Of a stretch of DNA of 64,000 bases, positions 1 to 64,000 are shown piece after piece; position 1 is the stretch's first letter; each line of letters starts with the position of its first letter. The notes below the pieces were generated by a model. That model had not been told where the DNA came from. It saw nothing but the letters and a program-made list of their open reading frames with translations, and made no database searches. The stretch is from Bacillota bacterium (GTDB lineage: Bacteria > Bacillota > Syntrophomonadia > Syntrophomonadales > DTU052), in the NCBI GenBank assembly GCA_029781825.1, contig JAKOVY010000032.1, positions 23,438 to 87,437 on the forward strand. Reading direction: 5' to 3'. The translations under genes and the position numbers were made by a program.

Positions 1-5
1 TCCTG

Positions 6-407
6 GTGCTGGTGGAAGCGGCCGGACCTGCATGCCACACGGGACATAACACCTGCTTTTACCGCAACCTGCAGGGGGAGGAGAAGGAACCCCGGCTCTT
101 TGACCCCGATGAGGTATATGCACCCGAAGCGGGTACGATCCTGAATGAGCTGCAGGAGGTAATCCGGGCTCGCTATAAAGAAAGGCCGGAAGGCTCTTAT
201 ACCGCCTACCTCTTTAATCAGGGCATCGACAAGATCCTGAAGAAAGTGGGCGAGGAGAGCGCCGAAGTCATTATTGCCGCCAAAAACGCGGATAAGGGAG
301 AACTCGTATACGAGATCTCGGATCTGATTTATCACCTGATGGTACTGATGACTGAAAAAAATATAAGCTTAGCCGACGTATTCAAGGAACTCCGGGGGCG
401 AAGGTAG
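6..407 (+). CDS. hisI/hisIE: Phosphoribosyl-AMP cyclohydrolase / phosphoribosyl-ATP pyrophosphatase fusion, 5' truncated by window edge
   Basis: HisI C-terminal motif [14 protein letters not shown] followed by HisE domain ([24 protein letters not shown]). Confidence 0.85.
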
Positions 408-500
408 AATACTACACATAATAACGCAAACAGGAGAGTTGGATCCGGGACCTCAACCATACCGTCCAATGAGCGGATGAACTGTCCTGGGAGGTACTTT

Positions 501-1421
501 ATGGCCGTAATAACCGGGTTTACGGGAACTCCTGCCTTACCCTCCATCGACTTTGACGAATGTTCCGGATGTGGATTATGTGCCCGAGTATGCAAGAGCG
601 AAACCCTCACCATGGAAGAAGGACAGGTGCGGGTTAACCCTGATTCAGTGCTGGGGTGCATTGGCTGCGGTCAGTGCATGATGGTTTGTCCTATGGGCTG
701 CCTGACAGTTGAAGGGAGGGATGTCTCGCCCCGGGATCTCTTCAGTGTTCCCGAGCCGGACCGACGGGCCACCCCCGACCAGTTGCAGGCGTTGCTTTTT
801 TCCCGGCGCAGCATCAGGGAGTATGATGAAAGGGAAGTCAATCGGGAGACTATAGATAAGATCGTTAACATGGCTTCCTCCGCTCCTATGGGAATTCCTC
901 CCTCTGATGTGGAAATCCTGATTTTTCACGGCAGGGAAAAGGTTCAGGCCTTTGCCGAGGATGTGATACAGTCTATCATAAAGAGCAGGAGGTATATCAA
1001 TCGCTTCACACTTCCTTTAATGCGTCCTTTTATTGGCAGGGAAGCTTGTGAACTTATGCAAAGCTTTGTTATTCCTGCGTTTGAAGCGATTCCCCGATTG
1101 CGTAAACAGGGGAAAGATTGGCTTTTCTACAGTGCGCCGCTGGCTATGCTCTTTCATAGCTCGCCTTACGCCGATCCTCAGGACTCCGTGGTCGCTGCAA
1201 CTTATGCCATGCTTGCCGGGCATTCGCTCGGGCTGGGCAGTTGCATGATAGGATTGGTATGTCCAGTTATAAAATATGATCGGAAGTTAAGAACGAAGTG
1301 GGGCATCCCCCTCAGGAATCAGCTGGGGATCGTCGTTATCTTTGGCTATCCTGATGTCGAGTATCAACGGGCCGTCCGCCGCCGTTTCCGGAACGTGGTC
1401 TTTGCCCGGGAAACGGATTGA
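501..1421 (+). CDS. Nitroreductase family protein with N-terminal 2[4Fe-4S] ferredoxin domain
   Basis: CSGCGLCARVC and CIGCGQCMMVCP motifs, then nitroreductase fold (FSRRSIREYDEREV; SLGLGSCMIG). ATG at 501 preferred over 477. Confidence 0.85.
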   Translation: MAVITGFTGTPALPSIDFDECSGCGLCARVCKSETLTMEEGQVRVNPDSVLGCIGCGQCMMVCPMGCLTVEGRDVSPRDLFSVPEPDRRATPDQLQALLFSRRSIREYDEREVNRETIDKIVNMASSAPMGIPPSDVEILIFHGREKVQAFAEDVIQSIIKSRRYINRFTLPLMRPFIGREACELMQSFVIPAFEAIPRLRKQGKDWLFYSAPLAMLFHSSPYADPQDSVVAATYAMLAGHSLGLGSCMIGLVCPVIKYDRKLRTKWGIPLRNQLGIVVIFGYPDVEYQRAVRRRFRNVVFARETD

Positions 1422-1592
1422 CAAAACGCGGGTGACCATCGTTGACAGCAAAGGGGTCAGGGTTACAGAAAGCGACGAGCCGCATAGGCTTTTGATTCCT
1501 TGATTTGGCCTGGTTTGCCGGGCAGTGTGCGAATACATAATGTTTCAACGTAATTTTAGTAATTAATCAGATAACATCTAGGGGAGACTGCT

Positions 1593-3716
1593 ATGAACAT
1601 TCTTGAAAACTTGAACGGGGCCCAGATTGAGGCGGTGACGCACCGTGAGGGACCCTGCCTGGTTCTGGCTGGAGCCGGAAGCGGGAAGACCAGGGTATTA
1701 ACCAGGCGGGTGGCTTACCTGGTGGAGCAGGGGGTATCCCCTCATCAGATCATGGCCATAACCTTTACCAATAAGGCGGCTCAGGAGATGAAGGAGCGGG
1801 TTATGGAACTGGTCCCCAGCTTCAACGGACAATGGATCCGGACTTTTCACTCCGCCTCTTTCCAGATCCTGCGCATGGAGATCGAGAAACTTGGGTTCCG
1901 CAAAGGATTTACCATCCTGGATGAGGGCGAGCAGAAGACGGTTATCAAAGAATGCCTGCGCGAGCTGCAGCAGCATGATACCAGGCCCGAGTTGATATCA
2001 TATTTGATCAAGCAGGCCAAGAACAGCCTGACTGAACCGGAGCAGTTCTTTGCTGGAATCAAGGCGGCTCCTCATCACCGCGATCTTTATACCCGGATTT
2101 ACCGGCTGTACAGCAGCCGCCTGCGGGAGTTGAACGCTCTTGATTTTGAGGACTTGATCGGGCTGACGGTCAGGCTTTTCCGCGAGTATCCGGCTGTTCT
2201 GCAGTCCTATCAGGAAAGGTTTCCTTACGTGATGGTCGATGAGTACCAGGACACCAATTATGCGCAGTTTGTATGGACCAAACTCCTGGCCGGTGAAAAC
2301 GGTAACGTGTTTGTGGTGGGGGACCCTGACCAGTCCATTTACAGCTGGCGGGGTGCCGAACCCTACAATATCGATAGATTTCTTGACACCTACCCTCAGG
2401 CCAAAGTGATCAAGCTGGAAAAGAACTACCGTTCCACCCGGTACATCCTGGAGGCCGCCAACGCCGTCATCCATAACAACACCGGGCGTATGAAAAAGGA
2501 GCTTTACACCGATAATCCCCGGGGAGAGAAACTGCTGCAGTTCGGTGCTGCCAGCCACCAGCAGGAGGCGGAGTTCATCGCCCAGTATATCAAGCAGTTG
2601 GTCAATGAGGGGAAATATCGGTACCAGGATTTTGCCATCTTTTACCGGGTTCACGCCCAGTCGAGGCCCATTGAGGAAGCCCTGAACCGCAATTTCATTC
2701 CCTACCGGATTGTGGGGGCCAAAAAGTTCTACCAGCGCAAGGAGATAAAGGATATCCTGGCTTATCTGAGGCTGGTTGCGAATCCCTCCGACCGGATGAG
2801 CTTCAGGAGAGCCATCAATGCGCCCCGCCGCGGTATTGGGGAAGTTACTATCCAAAAGCTGGAGGACCTGAGCACTGCCAGCATGAAACCCATTGTGGTG
2901 ACCCTGGGAAACATCAAAGAATTGAAAGGACTGTCCTCCAAAATTAAGAATGCCCTGCAGGAGTTTTACGGAATGATAACCTACCTGCAGGAACTCCAAT
3001 CTCAGGTTTCCCTGGCCCAACTCCTGGAGGAAACCTTGAAGCTCAGCGGATACGTTGAGGACCTGAAAACCAACCATCCTCTGGAAGCGGAAGAGCGAAT
3101 AGAAAACCTGCAGGAGTTGAAATCCCTGATGGTGGAGTTCGAAAGAGAAGGGCAGCGGGACCTGGCCGACTTCTTGACCGAGGTAGCCCTCCTGCAGGAA
3201 GCTGATGAGATTGACTATTCGGATGCGGTCATGATGATGACCCTTCATGGAGCCAAAGGCCTGGAATACCCGGTAGTCTTCATGACCGGCATGGAGGAAG
3301 GCATTTTCCCCTCCTACCGCGCTGAGACCCATGAGGAGATGGAAGAGGAGCGCCGGCTTTGTTATGTGGGAATAACCAGAGCCCGGGAGAGGCTCATTAT
3401 GAGCCGGGCAGTCAGACGCATCATGTATGGGGTCGACCGCGCCAATATGCCCAGTCGGTTCTTAAAGGAGATACCCAGCGATCTCTTTGTTCCCTTTAAT
3501 CTGCAGGGAGGTAAGATCAACCTGGTTCCGTCGAAGGTGGAAGGCCGGGTGAGCAACCTCCGAGAAGGTGACCTGGTGCAGCACCAGAAATTTGGACGAG
3601 GTATGGTGACCAAGGTGATGGCAGATGATATTGCTGTGGTGGACTTTGAGGAGTCAGGGATAAAGACGCTCAACACCTACATGGCACCTATGGTGAAACT
3701 GGTCCAGGAGGTTTAA
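1593..3716 (+). CDS. pcrA: ATP-dependent DNA helicase, UvrD/PcrA family
   Basis: GAGSGKTRVLTRR Walker A, VDEYQDTNYAQF, VVGDPDQSIYSWRGA, TLHGAKGLEYPVVF motifs; adjacent to ligA. Confidence 0.95.
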   Translation: MNILENLNGAQIEAVTHREGPCLVLAGAGSGKTRVLTRRVAYLVEQGVSPHQIMAITFTNKAAQEMKERVMELVPSFNGQWIRTFHSASFQILRMEIEKLGFRKGFTILDEGEQKTVIKECLRELQQHDTRPELISYLIKQAKNSLTEPEQFFAGIKAAPHHRDLYTRIYRLYSSRLRELNALDFEDLIGLTVRLFREYPAVLQSYQERFPYVMVDEYQDTNYAQFVWTKLLAGENGNVFVVGDPDQSIYSWRGAEPYNIDRFLDTYPQAKVIKLEKNYRSTRYILEAANAVIHNNTGRMKKELYTDNPRGEKLLQFGAASHQQEAEFIAQYIKQLVNEGKYRYQDFAIFYRVHAQSRPIEEALNRNFIPYRIVGAKKFYQRKEIKDILAYLRLVANPSDRMSFRRAINAPRRGIGEVTIQKLEDLSTASMKPIVVTLGNIKELKGLSSKIKNALQEFYGMITYLQELQSQVSLAQLLEETLKLSGYVEDLKTNHPLEAEERIENLQELKSLMVEFEREGQRDLADFLTEVALLQEADEIDYSDAVMMMTLHGAKGLEYPVVFMTGMEEGIFPSYRAETHEEMEEERRLCYVGITRARERLIMSRAVRRIMYGVDRANMPSRFLKEIPSDLFVPFNLQGGKINLVPSKVEGRVSNLREGDLVQHQKFGRGMVTKVMADDIAVVDFEESGIKTLNTYMAPMVKLVQEV

Positions 3717-5708
<1,992 letters not shown>

Positions 5709-5865
5709 TTCCCCGCGCAGTCCGGGTGTCATATATACTGCCGCATGAGCTGCGCTCATTTCCGCCCCTTTACATATCCTGTCCCGTATCCTATCGATTT
5801 ATGGAATCCAATTTCATTTTCTGTTATAATACAGGGCATCAGAACTGGAACCGGAGGGTTAGGCT

Positions 5866-6150
5866 TTGGCTCTTACGATTGAGGAAGTGGAACACGTTGC
5901 CCGTTTGGCTCGGTTAAGCCTGACAACTGCAGAAAAAGAAATGTATGCCCAGCAGCTCAGTTCGATTCTCGATTTTTTTGCGATGCTTAACCGCCTTCCC
6001 ACCGACGGGGTTGAACCGTTGGCCCACGTCCTTCCGCTTTTCAATGTTATGCGAGAAGACGAGGTCGGGCCTTCGCTGCCCCGGGATGAGGCTATAGCCA
6101 ACGCCGCTATCACTGAGGATGGGCAGTTCAAAGTACCGAGGATAGTTTAA
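5866..6150 (+). CDS. gatC: Glu/Asp-tRNA amidotransferase subunit C, copy 1 (TTG start)
   Basis: GatC-type sequence ([28 protein letters not shown]) directly upstream of gatA. Confidence 0.92.
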
Positions 6151-6161
6151 GGAGGACACCC

Positions 6162-7613
6162 TTGGAACTCTACCAGTATACTGTTCAGGAAATCGGAGAA
6201 ATGCTGGCGCGGCGGGAAATCAGTGCCAGGGAAGTCCTGGCCTCGTCAGCCGAGCGCATCGCCCGGGTTGAGAGCAAAATCCAGGCGTTCATAACTCTTA
6301 CCCTGGATGAGGCCGAGAAGACAGCAAGAGACCTGGATGCCCGGGATAAGATGGGGGGACTCGCGGGAATCCCCTGCGGCATCAAGGACAACCTTTGTAC
6401 CCGGGGAATCAGAACCACCTGTGCTTCGGAGATGCTGGAAAATTTCGTGCCTCCCTATGATGCCACGGTGGTGAAAAGACTTAAAGACGCCGGAGCGGTG
6501 ATGGTCGGCAAGTTGAATATGGATGAGTTCGCTATGGGATCCTCTACTGAGAACTCCGGATTTTTCCCCACCCACAATCCCTGGGACCTGACCCGGGTTC
6601 CGGGAGGGTCCTCGGGCGGAGCCGCCGCAGCCGTAGCGGCCGGAGAGGTTTATTATGCGCTGGCATCGGATACCGGCGGTTCCATAAGGCAGCCCGCTTC
6701 GTTCTGCGGGGTTGTGGGGATGAAGCCTACCTATGGACTGGTATCACGGTTCGGCCTGGTGGCCTTCGCCTCTTCCCTGGATCAGGTGGGCCCGATAACC
6801 AGGACGGTGACCGACTGTGCTCTGGTTATGAACGCCATCTGCGGCCATGACAGCATGGATTCCACCAGCCTGAAGGTTCCGGTTCCGGATTATACAGAAG
6901 ACATTCAGAAAGGGATCAAAGGCTTAAAGGTAGGTTATCCCCGGGAGTACTTCCAGGAAGGAGTGGACTGGGGAGTCAGAGATACCATAATGAAGGCTCT
7001 CCTTAAGTTTGAAGAACTGGGGGCGGTGGTGGAAGAGACCAGCCTCCCCCACAGCGAGTATGCGCTCCCGACTTATTACATCATTGCTCCATCCGAAGCC
7101 AGCTCCAACCTGGCTCGCTTCGACGGGGTAAGGTACGGCTACCGTGACGGGAACGCCCAGGATACGGTGGAGATGTTCAGCAGCACCCGGGCCCGGGGAT
7201 TCGGCCCCGAGGTTGTACGACGGGTGATGCTTGGGACCTATGCCTTGAGTTCCGGGTACTACGACGCCTACTACCTGAAGGCCCTAAAGGTGCGGCGTCT
7301 GATTAAGGAAGATTTCGACCGGGCGTTCGAGCGGTATGATATTCTGGTTTCTCCCACAACTACCTCGACTGCCTTCCGGATCGGCGAGAAGGCCGAGGAC
7401 CCTCTGACCATGTATATGTCGGATATGCTGACCATACCGGTGAACCTGGCAGGGATTCCTTCCATCTCGATCCCCGGGGGTTTTCTGGATAACCTGCCGG
7501 TGGGGCTGCAGCTCATGGGCCCTCCCCTGTCGGAAGTGACTCTTCTCAAGGCGGCCTATGCCTTCGAACAGGCTGCCGGTTACCACCTGCGCACACCCGT
7601 ACTGGAGGTATAA
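6162..7613 (+). CDS. gatA: Glu/Asp-tRNA amidotransferase subunit A, copy 1, with intact catalytic Lys
   Basis: Amidase signature [24 protein letters not shown]; catalytic Lys in GIKDN (codon 75, 6384-6386). Confidence 0.97.
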
Positions 7614-7617
7614 ATAC

Positions 7618-9069
7618 ATGATAAACGCCGAATATGAGGCCGTTATCGGACTGGAAGTGCATGTTGAACTCAAGACCAGGTCCAAGGCCTTTTGCAGATG
7701 CGCCACCTCTTTCGGGGCTCAACCAAACACCCATGTATGCCCCATCTGTCTGGGAATGCCCGGGGTCTTGCCGGTTCTGAACCGGCAGATGGTGGAATTT
7801 GCACTGATGACTGCTCTGGCCTTAAAGTGCCGGCTGGCTGACTACTGCAAATTTGACCGAAAAAACTACTTCTACCCCGACCTGCCCAAGAACTACCAGA
7901 TTTCCCAGTATGACATGCCGATAGCCACCGGGGGCAGTCTGGTGATAGAAACCGAGAACGGCCCGCGAACTGTCGGCATCAACCGGGTGCATATGGAAGA
8001 GGATGCCGGGAAACTGGTTCACAAGGGCAGCATAATGACGACTCCCTATTCCCTGGTGGATCTGAACCGGGCCGGCACCCCCCTGCTGGAGATTGTATCC
8101 GAGCCTGATTTGCGTTCCCCCGCGGAAGCGCGGATGTATTTGGAACAGCTTCGTCTGATTCTTCTCTATCTGGGGGTATCCGACTGTAAGATGGAGGAGG
8201 GTTCCCTGCGCTGCGATGCCAACATTTCCGTAAGACCGAAGGGGCAGCGGCAACTGGGGACCAAGACGGAAATAAAGAACCTAAACTCATTCCGGGCCCT
8301 GGAGCGGGCCCTGGATTATGAGATCACGCGGCAGATCAAAGCCCTGGCCAAAGGTGAGCGTATAATTCAGGAGACCAGGACCTGGGATGAAGAAGAGCAG
8401 GTCACCATGAGCATGCGCTCCAAGGAGGAAGCCCATGACTACCGTTACTTCCCGGACCCGGACCTGCCTCCTTTACATATAGACCAGGCATGGGTGGAAA
8501 GGGTGTTCAAGAGCCTTCCCGAACTCCCCGAGCAGGCCCGCCGACGCCTGACGGAGGAATACCGCCTGAGTCGTTATGATGCCATTCTGCTCACCGCATC
8601 CAAGGATATCCTGGATTTCTTTGATGATTGTGTTGCTCGGTACCCCAAACCCAAGGTGGTTGCCAACTGGATCAACGGCGACCTGGCTCGGCTTCTGAAT
8701 CAGAGCAAGCTGGAGATCAGGGAAAGCAAGGTAACGCCTGCATTGCTGGTCGGTCTCTTCAGGCTTTTGGATGAGGGGACCATAAGCGGGAAAATCGCCA
8801 AAGCGGTATTGGAGGAGATGTTTAACACCGGTGAGCCCCCGGATAAGATTGTGAAGGAGCGGGGTCTGGTACAGATCACAGATGAGTCGGCCCTGCAAGC
8901 CTTGGTAAGAGAGGTTATTAACGAAAACCCCACGGTGGTGGATGACTATAAAAACGGAAAGGATAAGGCCCTGGGATTCCTGGTGGGTCAGGTTATGAAG
9001 GCCAGCAAAGGCAAAGCCAATCCGGAAGCGGTCAACCGACTCCTCAAGGAAGAGCTATCCCGCCGGTAA
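7618..9069 (+). CDS. gatB: Glu/Asp-tRNA amidotransferase subunit B, copy 1
   Basis: [48 protein letters not shown] at 7618 follows GGAGGT. Confidence 0.96.
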
Positions 9070-9094
9070 TTCGCGGACACAGCAAAAAGGGGGA

Positions 9095-9130
9095 CGGTTT
9101 CCTCGCGTATGAACCGTCCCCCGGTTAGTC
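9095..9130. terminator. Inverted repeat, possible terminator between convergent gatB and the HD-GYP gene
   Basis: GGGGACGGTT...AACCGTCCCC 10-bp stem between converging genes; boundaries approximate; no clear T-run. Confidence 0.4.
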
Positions 9131-9201
9131 TTTGTTGTTATTTGAACAGTAATCAGAAAGTACGGTTACGGCAGGCGTTGGGGAAAATGACAGCTTTGTT
9201 G

Positions 9202-11757
9202 TTATTTGAACAGTGAACAGAAAGCGTCGATGACAACCGGATCGAACTGGGTCCCGGACTTGCGTTTCAATTCTTCCAGGGCCTCTTTCTCGCTGATGGA
9301 CTTCCGGTAAACCCTGTCGGTGGTCATGGCGTCGAACGCATCCACCACAGCGAGGATTCTGGATATCAGCGGAATTTCCTCTCCTTTCAACCCCCGGGGG
9401 TAGCCTTCACCATTCCAGTGTTCGTGATGAGAAAGAATGTATTCCGCTATAATCGATAGTTCGGGTGAGTTTTGGGCAATACGATAGCCGATTTCAGAGT
9501 GCCTTTTCATTTCCTCCCACTCACTTGGGGAGAGCGGACCGGGTTTTTGCAGTATGCTTTCCCTTACGGCTACCTTGCCGATATCGTGCAGCATGGCCAA
9601 AAGGGTCAAATTGTCAAGTTCATGCGGTGACAGCTTTAACATTCTGCCAACCAGGTTACAGTAATGCTCCAGCCGTTTGGCGTGTTCCTCGGTCTCCATG
9701 CTCTTCTCGAAAAGCGTTCCCAGGAGGGTGTTGATAATGGTGTTGCGGTGGCTTCTTCCCTCCAAAAGCTTGCGGTGATACATCCGTTCCTCGGCTTCCT
9801 TAATGATTTGCACCAGGCTTTCGTCCTGACTGGTCTTTACCGCACAGCCCAGCGAAACGTTCAGGCTCATATCCCCGACGGATTTGTCACGACAGCGGGC
9901 GGTTATCCTTTCCATTATCTCCTGTGCCTGTTCCGCTGTGGTGCAGGGCAGCATGATGAGAAACTCGTCTCCGCCCCAGCGAGCAATAATATCGCCGGGG
10001 CGGCAGCTCTCCTGCAATACCTCGGCCATGCTTTTCAAAAGTTCATCCCCCGCCTGGTGGCCAAACACATCATTGGTGAGTTTAAGACCGTTTACATCAC
10101 CCATGATCACCGCCAGCGGCAGTTGGAACGAGTTGTCCAGCCGCATCATTTCTTCTTCGATGAACCTGCGATTGTAAAGACCGGTGAGGTGATCGTGATA
10201 ACTGAGATAAAGGATTTGCTGCTGGTGTTCTTTTTCGATGCTGACATCGCGGAAAACCATTACTACACCAAATGTCTGCCCGTGCTCGTCCTTTATCGGG
10301 GCGGCACTGTCCGCGATCGGTATCGTACGTCCTTCTTTATTAATCAATACGGTGTGATTGGCTACACTGACAATGCTTCCAGTCTGCAGAGCTTTGGAGA
10401 TTGGATCTTCAATTTCTTGACCTGTTTCTTCATTCCGGAGTAAAAAAACATCGGTGAAATACCGATTTTTTGCTTCTTCGTTGGTCCAGCCCGTGATTTT
10501 TTCGGCTTCTCTGTTCAAAGCAGTTATCCTGCCTTCCAGATCGGTTGTAACCACCCCATCACCAATAGAAATGAGGGTGGTGCGCATCAATTCCTTTTCG
10601 CGATACAGGTGTTCTTTGTATTTCTCCCTATCGGTCACATCGAAAATGATGGAAAACATCAGGGGCTCTCCGTCCTGCTGCTCAATAAGGCTGGTATAAA
10701 CATCTACCAGCCTTATCTCACCGTTTTTCAAGCGGTGTGGAGTAATGAAATACCGCTGTTTTTCCCTTAACGCCATCAGGCGCAACTGTTCCACTTCTTC
10801 GTTGGGGAGCATGTTGATGTCCTGAATGCAGAGAGAGGTTAATTCCTCGCGGGAATAACCGTAAAAATCGCAGGCAGCAGGGTTGCTATCTACTATCCGG
10901 CCGGTTATTGGTTCAATCAAGAGCATGACGGCGGTATGTTCATAAAACATGCTCTCGAGGCGTCGCAGAAGTTGATTTCTTTCCCTTTCAGCCCGCTTTT
11001 GCTGGGTGATGTCCTTACAGAAACCAACCAGATACTGTACCTTTCCCTGCTCAAACACCGGTGTGAGGGTAGTCAGCCGAATCTTTTCCCCGGTAGGGAA
11101 GAAGAAGTTGTCCTCGTAAGTATGGGCTTTTCCCTCATTAACACATCGCCGGTAATTCTCAATCGATATCTTTGCGGCTTCTTCACCGAATATGTCTACC
11201 GGAGTTTTTCCTTTTATATCGGTTAGTCCCGTCAATTTCTGATGGGCTGCATTGTTTCTTATGTAACGGAACTCGCCATTTTTTACTTCTACCAAGAATA
11301 TTGCATCATGAGTGCTGTTAAAAATGATCTCCAGGTCCCTAAAGAGCGATTCTATTCTTGCCTTCTGGTGTTCCAGGAGCTTCATGTTTTCTACTTCCGA
11401 CGTGATATCCTGGAAGATTGCTGTACAAAACCCTCTTTCCTGCGAAAAGGCCGTAATTCGATACCAACGTCCCAAACAATCAAAATAGCTAGTAAACTCC
11501 TGCTTTTGTCCAGTTTGGGATATGTCGCCATAAAAAGTGATCCAATCAAAATCGGAGGACCTTATTTCGGGAATGATTTCAGTCACTCTTTTCCCCAGTA
11601 TCGTTTCCCGGTTTAACTTGGTAATCGTTTCAAAGAAGGGATTTACATCGCGAAATATCATGTCAATTGCCTTGTTTTGATCATCGAACACCAATTGATA
11701 ATGAACGTAACCAAAGGGTGCCAACCTGAGAAGCTCGACAGCAGAAGCCGACGTCAT
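9202..11757 (-). CDS. Multi-PAS GGDEF/HD-GYP domain protein (cyclic-di-GMP signalling)
   Basis: RWGGDEFLIML (GGDEF), HDIGK and HHEHWNGEGYP (HD-GYP), several PAS domains; ATG at 11757 preceded by GAGGGGGG on the minus strand. Confidence 0.92.
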   Translation of the reverse strand: MTSASAVELLRLAPFGYVHYQLVFDDQNKAIDMIFRDVNPFFETITKLNRETILGKRVTEIIPEIRSSDFDWITFYGDISQTGQKQEFTSYFDCLGRWYRITAFSQERGFCTAIFQDITSEVENMKLLEHQKARIESLFRDLEIIFNSTHDAIFLVEVKNGEFRYIRNNAAHQKLTGLTDIKGKTPVDIFGEEAAKISIENYRRCVNEGKAHTYEDNFFFPTGEKIRLTTLTPVFEQGKVQYLVGFCKDITQQKRAERERNQLLRRLESMFYEHTAVMLLIEPITGRIVDSNPAACDFYGYSREELTSLCIQDINMLPNEEVEQLRLMALREKQRYFITPHRLKNGEIRLVDVYTSLIEQQDGEPLMFSIIFDVTDREKYKEHLYREKELMRTTLISIGDGVVTTDLEGRITALNREAEKITGWTNEEAKNRYFTDVFLLRNEETGQEIEDPISKALQTGSIVSVANHTVLINKEGRTIPIADSAAPIKDEHGQTFGVVMVFRDVSIEKEHQQQILYLSYHDHLTGLYNRRFIEEEMMRLDNSFQLPLAVIMGDVNGLKLTNDVFGHQAGDELLKSMAEVLQESCRPGDIIARWGGDEFLIMLPCTTAEQAQEIMERITARCRDKSVGDMSLNVSLGCAVKTSQDESLVQIIKEAEERMYHRKLLEGRSHRNTIINTLLGTLFEKSMETEEHAKRLEHYCNLVGRMLKLSPHELDNLTLLAMLHDIGKVAVRESILQKPGPLSPSEWEEMKRHSEIGYRIAQNSPELSIIAEYILSHHEHWNGEGYPRGLKGEEIPLISRILAVVDAFDAMTTDRVYRKSISEKEALEELKRKSGTQFDPVVIDAFCSLFK

Positions 11758-12029
11758 AAACAACCCCCCTCCCGAATTATCAACTTGCCAGACAACCAAA
11801 AAAAGGCCAGGTTTGACATGATTTTATTAAATGCGATGATAAATGGCAATAATGGCTTTGATGTTCTGTTATCTCGATCTGCACCCTGTATCCAAGTCCT
11901 CTGCCCCATATTTTGAAGATGCTCACTGTTATCCTATCCCGGAGGGCTTTTTCACTAGATTCTAGCAACCGGTTTGGCCTTTCTGATATAATACTGTGCA
12001 TGAAGATTCGGGAAAGGGAGGAAAGGCCG

Positions 12030-12314
12030 TTGGCTTTAACCGAAAAAGATGTTGAACGCCTGGCCGTTTTGGCTCGGATAAACCTAACTGCAGAAGAGAA
12101 GGAAACATTCGCCCGGCAGATGAATTCGATCCTGGATTCCGCTGCCGTGCTTGATGAACTGTCAACCGACCGGATAGAGCCGCTCATTTATGTCCTTTCT
12201 CGGCATAACGTGATGCGGGATGATAAGGTGCGTCCCTCCCTGACCAATAATGAAGCTCTGGCCAATGCCCCCCTTAAAGAGGATGCTATGTTCAAGGTGC
12301 CGAGATTAATATAA
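12030..12314 (+). CDS. gatC: GatC paralog, copy 2 (TTG start)
   Basis: LALTEKDVERLAVLARINLTAEEKETFARQMNSILD aligns to GatC copy 1; RBS GGGAGGAAAGG upstream of TTG. Confidence 0.88.
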   Translation: MALTEKDVERLAVLARINLTAEEKETFARQMNSILDSAAVLDELSTDRIEPLIYVLSRHNVMRDDKVRPSLTNNEALANAPLKEDAMFKVPRLI

Positions 12315-12327
12315 GGAGGAACCCCTG

Positions 12328-13764
12328 GTGAATCTCTACCAGTTAACCGTTCATAAAGCAGCAGAAATGTTGGCCCGACGGGAGATTAACGCCCAGGATA
12401 TTTTGGAATCCGTCTCCCGGCGGATTGACCTGGTTGAAGACAAGATCAAAGCCTTCATTACTCTTACCCTGACCCGGGCGGAAAAGGATGCAAAGGACCT
12501 TGACAGCCGTAGTGAAATCACGGGTCTTGCAGGAATCCCCTGTGGTGTGCAGGACAACCTCTGTACCAGGGGAGTAGCAACCACCTGTGCTTCGAAGATG
12601 CTGGAAGGCTTTGTTCCCCCATACGACGCCACGGCAGTTGGCAGGCTGAAGGCGGCGGGTGCCGTAATGGTGGGCAAGCTGAACATGGATGAGTTCGGTA
12701 TGGGGTGCTGTACCCAAAAGTCGGGCTTCCATCCCACGAGCAACCCCTGGGATCCAACCCGGGTTTCCGGCGGTTCCTCCGGGGGAGCAGCGGCTGCGGT
12801 AGCGGCCGGAGAGGTGTATTACGCCCTGGCTTCGGATACCGGCGGCAGTCTGAGACAGTCGGCCGCCTACTGTGGAGTGGTGGGGATGAGACCCACCTAC
12901 GGCCGGGTTTCCCGTTACGGCCTGGTAGCCGTAGCTTCATCGATGGATCAGGTGGGCCCGGTGACCAGAAACGTAACCGACTGTGCTCTGGTGCTGAACG
13001 TCATCTGTGGTTACGATGCTCTTGATTCCAACTGCCTGCAGGCGGAGGTGCCGGATTACCGGAATTACCTGGGAAGCAGCCTGAAAGGTATGAGGATTGG
13101 GTTCCCCCGCGAGTATTTTCAGGAGAACGTAGACGGACCCGTTAGAGATGCGGTAAAGAAAGCCCTTTTAAAATTTGAAGATCTGGGAGCCGTGGTGGAA
13201 GAGACCAGCCTTCCCCACAGCAGGTATGCCCTCCCCGTTTTCCGGTTGCTGGCATCGGCCGAAGCGAGCTCCAACATGTCCCGCTATGATGGCGTGAGGT
13301 ACGGTTACCGAGACGAAGAGGCTGAGGACATCGCAGAGATGATGAGCAGTTCTCGCGGTCGGGGCTTCGGACCTGAAGTGAAGCGCAACATACTGCTGGG
13401 AACTTATGTCCTGAGCAAGGAACAGTTTGATGATTACTATATGCGGGCTATGAAAGTACGGCGCCTGATCAAGGAAGACTTTGACCGGGCTTTTAAAAAA
13501 TATGATCTTCTGGTTTCGCCGGCTACGGTTGGGGTTGCTTTTCCCCGCGGTGAAAGGGATGAAGACCTGTCAGACATGCTCACCATACCGGCCAGCCTGG
13601 CCGGCATCCCGGCCATGTGCATCCCCGGGGGGATGGTAGACGGTCTGCCGGTGGGATTGCAGCTGATGGGTCCGGCGCTGGCGGAAGGAACGCTGCTTAA
13701 GGCCGCCTATGCCTTTGAGCAGGCTACAGATTACCATTTGCGCACACCCGTACTGGAGGTATAG
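12328..13764 (+). CDS. gatA: GatA paralog, copy 2; amidase-signature Ser residues kept but catalytic Lys replaced by Gln
   Basis: Full-length alignment to GatA copy 1; GIPCGVQDNLCTRG has CAG at 12550-12552 where copy 1 has AAG. Confidence 0.9.
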   Translation: MNLYQLTVHKAAEMLARREINAQDILESVSRRIDLVEDKIKAFITLTLTRAEKDAKDLDSRSEITGLAGIPCGVQDNLCTRGVATTCASKMLEGFVPPYDATAVGRLKAAGAVMVGKLNMDEFGMGCCTQKSGFHPTSNPWDPTRVSGGSSGGAAAAVAAGEVYYALASDTGGSLRQSAAYCGVVGMRPTYGRVSRYGLVAVASSMDQVGPVTRNVTDCALVLNVICGYDALDSNCLQAEVPDYRNYLGSSLKGMRIGFPREYFQENVDGPVRDAVKKALLKFEDLGAVVEETSLPHSRYALPVFRLLASAEASSNMSRYDGVRYGYRDEEAEDIAEMMSSSRGRGFGPEVKRNILLGTYVLSKEQFDDYYMRAMKVRRLIKEDFDRAFKKYDLLVSPATVGVAFPRGERDEDLSDMLTIPASLAGIPAMCIPGGMVDGLPVGLQLMGPALAEGTLLKAAYAFEQATDYHLRTPVLEV

Positions 13765-13767
13765 ATC

Positions 13768-15216
13768 ATGACTGATAAATATGAAGCGGTAATAGGCCTG
13801 GAAGTGCACGTGGAACTGAAAACCAACACCAAGGCCTTCTGCGGCTGTGGACTTTCCTTTGGAGCTTTGCCCAACAGCCATGTATGTCCCGGCTGCCTGG
13901 GGATGCCCGGTGCCATACCGGTTCTTAACCGGGGACTGGTGGAGTACGCGATAAAAACGGGCCTGGCCTTGAACTGCAAAATCGCCGAGTACTGCCGGTT
14001 TGACCGTAAAAACTATTTTTACCCGGATCTGCCGGCGAACTACCAGATATCTCAACTCGATCTTCCCATTGCCAGTGCGGGGTACCTGGAGATTGAAGTC
14101 GAAGGGGAAAAGAAAAAGATCGGCATCAACCGGGTGCACATGGAAGAGGATGCAGGAAAGCTGGTGCATCAAGGCAGTATAATGACAACCCCCTATTCCC
14201 TGGTAGATTTGAACCGGGCGGGAACGCCGCTGCTGGAAATTGTCTCCGAGCCCGATATCAGGTCTCCTCGGGAAGCCTATCTGTATATGCAAAAACTGCG
14301 CTCGATCCTTTTGTTCCTTGGAGTTTCGGACTGCAAAATGGAAGAGGGGTCCCTGCGCTGTGACGCCAACGTATCGGTCAGACCTCGAGGCCAGGAAAAA
14401 TTGGGAACCAGGACCGAGATAAAGAATCTAAACTCCTTCCGTTCACTGGAACGGGCTGTGGATTACGAAATCAAGCGGCATATCGAGGTCCTGGAGGACG
14501 GTGGGGAACTGGTTCAGGAAACCCGCACCTGGGATGAGGACCGGCAGATCACCCTAAGCATGCGCTCCAAGGAAGAGGCTCAGGATTACAGGTACTTCCC
14601 GGATCCCGACCTGCCCCCCGTTATAATTGACCGGGAATGGATAGAAAATGTCCGCAAGACCCTGCCGGAACTTCCGGATCAGGCCCGCGAGCGCTTGATG
14701 ACCCGGCATAACCTGTCGTCGTATGATGCCAACATCCTTACTATGTCCAAGGATGTCCTGGACTTCTTCGATGCCTGTGTTGCCGAGTACAACGAACCCA
14801 AGTTGATTGCCAACTGGATTATGGGAGAACTGACCAGACTGCTAAACCAGAACAACATGGAGATCAAGGAGTGCAAGATTACTCCTTCATCCCTGGTGGA
14901 AATGCTGAGGCTTTTGGAACAGGGGACCATAAGCGGCAAGATTGCCAAAGTAGTCTTTGAAGAGATGTTCAACACCGGGGATGCGCCGGAGAAGATCGTG
15001 AAAGACCGGGGGCTGGTACAGATCTCGGATGAATCGGCCATAAAAGCGATAGTGGATGAAGTTATTGCCGGCAATCCAAAGGTAGTGGAGGATTATAAGA
15101 ACGGCAAAGGCAAGGCCCTCGGGTTCCTGGTGGGTCAGGTTATGAAAGCCAGCAAGGGCAAAGCCAACCCGGAAGTGGTCAACCGGCTCCTGATGGAGGA
15201 GCTGTCTCGCCCCTAA
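13768..15216 (+). CDS. gatB: GatB paralog, copy 2
   Basis: [45 protein letters not shown] retained. Confidence 0.93.
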
Positions 15217-15489
15217 ACCTTTTCCCCTTGCATCTGGATATCCCGGCTTTACTTTGCGTGCCGAACCCTTCAAACCCCGGCGGTTTCCGGAAGTAGGATA
15301 AATCATATCCTTTATACCGGGGCGGTACTTGCCGTGGCTGTGCGAAGCTGTTATTTAGTGATATAATTCAAAAATCAGTAAGGGTATGGTTTAATGTATT
15401 ATTATGGAATTATTAACCACTACCATTGGGTTTATCATAATACAACTCAAATGTCAGGTTATCTCAGTGAGGGAAAGGAGTGGAATTGA

Positions 15490-16662
15490 TTGCCGATCAC
15501 TTCTACTGGAAAAGAATGGTTTTTGGAGGAGGGGGCCAAAGTCTATATTGTTGACACCACCTTGCGTGACGGGGAGCAGACCGCCGGAGTGGTTTTTTCC
15601 AATGAGGAAAAGATTCGGATCGCCAGGTATCTCGATGAGCTGGGGGTTGATCAGATCGAGGCCGGTATCCCGGTGATGGGCGGCGATGAAAAGAAGTGCA
15701 TCCGCGAAATTGTTGACATGGGCCTGAAAGCCAGCATTATGGCTTGGAATCGCGCGGTAATCAACGATATTAAAGAATCAATTGATTGCGGTGTTGATGC
15801 GGTTGCCATATCCATCTCGGCTTCGGATCTTCATATAGAGTATAAGCTGCAGACCACCCGGGAGGATGTCCTCAGGCGCATGGCGGACGCGGTCAAGTTT
15901 GCCAAGGACAAGGGGCTTTATGTATCAGTTAATGCCGAGGATGCTTCCCGTGCTCATATGGATTTTCTGGTCGAGTTTGCTCTCACTGCCAAACACTGCG
16001 GAGCCGATCGTCTCCGCTTCTGCGATACGGTGGGCATTCTTGATCCCCTGACCACTTACCGCAAGATCACCACGCTGGTCAACTCCGTGGGATTGGACAT
16101 AGAGATGCACACCCACAACGATTTCGGGCTGGCAACAGCCAATTCCCTGGCCGGGGTCTATGCCGGTGCCAGATATGTGGGGGTAACCATAAACGGTCTG
16201 GGAGAAAGAGCCGGAAACGCTTCCCTGCAGGAAGTGGTTATGGGATTAAAGCACCTTATGAAACTGGACTTAAGATTTAAGACCGAAATGTTCCGTGAAG
16301 TGGCGGAGTACGTGGCCAAGGCTTCAGGAAGAACCCTGTCTCCGGCTCATCCCATCGTGGGTACCAACATTTTTGCCCATGAATCCGGAATCCACGGTGA
16401 CGGGGTGCTGAAGAACCCCATGAACTATGAAGCCTTTTCGCCCCAGGAGGTGGGGCTGGAACGCCAAATCGTTATCGGCAAGCATTCGGGAACTAACGCG
16501 TTAAAAGCCAAGTTTATCGAGTATGAGATAGAACTCACCGACGAGCAGGCCAAGGATCTGCTGGCGTTGGTCAGAGCCAAGGCGATTGAACTGAAAAGGC
16601 CGCTGTTTGATAAAGAACTGGCAGCATTATATGAAACTTACATGAAGGGGAGAGAAAAGTAA
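15490..16662 (+). CDS. NifV/homocitrate synthase-like enzyme; candidate Re-citrate synthase
   Basis: DTTLRDGEQTAGVVFS, HTHNDFGLATANSLAG, NGLGERAGNASLQEV; operon with aconitase-like and IDH genes. Confidence 0.85.
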   Translation: MPITSTGKEWFLEEGAKVYIVDTTLRDGEQTAGVVFSNEEKIRIARYLDELGVDQIEAGIPVMGGDEKKCIREIVDMGLKASIMAWNRAVINDIKESIDCGVDAVAISISASDLHIEYKLQTTREDVLRRMADAVKFAKDKGLYVSVNAEDASRAHMDFLVEFALTAKHCGADRLRFCDTVGILDPLTTYRKITTLVNSVGLDIEMHTHNDFGLATANSLAGVYAGARYVGVTINGLGERAGNASLQEVVMGLKHLMKLDLRFKTEMFREVAEYVAKASGRTLSPAHPIVGTNIFAHESGIHGDGVLKNPMNYEAFSPQEVGLERQIVIGKHSGTNALKAKFIEYEIELTDEQAKDLLALVRAKAIELKRPLFDKELAALYETYMKGREK

Positions 16663-17919
16663 TTGGGCAAGACAATCGCGGAAAAAATCCTGTCTATGAA
16701 GTCGGGTGTTGATGCCCGTGCCAACGACATTGTTATCGCCGATCTTGATTTTGTGATGGGGCAGGACGGGACCTCCCCCCTGGCCATACAGGCTTTTACC
16801 GAGATGGGAGGTCTTCGGGTTTTCGACCCCCGACGGGTGGCCATGGTCATTGATCACAGTGCTCCCAGCCCCCTGGAAGGGGTTTCTGCTCTCCATAAGA
16901 AGATGCGCGATTTTGCGGATCGTTATGGAGTTATGCTTTACGATATCGGGGACGGGGTCTGTCACCAACTGGTTCCGGAGAAGGGGCATGTAGCCCCTGG
17001 AACCCTGGTTATCGGGGCCGACAGCCATACCTGTACCTACGGGGCCCTGAATGCTTTTGCTACCGGGGTCGGTTCCACCGACCTGGCGGCAGGGATGATT
17101 TCCGGGAAGCTGTGGTTCAAGGTTCCCGAAACCTTTAAGTTTGTGCTCCATGGGGAACTGCCTCCGGGAGTGTTCTCCAAGGACCTCATCCTCTATCTTA
17201 TCGGGGATGTTACCGCCGATGGAGCGACTTACATGGCGGCGGAATACGTGGGAGAGGCCATCAGGGCTCTGTCAATGGAGGCTCGGTTTACCATCAGCAA
17301 TATGGCCATCGAGATGGGGGCCAAGGTGGGACTGATGGAGGCCGACGAGAAGACGGAAGCCTGGGTAAGAGAACACTCTTCCCTCCCCTATAATCCCGTA
17401 TTTGCCGATCCTGATGCGGTTTATGCTCAGGTAAGGGAGTATGACGTCAGCAAACTGGAACCTCAGGTGGCCAAGCCTCATACCGTTGACAATGTCTCCC
17501 CCATCGGAGAAGTGGCCGGCATTGAGGTTCAGCAGTGTGTAATCGGTACCTGCACCAACGGCAGGTTGGAAGACCTTCGTATTGCTGCCAAAATCCTGGA
17601 GGGGAAAAAGATTCATCCCCGCACCAGGTTGATTGTAGCCCCGGCTTCCCGTCAGGTTTTCCTGGATGCCATTCGGGAAGGGATTATCACCACCCTGGTG
17701 GAAGCGGGAGCAGCCATAGTCACCCCTGGCTGCGGTCCCTGTGTGGGAACTCACAACGGGGTGCCGTCGGACGGGGAAAATGTGATCGCCACCTCCAACC
17801 GGAACTTCAAGGGCCGCATGGGTAATAACAAGGCCTTCATATACCTGGGGTCACCGGCCACGGTGGCGGCCTCGGCGATTGCCGGGAAAATCAGCGACCC
17901 CAGAGAATACTGGAGGTAG
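16663..17919 (+). CDS. Aconitase/3-isopropylmalate dehydratase family large subunit (TTG start)
   Basis: GADSHTCTYGALNAFATGVGSTD, CVIGTCTNGRLEDLR, PGCGPCVGTHNG iron-sulfur ligand motifs. Confidence 0.93.
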   Translation: MGKTIAEKILSMKSGVDARANDIVIADLDFVMGQDGTSPLAIQAFTEMGGLRVFDPRRVAMVIDHSAPSPLEGVSALHKKMRDFADRYGVMLYDIGDGVCHQLVPEKGHVAPGTLVIGADSHTCTYGALNAFATGVGSTDLAAGMISGKLWFKVPETFKFVLHGELPPGVFSKDLILYLIGDVTADGATYMAAEYVGEAIRALSMEARFTISNMAIEMGAKVGLMEADEKTEAWVREHSSLPYNPVFADPDAVYAQVREYDVSKLEPQVAKPHTVDNVSPIGEVAGIEVQQCVIGTCTNGRLEDLRIAAKILEGKKIHPRTRLIVAPASRQVFLDAIREGIITTLVEAGAAIVTPGCGPCVGTHNGVPSDGENVIATSNRNFKGRMGNNKAFIYLGSPATVAASAIAGKISDPREYWR

Positions 17920-17929
17920 GTGAATAACA

Positions 17930-18430
17930 ATGAATTTCAGAGGCAAAGCTCACAAATTCGGCGATGATGTGAACACGGATTATATCATCTCAGGGCGCTA
18001 TAAGTTTAAGACCCTGGATATGAAGGAACTGGCCAAACACGTAATGGAAGACCTGGACCCCGATTTTTACTCCAAGCTTAACAAGGGTGACTTCATTGTC
18101 GCCGGCAAGAATTTTGGCTGCGGTTCCTCCAGAGAGCAGGCACCCCTGGCGATAATCAATGCCGATATCAGTGCGGTTATTGCCAAGTCCTTTGCCAGGA
18201 TTTTTTACCGCAATGCCATCAATACCGGTTTGCCGCTCCTGGAATGCGATACGGATCTGATAAACCCGGGAGATGAGCTGGAGGTCGATCTGGGCCGGGG
18301 AATAATACGAAACCTCACCCAGGATACGGAAATAAAAGTAACACCGCTGCCGCCCGTTATGCTGAAGATACTGTCCGAAGGCGGGCTGGTTGAGCACTTC
18401 AAAAAGCATGGAACCTTCAATTTGGAATAA
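17930..18430 (+). CDS. Aconitase/3-isopropylmalate dehydratase family small subunit
   Basis: DDVNTDYIISGRYKF and GKNFGCGSSREQAPLAI motifs. Confidence 0.94.
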   Translation: MNFRGKAHKFGDDVNTDYIISGRYKFKTLDMKELAKHVMEDLDPDFYSKLNKGDFIVAGKNFGCGSSREQAPLAIINADISAVIAKSFARIFYRNAINTGLPLLECDTDLINPGDELEVDLGRGIIRNLTQDTEIKVTPLPPVMLKILSEGGLVEHFKKHGTFNLE

Positions 18431-18450
18431 ACAGGTTGTGCAAACAGGGT

Positions 18451-18477
18451 GAAGCCGGGGGAATCTCCCCGGGCTTC
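18451..18477 (+). other. Intra-operon hairpin upstream of isocitrate dehydrogenase
   Basis: GAAGCC-GGGGGAATCTCCCCG-GGCTTC inverted repeat. Confidence 0.5.
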
Positions 18478-18504
18478 AAACATAATAAGCTGGAGGGCTG
18501 AAAC

Positions 18505-19782
18505 TTGGCATCGACAACGAATGGGCAGAGAATACAGATTGAAGACAATCAACTCAAGGTTCCCGACCACCCGGTAATTCCTTTCATTGAGGGCGATGGC
18601 ACCGGGCCCGATATTTGGGCAGCGGCTTCCCGAGTTTTGGACGCGGCCGTTGCCAAGGCTTATGGGGGCAAGAGGTCAATCGTCTGGAAGGAGGTCTTGG
18701 CCGGGGAAAAGGCCTTCAAAGAGACCGGAAGCTGGTTGCCGGATGAGACCCTGGAAACGATCCGGCATTACCTGGTTGCCATTAAGGGTCCTCTTACCAC
18801 CCCGGTGGGCGGCGGCATCCGTTCCCTCAATGTGGCCCTGCGGCAGGAGCTTGACCTGTATGCCTGCGTCCGCCCGGTTCGCTGGTTTAAAGGGGTTCCT
18901 TCCCCGGTGAAAAGGCCGTGGGACACGGATATGGTTATTTTCAGGGAGAATACCGAGGATATCTATGCCGGTATCGAATACCCCATGGGATCGGATGAGG
19001 TAAAAAAGCTCCTGAGATTCCTGCGCGAAGAAATGAAAGTCGACAAAATCAGATTTCCCAAAACTTCCGGCCTCGGCATCAAGCCGGTGTCCGAAGAAGG
19101 TTCCAAACGGCTGGTGCGGGCCGCCATACGGTATGCCATCAAGGAAGGTCGAAAGAGTGTAACCCTGGTTCACAAAGGCAACATCATGAAGTTTACCGAA
19201 GGAGCCTTCAAGCAGTGGGGTTACGAGGTGGCGGAGGAGGAATTCGGCGACATAGTTTTCACCTGGAACCAGTATGATCGCATCAAGGAAGAAAAGGGTG
19301 AGGATGCTGCCAACCAGGCCCAGAGGGAAGCCGAGGCCGAAGGCAGGATCATCGTCAAGGATGTTATTGCCGATATCTTCCTGCAGCAGATATTGACCCG
19401 GCCGCGGGAGTTCTCGGTGGTAGCGACCATGAATCTAAACGGCGACTATATCTCCGATGCCCTGGCCGCTCAGGTAGGGGGCATTGGCATAGCGCCGGGT
19501 GCCAACATCAATTACGAGACCGGTCACGCCATTTTTGAGGCCACTCACGGCACCGCTCCCAAATACGCCGGGCTCGACAAGGTAAATCCCTCCTCGGTGA
19601 TACTGTCGGGAGAGATGATGCTCCGCTATCTGGGTTGGGACGAAGCCGCTGCGCTGATAATCACAGCCCTGGAACGGACTATCGACCAGAAGATTGTGAC
19701 CTATGACTTTGCCCGCCTGATGGAAGGGGCCACCGAGGTCAAGTGCTCGCAGTTCGCAGATGAACTGATTAAGAATATGTAA
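18505..19782 (+). CDS. icd: Isocitrate dehydrogenase, NADP-type family (TTG start)
   Basis: [54 protein letters not shown]. Confidence 0.95.
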
Positions 19783-19822
19783 AATTCAGACGGTCCGGCA
19801 GGAGCAACCATAATAGAACTTT

Positions 19823-19863
19823 AGGGGGAGACGGGGATGACGCCCGGCTCCCCTGAATTTTTT
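19823..19863 (+). terminator. Rho-independent terminator after icd
   Basis: AGGGGGAG...CTCCCCT stem followed by T-run. Confidence 0.7.
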
Positions 19864-19966
19864 CCCCACGATCCCTCAAGTGACCGCAGGATGTTCTTTG
19901 GAGTAAGCGTAGAGGAATCGATAATTATTGACAAAACCTATTGTTTTACTTATATTTAATTTAAAA

Positions 19967-19982
19967 GTTAGTCTAACCTAAC
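19967..19982. promoter_or_regulatory. DtxR/IdeR-like iron box upstream of the dtxR-feoA gene
   Basis: GTTAGTCTAACCTAAC resembles half of TTAGGTTAGSCTAACCTAA; a near-identical copy precedes feoB. Confidence 0.7.
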
Positions 19983-19997
19983 ATTGAGGTGTATCAG

Positions 19998-20636
19998 ATG
20001 CCGAAAAAGTTGTCTCCATCAATGCAGGACTACCTGGAAACGATTCTGGACCTTTCAGCAGAAGATGAAGAGGTCAGGATTACTGATATTGCCAACCGGC
20101 TGAACATATCCAAGGCCAGCACCAACCAGGCGATAGGGGGGTTGGTGAAACGGGGTATGGTAACGCACCGGCATTACGGACCGGTGGCCTTGACCGAAAA
20201 GGGAAGGTCGGAAGCGGAGAAGATCCGCTATCGCCATGATGTGCTCAAGAAGCTGTTGACTGACGTAATGAAAGTGGACCCTGAAGTGGCGGAGCGGGAT
20301 GCCTGCTTAATGGAGCATACCATAAGCCAGGAGACTTTAACCAAAATGGTTAGTTTTATGGAGAGTTATACCGCCGGAAAGGAGGAGACCGAAATGCCGG
20401 AAAACACCTATACCAGATTGAGTGATCTCATGGTGGGAACCAAAGCGATAATCAAAAAAATTGTCTCCAGCGGCAGCCTTAAGAAGAGGATATTGGAAAT
20501 GGGTCTTACCGTAGGGACCACGGTGGAGGTTAAGGGGGTAGCCCCCATGGGAGATCCGATTGATGTGCTGGTCAAAGGTTATCATTTGAGTCTCCGCAAA
20601 AAGGAAGCCTCGTTGGTTTTGGTCGAGGTGGTATGA
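19998..20636 (+). CDS. DtxR/MntR-family metalloregulator fused to a FeoA-like SH3 domain
   Basis: N-terminal DtxR HTH (SPSMQDYLETILDLS...ITDIANRLNISKAST), C-terminal FeoA (LKKRILEMGLTVGTTVEVKGVAPMGDPIDV). Confidence 0.88.
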   Translation: MPKKLSPSMQDYLETILDLSAEDEEVRITDIANRLNISKASTNQAIGGLVKRGMVTHRHYGPVALTEKGRSEAEKIRYRHDVLKKLLTDVMKVDPEVAERDACLMEHTISQETLTKMVSFMESYTAGKEETEMPENTYTRLSDLMVGTKAIIKKIVSSGSLKKRILEMGLTVGTTVEVKGVAPMGDPIDVLVKGYHLSLRKKEASLVLVEVV

Positions 20637-20654
20637 TTATTATTTTGCAATAAA

Positions 20655-20670
20655 GTTAGGCTAACCTAAC
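20655..20670. promoter_or_regulatory. DtxR-like iron box upstream of feoB
   Basis: GTTAGGCTAACCTAAC, palindromic TTAGGCTAACCTAA core. Confidence 0.75.
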
Positions 20671-20688
20671 ATATCGGGAGGGTTGTGA

Positions 20689-22752
20689 ATGAGCATTATG
20701 CTGGATAAGAAGCCGGAGCGCGAGAAAAGACCGGCCCCCATTACCGTAGCGGTAGCGGGGAATCCCAACAGCGGCAAAACCTCAATTTTTAATAATCTAA
20801 CCGGGTCGAACCAGCAGGTGGGCAACTGGCCGGGGGTTACGGTGACCAAGAAGGAAGGCCGGTTACTGATGGGATCGACCAAGGCCCGTATCGTTGACCT
20901 GCCCGGCATCTACAGCCTTGGAGCCTACAGTGAAGATGAGATGGTAGCGCGCGATTACATCCTGAGCGGGGAGCCGGATGTAATCATTGATGTTGTAGAT
21001 GCGGGAAACATAGAGCGCAACCTCTATCTTACCACGCAAATACTGGAGGCAGGCGGAAACATAGTCATTGCTCTCAACATGCTGGATGAGGCCAGGAAAC
21101 AGAACATTCATATTGATATACCCGCTCTGGCCGAGCGGTTGGGAGTTCCGGTGGTTCCGACGGTCGCCCGTTTGCAGCAGGGTATGAAGGAACTGGTGGA
21201 GGCGGTGTGGGAAGCATCCCGAACCTCCAAACCCAAGCCGTTTCGCATCTACTATGGAGAATTGATTGAGTCCGAACTGGAGGTCCTGGAGGAACTGGTG
21301 AAAACGGTTCCTGAGTTAACGGCTCGCCTGCATCCCCGCTATGTTGCGGTCAAACTCCTGGAGGATGAGGATTGGCTGCACAAAAAGATTGAGACCCTGG
21401 ATGCGGATACCCGGGAGCGCCTGATGACGGCAGCCCGCGACAGCATTAGTCGCCTCAAGATGCATTACGGGGACGACCTCGATTCCGCCCTGATTGAACA
21501 GCGATACCGTTTTATTGCCGATCTCCTAAAGGGAGTTGTAATCAGATCTGAGGACAAGAAGGAAAAAGATACCGTTTCCGAAGCTATTGACCGGGTGGTG
21601 CTCAATCGTTACCTGGGAATCCCGGTATTCCTCTTTGTGATGTTCGGAATGTTCCAGGCCACCTTTACTCTTGGCGCTCCCTTGAGCGATATTATCGAGA
21701 CCTTCTTTGCCTGGCTGGGAGGTTGGGTGGCAGGAGGGATAAACAATCTGCTGGTGTCTTCGCTGGTCGTGGATGCAGTGATCGGCGGGGTGGGCTCGGT
21801 CCTGGTATTCGTCCCGCCCATATGCCTCTTGTTCCTAATCATATCGCTGCTCGAGGACAGCGGTTACATGGCGCGAGCCGCCTATATTATGGACCGGTTC
21901 ATGCAGAACCTGGGATTGCACGGCCGCTCCTTTATCCCTCTGTTGATCGGTTTCGGGTGTAATGTGCCCGCGGTAATGGCGGCCCGTACCCTGGAAAACA
22001 AAGGGGATCGGCTGACCACGATCCTAATCGCGCCCTTGATGTCATGTGCGGCCCGGCTCCCGGTTTATGTCCTGTTTGTCGGGATCTTTTTCACCGCCTA
22101 TCAGGGATTGGCGGTTTTATCACTGTATCTGCTGGGCATAGTGCTGGCGATTATTGCCGCCCATTTGTTCAAGAAGTTCCTTTTCAAGGGGGAAGAGGCT
22201 CCGTTTATATTGGAGATCCCGCCGTACCGCATTCCAACCCTGAAAACGGCTCTGCTGCATATGTGGCAGCGGGGGAGTCAATTCCTTAAAAAGGCGGGAA
22301 CCATAATCTTTGCGGCGGTGGTTCTGGTGTGGGCTATGTCCAATCTGCCGTGGGGCGTGGAGTATGCCAGCAGGGACAGCCTCATGGGTATGATGGGCGG
22401 CTGGCTGGCCCCGGTTTTTGAACCGCTGGGCTTTGGTACCTGGCAGGCCGCTTCGGCTCTCATATTCGGTCTTCTGGCCAAAGAGATAGTGGTGGGAACC
22501 CTGGCGGTGGTCTACGGCGCCGGCGAAGCAGGTCTTGCAGCAGCCATCTCCAGCGTTTTCACCCCATTGAGCGCTTTCAGCTTCATGGTCATGGTCCTGG
22601 TATACAGCCCGTGTGTGGCCACCATTGCCGCAATCAGGCGGGAAACCGACTCCCGCGGGTGGACTGCATTCGCCATCGGTTACAGCCTGGTACTGGGATG
22701 GGTGCTGGCCTTTGTGATATACCAGGGCGGAAAACTGCTTGGTTTAGCGTAA
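20689..22752 (+). CDS. feoB: Ferrous iron transporter B
   Basis: [30 protein letters not shown]1 motif plus FeoB transmembrane domain. Confidence 0.97.
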
Positions 22753-22772
22753 TTTGAAAGGAGGGATCCCGT

Positions 22773-22952
22773 GTGGAAACTGTAATAATCGTGATTATAG
22801 GGGCACTGGCTTTGTTTCTGCTTATAAAAAGAGTCTTTTCGCGCTCCGGCGGTCCCAGCGAGTGCGACAGGCCGTGCAATTGCGGCTGTTCAGATTACTC
22901 ATGCACATACAACCCGAACCCGAATGCGGAGGTAACGGATTCGACCAAATAG
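22773..22952 (+). CDS. FeoB-associated Cys-rich small membrane protein (59 aa, GTG start), absent from the supplied ORF track
   Basis: Manual translation METVIIVIIGALALFLLIKRVFSRSGGPSECDRPCNCGCSDYSCTYNPNPNAEVTDSTK; RBS GAAAGGAGGG; directly after feoB. Confidence 0.85.
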   Translation: METVIIVIIGALALFLLIKRVFSRSGGPSECDRPCNCGCSDYSCTYNPNPNAEVTDSTK

Positions 22953-23036
22953 AACCAAACGAGAGAGTTGAATTATCGAAGGAGGAGAACAGAGAACGGC
23001 TGATTCGACCAGGCAGAAACAGAAAGGGAACGGAAA

Positions 23037-23068
23037 GGGGGGCACTGTACGGTGCTCCCCCTGTTTTT
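23037..23068 (+). terminator. Rho-independent terminator of the feo operon
   Basis: GGGGGGCAC-TGTACG-GTGCTCCCC then CTGTTTTT. Confidence 0.8.
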
Positions 23069-23092
23069 CCCGGGAATCAGGAAAGCTTCGCT

Positions 23093-23119
23093 CAAGGTTT
23101 GACCGCCGGTCAAACCTTG
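23093..23119. repeat. Perfect 12-bp inverted repeat with 3-nt loop
   Basis: CAAGGTTTGACC-GCC-GGTCAAACCTTG. Confidence 0.75.
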
Positions 23120-23307
23120 ATTTAACCGGGGTGCCATGTTTTGTTGTTCATGCCCGGTTTTCACAACCCCCGACCTTCCCTGTTTGCTTTTCCCTGGAAT
23201 CCCATACATATCCTCACCTGTGACCGCGATTTTCCGAGTAAAGTTGAGGCATCCAGATAAGAATAATGAAGGAATACTATCTCTATACGAGGGGGTAGGC
23301 GTGGGTC

Positions 23308-23622
23308 ATGGTTGAAATGGCCGGAGGTATCAAGGCCGAACCTTACCCGGCCGCGGTAGGAGATCAGGTTCGTATTATCTATTCCGGCCTTTTGGCACAG
23401 TCGGGAGCCGACAAGGTTTTTGTACACGTTGGTTACGGGGATAAGTGGGAAGACAGAAAAGACTATGAGATGAAGCACACCGATCAGGGTTGGGAGGCTA
23501 CAATTAAGATCCATCGCGGCGGACAATTGAACTTCTGTTTTAAAGACCGGGCCGACAACTGGGACAACAATAATGGCTGCAACTGGAGCTATAGGATTGA
23601 TCCCTACCGTTTCAAGCAATAG
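23308..23622 (+). CDS. Stand-alone starch/glycogen-binding module-like protein (CBM25-like), copy 1
   Basis: Short protein with FKDRADNWDNNNGCNWSY, CBM25/53-like terminus; tandem paralog follows. Confidence 0.7.
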   Translation: MVEMAGGIKAEPYPAAVGDQVRIIYSGLLAQSGADKVFVHVGYGDKWEDRKDYEMKHTDQGWEATIKIHRGGQLNFCFKDRADNWDNNNGCNWSYRIDPYRFKQ

Positions 23623-23640
23623 CGTGAAGGAGGTGTGAGT

Positions 23641-23964
23641 TTGGCCAGAGCGGAGATTGAAGGTGGTGTAATTGCCACCCCGGTTCCCATCACTGCCGGT
23701 GAATCGGTACACATCATTTACACCGGCCTCTTATCGGAAAAGGGGGCTGATCGTGTTTATCTGCATGCCGGGTACGGTCCCAACCACAATTGGACCAAGG
23801 TGCGTGACTATGAAATGACTCGCAGCAAATGGGGTTGGGAAGCGGTAATCGATATAGAGGATGAGGGCAGGTTTAATTTCTGCTTTCACGACAGCGCCGA
23901 CAACTGGGACAATAACAACGGCCGTAACTGGAGCTATCAGGTCCACAACGGGCACCTCTCCTAG
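23641..23964 (+). CDS. Stand-alone CBM25-like protein, copy 2 (TTG start)
   Basis: FHDSADNWDNNNGRNWSYQV, paralogous to the preceding gene. Confidence 0.7.
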   Translation: MARAEIEGGVIATPVPITAGESVHIIYTGLLSEKGADRVYLHAGYGPNHNWTKVRDYEMTRSKWGWEAVIDIEDEGRFNFCFHDSADNWDNNNGRNWSYQVHNGHLS

Positions 23965-24007
23965 ACCCGGCTAAAGGCCCCGTCTTTTAAAATCATAATT
24001 TGGCAGT

Positions 24008-24038
24008 AAAAAGCTCATTCTATGGAATGAGCTTTTTT
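24008..24038 (+). terminator. Rho-independent terminator
   Basis: AAAAGCTCATTC-TATG-GAATGAGCTTTTTT. Confidence 0.8.
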
Positions 24039-24055
24039 GTTACAGGAGGAATGCT

Positions 24056-25315
24056 ATGAGAGTAGCCATGCTTACCTGGGAATACCCTCCTCGAATCGTA
24101 GGGGGCCTGGCAATGCACGTTTACGACCTGTCAACCACTCTGGCCCGCAGCGGGATAGATGTAACAGTGATAACCGTAAATGATCAGGGATTGGCGGAAC
24201 GGGAAGACATGAACGGAGTCAGGGTCATCCGGGTATACCCGTACGACCTGCCTTCCAGGGATATCGTCAACTGGGCAGTCCAGCTTAATGTGGCTATGCT
24301 GGAAAAGGCCGTTCAGGAAATCAGTCGGGAAGGACCGTTTCATATAGTTCATGCCCATGACTGGTTGGTCGCCTATGCCGCCAGGGTGCTGAAACACTCG
24401 CATCAGATACCCCTGATTGCCACTATTCACGCTACTGAGCACGGCCGCAACAACGGGCTTCATAATGATGTCCAGCGCGACATAAGCAACATCGAGTGGT
24501 GGTTAACCTATGAAGCCTGGAAGGTCATCTGCTGTTCCAGGTATATGGTGGATGAATTAAGCCGAGTCTTTAACCTGCCCCGGGACAAGACGGTACTCAT
24601 TCCCAACGGTGTTCACGCGGAACGGTTCAGGGATCGCCAGGTTCCGGCCGATTTCAAAAACCGATTCGCTCTCCCCCACGAGAAGATCGTTTATTACATC
24701 GGTCGGCTGGTGCGGGAGAAGGGGGTTCAGGTGCTGATTGACGCGGCTTTTAAGGTGCTGGCTTATGAGCCTGATGCCAAGTTTGTAATAGCAGGCACCG
24801 GTCCTTATGAGAACTACCTCCGCAACAAAGCCCGTGATATGGGTTTGGGCGACAAGATGCTCTTTACCGGTTACCTCAGCAACGATGACCGGGATATGCT
24901 TTACCTGATTGCGAGCGTCGCCGTATTTCCAAGTCTCTACGAACCTTTTGGCATAGTAGCTTTGGAAGCCATGGCCGCCGGTACGCCGGTAGTGGTATCG
25001 GACAGCGGCGGTCTGGCGGAGATCGTGAAACACGAGGAGGATGGATTGCACGCCATTACCGGTTCGGCCAGTTCTCTGGCCGATCAGATATTGAGGGTGT
25101 TGAAGAACGATTTTCTGGCCAAAAAACTGCGGGACCAGGCCCTGCAGAAGATAAAAACCATGTATGACTGGCGGGTAATCGCCAGAAAAACCGTCGATGT
25201 ATATGAAACCGTGCTTCGCGAAAACTGTGCCCAATTGCGGGACGCCGGCCGAATGTCCTGGATGCCGTCGCTTACCAAAAAGTACAACTACCGCAGCAAG
25301 GGGGTGATCAGTTGA
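24056..25315 (+). CDS. GT4-family glycosyltransferase (glycogen synthase-like)
   Basis: MRVAMLTWEYPPRIVGGLAMHV, GRLVREKGVQVLIDA, PSLYEPFGIVALEAMAAGTPVVVS. Confidence 0.88.
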   Translation: MRVAMLTWEYPPRIVGGLAMHVYDLSTTLARSGIDVTVITVNDQGLAEREDMNGVRVIRVYPYDLPSRDIVNWAVQLNVAMLEKAVQEISREGPFHIVHAHDWLVAYAARVLKHSHQIPLIATIHATEHGRNNGLHNDVQRDISNIEWWLTYEAWKVICCSRYMVDELSRVFNLPRDKTVLIPNGVHAERFRDRQVPADFKNRFALPHEKIVYYIGRLVREKGVQVLIDAAFKVLAYEPDAKFVIAGTGPYENYLRNKARDMGLGDKMLFTGYLSNDDRDMLYLIASVAVFPSLYEPFGIVALEAMAAGTPVVVSDSGGLAEIVKHEEDGLHAITGSASSLADQILRVLKNDFLAKKLRDQALQKIKTMYDWRVIARKTVDVYETVLRENCAQLRDAGRMSWMPSLTKKYNYRSKGVIS

Positions 25316-27741
25316 AAGCGGTTGTAATGGCCGGCGGCGAAGGGACCCGCTTAAGACCTCTTACCTGCAACATACCCAAACCGATGATGCCGGTGTTCGA
25401 CAAGCCGGTGATGGAGTACAGCCTCGAATTATTGAAAAAGTATGGTATTAAGGATATTGCGGTCACCCTGCAGTATCTCCCCGGCGCGGTTGAAGGGTAT
25501 TTTCAGAACGGCCGGGATATGGGATTGAACATAAGATACTTTATTGAGGATACCCCGCTGGGAACCGCAGGCAGTGTCAAGAATGCCGAAGAGTTCCTGG
25601 ATGAAACCTTTATTGTTATCAGCGGAGACGCCCTAACCGATTTTCCGCTCAATGAAGCCTTTGAATTCCACCGCTCCCGGGGTGCCCTGGCTACTCTGGT
25701 GCTGACCAGGGTGGAATCACCCCTGGAGTATGGTCTGGTGCTAACCGATCAGGACGGACGAATACGGCGCTTTCTGGAAAAACCCTCCTGGGGCGAGGTT
25801 TTCAGCGATACGGTTAATACCGGGATCTACATCCTGGAGCCGGAAGCCCTTCAGTATATAAAGCCGAAAACAGTATTCGACTTTTCCCGGGACCTGTTTC
25901 CTTATTTCCTGGCCCAGGGCAAAGCCCTGTACGGGTGTATCCTGCAGGGGTACTGGTGTGACATCGGGAACTGCCGGCAGTACCGTCAGGTCCATATTGA
26001 TATTCTGGACGGCAAGGTAAAGGTGGATATCCCCGGGGAGCGCAACGGCGATATCATAATTGGGAAAGGCTGCCATATTGCCCCTCGGGTACACATGGAA
26101 GGCCCTCTTTACATTGGCGCCAACTCCTATATTGCCTCCGGAGCCCGCATCCTGTCTTATACAGTCCTGGGACAGGGGACTTTGGTGGAAGCAAACGCCT
26201 CGATAAAAAGGTCGGTGATCGGTCGGGATTCCCTGATCGGCCCCGGGGTTGAGATCAGAGGCGCCATCTTTGGGGAGGGAGTCAAGGCCAAGACCCGGAG
26301 TTCAATTTTTGAAGGTGCGGTCATAGGCGACAGGACCGTAATCGAGGAAGATGTGATAATCAAGCCTGATGTGAAGATATGGCCGCAGAAGGTGATTGAA
26401 ACCGGTACAGTGGTCGGCGAGAGTGTGGTCTGGTCGGAAAAAGTACCCCGCAGCATATTCACTCGCTGGGGGATTGCCGGCGACATTAACGGAAGGCTCG
26501 CGCCGGAGCGGTTGGCACAGTTGGGAAGGGCCATTGGGACCCTCCTGCCCGTTGATTCAAGAGTGGTGGTGGGATACGACTGGTCGACCCCCGGTCGGAT
26601 GGCCAAGCAGTCCCTGGAAGTTGGGCTCATGGCTTCCGGTTTGGAGATTCTCGACATCGGCAGGGCCCCCGTGACCGCTCTCCGCTATGCAACCAATCAG
26701 TTGAAAGGCCAGCAGGGGTTTCACCTTATGTCCAGGGGGGACCAGCTCCTGATCAAGATAGTGAACCGGCAGGGAATCGATCTTACTAAGTCTGAAGAAC
26801 GCAAGATTGAAAACCTCCTTAACCGGGAGGAGTACCGCCCGGTGATGGCGGAACGGATTCGTGAACCCCAATATGTCCCGGATATGGTGGGAGCCTATCT
26901 CAAAAGTATTGTTCGGGAAATTGACCCCGGTCTGATAGCCCGTCAGCGGTTTCGAGTGGCGGTAGCTGCCGAGAGCATAAAGCTCACTGATCTGGCAGTA
27001 AAGCTCCTGGACCGGATAGACTGTGATGTGGTCCGGGTTGACGGGCCGCCGATTAACGGGGATGCAGAGGCGGCCCTGGACAGCCTGGTTTCCGAGAGCT
27101 CCCGATCCGGAGCCGATCTGGGCATCTATCTGAGCAACGGTGGACAGCAACTGTGTCTCATATCACCGAAAGGTCGGGTGATAAAGGATGAGTATCTGCT
27201 GGCGGTTACTTCTCTGCTTTTTGCCGAACGTTACGGTGCTGTTTACCTGCCATCCGATGCCCCCATGGTTATCGAACGCTTTGCCAGGCAGATGGGGAAA
27301 GAGGTAAGGAGAACCCGGGCGGCTGCCGGTGAATTCATGAGCAAGCTGGTTGAGGGGGGCGAGTGGGAACAGCTCCGATTCTACTGGGACGGTTTTTACC
27401 TCGCGGCCAAGCTGCTGGAACTGATGGCGCGTATGGATGCGGATCTGGATCAGCTGCTGGCGGGGCTGCCCCTGTTTTTCTATGACAAGAGAGAGCTTCC
27501 TGTTTCCTGGAGACAGAAGGGGAGGGTAATACGGCGCCTGGCGGAGACCTCCCCCGGAAGCGAGGCCCAGGATCTTGAAGGAATCCGGGTGTGGAGCGAC
27601 GAGGGGAGCAGTCTCATTCTGCCGGACGAGGACCGTCCGATCTGCCGTATTTACTCCGAGGCTTTCTCTCAGGAAATAGCGCAATCCCTGACCGAGTTCT
27701 GCGTTGAGACCATTAAAAAGATATGTCAGGAGGAGGAATAA
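25312..27741 (+). CDS. Nucleotidyltransferase / LbH hexapeptide / phosphohexomutase-like fusion with degenerate mutase active site
   Basis: N-term MAGGEGTRLRPLTCNIPKPMMPV; hexapeptide repeats; C-terminal PMM-like domain lacking TASHNP and DGDxDR. Confidence 0.87.
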   Translation: MKAVVMAGGEGTRLRPLTCNIPKPMMPVFDKPVMEYSLELLKKYGIKDIAVTLQYLPGAVEGYFQNGRDMGLNIRYFIEDTPLGTAGSVKNAEEFLDETFIVISGDALTDFPLNEAFEFHRSRGALATLVLTRVESPLEYGLVLTDQDGRIRRFLEKPSWGEVFSDTVNTGIYILEPEALQYIKPKTVFDFSRDLFPYFLAQGKALYGCILQGYWCDIGNCRQYRQVHIDILDGKVKVDIPGERNGDIIIGKGCHIAPRVHMEGPLYIGANSYIASGARILSYTVLGQGTLVEANASIKRSVIGRDSLIGPGVEIRGAIFGEGVKAKTRSSIFEGAVIGDRTVIEEDVIIKPDVKIWPQKVIETGTVVGESVVWSEKVPRSIFTRWGIAGDINGRLAPERLAQLGRAIGTLLPVDSRVVVGYDWSTPGRMAKQSLEVGLMASGLEILDIGRAPVTALRYATNQLKGQQGFHLMSRGDQLLIKIVNRQGIDLTKSEERKIENLLNREEYRPVMAERIREPQYVPDMVGAYLKSIVREIDPGLIARQRFRVAVAAESIKLTDLAVKLLDRIDCDVVRVDGPPINGDAEAALDSLVSESSRSGADLGIYLSNGGQQLCLISPKGRVIKDEYLLAVTSLLFAERYGAVYLPSDAPMVIERFARQMGKEVRRTRAAAGEFMSKLVEGGEWEQLRFYWDGFYLAAKLLELMARMDADLDQLLAGLPLFFYDKRELPVSWRQKGRVIRRLAETSPGSEAQDLEGIRVWSDEGSSLILPDEDRPICRIYSEAFSQEIAQSLTEFCVETIKKICQEEE

Positions 27742-27810
27742 TCTGTGGGGGATAGTTTTGGACGATCTACCCATGCTATAGAATGAGTACCCAGGATAGG
27801 AGGTAGAAAT

Positions 27811-28806
27811 ATGCCTGAGTTAAGGCAGGAACCGCTTACCAGGCGGTGGGTCATAATATCGACCGAGCGGGCCAAAAGACCTCAGGATTTTAAACCAAAA
27901 CCCATTGAATCCCATACCGGTGACTGTGTGTTTTGTGCCGGCAATGAAGAAAAAACACCCCCTGAGATCTGGGCGTACCGTTCACCGGGAACCGGCAGGG
28001 ACCAGCCGGGATGGTGGGTGCGGACCATTCCCAATAAATTCCCGGCTTTGGGTATTGAGGGAGAAATGAATGAAAGGGTGAATGGTCTGCACAAAACGAT
28101 GAACGGCATCGGTGCCCATGAGGTCATTGTTGAAACCCCCAAACACCAGGTGGAGTTCTTTCATCATCCGGTCCAGCAGATAGAAGAGATCATAAGGATG
28201 TGGCGGGATCGATACCTCGATCTGCGTCAGGACAAGAGATTGAAATACATCATGGTATTTAAGAATGAAGGCCCGGAAGCCGGGGCTTCCCTGGAACATG
28301 CTCACAGTCAGCTGGTGGCTCTGCCTCTTTTGCCCAAAGCCATAGAGGAAGAAATAGAAGGCCTCAAAATGCATCTTAAGGCCACCAACCGTTGTCTGTT
28401 CTGTGATATGGTTTACCAGGAAGGAGAGGACGGAACAAGATTGGTGGCCGAATCCGACACCATGCTGGCCTTCTGTCCCTATGCTTCCCGTTTTCCTTTT
28501 GAGACCTGGATCGTACCCAAACGGCACGAACCTGATTTTGGTCTCATTTCCGAGAACGAGGTTCATGATCTGGGAACAACCTTAAGAGAAGTTTTGGTCA
28601 AGTTTTCAATGGTTCTGGGGAGTCCTCCCTACAACCTATTGCTCCACTCCACACCGGTTAATGTGCACATAGGGGTGTCCTACCACTGGCATATAGAAAT
28701 CCTTCCGCGTTTGACCAAAACAGCGGGTCTTGAGTTCGGTACGGACATTTTTATCAATCCCACTCCTCCGGAGGTGGCAGCCGAGTCCCTGCGGCGTTAT
28801 CACTAA
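27811..28806 (+). CDS. galT: Galactose-1-phosphate uridylyltransferase family protein
   Basis: RRWVIISTERAKRPQDF, CVFCAGNE, EHAHSQLVALP. Confidence 0.9.
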   Translation: MPELRQEPLTRRWVIISTERAKRPQDFKPKPIESHTGDCVFCAGNEEKTPPEIWAYRSPGTGRDQPGWWVRTIPNKFPALGIEGEMNERVNGLHKTMNGIGAHEVIVETPKHQVEFFHHPVQQIEEIIRMWRDRYLDLRQDKRLKYIMVFKNEGPEAGASLEHAHSQLVALPLLPKAIEEEIEGLKMHLKATNRCLFCDMVYQEGEDGTRLVAESDTMLAFCPYASRFPFETWIVPKRHEPDFGLISENEVHDLGTTLREVLVKFSMVLGSPPYNLLLHSTPVNVHIGVSYHWHIEILPRLTKTAGLEFGTDIFINPTPPEVAAESLRRYH

Positions 28807-28876
28807 CCAGGACGCCGGGGCGTGAACCCTCGGCGCTTTGATTTTCGAGGCTTGGAAAGGAGCGATCTATGAGTAG

Positions 28877-30328
28877 ATGAAGATACTGATAGCTGCATCA
28901 GAGATGACACCCTTCGCGAAGACAGGCGGTTTGGCGGATGTGGTGGGATCTCTGCCCAAAGAGTTGAAAATCCTCGGACACGATGTCCGGGTGGTCATCC
29001 CTTGCTACAAGCAGGTCATAGCAGGGGAATACCTGACGGACCTTCCGGTACCCATGGACGGTCATTTGGAAACTGCAATCATTCGTCATGCCGCCATAAA
29101 ATCTGGTAACAGCGAAATCCCGGTTTACCTGGTGGACAACTACAGGTATTTCTACCGCGATAGGATGTACGGGTATAATGATGAGTTTGACCGCTTCAAT
29201 TTCTTCACCAAGGCCAGCCTGGCGATGCTCCCTTATATTGCTTTTCAGCCGGATGTGATCCACTGTAATGACTGGCACACGGCTCTGATTCCCCTCTTCC
29301 TGAAAGTAAAATTCATGGAGGAACCGTTCTTCCAGAAGATGGCCACCATCTTCACCATACACAACCTGCAGTACCAGGGTAAGTTTCCCCGGGGAGTCCT
29401 GGGAGCCCTGGGTTTGGATGATTCTTACTTCACTCCCGAGGAACTCGAGTATTACGGGGAAGTAAACTTCATGAAGGCGGGGATCTTATACGGTGATGTC
29501 ATCAACACCGTGAGCAAGAAATATGCGACCGAGATTCAAACCGCGGAACTGGGGGAGGGCCTGGACGGACTGCTCCGGAAACGGGCCCTGGACCTGTACG
29601 GCATTTTGAATGGTCTCGATTACGATGAGTTTAACCCCAGTAAGGATGAGAAGATTTATGTAAAATACGATGTTAATTCTCTGGACAAAAAGCGGGAAAA
29701 CAAGTACCGCTTGCAGAAGGAACTGGGTCTCAGCATGGGTGATATACCTCTGGTTGGTATCATCACCCGCCTGGCATCTCAAAAGGGACTGGACCTGATT
29801 GCGGCGGTTATCGACCAGATAATTGGTATGGGCGTCCAGTTTGTATTGCTGGGAACCGGCGAGGATTACTATGAAAGGCTGTTTGCGGAAGTTAAAATGC
29901 GTTACCCCCAGCAAACCTCCATTAACCTGGGATTTGATGCGGTATTGGCACAAAAGATTTACGCCGGCTCCGACATCTTTTTGATGCCTTCACGATTTGA
30001 ACCATGTGGACTGGGACAGCTGATTTCCCTGCGTTACGGAACTATCCCGGTTGTCAGGCGCACCGGCGGTCTGGAGGATACCATAAAGAACTACGATCCG
30101 GAAACCGGATACGGTAATGGATTTGATTTCGTGGAATATGCTCCGGATAAACTTCTTGATGCCTTGAACCGGGCGGTTACTCTTTACCGAACCAATCCCA
30201 AAGCATGGAACAAACTGGTTCGATCGGCTATGAATATGGATTTTTCTTGGAACCGTTCGGCGATTAAGTACCTGGAACTTTACGAGAAAGCCATAAACAA
30301 ACACAAAATGCATATGAGAGCCGTTTAA
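28877..30328 (+). CDS. glgA: Glycogen synthase (ADP/UDP-glucose)
   Basis: MKILIAASEMTPFAKTGGLADVVGSLPKEL, FTIHNLQYQG, PSRFEPCGLGQLISLRYGTIPVVRRTGGLEDTI. Confidence 0.97.
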   Translation: MKILIAASEMTPFAKTGGLADVVGSLPKELKILGHDVRVVIPCYKQVIAGEYLTDLPVPMDGHLETAIIRHAAIKSGNSEIPVYLVDNYRYFYRDRMYGYNDEFDRFNFFTKASLAMLPYIAFQPDVIHCNDWHTALIPLFLKVKFMEEPFFQKMATIFTIHNLQYQGKFPRGVLGALGLDDSYFTPEELEYYGEVNFMKAGILYGDVINTVSKKYATEIQTAELGEGLDGLLRKRALDLYGILNGLDYDEFNPSKDEKIYVKYDVNSLDKKRENKYRLQKELGLSMGDIPLVGIITRLASQKGLDLIAAVIDQIIGMGVQFVLLGTGEDYYERLFAEVKMRYPQQTSINLGFDAVLAQKIYAGSDIFLMPSRFEPCGLGQLISLRYGTIPVVRRTGGLEDTIKNYDPETGYGNGFDFVEYAPDKLLDALNRAVTLYRTNPKAWNKLVRSAMNMDFSWNRSAIKYLELYEKAINKHKMHMRAV

Positions 30329-30329
30329 G

Positions 30330-30390
30330 AACCGGCAGGCAAACCGGTTTTACCATGGGGTGCCGTTTGTTTGCCGGTCTCTGGATTTTT
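30330..30390 (+). terminator. Probable terminator after glgA
   Basis: ACCGGCAGGCAAAC...GTTTGTTTGCCGGT (14 bp with G-U pairs) followed by T6. Confidence 0.65.
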
Positions 30391-30458
30391 TGCCGTTAAC
30401 AGCAATTACCTGATATTATAGAATTGATAACCGAAGTGGTTTGAGAGGAGGGAGGCGT

Positions 30459-30854
30459 TTGACCAGAATAAGAGAAATCATGTCCAGTCCGGTGATTACG
30501 GTCTCACCCCGCAATTCCATTCAAGAAGCTCTGGAGATAATGAGGGAAAATGATACCCGACGCCTGCCGGTGACTGATGGAGGAAAACTGGTGGGGATGT
30601 TGGTTCAGCACGATATTGAAAAGGCCTTACGCAGTCCGGGCAGGATACCGCATACCCCGGTGGAATGGGTAATGACCAAACAAGTCTATTATGTGTCCCC
30701 GGAGGACACGGTAACCGAAGCTGCCCGCCTGATGACGGATTACAAGATTAGTGCCCTGCCGGTTCTCGATTCCGGAGCTCTAGTAGGAATCGTAACTGAC
30801 ACAGACCTGCTGCACTTATTGATTAGATTGATTGAAGAGAAGGATTCCAATTGA
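30459..30854 (+). CDS. Two-CBS-domain protein (TTG start)
   Basis: MSSPVITVSPRNSIQEALEIMRENDTRRLPV and second CBS repeat; RBS GAGGAGGGAGG. Confidence 0.88.
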   Translation: MTRIREIMSSPVITVSPRNSIQEALEIMRENDTRRLPVTDGGKLVGMLVQHDIEKALRSPGRIPHTPVEWVMTKQVYYVSPEDTVTEAARLMTDYKISALPVLDSGALVGIVTDTDLLHLLIRLIEEKDSN

Positions 30855-30937
30855 CCGATGGTTCTGTTGCCCGCCCGGGTTGCCCCGGTACCTGCAGACG
30901 TGACGCAGTCCGGTTAAAACCAGGTCTTATACAAAAA

Positions 30938-31139
30938 ATTAGAAGGCCCACAGGCCATCTATATCAAAACCGGTAAGAACCGAATCTGAAGCTCACGAAT
31001 GAGCAAGGAAGCCTGTGGGCCTAATGGAAGCCAGCGACGATTACTCCTTAAAAGGAGCGATCAGGATTTATTCCACCTAATGTGGAGACCTGATCTGATG
31101 TCCGAAGACTAGTCGCTGGCTTCTGGGTATATTATGACC
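30938..31139 (+). ncRNA. Candidate structured RNA, unit 1 (domains A 30944-31022 and B 31027-31123)
   Basis: A: AGGCCCACAGGC/GCCTGTGGGCCT closing stem with hairpins CGGT-AAGA-ACCG and GCTCA-CGAA-TGAGC. B: GAAGCCAGCGAC/GTCGCTGGCTTC closing CTCCTTAAAAGGAG, GATCAGG..CCTGATC and GTC-CGAA-GAC. Strand inferred. Confidence 0.75.
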
Positions 31140-31228
31140 GCCGCTCCCGGATTCTATGCAAAAAAAAATAACGGTTTGGCTGGAAATATTGAGGACCATG
31201 GACCGGGCGGCAGGTGCTGTCAAACGGC

Positions 31229-31431
31229 ATTAGAAGACCCGCAGATTCCCAAATCAAATCGATATACTAAAATCGAAATTGAGGCTCTGGGAAGAGCTGG
31301 GATATCTGCGGGTCAGCTGGAGACCGGCGGCTTATACTCCGCATAGGAGTGTCCAGGAATTACTCCGCAAGGGGAAACCTGGGCTTAGGGTCCGTAGACC
31401 GAAGCCGCCGGTCTCTATCGCTATTATGACC
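31229..31431 (+). ncRNA. Candidate structured RNA, unit 2 (domains C 31236-31314 and D 31320-31415), diverged copy of unit 1
   Basis: C: GACCCGCAGAT/ATCTGCGGGTC. D: GAGACCGGCGGCTT/AAGCCGCCGGTCTC. Shares ATTAGAAG start and TATTATGACC end with unit 1; stem differences are compensatory. Confidence 0.75.
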
Positions 31432-31544
31432 AGGGGAATGCAAGTATATACGATACGAACTTGAAATTTTGTGGCGGGATAACAATTATTTGCAAAAAAC
31501 AGGTTGTTACCGGCAAAAAGTTGCGGGACTAAATGGGAATCGGC

Positions 31545-31611
31545 CGCAGGTATGCAATTCCCGGGGCTGGAGATTGACGGCGGAAACCGCTTAGCCCGTG
31601 CAACTCCTGCG
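31545..31611. other. Nested hairpin E
   Basis: CGCAGG..CCTGCG enclosing TGCA..TGCA, GGGCT..AGCCC and GCGG-AAA-CCGC. Confidence 0.55.
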
Positions 31612-31621
31612 ACAGTTTGCA

Positions 31622-31667
31622 ATTCCCGGGGCTGGGAACGACGGGATCGTTTCCATGTTCCGGGAAT
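31622..31667. other. Nested hairpin F
   Basis: ATTCCCGG..CCGGGAAT enclosing GGGAACGA..TCGTTTCC. Confidence 0.6.
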
Positions 31668-31761
31668 CCTTCGTCTAAACCCCCGCAATCAAGACACCTG
31701 AAGCGGCTCTGAAGTGTAACTGCTACAACAAATTGGAACGAAGGCAAATAACTTAAATTAA

Positions 31762-31804
31762 GACGCCGGCAGCTGCTTCCGAAGCCGCGAAGAACAATGG
31801 CGTC
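31762..31804. other. Hairpin G
   Basis: GACGCC..GGCGTC with inner GCTT-CCG-AAGC. Confidence 0.45.
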
Positions 31805-31830
31805 AAACAGGATTAACAAGATGGTCTGCA

Positions 31831-31864
31831 GGCTCAGTTCTCAATTAATGCTGAGAATTGGGCC
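31831..31864. other. Hairpin H
   Basis: GGCTCAGTTCTCA-ATTAATGC-TGAGAATTGGGCC, 13-bp stem with two G-U pairs. Confidence 0.6.
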
Positions 31865-32021
31865 TTAAATTTTGCCCCTGTTTTATTGCCGGAAAGTTAA
31901 AGGAAACCTTATTTTTTTTTGTTAATCGCCAAATATTTATCGATAAACAATAAAAATTTATTGATTAATGAGTAATGACCGGCTACAATATTTTTAAGCA
32001 TAACCGTTGGGAGGCTGTTGT

Positions 32022-32474
32022 ATGTACAAACCCAGTTTTGTTCACTATCTCACCAAGCTGTTGGTAGACATAATGTTCTACGGTGGGATCGTCTGCTGTA
32101 TACTGGTGCCGTTTTTGGTCAGATGGGGCAGCCAGTACTTTGGCTACAAAGAAAGCGTCATACTTCCATTCACCATTGTCCTGTTCTGTTCAGGCGTTAC
32201 GGCGGTATACATCATGTACAATCTGAAGTCGATGTTCAAAACCCTGCTGGGGGGTAATCCGTTTGTTTGGGAGAATGTCCGCTGTTTTCGGAAACTTGCT
32301 GTAGCCAGCTTTGTGATAGCATTGCTTTTCATCATCAAGTGTTTCTTCTGGTTTACGATAGCCACGGTGTTAATCGTTCTGGTCTTCGTCATCGCCGGCC
32401 TCTTCTGCTTGACCCTGAAAGATGTGTTCAAACAGGCCGTTTACTACAAAGAAGAAAACGATTATACCGTGTGA
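32022..32474 (+). CDS. DUF2975-like four-TM membrane protein
   Basis: Four hydrophobic segments, immediately followed by a small XRE regulator as is common for DUF2975. Confidence 0.7.
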   Translation: MYKPSFVHYLTKLLVDIMFYGGIVCCILVPFLVRWGSQYFGYKESVILPFTIVLFCSGVTAVYIMYNLKSMFKTLLGGNPFVWENVRCFRKLAVASFVIALLFIIKCFFWFTIATVLIVLVFVIAGLFCLTLKDVFKQAVYYKEENDYTV

Positions 32475-32488
32475 GGAAGTGAAGTGGA

Positions 32489-32719
32489 ATGCCGATAAAG
32501 GTAAATCTCGATGTGATGATGGCCAAACGAAAAATCGGCCTCATGGAACTGGCCGAGAAGATTAATATATCCCCTGCGAATCTCTCGATACTCAAAAACA
32601 ACAAGGCCAAGGCCATTCGCTTCTCCACCCTGGAAGCCATATGCCGGGCTTTGGACTGTCAGCCGGCCGATATCCTGGAGTATGAGGAGGATCAAGATGG
32701 AAAAGACCGTACAGAATAG
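32489..32719 (+). CDS. XRE-family HTH transcriptional regulator (YozG-like)
   Basis: MPIKVNLDVMMAKRKIGLMELAEKINISPANLSILKNNKAKAIRFSTLEAICRALDCQPADILEYEE. Confidence 0.92.
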   Translation: MPIKVNLDVMMAKRKIGLMELAEKINISPANLSILKNNKAKAIRFSTLEAICRALDCQPADILEYEEDQDGKDRTE

Positions 32720-34112
32720 GCTGTTGTTGTACGCCCTGATCTCTGCCGTCAGTTTTATCTTTCTCATCATGCCCGACTACGCAGCGATCAGTGTGCCCCT
32801 GTTTTTCGTACTGCAGTTTGCCTGCTGGTACTATCTGGCCCCGGAGAAAAAGCCGTTATGGCTGTTCGTACCGATCTTCATCCTTTCCCTGAACCCATTT
32901 ATCAGTGCCAATCCCATCTGGCATGCTTCCAATGTGTTCGTTATCATCGGTCTCTACAGCGTTATGGTCCTGGTGATGATTGATCAGTTCCCGATCAAGG
33001 AGGATTCGTTCAGGTTTGTTTTCAACGTAATCGAAAATGTTTTTCGACCGCTGAAACACGCACTGCTGCCCTTCAAGTGGTGGAGCAGGGATCAACAGAA
33101 AAAGACCGAGATCATTAAGAGGGTTGCAATAGGAATTGCTGTCATCGTGCCCTGCCTGTTTATTCTTATAGTCATGCTGGCGTCGGCAGACATGGTCTTC
33201 CTGAAAGGTACCAGCAGATTCTTTGACAGTCTATGGCATTTCTTGGATTCGGAAATGGTTTATAAGACAATCTGGGGGGCAGCCGTCGGGCTGTACCTGT
33301 TTGGCTTCATGTACATCGCCTGCAATCCCGGGGATGGGGCGCAGATACGTGAACCACAGGCCTCCAATAAGGACCTGGCCATTTTAAATGCCCTGCTAAT
33401 TTCGGTTTTGACGGTTTACACCCTGTTTGTTTTCATACAGTTCCGCTACCTCTTTGCCGGGGCTGAGCTTCCATATGGATTGAGTTACTCCGAATACGCC
33501 CGGAGAGGGTTTTTCGAGCTCTTGTTCCTGAGCGGGTTTAACATCATGCTTATCCTGATATCCGTACGTTTGACCAGGTTAAGAGAAGGCTTGGGGGCGA
33601 AGATAGCCGGGTACCTGTGCCACTATCTCTGTGTGGTTACCATAATACTGCTGACCTCCTCCTTCTACCGGTTGTGGCTGTACAGCGCGGATTTCGGTTT
33701 GACCAGATTGCGGCTGCTCGTTTTTGGGTTTCTCATCTTTGAAGCCATAGGCTTGCTGATTACGTTCTTATATATCCAGAAACCGAAGTTTAACATCGTC
33801 GCGGTTTATCTTTCCATCGGACTGCTTTACTACCTCACACTGAACATTGTGCCCATTGACAACCTGATTGCGAAAAACCAGGTAGACAGGTATTTTGCTC
33901 TCCAGAGACAGGGCATTGAATACATTATGACCCTGTCGCCGGATGCGGCCCCGCAGATCGCCCGCCTGCTTGGCAGCGACGAGGTCGATGAGCATACACA
34001 ACAACTGGCTCGCAAGTATTTTTCCGACCTCAATGCCAGGTACTCGGTTGAGGAACGGGGTTGGCAGGGATATAACCTGTCTATTGCACGGGGGGTTCGG
34101 ATAGGGTATTAA
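32697..34112 (+). CDS. DUF4153/DUF4173-like multi-pass membrane protein
   Basis: About ten hydrophobic segments; YSEYARRGFFELLFLSGFN motif typical of DUF4173. Confidence 0.7.
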   Translation: MEKTVQNRLLLYALISAVSFIFLIMPDYAAISVPLFFVLQFACWYYLAPEKKPLWLFVPIFILSLNPFISANPIWHASNVFVIIGLYSVMVLVMIDQFPIKEDSFRFVFNVIENVFRPLKHALLPFKWWSRDQQKKTEIIKRVAIGIAVIVPCLFILIVMLASADMVFLKGTSRFFDSLWHFLDSEMVYKTIWGAAVGLYLFGFMYIACNPGDGAQIREPQASNKDLAILNALLISVLTVYTLFVFIQFRYLFAGAELPYGLSYSEYARRGFFELLFLSGFNIMLILISVRLTRLREGLGAKIAGYLCHYLCVVTIILLTSSFYRLWLYSADFGLTRLRLLVFGFLIFEAIGLLITFLYIQKPKFNIVAVYLSIGLLYYLTLNIVPIDNLIAKNQVDRYFALQRQGIEYIMTLSPDAAPQIARLLGSDEVDEHTQQLARKYFSDLNARYSVEERGWQGYNLSIARGVRIGY

Positions 34113-34271
34113 GTGCTGGAACCGGTTTGTGTTTTCTGCCGCCAACACATTGATCGATCCATCAGCTAAATGTCCTATAATATTAAATATACTGAATATA
34201 TTCCGTTCTACGGTACCGTGACGGGAAGGGCAGGTTTGAACGGGAACGACTGGTCGGGGAGTGAGCCGTAA

Positions 34272-37200
34272 TTGCCCCATATTAACATACCGATTCTACC
34301 CAGGATTGTTCATCGCCATCGTCTGGAAAGGCTTTTGGAAGGAGCAGCCGACAAAAGGTTTACTCTGGTAACCGGTTCCCCCGGTCAGGGCAAGACTACT
34401 CTGGTGGCCAGCGTTCTCAAGCGGCTGCCGAACAATGTTTTCTGGTATTCGCTCGACCAGTTCAATGCCAACCTGTCCCAGTTTATTGCCGATCTGCTGG
34501 CCTTTTTGCAGAGTTTCGCCGTAACGCCCGGTATCGACGTTAACTCACTCTGTACCGGTTCGGTTGAAGAAACGTCCTTGACTCTGGCGGATATTCTTCA
34601 AAAAACTCAACTGGAAAACGGCCTTATTATTGTGATGGACGATTTTCATTACGCTGAAGAATCCGGTGATTTTGAGACATTTATTCAATTACTGATATCC
34701 CAGGCTCCCCCTGATTATCACTTCATAATAATCTCGCGCCATAAGCCCCGGTGGAAACTGGCAAAGAATACGATACAACGCAAGATGCTCAGCATTAATG
34801 ATGCCCAGCTGGCATTTACGCTGGGAGAGTGTCACGAATTCTTCAGCGAGATTTACGAGATGAACCTGTCCCGGGAGCAGATGGAAAGCGTTATGGGGCT
34901 GGTTGAAGGCTGGACACCGATTATGGTTATGCTGGGGGAGATGCTTTCCAACGAACAATTCAGCCCGGACTTTTTGAATATAGAGTCGGCCTTCCTGCTA
35001 AAGAAGATCCCCGTTTTAAGTGCATATCTGGAACAAGAATGCTTTAATAATCTCTTGCCCGAGCAGCGGAACGTCTTGCTGGCAACATCGATTGTCGAAG
35101 AGGTATCTGCCGATTTGGCCGGTATCTTAGCGGGGGAAACAGCAGCGTCTGTTCTGAATGATCTCGCAGCCGGCAATATGCTGGTATTCGCGGTAGAAGG
35201 AGAGTTCGGCACCTTTAGGCTGCATTCGCTCTGGAAGTCGTTTCTTATGCGGAAGGCTACCGAGTTATGGGGCACGGATAAAGTCCATGATCTGCATAAG
35301 AAAGCCGGTGACTATTTCTTTTCCCAAAGTAATTGGAAGAAAGCAATCTATCATTATATTCAGGGCCAGGATGTAGAGAGTACAATAGAAGTGCTAAAGA
35401 GGTCGCGACCGGAAATTCTCGGCTACGAGTTGGCTGAACGCCTCCACTCGCTGATTATCAAGTCTCCGTCCGATAAAAAAGAATACGGCCCCTGGATGAA
35501 TTTTGCCCTGGCCTGTTCAGTTAGACTTCGGGATCCCATCCTCTGGCGGCATTACTTGCAGCAAGCCCTGGAGGGGTTCCGTAAAAATAACGACATTATG
35601 GGAGAGTTGTATGCGCTGGGGCAGAGTATAACGGTATTGCTGTACCTGGGAGACTTTCAGCAGATGGAGACCCTGCTTTCCTTTCCGACAAATCGCGCGG
35701 ATGCGACGGAGGGAACAGATTTAAGAATAACTGCTTTCGAGGAAATATATGCCGCCATGGGTCACTGTTATTTGACGGGGAATCTCAGAGAGGCGGCACG
35801 AGCAGGGGAAGAAGCCAGGAAAATCGGGTTCATATTAAGGGATGATTATACAAAAATATGGGCCGGTTGGGCATTGGCGATGGCGAACTGGTTTATCGGC
35901 AACTTTGATGCCGCGCACAAGAGGTTATCCGAGGCTTTTGAAATAATGGATTCGGGCGAAGCGGACGATCTGGCTTCAGTTCAGCTCCCATATATGGCAG
36001 GACTCATTGCCGATTTTACGGGTGAATTTGGGACTGCCCAGTCTTATCTGGAGCGTTCCCTGGAAAGGGCCCAAAAGCTCGGTATGGACGCCAATATATT
36101 CTATATTAAAAACTTTGCCTGCTACGCTGCGCTTTATCTCAATGATTTTGAATTGTGTGAAAAGCTTTTCAACGAGATGGGCGACATTATGGGGGTATTT
36201 GCGGACGGCGAAAATGACCATATCATGTCATACTATTGGACCTGGAGAGGTCACTACATGTATGTCAGAGGTCAATGCGATGAGGCGGCCGCCTTGGCGG
36301 GCCATGCCTTAAAACTCAGGAGAAAATCCGGAGGAGAGATGTACCTCATCAAATGCCTCCTGGTTCTGGGGGGAGCTTTAAGAGAAATCGGCAATTACCA
36401 GGCTTCCGAGCGTTATCTGCAGGAGGCTTTAAAGAGGAGCATCGCTGCCGGCAGCATATTCCTTCAGGCCTCATGTCATCTGCAGTTGGCGCTTCTGTAT
36501 GACCTGTTGAACAGAAAAGAGTTGTTTGCGGAAAACCTTGAAGGTTTATTCAGAATTTCCATGGAGAAATCATATTATCATTGGTTTATGTGGAGAGACG
36601 ACCACGTGAACCGGATAATCACTCAAGCAGAGGACCGAGACGAATATAAGGCTTATATCAAGGAATTACGCAGGCGCCGCTTAAGTTCGACCGACGTTAA
36701 TATCAAAAAGGACGAAGGCCGTGCCAAACCGTTGAAACTGTCGATGTTGGGACCGTTGGTTGTGGATATTGATGGAAAGAAAATGGCTAACCTCCGCCTA
36801 AAAAAACCCTTGTACCTTTTGGCTCTGCTGGCCGCCAAATCGGTACCGGTCAGCATGGACACCGTAATAGAAGAGATGTGGCCTGATACGGATGTCAAGT
36901 CGGCCCGGAGCAACTTCCATTACACCTTGAACCGTCTGCGCAATTTCCTGGGCAAACACAATTTCATAATTCTAAAAGATGGGTTGTGCAGCCTTAATTG
37001 GGATGAGGTATGGACCGATATTCACCAATTCCGGGAATTGAATGAAAAAGCAGCCAAGCTTATTGATTCCAACCAGATATCTGAAGCCATTGAGCTGCTT
37101 AAGGAAGCAATTACGATTTATCGGGGAGATCTTCTGGAGGGGGAGAGCCTGGGTCCGTTGTTAACGGTTGAAAGCGAAGCCCTGGCAAAAAGGAATTACG

Positions 37201-37514
37201 ATTGCCTGGTTACCCTGGGAAGACTTCTCCTGCAGACGGGTGAGTACGAAGAAGCCTTAAATATTCTGAACAGGGCATCATCCCAATCCTTTGCCGACGA
37301 GAATTCGTATCGCCTTCTGATGCTGGCTCATTATGCCTTATGCAACCCGGGGCAGGCCCTGCAGATCTACAACAAATTGGAGAGGACTTTGGCTTCAGAA
37401 TTCCAAGCTAATCCCCATCGAAGGACCAAAGAATTGAGAGACCTTATTAGAAGTGGAACCGACCAGCCGGTATCAGAACTGGTCAAATTGCTTTCCCGTG
37501 AGGACGGCAATTAA
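34272..37514 (+). CDS. MalT/LuxR-like STAND ATPase with TPR repeats and C-terminal BTAD-type transcriptional activator domain (TTG start)
   Basis: GSPGQGKTTLVASVL Walker A, VMDDFHYAEE Walker B, wHTH KKPLYLLALLAAKSVPVSMDTVIEEMWPD plus BTAD. Confidence 0.85.
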   Translation: MPHINIPILPRIVHRHRLERLLEGAADKRFTLVTGSPGQGKTTLVASVLKRLPNNVFWYSLDQFNANLSQFIADLLAFLQSFAVTPGIDVNSLCTGSVEETSLTLADILQKTQLENGLIIVMDDFHYAEESGDFETFIQLLISQAPPDYHFIIISRHKPRWKLAKNTIQRKMLSINDAQLAFTLGECHEFFSEIYEMNLSREQMESVMGLVEGWTPIMVMLGEMLSNEQFSPDFLNIESAFLLKKIPVLSAYLEQECFNNLLPEQRNVLLATSIVEEVSADLAGILAGETAASVLNDLAAGNMLVFAVEGEFGTFRLHSLWKSFLMRKATELWGTDKVHDLHKKAGDYFFSQSNWKKAIYHYIQGQDVESTIEVLKRSRPEILGYELAERLHSLIIKSPSDKKEYGPWMNFALACSVRLRDPILWRHYLQQALEGFRKNNDIMGELYALGQSITVLLYLGDFQQMETLLSFPTNRADATEGTDLRITAFEEIYAAMGHCYLTGNLREAARAGEEARKIGFILRDDYTKIWAGWALAMANWFIGNFDAAHKRLSEAFEIMDSGEADDLASVQLPYMAGLIADFTGEFGTAQSYLERSLERAQKLGMDANIFYIKNFACYAALYLNDFELCEKLFNEMGDIMGVFADGENDHIMSYYWTWRGHYMYVRGQCDEAAALAGHALKLRRKSGGEMYLIKCLLVLGGALREIGNYQASERYLQEALKRSIAAGSIFLQASCHLQLALLYDLLNRKELFAENLEGLFRISMEKSYYHWFMWRDDHVNRIITQAEDRDEYKAYIKELRRRRLSSTDVNIKKDEGRAKPLKLSMLGPLVVDIDGKKMANLRLKKPLYLLALLAAKSVPVSMDTVIEEMWPDTDVKSARSNFHYTLNRLRNFLGKHNFIILKDGLCSLNWDEVWTDIHQFRELNEKAAKLIDSNQISEAIELLKEAITIYRGDLLEGESLGPLLTVESEALAKRNYDCLVTLGRLLLQTGEYEEALNILNRASSQSFADENSYRLLMLAHYALCNPGQALQIYNKLERTLASEFQANPHRRTKELRDLIRSGTDQPVSELVKLLSREDGN

Positions 37515-38082
37515 TGCTGTAAATATCTTATAACCGCACTCATCCCCTGAGTTAGGAATTACCTTCCTCATCACACTTCTGTTTACCTTTCTTCCAAATC
37601 TGCTTATAAGAACCTGCCAAATTTAATATTTCAAATTGATAGAAAGTTTATCTTTGTCCAAAAAATCTAATGACTTTCCAAGTGAAAACCAAGCGGCCAA
37701 CAAAGTCCGCTGTTGTACGCTGGCGGTAGACTGGTCAGAGTTCATGACGGTCAATCTCATCAATAAGGAGGGAGAAATTAACGGGAAATCATTGAAATCC
37801 ATCAGGGGAACCGGCTTTATGGAGCGCATCCCGGGTTCTCCGACTACCTGAAAAACGGCTGAAAAGCTACCGGAACCTTAGGCATTTATTTATCACGATG
37901 TCCCCATTAACTACCAGCGTCGGCAGGGGATCTTTGATTGGGCCCGATTGTGGAAAAGAATTCGGTTTGAATTCCATCCAACAATAACAAGCACAGTCGC
38001 ACTGCAGATTCTCAGAAAGGGTTTGTGGGGAGAGCTCAGATTTCCTGGTCGGTACCACATTAAGATGAAAGGGTGGAGTTTA

Positions 38083-39324
38083 ATGGAACAGAAGGGTAAG
38101 TTATTTTATGGCTGGTGGATTGTTCTGGCGAGTTTCTTCTTAATGTTTGCAGGGATAGGCATCCTCGTTAATTGTACCGGGGTATTCTTCAGTGCAGTTA
38201 TCCAGGATCTGGGGTTCTCCAGGGCCGGCTTCGGACTTTGGTTTACCCTGGCTATGATTGGGGCTATGGTAGGATCGCCCATTTTGGGCAAGATGATTGT
38301 CAAGTACAACTCGCAGGTGGTCATAAGTGTCTGCCTGATCGTGGCGGGCCTAGCCTTTGCAGCCTATTCGCTGTGTACCCAGTTGTGGCAATTCTATATA
38401 GTCGCGATTATAGCCGGTGTATTCGGAGCGGGAACTTCGACTCTGCCGGCTTCTATTCTTTTGACCAACTGGTTTGTCGACAAACGCGGAACGGCCATGG
38501 GTATAGCTTTTACCGGCAGCGGTATTGGCGGTATGGTTATGAATCCTTTGGCTCAATGGATTATAACCAATTACAGCTGGCAAACGGCATATGTAGTTCT
38601 GGCCATCATTTTCCTCGCAGTTACGCTTCCTTTTGCACTCTTCGTCATCAAACTTCATCCGGCTCTCATGGGCATGAAACCGCTGGGTGATACCGGGGAG
38701 ACTGTGCAAGCTCAGCCCTTGTTCGGCATGACGATGGGTGAGGGTATGAAAACCGCAGTTTTCTGGGTTTTGGGGATAAGCTTATTCCTGATCAGTCTTA
38801 TCCAGGTAGGCTTGCAGAACAATATCCCCATATTCCTTCAGGACCTCGGCCATACCGCAACTTTTGCAGCTACCGTCATGTCGATCTATATGGGACTCCT
38901 GGTCCTTGGTAAGATGCTGCTGGGTTCTATCCTGGACAAGTTTGGACCCAGAGTCGGTATCACCTTCTGCGTAGTGCTGTTTATTGTCGCTTGTTTTGCG
39001 TTTATCGGAGCGAAACCTTTGGTAATAGTAGGTCTGTTTGCTTTGACTTTTGGTCTGGCTGCTCCGATTTCGACAGTAATGCCCTCTTATATGATAGGTT
39101 ATATGTTCGGCAATCTTGACTATGGAACCATATACGGGATAATGAACATTTTCATTACCCTGGGTATGGCAGCCGCTATGCCGATTGCCGGTGCTGTATT
39201 TGACATGACCGGCAGCATGGTACCCACATGGTATATCTTCATGGGTATTGCGGTCGTAATTCTGCTTATGTTCTTCTACCTGATTGGTCGTCAGCCGAAG
39301 TTAAGAGAGCTCTGGCACAGCTAG
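38083..39324 (+). CDS. MFS transporter, oxalate/formate antiporter (OFA)-like family
   Basis: KLFYGWWIVLASFFLMFAGIGILVNCTGVFFSAVIQDLGFSRA; 12 TM pattern. Confidence 0.88.
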   Translation: MEQKGKLFYGWWIVLASFFLMFAGIGILVNCTGVFFSAVIQDLGFSRAGFGLWFTLAMIGAMVGSPILGKMIVKYNSQVVISVCLIVAGLAFAAYSLCTQLWQFYIVAIIAGVFGAGTSTLPASILLTNWFVDKRGTAMGIAFTGSGIGGMVMNPLAQWIITNYSWQTAYVVLAIIFLAVTLPFALFVIKLHPALMGMKPLGDTGETVQAQPLFGMTMGEGMKTAVFWVLGISLFLISLIQVGLQNNIPIFLQDLGHTATFAATVMSIYMGLLVLGKMLLGSILDKFGPRVGITFCVVLFIVACFAFIGAKPLVIVGLFALTFGLAAPISTVMPSYMIGYMFGNLDYGTIYGIMNIFITLGMAAAMPIAGAVFDMTGSMVPTWYIFMGIAVVILLMFFYLIGRQPKLRELWHS

Positions 39325-39374
39325 AACAACCAATAATCATATACGGGTGGGCTTTAAATCTTCTCCCCTTCATA

Positions 39375-39415
39375 GGGTAAAGACCAGTTCTATATTTGAC
39401 TGGTCTTTACCCTTT
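39375..39415. terminator. Perfect 14-bp stem terminator after the MFS gene
   Basis: GGGTAAAGACCAGT-TCTATATTTG-ACTGGTCTTTACCC-TTT. Confidence 0.75.
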
Positions 39416-39718
39416 ATGGGCAGCCTTTCCGACGGAGTATGAGGCTGTTGAGGGAACTCCCTTCGGTTTTGGGGCAGGGTTGTCGTTCAGGAGCTTCCGC
39501 GAGGGGCGTGGGCCATTATCAGCATGCTGGTACAAACCGGGTTTCGGGTTGTCTGCCGGGACCGGGAAGAATATACTCAGACCCTCCCGCCGGCTGAACG
39601 GCTCCTCTCAGATAAAGTGGAGCTACACAAAATCGTAGCTTTTACGAGACACCGAAGGGTGCCCGGGTCCTTTCAGACAAAGTGGAACAGCGCGGTAAAG
39701 GCCGGGGGAATAATTAGA

Positions 39719-40009
39719 CTAGCGGTATTTGCTGATTTTCTCATCAATAGTTACCCCGTCTGCCTTGTAATCAATCTTGACCACTGATATAACCCGGGTC
39801 GCACCTTCTGCCAGGCAGATTTGCTGGGCTTTCTCCACTATTGCCAGAAGCTCTGACAGTTCGCCCTCCATGGTTGTTTCCATAGGGCCGACCACATATC
39901 TGACCCCCGAGTCGCGTATTAGCTCGATAACTTTGTCAACCACCGGATACAGTCGGTCTTCAGGTACATTGGGGATAACCTGGAGACTGAGATTACACTT
40001 CATTAACAC
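39719..40009 (-). CDS. MTH1187/DUF77 thiamine-binding-like family protein
   Basis: CNLSLQVIPNVPEDRLYPVVDKVIELIRDSGVRYVVGPMETTMEGE. Confidence 0.85.
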   Translation of the reverse strand: MLMKCNLSLQVIPNVPEDRLYPVVDKVIELIRDSGVRYVVGPMETTMEGELSELLAIVEKAQQICLAEGATRVISVVKIDYKADGVTIDEKISKYR

Positions 40010-40479
40010 ATCGCTCCTTCTTAAAAATAAAAAACGTTACCCGAAAGATAACTGTTATATGCTATAATTCAAGATTGGTGTATGCCTTCTCCGGTTTATC
40101 CGCATCGGGTTGGCGGGTCGGGACCGGACGCTTTCGAAGCCGGATTTGCCGCATCCCGTGACCCGTGTCTCCCCAACCTGTCCAAAATATGTTCAATGTG
40201 CTAACTATCTTCTTAATATGTTACATTATACCATGTTCATTCCGGCAAGCATGACCCCAAAATCCCGGTTTTTCTATAAATTGGGTAAACACTTTACATA
40301 TATTTAACACCGCTGATTGACATGATTAGTTATAATAAAGTAACAGTTGCTCGTAATTAGCAGGAAATGTTACTGGCAATTGTGACTAGTCTGATTAGTA
40401 TGCTCAATTCAGGGATCCGTGGCCGGATTCTGATTGGTATATGTGTTCGGTATAAGATTTGACGAAAGGAGAGGAGTAA

Positions 40480-41046
40480 ATGGGTAAAGTTGTCTTGTCC
40501 GCCCACCGAGAATCTCGGGAAATGGTTAGAGCAATTGAATCGGCCAGCGGGACCAAGACCAGCCTCTGTTACCAGTGCGGAAAGTGCTCGGCAGGCTGTC
40601 CAGTCGGCTTTGCCATGGATTACACACCGCGCCAGATAGTCCGCCTATTGCAGTTGGGCTTGATTGAACAGGCCTTACAGGCGAAAAGCATATGGATCTG
40701 TGCAACGTGTGATACCTGCAGTACCCGGTGTCCGCGCGGGGTGGATATCGCCTCCATCATGGATGCTTTGCGCCGGGAAGCCTTAAAGCAAGGTAAAGTG
40801 CTGAAGGAAGTATCAGCTTTTAACCAAGCTTTTCTTAACTCGGTGAAGCGTTATGGTCGGAATCATGAAGTCTCATTGGTTCTTGAGTACAACACCCGCA
40901 TCATGAAGCCCTTCAAGAATGCGGAACAGGGACCGATGATGATGTCCAAAGGCAAGCTCAAGATCTTCCCCGAATTCATCAAGGGCAGGGACGAAGTAAA
41001 CCGCATCTTCGAAAAAGTCAAAGCAACGGGAGGTGATCACGAGTGA
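40480..41046 (+). CDS. hdrC: Heterodisulfide reductase subunit C-like
   Basis: CYQCGKCSAGCPVGF and CATCDTCSTRCPRGVDIA; upstream of hdrB. Confidence 0.93.
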   Translation: MGKVVLSAHRESREMVRAIESASGTKTSLCYQCGKCSAGCPVGFAMDYTPRQIVRLLQLGLIEQALQAKSIWICATCDTCSTRCPRGVDIASIMDALRREALKQGKVLKEVSAFNQAFLNSVKRYGRNHEVSLVLEYNTRIMKPFKNAEQGPMMMSKGKLKIFPEFIKGRDEVNRIFEKVKATGGDHE

Positions 41047-42236
41047 GATTGGCATATTACCCCGGATGCTCCCTGGACGCCACCTCCATTGAGTATGGGA
41101 TGTCTACGGAGAAGATGGCCAAGCTTCTGGACATTGATCTCTGGGAAATCCCCGATTGGAACTGCTGCGGGGCCAGCTCTGCTCACCAGACTGACCACTT
41201 CCTGGCCATATCCCTGCCGGCGAGGAACCTGGCAATAGCTGAAAAAGAGGGTCTTGATGTTCTGGCTCCTTGCGCCGCCTGCTACAACCGTTTTCGGGCT
41301 ACGGAATATGAGGTAAGGAACAATGCGAAGACCCGCAGTCGGGTTCAGGAAGTTTTGGGTATGCCCTATGAGGCCTCCCGGAGCACCTTATCCGTCCTGG
41401 AGCTCCTGACGGAACGCTATGGACTTGACAACCTCGCGGCCAAAGTCACCAACCCGTTGAAGGGTATGACACCGGCCTGCTACTATGGGTGTCTTTTAGT
41501 TCGGCCGGTTGCGATAACGGGATTTGATGATCCTGAGGACCCTCAGAGTATGGACCGTATTATGAAGGCACTGGGTGCTTCTCCGGTGGATTGGGCTTTT
41601 AAGACCGAGTGCTGCGGAGCGGGCTTGGGAGTAACCCAGACCGACATCTGTTTGGAAACAACTTATCGGATATTGAGGAACGCCAAGGAGATGGGAGCGG
41701 ACAGCATTGTTACCGCCTGCCCGGTTTGTCACCTTAACCTGGACATGCGGCAGAAAGCGATCGAGAAGAAGTACCAGACGGAATTCAACCTGCCGGTATT
41801 TTACGTGACAGAACTGGTGGCCATAGCCTGTGGTGCCGAACCGGCCACGGTGGGTACCAACCGCCACTTTGTTGAGGCCAACTCCATCTTCCGTGAGCTT
41901 CCGGCCAAGGCCAAGGCCATGGAGGAAGCAGCTCAGGCCGCCAAGGCCGGCAAGGCTGCCAAGGGTGCGGCGAAAGCCAAAGCGGAGAAAACACCGGCCA
42001 AGAGTGAAGAGCCTGAAGTGGCCGAGGATGCCGGCTTGACCCTGGCCAAGAAGGTTTATGATGATGAGGACAAGGCTGCCCAACTGGCGGAAATCCTCAA
42101 GCAGGAACCGGCCCGGGCTGACAAGCTAGCGGAGATACTGGAACAGGACAAAGGCAAGGCCCTTAAGGTGGCCGATGCCTTGCTGGCCAAAAAGGCCAAA
42201 GAGAAATCTGCTGGAGAGGAGGGGAATAAGGCGTGA
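41043..42236 (+). CDS. hdrB: Heterodisulfide reductase subunit B-like with ~110-aa Ala/Lys/Glu-rich C-terminal extension
   Basis: YYPGCSLDATSIEY, WNCCGASSAHQ, ECCGAGLG CCG motifs; low-complexity tail. Confidence 0.93.
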   Translation: MRLAYYPGCSLDATSIEYGMSTEKMAKLLDIDLWEIPDWNCCGASSAHQTDHFLAISLPARNLAIAEKEGLDVLAPCAACYNRFRATEYEVRNNAKTRSRVQEVLGMPYEASRSTLSVLELLTERYGLDNLAAKVTNPLKGMTPACYYGCLLVRPVAITGFDDPEDPQSMDRIMKALGASPVDWAFKTECCGAGLGVTQTDICLETTYRILRNAKEMGADSIVTACPVCHLNLDMRQKAIEKKYQTEFNLPVFYVTELVAIACGAEPATVGTNRHFVEANSIFRELPAKAKAMEEAAQAAKAGKAAKGAAKAKAEKTPAKSEEPEVAEDAGLTLAKKVYDDEDKAAQLAEILKQEPARADKLAEILEQDKGKALKVADALLAKKAKEKSAGEEGNKA

Positions 42237-44212
42237 AACGAGTAGGAGTATTTGTCTGTGAATGCGGTACCAACATCGGGGCAGTAGTCGACGCCGCCAA
42301 AGTGGCCGAAACAGCTTTGACCATGCCCGGGGTAGCATATGCTACCAGCTATAAATATATGTGTTCCGATCCGGGGCAGGACCTGATCAAAAAGGCTGCC
42401 GAGGAGCATGGCTTGGAACAGGTCGTTGTCGCTTCCTGTTCGCCGCGTATGCATGAGAACACTTTCCGCAAGGCCATGTCCGGAGCTGGGCTGAACCCGT
42501 ATATGTTTGAGATGGTCAATATCCGCGAACATGTTTCCTGGGTTCACAGCGACAAGGATGAGGCAACGCAAAAGGCTATTGACCTGGTGCGGATGGCGGT
42601 CGCCAAGGTTGTGCGCAACAAGCCGCTGCAGGTCTCTTATATACCGATAACCAAGAAGGCCCTGGTGATCGGAGGCGGTATTGCCGGTATGCAGGCAGCG
42701 CTTGACATAGCGGAGACCGGACACCAGGTAATTCTGGTGGAGAGGGAGCCGACCATTGGGGGGAAAATGGCCCAACTGGACAAAACCTTCCCCACGATGG
42801 ACTGCTCGGCCTGAATTAGCACCCCCAAGATGGTTGCTGTGGCACAGCATCCTAATATAAAACTGTATAGCTACTCGGAAGTAGTCGGAATCACCGGATA
42901 CATCGGTAACTTTACCGTAACTATCAAGGAAAAAGCCAAATATGTTGATTACGACAAGTGTACCGGTTGCGGACTCTGTGAAACCAAGTGTCCCAGCAGG
43001 GTCAAGAGCGAGTTTGACCTGGGATTGGGAGAGCGTCACGCGATTTATAAGGCCTTCCCCCAGGCGGTACCCAATAAACCGGTAATCGATGCCAAGAACT
43101 GCCGCAAATTAACGACCGGAAAGTGCGGAATCTGTGAAAAGCTCTGTCCCACACAAGCCATCAACTTCGACGATGAGGACAGGTTGGTCACCGAAGACGT
43201 TGGGGCCATTGTAATGGCCACCGGCTATGACCTCTTTGAGTGGGAAAAGGCTTACGGAGAATACGGATATGGGAAGTATCCCGATGTCATCAGCGGGCTT
43301 CATTTTGAGCGACTGGTCAACGCCTCCGGACCTACCGGCGGCAAGATTAAACGTCCTTCTGACGGAAAGATACCGCAGGCAGTGGCGTTTATCAAATGTG
43401 TCGGTTCCCGTGATGATACCAAGGGCAAGAGCTACTGTTCACGGGCCTGCTGCATGTATACAGCCAAGCATGCCATGCAGGTGGTGGAGAAGATCCCCGG
43501 CGGCGATGCTTATGTGTTCTACATGGATGTGCGTACGGCGGGGAAAGGATACGAGGAATTCTATCAGCGTTCGGTCGAACAGGGCGCCCAGTACATCAGG
43601 GGCCGGGTCAGCAAGATTTACCCGCGCGGCGACCGGTTGGTGGTCGTGAGCGAGGACACCCTCCTGGGCAAGCCGCTTGAGGTGGAAGTGGATATGGTGG
43701 TCCTGGCTACCGCAATGGTTCCGGCAGTCGGTTCGGCTGAAGTAGCTAAACTGATAGGTTTTTCCACTGACAAGGATGGGTTCTTCCAGGAGGCTCACCC
43801 CAAACTGCAGCCGGTTGAGACCTTTACCGGTGGGGTCTACCTGGCGGGCGCATGCCAGGGACCCAAGGATATCCCGGATACCGTGGCTCAAGCCAGTGCC
43901 GCGGCGGTCAAGGTAGCGGCTTTGTTCTCCAAGGACCAACTGGCAACCGAGCCCATGATAGCTTATGTAGATGAAACCAAGTGCACCGGATGCGAATTCT
44001 GTGTACCGATTTGTCCTTATCAAGCCATAAGCATGAAACCTGTCAAGGCAAGAGTTCACGGCGAGACGGTGGAACGCCAGGTAGCAACGGTTAACAAGGG
44101 CTTATGTCAGGGATGCGGCGCCTGTGTAGCCGCCTGTCGCCCCTGTGCTCTTAACCTGAACGGTTTCACCAATGATCAAATAGTATCGGAGGTGGATGCA
44201 CTGTGTCTGTAG
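42233..44212 (+). CDS. hdrA: HdrA selenoprotein, in-frame TGA (Sec) at 42812-42814
   Basis: ORFs 42233-42814 and 42830-44212 are in one frame; readthrough gives MDCSA-U-ISTPKMV, matching HdrA MDCSACxxTPKM; SECIS-like hairpin follows. Confidence 0.92.
42829..42851 (+). promoter_or_regulatory. Putative bacterial SECIS in hdrA
   Basis: GAT-GGTT-GCTGT-GGC-ACAGC-ATC hairpin, loop ~27 nt after the TGA. Confidence 0.65.
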
Positions 44213-44640
44213 AGACAAGTAAAGGCTGGGAGCCCAAGATAGTGGCCTTTGCCTGCAACTGGTGTTCCTACGCCGGGGGCGATCTGGCTGGGCTTAACCG
44301 GCTGCAATATCCCTCCAATGTAAGGATTATCAGAGTGCCCTGTTCGGGGAGGATAGACCCCCAGTTTGTCCTGCGGGCCTTTATGATGGGAGCCGACGGC
44401 GTTCTGGTTTCGGGGTGACACCCCGGTGACTGCCACTATGGTAGTGGCAATTATTTCGCCCGCCGGCGGCACACATTGATGAAGAGTTTCCTGCAGTACC
44501 TGGGGATTGAACCCGAGCGCTACCAGTTGGCCTGGATTTCAGGATCCGAGGGTCAGAAGTTCGCTGACATCATGACCCATGTGGTAGCCGAGGTAAAAAA
44601 AGTTGGTCCCAACAGAAAGCTGAGGGAAGAGCATGAGTGA
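44203..44640 (+). CDS. flxD/mvhD: MvhD/FlxD selenoprotein, in-frame TGA (Sec) at 44416-44418
   Basis: Readthrough gives [24 protein letters not shown], matching MvhD GCHPGDCHY; frame stays open to 44640 and overlaps the next ATG. Confidence 0.93.
44431..44449 (+). promoter_or_regulatory. Putative bacterial SECIS in flxD/mvhD
   Basis: TGCCACTA-TGG-TAGTGGCA perfect 8-bp hairpin, loop ~20 nt after the TGA. Confidence 0.75.
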
Positions 44641-45532
44641 CAATACAGCAAAAGCCAGAGAAATAGCGAAAAGGCTCTTACAGGAAGGGACCGTGGCTAT
44701 GGTCCTGGGGTGGGAGAAAGGCGATGAGCCTTATGTCAGCGCTCCTACCGTGATAAGAGACGCCGCCGATGCCGAACGGCTGGTGGTTGATGAGTACTGT
44801 ATTCATGACCTGGCAGCACTGCTGCCGGATTACCGCGACCGCAGCGAGAAGATCGCGATCTTTGCCAAGGGCTGCGATTCTCGCGGTATTGTTCGGCTGA
44901 TTCAAGACCGGGTGATGCCCAGGGAACGTCTTTATATCATCGGGATTAACTGCCCCGGGATGAAGGATCCCAATGAATTCTTCCGGGCGGCTTCGGGGCT
45001 GAGCAAGGCCAAGCCGGCTGAAAAAGCGGCCAAGTGCCTGAGCTGTCAGTACCCGAATCCGGTAGTCTACGATGAGATAATCGGGGAACCCCAGCAGCCT
45101 CAGGAAGATAAGCGTTTTGCAGAAGTGGATAAGATCGAAAGCATGTCGGCTGATGAGCGTTATGATTTCTTCATCAAGGAGTTCAGCAGGTGCATCAGGT
45201 GCTATGCCTGCCGTAATGCCTGCGTGGCCTGCAACTGCCGGACCTGCATTTTCGACGAGACCAAACCCCAGTGGGTGAGAAGGTCCACGGATCCGGTCAA
45301 TAACATGCTCTATCAAATCGTGCGGTCCATGCATGTGGCCGGACGGTGTGTTGAATGTGGCGAATGTGAAAGAGCATGCCCGGTGGGCATACCGCTGATG
45401 CTCTTTAACCGCAAACTGATAAAAGACGTGGATCAGCTCTTCGGGCCCTATCAAGCCGGGTTGAGCCTGGAAGACGATGCGATTCCTCCGCTCAGCCGCT
45501 ACCGGGTTGATGATCCCGACGAGTTTATGTAG
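44633..45532 (+). CDS. FlxC/FlxB-type iron-sulfur subunit (FdhB/HydB-like)
   Basis: CIRCYACRNACVACNCRTC, CVECGECERACPVGIP; between flxD and the HydB-like gene. Confidence 0.8.
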   Translation: MSDNTAKAREIAKRLLQEGTVAMVLGWEKGDEPYVSAPTVIRDAADAERLVVDEYCIHDLAALLPDYRDRSEKIAIFAKGCDSRGIVRLIQDRVMPRERLYIIGINCPGMKDPNEFFRAASGLSKAKPAEKAAKCLSCQYPNPVVYDEIIGEPQQPQEDKRFAEVDKIESMSADERYDFFIKEFSRCIRCYACRNACVACNCRTCIFDETKPQWVRRSTDPVNNMLYQIVRSMHVAGRCVECGECERACPVGIPLMLFNRKLIKDVDQLFGPYQAGLSLEDDAIPPLSRYRVDDPDEFM

Positions 45533-45543
45533 GGGGTGAGGCT

Positions 45544-46554
45544 GTGAAAGTACTACCATCCGATAAGATTAAAGAAGCCTTGAATATCCTGGCTGGGGAG
45601 GCCAAGGTTTACGCCCCCATGGTGCAAGGGGATGCCAGCGGTTATTTCAGATGGAGCGATAACTCTATTGGCGAATTGGCCCTGGACATCCTGAACACCT
45701 ATATGTCTCCCAAGAATATCGTAATGCCGCAGACCGAGGATATGTACAAATTCGTCGCCCCGGGCAAAGATGCCCAGGTAACTGAAATCGTCTATGCGGA
45801 AGGACCCAGGATCATCTTTGGGATCAGGAGCTGTGACCTGCAGGCCCTGCATGACCTGGACCTGGTGTTTCTGACCAAAGGATATGAGGATGAGTTCTAC
45901 AAGGCCCGCCGCAAAGACCTGGCAGTTATTGCCCGGGCCTGTTATCAACCGGGCCCGGCCTGTTTCTGCGAATCCATGGGTGTGGATCGCCTCAATCCCC
46001 AGGCCGATGTGGTTATGCACGACCTGGGTCAGCAGGATTTTGCCTGGGAGCCCAAGACTCCCAAGGGTGAGGAAATCACCGCCAAACTGCAGGGAATCCT
46101 CGTGGAGAAGGATGTAACGCTGCCCCAGGCGGCTGAGATGCGGACCAAGGTTGATATAACCGGACTGAGCGAAAAGCTGGCCGGGATGTTCGAAAACCCG
46201 GTTTGGGATGAACTCTCTTCCCGTTGTATGAACTGTGGGGTTTGTACCTATGTGTGCCCCACCTGCTATTGTTTCGACATCCAGGTGACTACCCGCGGAG
46301 ATGCCGGCAGCCGTTTCCGCTGCTGGGACTCCTGCATGTACAAAGAGTACACGCAGATGGCCGGCGGTCATAACCCGAGAGAATACAAGAAGGAGAGATT
46401 CCGCCAGCGCTTCCTGCATAAATTGCAGTACTTCAATGAGCGTTATAACGCCAACCTGTGTATCGGGTGCGGTCGCTGCGTAATCATGTGTCCTAACGCG
46501 GTAAATATCCTGGAGGTAATCACTAAGCTAAAGGAGGTGCGCCTTGATGCATGA
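45544..46554 (+). CDS. Sulfhydrogenase beta-like 4Fe-4S subunit (Flx family)
   Basis: GIRSCDLQALHDLDLVF; CMNCGVCTYVCPTCYCFD; CIGCGRCVIMCPNAV. Confidence 0.85.
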   Translation: MKVLPSDKIKEALNILAGEAKVYAPMVQGDASGYFRWSDNSIGELALDILNTYMSPKNIVMPQTEDMYKFVAPGKDAQVTEIVYAEGPRIIFGIRSCDLQALHDLDLVFLTKGYEDEFYKARRKDLAVIARACYQPGPACFCESMGVDRLNPQADVVMHDLGQQDFAWEPKTPKGEEITAKLQGILVEKDVTLPQAAEMRTKVDITGLSEKLAGMFENPVWDELSSRCMNCGVCTYVCPTCYCFDIQVTTRGDAGSRFRCWDSCMYKEYTQMAGGHNPREYKKERFRQRFLHKLQYFNERYNANLCIGCGRCVIMCPNAVNILEVITKLKEVRLDA

Positions 46555-47404
46555 TCACAACCACGAATGCACTTGTGAGGATCATGGCCATAGCAACCCC
46601 CTGGTTCCAACTATGGTAAAGGTGGTAAAAATCACCGAGGAAACCCCTGATGTCAAGACTTTTTATGTAACCACGGAAGACGGGATTCCTTTCAAGGTTA
46701 TGCCGGGGCAACTGGCTATGGTATCACAGCTGCCGGTGGGTGAGGGGATGTTCTCCGTCTCCTGGCAGGCAGAGGACCACCTCCAGTTTGCCATCAAAAG
46801 GGTGGGACTGTTGACCGAAGCCCTGCACGAAATTGAAGTAGGCCAGACCCTGGGGATCAGAGGCCCTTATGGCAACGGCTTCCCGGTTGATGAGTGCAAG
46901 GGCAAGGATATGCTGTTTATCGGCGGCGGTATCGGCCTGGCGCCTTTGCGTTCCTTTATCAAGTACTGCTTTGCCCATCGCGAGGATTACGGCAAGATCA
47001 CGATCCTGTACGGCGCCCGCAGCTATGATGACCTGTGCTTCAAAAAGGAACTCTTTGAGGAGTGGCCGCAGGTTCCGAACTGCGAGGTTTTTGTAACCAT
47101 TGACAATCCGGAAGAAAAGTGGGACGGCCATGTTGGTTTTGTCCCGGCTTACCTGGAAGAGATCAACCCTTCACCCCAGGGGACCATTGCCGTTACCTGC
47201 GGGCCGCCCATCATGATCAAGTTTGTCCTGCAGGCTTTGGAGAAGATGGGCTTTACCGATGACCAGGTAATAACCACCCTGGAGATGAGAATGAAATGCG
47301 GCATCGGTAAGTGCGGCCGCTGCAACATCGGCAGCGAATTCATCTGCCTGGACGGTCCGGTCTTTACCCTGGCCCAGCTCAAGAAACTGCCTCCAGAGTG
47401 GTAG
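46547..47404 (+). CDS. flxA: FAD/NAD(P)-binding FlxA-like subunit
   Basis: FNR-like fold (GIRGPYGNGFPVDECKGKDMLFIGGGIGLAPLRSF), C-terminal 2Fe-2S MKCGIGKCGRCNIG. Confidence 0.88.
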   Translation: MHDHNHECTCEDHGHSNPLVPTMVKVVKITEETPDVKTFYVTTEDGIPFKVMPGQLAMVSQLPVGEGMFSVSWQAEDHLQFAIKRVGLLTEALHEIEVGQTLGIRGPYGNGFPVDECKGKDMLFIGGGIGLAPLRSFIKYCFAHREDYGKITILYGARSYDDLCFKKELFEEWPQVPNCEVFVTIDNPEEKWDGHVGFVPAYLEEINPSPQGTIAVTCGPPIMIKFVLQALEKMGFTDDQVITTLEMRMKCGIGKCGRCNIGSEFICLDGPVFTLAQLKKLPPEW

Positions 47405-47436
47405 TTTCACCTGTTAAAGTTGTTGTTGATCATGAA

Positions 47437-47470
47437 AAGGGTCTCGCCCAATGCGAGACCCTTAAATTTT
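47437..47470 (+). terminator. Terminator of the hdr-flx operon
   Basis: AAGGGTCTCGC-CCAAT-GCGAGACCCTT then AAATTTT. Confidence 0.75.
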
Positions 47471-47549
47471 ATGCCTATTTCGGGGTTGTGGAGCAGAGAA
47501 AAAGGAGCTTGCGCTCGCCTGTCGTACCGCGGGCAGGGACCGGGATGGA

Positions 47550-47690
47550 TTAGCGGGCAAAGATCTCAGGACCAAATAGATAACCCAGGTAGAAAACTAG
47601 AACAATGGCAACTATGTGCAAGATCCACCACCCGGTCTGGAGAAATCCCCAGGTTTTCAGGTCATACCGGTTGCTGATCTGCTCGCTCAA
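47550..47690 (-). CDS. 46-aa predicted single-TM protein, absent from the supplied ORF track
   Basis: Manual minus-strand translation LSEQISNRYDLKTWGFLQTGWWILHIVAIVLVFYLGYLFGPEIFAR; TTG start preceded by AAAAGGGGGTG. Confidence 0.65.
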   Translation of the reverse strand: MSEQISNRYDLKTWGFLQTGWWILHIVAIVLVFYLGYLFGPEIFAR

Positions 47691-47866
47691 AGGTGCACCC
47701 CCTTTTAATCCGTTTTGCAGCAATGGTTTACTCTCCCATAGATTTTCCCTTATTGTTGTTATTTTATGTTATGGATGATTCCCCATCGGGGTTTACAAAG
47801 TGCGGAGCATGAATACAATAAAAACGTATAAGTACACAAAATTGTGCACAAGAAGGAGGCATTCTG

Positions 47867-49114
47867 ATGGATTCAACCAAGTACAGCCAGGCCGATTTTG
47901 CCTCTATTGAAGGAAAGGACATCATGGAACGAGCCGCAATCTTTGCGGAGTTCTTGGATGATACCAGGAAGCGGCGCCATCTTCAGTATCGGCGGGTTTC
48001 CCTCTCCGGTTCTGCACCGGTAATGCAGGTACTGGATCCCTATACCGGGCAGATACGTGAAATGATATACTTCGGTTCCAATGATTATCTGAACCTGACC
48101 CGTCACCCCCGAGTGATAAAAGCGGGGCATGAAGCCCTGGACAAGTATGGCGCCGGCGCCGGCAGCGTGCCGCTTCTGGGAGGAACCCTGGATATCCATG
48201 TGCGGCTTGAGGAGGAGTTGGCCCGCTTTAAAGGGTGTGAAGCCGCCATGATTTACACCTCCGGATTTGGCTCCAATGCCGGGACCCTGATATCCCTGCT
48301 GCAGAAAGAAGACTGTGCAATCCTGGATATGTTGGTTCACGCCTCGATAGTTGACGGTTGTATCAATACCAACATCCGGTATTTCAGCCACAACAACATG
48401 GAATCTCTGGAAAGGGTGCTCAAACGCAGCCAGGATAAGTACCGGACCAAGCTGGTGGTGGTGGACGGGGTATATTCAATGGATGGAGATATTGCCAAAC
48501 TGGATCAGATAGTGGAGCTGGCCCATCACTACGGTGCTTACGTAATGGTTGATGAAGCCCACGCTACCGGTGTTATCGGAGAAAACGGGCGGGGAACCCC
48601 GGAGCACTTCCACCTCGAGGGAAAGGTTGACATCGTGGCCGGGACCTTGTCCAAGGCTTTGGGAGCTGTGGGAGGCTTTATTGCCGCCAGCAAGCCATTG
48701 GTGGATCTGATCAGGTTCTATTCCCGCTCCTACATATTCTCGACAGCCATGACCCCGCAGGCGGCAGGTTCGCTTATCGAAGCCCTGAAGGTGATTGAGG
48801 AGGAACCGGAACTGCGCCAAAAGCTCTGGGATAACATCAATTACTTCCGAAAGGGACTTACCACCATCGGTTTTGATATAGGAAATGCTGAGACTGCCAT
48901 ATTCCCGATCATCATCGGCGACGACCTGAAAGTAAAGGAGATCTGTCGGCGCTGTCACGAGGAGAACCTGTACGTAAACCCGGTTGTATACCCGGCTGTG
49001 TCCAAAAAACTCTCCCGCATCAGGATCAGCCTGACCGCCGGGCACACCAAAGAGCACATGGACCGGGCTCTGGATATCCTGGAGAGCCTGGGCAAGGAAT
49101 ACAATATTATCTAG
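47867..49114 (+). CDS. Alpha-oxoamine synthase family PLP enzyme (KBL/BioF-like)
   Basis: FGSNDYLNLTRHPRV, VDEAHATGVIGENGRGTPEH, GTLSKALGAVGGFI. Confidence 0.9.
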   Translation: MDSTKYSQADFASIEGKDIMERAAIFAEFLDDTRKRRHLQYRRVSLSGSAPVMQVLDPYTGQIREMIYFGSNDYLNLTRHPRVIKAGHEALDKYGAGAGSVPLLGGTLDIHVRLEEELARFKGCEAAMIYTSGFGSNAGTLISLLQKEDCAILDMLVHASIVDGCINTNIRYFSHNNMESLERVLKRSQDKYRTKLVVVDGVYSMDGDIAKLDQIVELAHHYGAYVMVDEAHATGVIGENGRGTPEHFHLEGKVDIVAGTLSKALGAVGGFIAASKPLVDLIRFYSRSYIFSTAMTPQAAGSLIEALKVIEEEPELRQKLWDNINYFRKGLTTIGFDIGNAETAIFPIIIGDDLKVKEICRRCHEENLYVNPVVYPAVSKKLSRIRISLTAGHTKEHMDRALDILESLGKEYNII

Positions 49115-49122
49115 CTTTTACA

Positions 49123-49154
49123 GGGGAAGAAGGGGGTTGGCTCCTTCTTCCCTT
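49123..49154 (+). terminator. Terminator-like hairpin
   Basis: GGGAAGAAGG...CCTTCTTCCC-TTT. Confidence 0.55.
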
Positions 49155-49392
49155 TGCTCCCTTGATCCGGTCTGTTTATCCATGTTGAGCCCAAAGATCG
49201 CAGCTTTCCTGTACTCTCTCTTTGCTCCCCAGATCTGTTCTGCTCATGCGCACGCCGTTTAATAGCCAAACACCTTTATCATTTCTTATTGCTCCTTTCA
49301 ATGCGATTCCTTGTATCATCCCGCACTATGTTAAATTATCCTAATTTCTGCTACGATAGAAAAAGCAACAGTTTTCGGGAGGCATATTTCAA

Positions 49393-49809
49393 GTGTCGGT
49401 GCAGGAGATTAGGATCAAGAACGATGGAAAATGGTACGCAGATGACCGTCTTATGTTTCGTATGCCGATTGTCAACCTCTTTGCCACCAACTTGGTGCGG
49501 GATGAAAACGGTCAGTACTTAATACGCCTGAATCAGGAGACCTTTCCCGTGGTTGTGGAGGATGTGCCCTTTTTGGCTGCCGAGGCCTATGTGGATGGGG
49601 GCGCGATCGTTTTTGTCCTGTATGACCAGCAGGAGCTGAGGATTGAGGAAGAGACCCCGGTGGTATTTATCGACGACACTCCCTATCTCAGTTTTAGATG
49701 GGAAAACGATACCCGCATCAGCCGTTCAGCATTTTGGATGGTAAGCAATTTCCTGGTGGAAAGAGACGACCGGGTGTATTTGGTCCCTCCTGGAAAGCTG
49801 CAAGAATAG
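49393..49809 (+). CDS. Hypothetical protein, possible copper-amine-oxidase-like fold
   Basis: Open frame with coding-like composition; no motif I can name confidently. Confidence 0.6.
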   Translation: MSVQEIRIKNDGKWYADDRLMFRMPIVNLFATNLVRDENGQYLIRLNQETFPVVVEDVPFLAAEAYVDGGAIVFVLYDQQELRIEEETPVVFIDDTPYLSFRWENDTRISRSAFWMVSNFLVERDDRVYLVPPGKLQE

Positions 49810-49821
49810 GGGGAGTATAGC

Positions 49822-50655
49822 ATGATCAGGGTTATTACTGACAGCGGTTGTGACCTCCCGGTGGAGGTGCTGGTGGAAAACCAGATCGAGATGGTGCCTC
49901 TCAAAGTTACTTTCGAGGATGGGCAGAGTTTCCTGGACCGGGTGGAGATAAGCCCCCGGGAATTCAGGGAAAGAATGTACCGCAGCAAGGAACTTCCCAA
50001 GACTGCAGCGCCCGATCCCAATACTTTTATGGAGATTTTTCGCCGCGCATTGAATGAAACGGGAGAAGCAATTTGTGTATGTATTTCATCGGGATTAAGC
50101 AGTACTTACCAGTCCGCTATGCTCGCCCGTGATATGCTGGGGACCGACAAAGTTAAAATCGTCGACTCGCTTTCCGCTTCTCTGGGTGAAGGTATCCTGG
50201 CAATTAGAGCGGCTGAACTGGCCAGGCAGGGACTGCCTCTCGATACCGTGTTCAATATGCTTACCAACTATCGCGACAACCTGAAGACGGTTTTTACCCT
50301 CGATACGCTGGAGAATATAGTCAAGGGGGGACGGCTCACCAAGTTTCAAGGGTTGGTGGGTAATATCCTGGATATCAAACCGTTGTTTCACGGAGTGGAA
50401 GGCAAGGTAGAGGTCCTGGAAAAGCTGAGGGGACGCCGCCGCGCATTGCGCCGGATGATTTCCCTTATCGGAGAGATGTCCAAAGAAGTTGAGAAGTGTG
50501 TCATTGGATTGTCTCATATGGACTGCCTGGAAGAAGTACTGGAACTCAAAAAGGAAATCGAAAGGTTGTATAAACCAGCCAGGATATTAGTCGCTGAGAT
50601 GGGCAGCACCCTTGGCACCTATGCCGGGAAAGGCGGTATAATTATGGCCTTTTAG
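49822..50655 (+). CDS. DegV family fatty-acid-binding protein
   Basis: MIRVITDSGCDLPVEV; CVCISSGLSSTYQSA; TLDTLENIVKGGRL. Confidence 0.95.
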   Translation: MIRVITDSGCDLPVEVLVENQIEMVPLKVTFEDGQSFLDRVEISPREFRERMYRSKELPKTAAPDPNTFMEIFRRALNETGEAICVCISSGLSSTYQSAMLARDMLGTDKVKIVDSLSASLGEGILAIRAAELARQGLPLDTVFNMLTNYRDNLKTVFTLDTLENIVKGGRLTKFQGLVGNILDIKPLFHGVEGKVEVLEKLRGRRRALRRMISLIGEMSKEVEKCVIGLSHMDCLEEVLELKKEIERLYKPARILVAEMGSTLGTYAGKGGIIMAF

Positions 50656-50745
50656 GCATCAAAGGGGTAAGACGGTATGAAAGTCTCATCGTGCTCATGC
50701 ACTGGGTTTCACACCGTCTGGGTTTTCCCGATGATGCTATCAGGC

Positions 50746-51621
50746 TTAAAGGTGATACAGGTTCGCCGGTCGGAAGTGCTCCTCAGGAATTGTCAGGGCC
50801 CGGTCGATTTCGGCCAGCATGGCCTCCCGGTCATGAGGCAGCTGACCGGTTATATTCCAGTAGTTGGAAATGTGATCACTTACTACCCAACTGCCGTCGG
50901 CGTTCAGCTCCTGCAGGAGGAGGCGGATTTCTTCAAGGGCCTGGTGCGGACTGAGCAATTGAAAACGGCCTTCCCGGTATTCCTCCCACAGCGGCGTGTT
51001 GGGGACAGGCACCAGGGTTCTCAGCCTGATGAATTCCGGGCTGATGGCGGAAAGCACCCGGGCGCTCTCACGGGCGTGTTCCACCGTCCTTTCCAAACCC
51101 CCGACGCCAACCAGGTAGTATTCGCTCAGTTCGATCCCGGCCTCACGTACCTTGGTTCCGGCGCGAATGATCTGTTCCGAGGTGGTTCCCTTTCTCACCC
51201 TTTCCAGGGTGACATCGTCACCGGTTTCCATTCCCATATGGATGCGTTTCAACCCCGCTTCTCGGAGTCGTTTAAGATCCTCCAGGGATTTCTTGTCAAC
51301 AAAGCGGGCGGCACCGTAGACGGTGATCCGCTCCAGGCGGGGAAAAAGGGTACGGGCGAACTCAAAAATCTGTACCAAATCATCGGTTTTCATTATAATT
51401 GTATTACCGTCGGGCAAAAACAGCGATTTTACCCAGGGGCCGTAATAATCCCGTGCCATCCACAAATCGGCTTTGATCTCGTTAACCGGCCGCAGCCGGA
51501 AACGGGTGCCTTTGTACATATCACAAAAAGTACATTTATTATGGGGGCAACCGATGGTTGCCTGGATCAGCAAACTATTGGCCTCGCTGGGGGGCCTATA
51601 AACAGTACCTTCGTAGCGCAT
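50746..51621 (-). CDS. Radical SAM protein
   Basis: GCPHNKCTFCDMYKGTRFR CxxxCxxC cluster motif. Confidence 0.93.
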   Translation of the reverse strand: MRYEGTVYRPPSEANSLLIQATIGCPHNKCTFCDMYKGTRFRLRPVNEIKADLWMARDYYGPWVKSLFLPDGNTIIMKTDDLVQIFEFARTLFPRLERITVYGAARFVDKKSLEDLKRLREAGLKRIHMGMETGDDVTLERVRKGTTSEQIIRAGTKVREAGIELSEYYLVGVGGLERTVEHARESARVLSAISPEFIRLRTLVPVPNTPLWEEYREGRFQLLSPHQALEEIRLLLQELNADGSWVVSDHISNYWNITGQLPHDREAMLAEIDRALTIPEEHFRPANLYHL

Positions 51622-51810
51622 TCTCGTACCTCCATTTGTGGGTTGTATAGCAGCCAGGTTTCGGCCTGTGATTGGCGAAACTTGATGAGCTAAAGCGCAA
51701 GGGACAGAATTCGGAGCAGGGAATAGATTCACTGGAATTAAAACACCCTTTAAATGCCTACATATAAGATAGCAGAAGACCGACTTTTTGAATAGAGGAG
51801 GGCTGGCGCC

Positions 51811-52350
51811 ATGTACAGAGTTTTCCCGGAGGAGTCCGTACTCGTGATAGTAGATATCCAGGAGAGGTTAATGAGGGTCATGCCTGATCGTGAGCAGGTT
51901 ATACGCAATACCCTGATACTTATGGAATTGGCCAACCAGTTTCAGATCCCGGTAATCGTCACCGAACAGTATCCCAAAGGGTTGGGCCCTACAGTTCCTG
52001 AAATTGCATCGAAACTTCAGGGGAATAAGCTGATGGAAAAGATAACCTTTTCCGCCTGCCCGGAACTCATTGAACTGATAAAGGAGACCGGTCGCTCACA
52101 GGTATTACTGGCAGGAAGCGAGACTCACGTCTGCGTATATCAGACGGTGCGGGATCTGCTTGATGCCGGCTATAAGGTGCAGGTCCCGTGTGATGCGGTA
52201 TGTTCCCGCCGCACCTTAAACCATGAGAACGCGTTATCCCTGATGAGGGAGTTGGGAGCCGTCATAACCAACACCGAAACAGTGGTCTTCGATGTGCTAA
52301 AAATTGCGGGGAGCAAGGAGTTCAAAGTGATGTCGCCACTTGTCAAGTAA
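51811..52350 (+). CDS. Isochorismatase-family cysteine hydrolase
   Basis: VLVIVDIQERLMRVM; VLLAGSETHVCVYQTVRDLLDAGY. Confidence 0.93.
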   Translation: MYRVFPEESVLVIVDIQERLMRVMPDREQVIRNTLILMELANQFQIPVIVTEQYPKGLGPTVPEIASKLQGNKLMEKITFSACPELIELIKETGRSQVLLAGSETHVCVYQTVRDLLDAGYKVQVPCDAVCSRRTLNHENALSLMRELGAVITNTETVVFDVLKIAGSKEFKVMSPLVK

Positions 52351-52370
52351 CGCCTTCTGGAGGTTGCGCT

Positions 52371-53156
52371 ATGGCAATTAAAGTTCTGATAATAGATGAT
52401 GATGAGCGGGAAAGGATTGTTCTCCGTTATATCATTGAACAGATGGATGACGTGAAGATAATAGGCGAAGCCAGCAACGGGATCGAAGGAGTGATGCTGG
52501 CCAAGGAAAAGAAACCGGATCTGGTGCTGCTCGACATCTTTATGCCGGAACTGAACGGGATTGAGACTGCCCGCCGTTTGCGGGAACTTCCCCATCCCCC
52601 CTTGTTTGTTTTTGTCACCATGCACGCGGAAAAGGCGGTGGAGGCATTTGAGGTTGGCGCTCTGGATTACATTGTGAAACCCATTGAACCGGGGCGGATA
52701 AGAGAGACTATCGAGAGGGCCAACAGGAGTCTGGCCCATGAGAAGTACATATCAGCCAGGGTAGAGGATAAGCTCCGGGAGCGAATCAACGCCCTGCTAA
52801 GGAGCATGCGGAGGGAAGACATCACCTACACCAAGCTGCCGATCAAGGAGCGGGGTCGGATCATCCTCCTCAATCAGGACGATATAATTTACGCGGAAGC
52901 CCGGGATAAAAAGGTCTACATTTACACCGATGAGGGTGAGTTTGCCTCTACCTATACCCTCAACCAGTTGGAGAACAGGCTGGACAGCACAAAATTCTTC
53001 AGAGTTCATCAGGCTTTTATCGTCAATCTCAACCGGGCTAAGGAGATAGTACCTTTCGGTGAGGGTTCCTATATGATCACTCTGGATGAGAGTGATAAAC
53101 AGATTATATTAAGCCGGGCGCGAGCTCGGGTCTTGAAGAACAAGCTGGGCATATAA
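52371..53156 (+). CDS. Response regulator with LytTR DNA-binding domain
   Basis: Receiver domain (IIDDDERERIVLRYII, LVLLDIFMPELNGIE) plus LytTR (FFRVHQAFIVNLNRAKEI). Confidence 0.94.
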   Translation: MAIKVLIIDDDERERIVLRYIIEQMDDVKIIGEASNGIEGVMLAKEKKPDLVLLDIFMPELNGIETARRLRELPHPPLFVFVTMHAEKAVEAFEVGALDYIVKPIEPGRIRETIERANRSLAHEKYISARVEDKLRERINALLRSMRREDITYTKLPIKERGRIILLNQDDIIYAEARDKKVYIYTDEGEFASTYTLNQLENRLDSTKFFRVHQAFIVNLNRAKEIVPFGEGSYMITLDESDKQIILSRARARVLKNKLGI

Positions 53157-53452
53157 AACGACCGTACATCAGCAGAAATCGACCGAATAGAAGCCAAAAT
53201 ATCAATAGTATTCTCGTTGTCAACCCGTATAAATATTCAAATCAGTAATCGCCGACCCGGATATAACCCGATTTTTTGGGGCAATTTATTACACTTCGTC
53301 TTACTTTTGGGACTACCTTTGTGAAAGAACTAACTATCCCTTATTTTCGACCAAATGGCGGAGAAGATAGTGAAAAATTTAACAATGCCTGATATTATAA
53401 TTATAGCGGATGATCGGACGAAAAAATAAAATAGGAAAGGAGGAGTAGCCCA

Positions 53453-53683
53453 ATGAGAGGACGAAACGGTACATACGGGGGGGCGGCAATTGACCCGTAT
53501 GAGGATTTGTACCTGAGGGATGACTTCGAACTCGATGACTTGGAAGATGAAGACGTAGTCACGGTTTATGATGTGGACACCGTGCTCGGCTATACGGTGG
53601 ACATATTCAAGGTCGGTTACCCATTTCTATTTCTGGTAGCTCTCTTTTTGAGCTTGATCTTTATGTTCGGAATGTATTTCTAA
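53453..53683 (+). CDS. Small acidic protein with C-terminal transmembrane segment
   Basis: 76 aa, DDFELDDLEDEDVV acidic stretch, terminal VGYPFLFLVALFLSLIFMFGMYF; RBS AAAGGAGGAG. Confidence 0.75.
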   Translation: MRGRNGTYGGAAIDPYEDLYLRDDFELDDLEDEDVVTVYDVDTVLGYTVDIFKVGYPFLFLVALFLSLIFMFGMYF

Positions 53684-53717
53684 GCGGGATTCGTATGAAC
53701 CGCAGAAGGAGGGCAGA

Positions 53718-54920
53718 ATGAAACCATATTATGCCTTGGCCAGGCATGATGGGAATCAGCCTTTGTTCAACCTGGTGGAAATGTCCATCGTATCGACTCT
53801 GGCTGGTGAACCCCTGCACCTGCATGCCGAAGGTTTGAGAGGAACCGGCAAGACCACCATTATGAGAGCAGCCCGGGAGTTACTGCCCAAGATTACCCGC
53901 ATATCTGGCTGTATCTATAACTGCGACCCTGAAAAACCGCACTGCCCGCTGCACCAGCACATGTCCCGGGAAGAGATCGAGGCATTGGGAACCGAAGAGA
54001 TTGACATGCCTTTCCTCGAAATATCACATTCGGCAAAGGTCGGCACCGTAGCAGGAAGCATTGATCTGGCCAAGATAACTGATGTCAATAACCCTCAAGC
54101 TGCTCTGCTCCCTGGAATCATTCCCCAGGCGCATCGGGGGATAATCTTTATCGATGAGATAAACAGACTTGCTGATACGTCGCCGGAGATTACGGATATC
54201 CTGCTTGATGTTATGGGTAACAAACCGGGGCGCTTACAGATTGAAGAAGCCGGTTTACCAACAGTCGAGCTTACCATACAGGTTTCGGTCTGGGCGGCAT
54301 CCAATCCCGATGAGGATCCGGGGCCGCTGGAGGAAGTCAGAAGGCAGCTTTCAGACCGGTTTGATATGGTTGTTTACATGGGTCGTCCCAGTTCAGTAGA
54401 TGTAGTAGTCAAGATGTTAGAGGGCAGCGACCGTGCCAGACGGGAAGAGATAGATCCCAGAATCTATGAAGCCAAAAACCAAGAGTTTAAGCAGCGTGCC
54501 CTGGAGATGGCCGCAGCCTACAAGGTCACGGAACTTCCTGACTTTTTGCGCAGCTTTATCGCGCGGGTTTACATCAAACACAACCTGGAGAGCATCAGGG
54601 CCATAGAAGCTATTCAGCAAGGGGCTGTTCTGTATAGTATCCTTAAGAAACACAAGCAGATCATGATAAATGATGTTATTGAAATGATTCCTTTGGCCCT
54701 GAAGCACCGGGTTGATGGTGATACCCTGCTTAAGATAATGAATGGGCTGGAGAGCAGGTCATCCCGGGACAGCATTTTGAATATCAAAGACAGGCGAATC
54801 AGCAAAGCTACCAAAGAAAGGGAGGAGACATATTTCGAAAGCGGGGCGCGCCGTCTGAAGGACATGGGGCGCCAGGAGATTATCGCCACCGAGAAGGCAC
54901 TGAACCCCAACGATTTCTGA
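53718..54920 (+). CDS. AAA+ ATPase, magnesium chelatase ChlI/MoxR-like
   Basis: GLRGTGKTTIMRAARELLP, GIIFIDEINRLADTSPEITDILLDVM. Confidence 0.9.
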   Translation: MKPYYALARHDGNQPLFNLVEMSIVSTLAGEPLHLHAEGLRGTGKTTIMRAARELLPKITRISGCIYNCDPEKPHCPLHQHMSREEIEALGTEEIDMPFLEISHSAKVGTVAGSIDLAKITDVNNPQAALLPGIIPQAHRGIIFIDEINRLADTSPEITDILLDVMGNKPGRLQIEEAGLPTVELTIQVSVWAASNPDEDPGPLEEVRRQLSDRFDMVVYMGRPSSVDVVVKMLEGSDRARREEIDPRIYEAKNQEFKQRALEMAAAYKVTELPDFLRSFIARVYIKHNLESIRAIEAIQQGAVLYSILKKHKQIMINDVIEMIPLALKHRVDGDTLLKIMNGLESRSSRDSILNIKDRRISKATKEREETYFESGARRLKDMGRQEIIATEKALNPNDF

Positions 54921-55037
54921 CACTGGTATCCGAGGATATCAGCCTATTACACCTGACAGTTGGATTTCGCAAGTGATTAAGTAACGATTAAAGCAGTTTG
55001 CAGACAATAGTTGGCCGTTCCAGGGGTGAAAGCAATA

Positions 55038-56786
55038 ATGTCGAGCCGGAAAGAGGTTTTTAATACCTCCAGTGTGATAGGCAACTATCTGAGGATATAC
55101 TTCGGACAGGAACAGGGTGTTCGGCTGGGTGAGTCCGGTGTGGTAAGCCTGAAGGAACATCAGTTGGTTCCAGGCCGTAAGGGGCAGGTTAAGATCCTGA
55201 CCAACCGTGATGCCGGACAGTGTTTTTTGGACTATATTGATCCCGGCCAGGTGGTTCATCTGAGCGTTTTCCATCAACGTGGCATAATTCATCCAAGAGA
55301 AGTAGCAAAACGGATATTCTGGAGCATTGAAGAATATATACAGCAAGAGGACTCATCGCTGAGGTTCATGGAAAACGACAGACTACAGAACGCAGTTGAT
55401 TTGGCACTTAAGATTCAAGTGGTCACCTGTGAGGGCAAAGGCTTAGTATACGATTTGTTTCAGGGACAGGTTGAACCGTTAGAACCAGGAGAACAGGTAT
55501 TAAATCACGTAAGGGTTCTGATCAAAGTCGATAGTAATAGATATGACATCATATTTCCTGTCGCAGTAGCAGTCGAAGAAGCAATCATCGCAGCCGGAGT
55601 TGAATTGGGCAAGGTACGTAAAATCATTCACACCAGAGCCAAAGAACAGGAAAAGGGATTAGCAAACTACGTACTGTTTCCCTGGAGACACTTTAAAAAC
55701 GTTAACTACCTAACCCTGCGGGAAAACCAGAACCAGTTGGTGACGAGACTTGCCGACAGATTTGGCAGCATTGACGAAGTAGAAGAATTCTTGGCCAGCT
55801 ATACACCAAGCATATTCCACCGCATGAGCAAGGAACAACAGCATAAAAAATGGGGCAACATTGACGAACATCTGCAGCAATTGGAGGAGCTGGGCATTGT
55901 CAGAAAAACGATTTTCGGAACTTATCTAACCAGGGACGGCAAGGAACTGAAAGACTTCATCAACCATCATAAGTGCGAGTTGGAAGCAGAAATAAGACGC
56001 AGCATCAGACGGAAACCCAGGAAATCCGGCAGGATTCGAAAACTAGGAGAGAATACCGTAAAACCAACCACCATACAATACGTTAACTACAATAAAGTGA
56101 AAAGGCAAAATGATGACACCTGGTCGGGCAATTTGGCAATACCCCAGACGGTGTTACAGGCAAAGAAATCGAGCCTGTTAAGAGGAGAAAACCGTTTAAT
56201 CATACAAAAGGAAGATCTTTATCAATATGAAAGACGGCATTACACCCCTATGGATGTCTGCCTGCTGATAGATGCCAGCGGCAGCATGGCCGGCGAGAAG
56301 AGACAGGCGGCGTGTTATCTGGCACAGCACCTGCTCCTGAGCGGGCGGGAAAAGGTAGCGGTAGTCACATTCCAGGAGATGAAAGCCCAGCTGGTAGTGC
56401 CGTTTACCAAGAGTCAAAAAATCCTTTCCCGGGGTTTAACCAGGATTAGACCCGGAGGGTTGACCCCGCTGGCGGATGGAATAGTGACCAGCGTTGAATT
56501 AATAGAATCAACCCGGGTCAGCAACCCGGTTCTGATCCTGATAACCGATGGAATGCCGAACTTCCCCCTGTGGAGTTTTGACGCCAAAAAAGATGCTCTG
56601 GAGGCAGCTTACAAAATAGCCGAAGCCAAAGTGAGGTTCATCTGTATTGGGGTGGAATCCAACAAGGAATACTTAAAGAAGCTGGCCCGTAACGGAAATG
56701 GAAAACTGTATATTGTTGATGACCTGAACAAGGGCAATTTGGTTGACATAATGGCCTATGAAAAGAGGATCGCTAACTCATATTAA
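55038..56786 (+). CDS. von Willebrand factor A domain protein (ChlD-like C-terminus)
   Basis: MIDAS motif DASGSMAGEKR; follows its AAA+ partner. Confidence 0.87.
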   Translation: MSSRKEVFNTSSVIGNYLRIYFGQEQGVRLGESGVVSLKEHQLVPGRKGQVKILTNRDAGQCFLDYIDPGQVVHLSVFHQRGIIHPREVAKRIFWSIEEYIQQEDSSLRFMENDRLQNAVDLALKIQVVTCEGKGLVYDLFQGQVEPLEPGEQVLNHVRVLIKVDSNRYDIIFPVAVAVEEAIIAAGVELGKVRKIIHTRAKEQEKGLANYVLFPWRHFKNVNYLTLRENQNQLVTRLADRFGSIDEVEEFLASYTPSIFHRMSKEQQHKKWGNIDEHLQQLEELGIVRKTIFGTYLTRDGKELKDFINHHKCELEAEIRRSIRRKPRKSGRIRKLGENTVKPTTIQYVNYNKVKRQNDDTWSGNLAIPQTVLQAKKSSLLRGENRLIIQKEDLYQYERRHYTPMDVCLLIDASGSMAGEKRQAACYLAQHLLLSGREKVAVVTFQEMKAQLVVPFTKSQKILSRGLTRIRPGGLTPLADGIVTSVELIESTRVSNPVLILITDGMPNFPLWSFDAKKDALEAAYKIAEAKVRFICIGVESNKEYLKKLARNGNGKLYIVDDLNKGNLVDIMAYEKRIANSY

Positions 56787-56840
56787 ATCGGCTTAAAGCA
56801 GACCAAAGGTTTGCTTTAATAACTCCTCCTTCATAATGGC

Positions 56841-56871
56841 GAGCGCATTTTATATGCGCTCATTTTTTTTT
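56841..56871 (+). terminator. Rho-independent terminator
   Basis: GAGCGCAT-TTTAT-ATGCGCTC-A-T8. Confidence 0.85.
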
Positions 56872-56965
56872 CGCCCCGGAATGGATAAATGTGGAATAAA
56901 GACTCGGCCTTAGCTGTACACTGTAGAAAGCGTTATTGAGCCATGTATGGTTGGAGGTGAAATCA

Positions 56966-57553
56966 TTGCGCCGCTATATTGCTCTGGCTTTGATTATGCT
57001 GCTTTTGGCGGGAACAGTAGGGTGCGGATTGACGGGTTTGGAGGACCAGATCGCATCGTGGAAGGAGATGGTTAAGGAACCCATTGATCCACCACCGGAT
57101 GAAGTGATAGATGAACTGCTGCAAGAGCCTGAGCCCGAAGAAACCGAAAAGATCACGGTAAAGCTCTATTTTGCGCGGCAGAACGGTGATGGCTTGGGGG
57201 TAGAGGAACGAGAGATTCCCAAAGTAACGGGAATTGCCCGGGCAACAATTGAGGAATTGCTGAAAGGTCCACGGACAGAGGACTTAAAATCGGCCTTGCC
57301 GGCCGGGACTCGCTTGTTGGATATCAATATCACGCCTGAAGGCACCTGTATTGTAGATTTCAGCTATCACATTACTGAAGTATCCGGTTCCAAAGCCGAG
57401 GCCCTGGCGGTATTCTCCATCGTCAATACCTTGAGCCAGTTTCCTACTGTAAATAATGTCTCCTTTATGGTGGAAGGGGAAAAGGTGGATTCGATTGGAG
57501 GGAATATCAGCACTGCAGAGCCGGTGACCGCGGATTACGGTTTGAGCGAATAG
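56966..57553 (+). CDS. GerMN domain lipoprotein (TTG start)
   Basis: Lipobox LAGTVGC; GerMN-like KITVKLYFARQNGDGL...TIEELLKGP. Confidence 0.85.
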   Translation: MRRYIALALIMLLLAGTVGCGLTGLEDQIASWKEMVKEPIDPPPDEVIDELLQEPEPEETEKITVKLYFARQNGDGLGVEEREIPKVTGIARATIEELLKGPRTEDLKSALPAGTRLLDINITPEGTCIVDFSYHITEVSGSKAEALAVFSIVNTLSQFPTVNNVSFMVEGEKVDSIGGNISTAEPVTADYGLSE

Positions 57554-57645
57554 GCCAACCCTGGAGCGACATTGACAATAGAAATGGCCCCTGGCTTTTG
57601 CAACATGACCGGGGGCCCAGCTTATTTTCTGTCAGTTGTTGAATC

Positions 57646-58293
57646 CTATGACTTGGGTGCCCACGGTCCAAAAGGCTTTCCTACCGGCAGAACCACTGTT
57701 CCGCAGTGGGTATTTAATACCGAAGCCGCTGAGGCGTAGAAAGAGCATATGGCTATTCCCAGCTCTGACCAGGCAGCCAGCTTATGCCAGAACTCCCCGC
57801 CCAGTCCCAGGGTATTGATAAAAAGACCGAGGAAGAGCAGATCGATCAAAACGAATATTGTAAATAATACCTTGTGAGTACTCATGGCACCAACAGTCAT
57901 ATAAAGGGTAAAGATGAAGTAGCCGAGAAAAGCAAAGCCAAGCTGATTTATATCAGCGGTGGCCGCGGCTTTCTGGCCGAACATTCCCAGGTTAATCATC
58001 CAGGTCATTGCTACTCCCAGCCAGAACAAACCATAGCCGCAGAATGCAGTGGCACCAAAGGTGTTGTTGTGTTTGAAATCATACAAACCGGCCACTAATT
58101 GAGCCACAGCACCGAGGAATATGGCCCAGGGCAGAACCAGAGCCACGCTATGGGTGTCTCCTCCGGTGATTCCAAGCTTTTGAGATGAGGCCACCAGGGT
58201 GACCATGGCCAAACCCAGAAGACCGAGCGCTGACGGGTTGGCTACCACCTCTTGTACCCGAGTGATTTCTCCTTGGACCGACACAATTACCAT
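57646..58293 (-). CDS. satP: Acetate/succinate transporter, GPR1/FUN34/SatP (YaaH) family
   Basis: NPSALGLLGLAMVTLVASSQKLG; six TM; FGATAFCGYGLFWLG. Confidence 0.9.
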   Translation of the reverse strand: MVIVSVQGEITRVQEVVANPSALGLLGLAMVTLVASSQKLGITGGDTHSVALVLPWAIFLGAVAQLVAGLYDFKHNNTFGATAFCGYGLFWLGVAMTWMINLGMFGQKAAATADINQLGFAFLGYFIFTLYMTVGAMSTHKVLFTIFVLIDLLFLGLFINTLGLGGEFWHKLAAWSELGIAICSFYASAASVLNTHCGTVVLPVGKPFGPWAPKS

Positions 58294-58665
58294 CCTCCAT
58301 CAACAATTATCGCTATGTTCGAGCCCGCTAAATCTGTCAATATGCTGACATGTTTCACTCCCCTCGTTAATAATTTCACAAAAAGATACATGTCCATGAT
58401 ATCATCTCACCTATTGCCCGGGCAATAAAAATGTTCCAGGAGAAGGGAACGCAGAAAACCGGTTGAAAATCAGTGGTATGCTGTAAGCGATACTAACGGG
58501 TGGCTATTGCAGGAGAAGCTTTTTTCGCGTGATTATGTATGCCCGCCGGTCTGCAGATTCCCCGGAAACAGCGGCAAAAACGGCTAGTCCCCCTTTTAAG
58601 CGGAGCATATTTTCCGCCGGCGGGTTGGTAGATTATAAAGGGGAGAAGTGATAAATTATTAAAAG

Positions 58666-59514
58666 ATGTTCGAATACCGCGGGTTATTCCCATTTGAAAG
58701 AGGTGCTTACTACTTGCCGTTTGATAATCGGGCCATCGGGGTTTTTGATTCGGGGATAGGGGGGCTTACTGTTGCTCGCCTTATCCAGGAGCAACTCCCC
58801 GGTGAGGATATCATATATATTGGCGATACAGCCAACTTGCCCTATGGAGAAAAGTCGGTTCCCCAACTGATAGATTTCGCCCGACGGATTATGGATTTTC
58901 TCATGGAAAACCAGGTTAAAGCCATTGTGGCCGCTTGTAATACCAGTTCTTCCGTATCCATTGATGTCTTGCGGGATGGTTATCCGGTTCCCATTATCGG
59001 CGTGGTCAAGCCCGGTGCTCGAGCCGCGGTAAGGGTCAGTAAAAACTTGCGGATTGGCGTGCTGGCGACGGAGGCAACCGTCAAAAGTTCCGCCTACCGC
59101 CGAGAGATTCTCAGCATTCAGCCGAAAGCGAGGGTATGGGAGGTCCCCTGCCCGGCGCTGGTACCGGCAGTAGAGCAAGGACGGACCGCTGACCCGGAGA
59201 TCAGGGAAGCCGTATCTTCTTACCTTCATCTCCCCTTGCAAAATCAGGTGGATACAATTGTGCTGGGCTGTACACATTACCCTTATCTGCAGTCTCTTAT
59301 CGCCGAGGTTTCCGAAGAACAGGCAACCATTGTGGACCCTGCAGTGGAAACGGTAGCCGAACTTAAAAAGGTTTTGGCTGATATGCAGGGATTAGCGCAG
59401 CGGGAATCGGGGAGGGCGAGATTTTTCGCTACCGGACCAACCTATTCCTTCACCGAAATTGGAGCCAGGTTTTACGGGAGGGACCTGGGAAGGGTTGAGA
59501 CCGTTAATATCTAA
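58666..59514 (+). CDS. murI: Glutamate racemase; true start may be TTG near 58714
   Basis: IGVFDSGIGGLTVARL, VAACNTSSSVS, VLGCTHYPYL. Confidence 0.95.
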   Translation: MFEYRGLFPFERGAYYLPFDNRAIGVFDSGIGGLTVARLIQEQLPGEDIIYIGDTANLPYGEKSVPQLIDFARRIMDFLMENQVKAIVAACNTSSSVSIDVLRDGYPVPIIGVVKPGARAAVRVSKNLRIGVLATEATVKSSAYRREILSIQPKARVWEVPCPALVPAVEQGRTADPEIREAVSSYLHLPLQNQVDTIVLGCTHYPYLQSLIAEVSEEQATIVDPAVETVAELKKVLADMQGLAQRESGRARFFATGPTYSFTEIGARFYGRDLGRVETVNI

Positions 59515-59677
59515 TAATCACAACGAGGGTTAAGCCGGTTGTGATCGAGAATTGGGGTACTGCCCGGCTCTCAAGCCACAGCAACGCTGCATACTGCGGT
59601 TACAGCCCACAGCAAATGATTTCAAAATCGCTCTGAAGCTCATCGGTTCGGCAATACTTTTTGGGAAAGGGAACGGA

Positions 59678-60508
59678 ATGCGTACCATTAAGTCGGAGGA
59701 CATTACCAAGGCGGTGGCGGAAGCGGCCATCGAAGCCAATACCGTGCTGCCACCTGACATTTACCAGTCATTGAGAGAAGCGTATGAGAAAGAAAGGCTG
59801 CCACGGGCCCGGTACCTGCTGAAAGTCCTGCTGGAGAATGCCGATATTGCGAAAAAAGAGGGCTTGGCTCTTTGTCAGGATACGGGCATGGCAGTGGTTA
59901 ACATAATAATTGGGCAGGAGGTCCATATCACCGGTGATTTGCAGGAGGCGGTTAATGAGGGGATAAGGTTGGGTTACCGCCAGGGGCACTTCCGGGCTTC
60001 AGTGGTAGAGGACCCTCTCATCCGGGTTAATACCGGCGACAACACCCCCTGCATCATACACACCGAGATCGTTCCCGGAGACACGGTACGGATAACCGTG
60101 TTCCCGAAGGGAGCAGGCAGTGAGAACATGGGCCGGGTGGCTATGCTCAAACCCGGGGCTGGAGAACAGGTGATTATAGATTTTGTGGTGGAGACGGTGG
60201 AAAACGCCGGGGGAAATCCCTGCCCGCCGCTGGTAGTGGGAGTTGGGATTGGCGGCAATATGGAGCTGGCTTCCTACCTGGCCAAGAAGGCATTGATGAG
60301 GCCATTGGGAACGCCGGGACCTTACCCGGAACTCCGGGATAAGCTGTTGGAGGCAATTAACAAGACCGGGATCGGCCCCCAGGGATTAGGGGGAGATACC
60401 ACGGCTCTTGGGGTTAACATCGAATCCTACCCAACCCATATCGCCAGCCTGCCGGTTGCCGTTAACCTGGGTTGCCACTCAACCCGGCGCTGCACACTGG
60501 AACTTTAG
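59678..60508 (+). CDS. Class I fumarase/tartrate dehydratase, alpha-type subunit
   Basis: CQDTGMAVVNIIIGQEV; PCPPLVVGVGIGGNMELA. Confidence 0.92.
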   Translation: MRTIKSEDITKAVAEAAIEANTVLPPDIYQSLREAYEKERLPRARYLLKVLLENADIAKKEGLALCQDTGMAVVNIIIGQEVHITGDLQEAVNEGIRLGYRQGHFRASVVEDPLIRVNTGDNTPCIIHTEIVPGDTVRITVFPKGAGSENMGRVAMLKPGAGEQVIIDFVVETVENAGGNPCPPLVVGVGIGGNMELASYLAKKALMRPLGTPGPYPELRDKLLEAINKTGIGPQGLGGDTTALGVNIESYPTHIASLPVAVNLGCHSTRRCTLEL

Positions 60509-60533
60509 AGGTTTACAGCTTATGGAGGGCCAA

Positions 60534-61082
60534 ATGGAGCTTAAGATAGTAAAAACGCCTCTTACAATAGAGGTCGTGCGGTCACTAAAAGCCGGTGATT
60601 TTGTCGCACTGCACGGGGTTGTATATACCGCCCGGGACGCTGCTCACCGGCGGATGGTCCAGGCAATAGCCTCTGGAGAGCCGCTGCCGTTTGATCCGGT
60701 GGGACAGGTGATTTATTACACCGGTCCCTGTCCCGGTTTTAGCCATTACCCGCTGGGATCGTGCGGACCAACCACCAGTGGGAGGATGGATGGTTATACG
60801 ATCGAGCTTCTAAAACTTGGAATTAAGGGAATGATAGGCAAAGGAGAAAGAGCCGCCGAGGTCAGGGCGGCGATGCAGGAGTACCAGGCCGTGTACTTTG
60901 CGACCATCGGTGGTGCCGGAGCCTATTTATCCCGAAAAGTGCTCCGGGCGGAGGTTGTAGCCTATCCGGATTTGGGGCCCGAGGCCGTTATGAGGCTGGA
61001 AGTGGCCGATTTCCCATGCATTGTCGCAACAGACGTTCATGGGGGTAATCTCTACAGAGAATACAACAAGGGGGCTGTATAA
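60534..61082 (+). CDS. Class I fumarase/tartrate dehydratase, beta-type subunit
   Basis: [46 protein letters not shown]. Confidence 0.92.
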
Positions 61083-61084
61083 AG

Positions 61085-61807
61085 ATGCGTATAAACGGAA
61101 GACAGCCTGATCAGATGAGGCTGGTTAAGATAACACCCAACTACCTGAAATATGCAGAGGGTTCGGTATTGATCGAGGCAGGAGACACCTGGGTCATATG
61201 TGCGGCCTCCGTCGAGGACAAGGTTCCCCCTTTTTTAAAAGGGACGGGCTCGGGCTGGGTTACGGCCGAATACGGCCTGCTGCCGCGTTCCACCGAGACG
61301 AGGAACGTGAGAGAAGCATCGCGGGGAAAGGTGAGCGGTCGGACCTCGGAGATACAACGCCTGGTGGGAAGGTCTTTAAGGGCGGTAGTGGATCTTGAGG
61401 CTCTGGGGGAGAGGACCATCTGGATTGATTGTGATGTCATCCAGGCTGATGGAGGTACCCGCACCGCTTCAATAACCGGGGCCTTTGTAGCAATGTGCCT
61501 GGCCATGAGAGGACTGAAGGAGCAGGGACTGATTGAAGGGATGCCGGTTAAAGACTATGTAGCCGCAATCAGCGTCGGTATTGTTGACGGCGTGGCTGTT
61601 CTCGACCTAGATTACGCGGAAGACTCCCGGGCTGAGGTGGACATGAACGTGGTCATGACCGGCAACGGGGAATTCGTGGAGATTCAGGGAACAGCCGAGG
61701 GCAGGCCCTTTACCCGGGCGCAGATGGATGAACTTCTCAATCTGGCCGCGGGGGGCATCCGAGAACTTATTGCCATACAAATGGGTATTATAGGTGATAT
61801 AGGATAA
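61085..61807 (+). CDS. rph: Ribonuclease PH
   Basis: [53 protein letters not shown]. Confidence 0.97.
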
Positions 61808-62409
61808 TGAAAGCAAGACTGGTGATAGCCTCTCGCAACGAGAAAAAGAAAAAGGAACTGCTGCAGATCATAGGAGACCTTAACCTGGAAGTTGCAACCC
61901 TAAACGATTTTCCCGGGGCACCGGAAGTTGAAGAGGATGGGCTGACCTTTCACGATAATGCGGTCAAGAAAGCCCGCGAGATCGCTCAGTTTACCGGGTG
62001 CATGACTCTTGCGGACGATTCCGGTTTGGAGGTAGATGCCCTGGGAGGGCTCCCCGGGGTGCACTCGGCCCGTTTCGCCGGCGAACCCTCCGATGACGAG
62101 CGCAATAATCAGAAGCTCCTGCAGATGCTGGAGGGGATTCCCGCTCCGGAACGAACCGCCCGTTTTCGCTGTGTAATTGCCATCGCTTTCCCCGACGGCC
62201 GGGTTGAGACTGCTGAAGGCACCTGCGAAGGCCGGATTGGTTTTTTGCCTAAAGGCAGCGCGGGGTTCGGCTATGATCCCCTGTTCATTCCCGATGGGTT
62301 TGACATGACCTTCGCCGAGTTGAGCCCGGAGGTAAAGAACAGCATCAGCCACCGGGGCAAGGCATTACAGAAGGCATTAAAGCTGCTGCAAAGCATTCGG
62401 AGCGATTGA
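61807..62409 (+). CDS. rdgB: dITP/XTP pyrophosphatase (RdgB/HAM1)
   Basis: VIASRNEKKKKELLQII; TLADDSGLEVDALGGLPGVHSARFAG. Confidence 0.96.
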   Translation: MKARLVIASRNEKKKKELLQIIGDLNLEVATLNDFPGAPEVEEDGLTFHDNAVKKAREIAQFTGCMTLADDSGLEVDALGGLPGVHSARFAGEPSDDERNNQKLLQMLEGIPAPERTARFRCVIAIAFPDGRVETAEGTCEGRIGFLPKGSAGFGYDPLFIPDGFDMTFAELSPEVKNSISHRGKALQKALKLLQSIRSD

Positions 62410-62455
62410 CCGGAATGGCGCATGCCAACCGGTCCTCGATGGGGAGGGTTTTACG

Positions 62456-62932
62456 TTGCTGGTTGTGGTGGTCGGAGATACCCACGGCCGTTTGGAACCT
62501 CTACAAAAGGAGATTAAGTCACTCCCTGGATTAGAAGTGTTGTTACATACCGGGGACCATTACCAGGATGGAAGTGTTTTGGCCCGCAAGCTAAAAATAA
62601 AGGGTTATTCGGTAGCCGGCAACTGTGACCGCTCGGGCGGGGTGAGGGAGAAGGTTCTGGAACTGGAAGGGCACCGGATTCTTCTTACCCACGGACACCT
62701 GTACCGGGTTAAAATGACCATGAACAACCTCTACTACAAAGCCCAAGAGGGCGGATACGATATTGTTGTTTTCGGACATACCCACGTTCCCTTCCTGGAA
62801 AAGGCGGATGGCATCTGGTTTATCAATCCGGGAAGTCCCACTTTTCCCCGTGACGGTCGCCCCACCTACGGCCTGATGGAGCTCCGCCCAGGCCAAGCCG
62901 AACTGCGGATCGTAGAGATGAAACGGGCCTAG
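62456..62932 (+). CDS. YfcE/MJ0936 family phosphodiesterase (TTG start)
   Basis: VVGDTHGRLEPL; VAGNCDRSGG; FGHTHVPFLEKADGIWFINPGSPTFPRD. Confidence 0.93.
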   Translation: MLVVVVGDTHGRLEPLQKEIKSLPGLEVLLHTGDHYQDGSVLARKLKIKGYSVAGNCDRSGGVREKVLELEGHRILLTHGHLYRVKMTMNNLYYKAQEGGYDIVVFGHTHVPFLEKADGIWFINPGSPTFPRDGRPTYGLMELRPGQAELRIVEMKRA

Positions 62933-62989
62933 CGCGGGCTGGTGGCTTCGTTGACAAAAGCTCGGCTTTGAAGGTACAATATGTTGCGT

Positions 62990-63067
62990 CGGGGTGTAGC
63001 GCAGTTTGGCTAGCGCGCCTGCCTTGGGAGCAGGAGGTCGAAGGTTCAAATCCTTTCACCCCGACCA
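62990..63067 (+). tRNA. tRNA-Pro (anticodon TGG), CCA encoded
   Basis: CGGGGTG/CACCCCG acceptor stem, CCTGCCTTGGGAGCAGG anticodon arm, GGTTCAAATCC T arm, ACCA end. Confidence 0.95.
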
Positions 63068-63215
63068 TTTCATTTCTTGAGAATGCCCGAATATTGGCGT
63101 TAGCTCACTTGAAAGAGTTCTGGGAGGGCCGGGCATAGTTTCGCAAGTATCACGTAGTATCCACGTCTATCACGAAGCTGATGGCATTTTTTCGTTACTA
63201 TATTTGGTCAAGGTC

Positions 63216-63247
63216 AACCTCCAGTCAGACAGTATGGAGGTTTTTTT
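63216..63247 (+). terminator. Rho-independent terminator downstream of tRNA-Pro
   Basis: AACCTCCA-...-TGGAGGTTTTTTT. Confidence 0.8.
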
Positions 63248-63493
63248 GTAGTCTAAACGATGCGACGCGAAATAAAAAACAGCCGATTTCCCAGGGGTAT
63301 TAAAATCTTGAAGACACAACCCACCCAGTTCCTAAACCCCTCTTTTGTTTGATGTTGGCCTAGGGAGCCATTTCTTCCTAGACCTCTTTAACGAGAGCAC
63401 TCCCGGAAGCATCATCTAACCTGTTTGAATTAGGCTACCCACTTAATGGGTACTACCACACCTTAATGAGCGCAGTCGTGGAATTTCAAATTA

Positions 63494-63522
63494 TTGACAA
63501 AGACTGATAAGAGATTTATATT
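63494..63522 (+). promoter_or_regulatory. Putative sigma-A promoter
   Basis: TTGACA, 17-nt spacer, TATATT. Confidence 0.6.
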
Positions 63523-63642
63523 TCATTTAGCGTATATAGTATGAGGTATAGTAGGATTGCACGATATATTGTATGGAACAAATGTACGGTCAATAATCGT
63601 CAAAAGAAGGGAGTAAGTTAAAGGAATGCGCATCTAAATAAT

Positions 63643-63843
63643 GGATGTCCCATTTGCTATGATGTATCGGGACAAACAACCTTTATGTGGATATTGAATT
63701 GGGCATCCATTTCTTAAGGAGGTGGTTTAATGACAAATAAATGAAATTGCAGCGTTGGCGGACGCTGCAATTTCCAGCTGTTTTTTGGCAATCAAGGGCG
63801 AGGTAATAAAAACATGCTTTGGGCCGAGCCTATTACCTGCCCT
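63643..63843 (+). ncRNA. Candidate structured leader or non-coding RNA
   Basis: GGATGTCCCATT/AATTGGGCATCC with competing GTCCC/GGGAC; perfect 12-bp hairpin AAATTGCAGCGT/ACGCTGCAATTT; AGGGCGAGGTAATA/TATTACCTGCCCT. Confidence 0.5.
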
Positions 63844-64000
63844 TTGGCCGGTAGTAGAAATCGTTCGTACTGATTTCTGTATTTGCTTTATTCAACGTAA
63901 TCAATTAATTTCCTGCTGCCAGTCAAAAAATGTTGTCTTTATATGACAGGCCCGGTGGAGGACGAACGATGGAAAAGAGCATTGGTTTTCATTTTTATAT

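Follow-up and report, generated by a model that had tools for sequence, protein, structure and literature searches.

Two gatCAB sets at one locus

The window, which is the whole stretch of 64,000 nucleotides analyzed here (G000:C132:23438-87437), comes from a bacterium related to Syntrophothermus and carries two gatCAB sets, at 5866-9069 and 12030-15216, with all reading frames open. The first follows pcrA (1593-3716) and ligA (3720-5708) and comprises, on the forward strand, gatC1 (5866..6150, an open reading frame recognized by comparison with GatC2), gatA1 (6162..7613; TIGR00132, 653 bits; triad Lys-cisSer-Ser intact) and gatB1 (7618..9069, from motifs and sequence comparison). The initial annotation had described a second complete gatC-gatA-gatB set downstream of the canonical one, as we found, and had placed its start at 11997. 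As there is no start codon at that position, gatC2 most likely begins at the TTG at 12030, with GGGAGG upstream, giving 94 residues as for gatC1 (12030..12314, forward strand; above the TIGR00135 cut-off). On the same strand follow gatA2 (12328..13764, GTG start, 478 residues; TIGR00132, 556 bits for a cut-off of 481), predicted to encode a glutaminase-dead GatA paralogue, and gatB2 (13768..15216, 482 residues; above the NF004012 and TIGR00133 cut-offs), encoding the kinase/transamidase subunit. Encoded together and each above a curated NCBIfam cut-off, GatC2, GatA2 and GatB2 belong to the GatCAB sequence family. GatC2 is 55% identical to GatC1, and GatA2 69-70% identical to GatA1. In gene order, length and overall sequence, GatCAB2 resembles bacterial GatCAB (TIGR00132/00133/00135; S. 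aureus 2df4, A. aeolicus 3h0l), with which it shares the GatB and GatC motifs and both GatA serines; it differs by a GatA without the catalytic lysine and the arginine for the glutamine carboxylate, and with a remodelled glutamine pocket.

A PAS-GGDEF-HD gene (9202-11799, reverse strand) lies between the two sets; it stands upstream of gatC1 in the related genome G001 (L038 1194-3758), and the locus of G002, G003 and G004 is without it, a distribution that looks like insertion or relocation. Downstream of gatCAB2 lie genes for a nifV-like synthase, aconitase-family large and small subunits and an NADP isocitrate dehydrogenase (15490-19782). The same genes are found 3' of gatCAB2 in all four species of the genus and 3' of the single gatCAB of G004. 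They might form a Re-citrate synthase route to 2-oxoglutarate, a guess from gene order; the annotation is homocitrate synthase. Control of gatCAB2 by a T-box or another RNA element was rejected, since an Rfam scan of the window found no such element there and matched a single tRNA. Promoter and terminator scans remained at chance level.

The genome of the window encodes GlnRS, GluRS, AspRS and AsnRS (NCBIfam equivalogs above cut-off). An AsnB-type synthase is present in G000, G001 and G004 and was not found in G002 and G003; AsnA was not found in any of the five genomes. Because G002 and G003 lack a detected AsnB-type synthase, they may make asparagine through GatCAB, as has been suggested for Bdellovibrio (PMC4206432). 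The AspRS signature proved unreliable as a test of a non-discriminating enzyme, the motif being RRDHGG in the genus of the window and RRDLGG in Caldicoprobacter, where no AsnRS was found.

Losses in GatA2 and selection on the subunits

Read directly from the sequence, residue 75 is Lys in GatA1 (AAG, 6384-6386) and Gln in GatA2 (CAG, 12550..12552), as initially annotated. Amidase-signature enzymes use a Ser-cisSer-Lys triad, of which the lysine is the general base. Alignment with S. aureus GatA (2df4; phmmer and MAFFT), a check that had been proposed, placed residue 75 of GatA2 on Lys79. The CAG is a true base call, with the same Gln in the orthologues of two other species from independent assemblies. 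Both serine motifs are kept in GatA2, as had been claimed (cis-Ser S154 and nucleophile S178), and the other quoted changes around the active site, in RQPA and from SSGYYDAYY to SKEQFDDYY, were confirmed as written. In S. aureus numbering, GatA2 carries K79Q, I179L, P182S and S368K-G369E-Y370Q, together with losses that the initial annotation did not mention: R358N (residue 354, codon 13387..13389, forward strand), F206V, Y309F, Y310R, A128G, P151S and a 5-residue deletion before D425. In yeast GatA, whose triad is K52-S130-S154, R334 holds the glutamine carboxyl (PMC4027206); this arginine would be the equivalent of S. aureus R358 and of residue 354 of GatA2. Since both this arginine and the catalytic lysine are lost, glutamine binding and catalysis should both be gone from GatA2. 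The earlier proposal that copy 2 cannot hydrolyze glutamine normally is thus well supported by the sequence, with both losses fixed in three species. We also counted changes at the 163 GatA positions that never vary in 25 examined relatives with one normal GatA: 20 are changed in GatA2 of the window and 18 and 16 in its two orthologues, versus 4-7 in GatA1. A model of GatA2 by AlphaFold2, built on an alignment of 7 rows, had a mean pLDDT of 45 and was set aside; the clustering of the changes in the pocket therefore rests on alignment to known motifs and not on coordinates.

We compared the four genomes found for the genus, that of the window, G001, G002 (Syntrophothermus sp. DTU052, L077) and G003 (Syntrophomonadaceae AS07pgkLD_164, L078), with G004 from the sister genus. 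Copy 2 is open and conserved in all four species. The copies of G002 and G003 share K75Q, R354N and P178S (GatA2 numbering) with GatA2 of the window, so that glutamine replaces the lysine that glutamine-dependent GatCAB requires, and Asn its arginine, in all three; the three also share A128G, P182S, F206V, Y309F and Y310R (S. aureus numbering), and P151 is likewise changed. G001 copy 2 keeps the lysine, the arginine and RQPA, yet already has Y309F, Y310Q, SKDS and the 5-residue deletion. G004 has a single gatCAB in the same place (pcrA-ligA-gatCAB-nifV-like-aconitase-idh). Read most simply, these sequences reflect a tandem duplication at the native site, after which the pocket was remodelled and the lysine and arginine were then lost; a stepwise loss is indicated because G001 copy 2 retains both residues but has Y309F and Y310Q. 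In the GatA tree, G001 copy 2 branches with strong support before the three lysine-less copies. The single G004 GatA falls beside copy 2 (97/89) and its GatB weakly beside copy 1 (86/69), so that the two trees do not agree on the exact timing of the duplication. Horizontal transfer of copy 2 was rejected, the tandem duplication being nested among family members, and a sequencing error or pseudogene was rejected by the independent assemblies and by dN/dS.

Selection acts differently on the subunits of the two sets. Among G000, G002 and G003, pairwise dN/dS was 0.083-0.098 for GatA1 and 0.180-0.192 for GatA2, versus 0.127-0.217 for GatB1 and 0.095-0.102 for GatB2. On summed changes, GatA1 was tighter than GatA2 (Fisher p=0.001) and GatB2 tighter than GatB1 (p=0.007), and the contrast for GatC over the three species was not significant; these count tests assume independent changes in three species and are indicative only. 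Hence GatA2 is under relaxed yet purifying selection, copy 2 is no pseudogene, and GatB2 is the better kept of the two transamidase subunits. At 183 invariant GatB positions, 9-10 are changed in GatB2 and 12-19 in GatB1. The initial annotation credited GatB2 with HMEEDAGKL and other kinase-type motifs, which understates the case: all its GatB motifs, including the catalytic ones and four Zn cysteines, are intact. The catalytic motifs of GatB1 are intact in G000 and G003. In G002, GatB1 (L035 7092-8540) shows conserved-motif changes (EEDTGK, VSDG, RFLMGQAMKASGG), as if the copy-1 GatB were decaying there.

Triad-less GatAs in other Clostridia

A degenerate-DNA scan of contigs from 85,488 species (genome_contigs) with the motif L-x-G-I-P-x-(A/G)-(I/V)-(Q/E)-D-N gave 15 stretches. 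GatAs account for 7 of them, with two in this genus and five in other Clostridia. Motif-scan matches at L065, L066, L069, L070, L072, L075, L076, L079, L172, L173 and L175 were discarded as not GatA. With relatives from a protein search, the five other GatAs fall into two types (triad-less loci of Caldicoprobacter oshimai and related Clostridia: L068, L073, L067, L071, L074, L154-L156). The first, in Caldicoprobacter oshimai and relatives (G062, G064, G074, G077, G080 and G082), carries S154A, F or T together with K79E, the latter not observed in G080, where the copy is truncated. Except in G077, these genomes also yielded a further gatA that has the lysine (L134 in G080), and neither GlnRS nor AsnRS was detected in any of the six, synthetases outside G000 being named by domain and length only. 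In the second type (G061, G063, G065 and G067), the only GatA among the sequences found, in possibly incomplete genomes, has K79Q/E, S154A/G and S178C, unlike in the genus of the window, where a second GatA exists. These four genomes encode two tRNA-synt_1c proteins of GlnRS and GluRS size and an AsnRS-like protein, again by domain and length, and G061 additionally an AsnA-like protein. The GatBs of these operons keep their catalytic motifs, with dN/dS of 0.04-0.07. A further lineage, G455, has gatC, gatA (K79Q) and gatB together. A broader motif was rare in the class of G061, with matches in 11 of 392 genomes, 8 of them GatA.

Like GatA2, the GatAs of Caldicoprobacter oshimai and its relatives replace K79 by Q or E within a gatCAB operon, have an intact GatB and are changed at A128 and P151; they differ by an independent origin and by the loss of S154 and, in one group, of S178. 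A phylogeny had been suggested to see whether lysine-less GatAs form a clade linked to specific neighbours. On the first set, an AU test rejected one clade of triad-less GatAs (p=5e-6), so a single origin of all of them is rejected, and well-supported GatA branches force at least two changes to the triad-less state; no neighbour gene common to the lineages pointed to another substrate. Loss of the glutaminase thus appears, from the sequences, to recur independently with more of the triad gone, which adds to the evidence that copy 2 would not hydrolyze glutamine. The changed positions of GatA2 of the window overlap those of the Caldicoprobacter type at 8 sites versus 3.1 expected (p=0.003; p=0.009 without Lys75), and those of the normal Caldicoprobacter copy at 2 versus 2.0 expected.

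For the two types in Caldicoprobacter and its relatives, the trees neither establish nor reject a common origin. Both adjoin a similar gene for a peptidoglycan-binding amidase with a long coiled coil (L068 4746-7898; L087 7824-9710), and this shared neighbour suggests that the two types of loci are orthologous. The lysine-bearing GatA of G074 (L153 3704-5110) misses about 20 residues around the nucleophile Ser178, through an assembly error or a real loss. In G077 (L155 3368-6580), the only GatA found is triad-less, and neither GlnRS nor AsnRS was detected. A normal gatA may be missing from the assembly; otherwise this organism charges tRNA(Gln) and tRNA(Asn) without a GatA glutaminase.

Possible amide transfer by GatCAB2

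Loss of the glutaminase with retention of GatB points to a role other than routine glutamine-dependent charging. There is a good possibility, short of a probability, that GatCAB2 is a glutaminase-dead, GatB-competent amidotransferase using free ammonia. The sequences indicate that, after the tandem duplication at the native site, GatA2 lost glutamine binding and hydrolysis and GatB2 and GatC2 stayed under purifying selection; GatA2 is presumably kept as a structural partner that GatB requires. On misacylated Asp-tRNA(Asn) and/or Glu-tRNA(Gln), GatB2 would still phosphorylate the carboxylate of the side chain, and free ammonia taken from solution, instead of that generated by GatA, would act as nucleophile. 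GatCAB2 would in this way be an isoenzyme of the glutamine-dependent GatCAB1 that depends on ammonia and spares glutamine.

This mechanism appears the most economical, with a close precedent in carbamoyl phosphate synthetase (CPS) I. Vertebrate CPS I, which uses free ammonia with an inactive glutaminase domain, and Alcolapia CPS III keep a glutaminase part that is inactive or weakened beside a conserved synthetase part (PMC4655335, PMC7657897), and on sequence GatCAB2 has the same combination of an inactivated glutaminase site and a conserved synthetase site. The folds and the reaction are unrelated, and ammonia use is proven there whereas it is inferred for GatCAB2. GatFAB with a disturbed glutaminase site makes better use of NH4Cl (PMC4027206). 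It is this use of NH4Cl and the CPS I pattern that favour ammonia for GatCAB2. In CPS evolution glutamine binding can go before the triad (PMC4655335, PMC7657897), and the order in the genus, pocket first and lysine later, matches that path and supports the ammonia reading. Moreover, in the four genomes where no other GatA was found, any activity of GatB must do without a GatA glutaminase; as GlnRS- and AsnRS-like proteins also exist in them, these genomes do not call for an amidotransferase. In the genus of the window, the presence of GatA1 counts against the use of ammonia, since GatB2 could use GatA1.

The strongest rival in this genus is such a mixed complex, in which GatB2, with GatC2, works with the active glutaminase GatA1, while GatA2 and GatB1 are the decaying halves of the duplication; we consider it rather unlikely. 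The initial annotation passed over this rival, which has to be taken seriously because selection runs in opposite directions on the A and B subunits. It is also favoured by the counts of changed invariant positions, the alterations inside conserved motifs of G002 GatB1 and the adjacency of the two sets, whose subunits may be co-produced. However, the count test assumes independence over three species only, GatA2 is still selected (dN/dS 0.18-0.19), the GatB1 catalytic motifs of G000 and G003 are intact, and mixed complexes do not account for genomes whose sole GatA found is triad-less.

It is also unlikely that GatCAB2 has a different role, needing the GatB fold without amide transfer from glutamine or ammonia. 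It might, for instance, bind or buffer tRNA in a transamidosome, have a regulatory part, or modify some other carboxylate with a different amine. The conserved remodelling of the pocket, which affects the same positions of GatA again in separate lineages, would suit such a role, and so would the four genomes with a sole triad-less GatCAB, where routine charging appears independent of it; yet the GatB residues for the kinase and for tRNA handling are all conserved, and no common neighbour points to another substrate. The earlier proposals of another amine or a non-tRNA substrate accordingly found no direct support, GatB2 including its tRNA-binding tail being if anything more conserved than GatB1, and the earlier interpretation as a whole is partly supported.

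That GatCAB2 is a vestigial copy drifting to loss is improbable: the dN/dS of GatA2 is twice that of GatA1, and with GlnRS and AsnRS present the duplicates are dispensable in principle, but the copy is open in four species with dN/dS of 0.18 for GatA2 and 0.10 for GatB2, and GatB2 is more conserved than the working copy. Continued hydrolysis of glutamine or another amide by GatA2, with Gln75 or another residue in place of the lysine, would be consistent with the two retained serines and is very improbable given the loss of the general base and of the glutamine-carboxylate arginine, and given relatives that go on to lose serines too.

Returning to ammonia-dependent transfer, glutaminase-free GatCABs may, as a possibility that we hold tentatively, form a recurrent, unrecognized class of tRNA amidotransferases of anaerobic Clostridia that depend on ammonia. 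Such a class would have arisen at least twice, through inactivation of GatA after translation had been secured by a second GatCAB or by GlnRS/AsnRS, and would be maintained by selection for making amides on tRNA from free ammonia. GatCAB, its triad and the occurrence of an extra GatCAB in one genome are already known, the last from the duplicated gatCAB of Clostridium acetobutylicum (PMC4206432). In the open-access literature searched, we found no report of a conserved gatCAB whose GatA lacks the catalytic lysine and which recurs in separate clostridial lineages. Since annotation models assign these proteins to GatA with scores over the curated cut-off, databases do not show the loss. Were GatCAB2 to use free ammonia, the amidation of aminoacyl-tRNA would be added to the syntheses of carbamoyl phosphate, NAD and asparagine as a reaction with separate glutamine and ammonia isoenzymes, GatCAB2 and GatCAB1 paralleling CPS I versus CPS II/III and AsnA versus AsnB. 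The loss is relevant, too, to the retention of GatCAB by many bacteria that also have GlnRS and AsnRS, 67 of 547 genera, some of these GatCABs having been called possibly vestigial (PMC4206432). The series from G004 through G001 copy 2 to copy 2 of G003, G000 and G002 provides natural intermediates that are testable stepwise.
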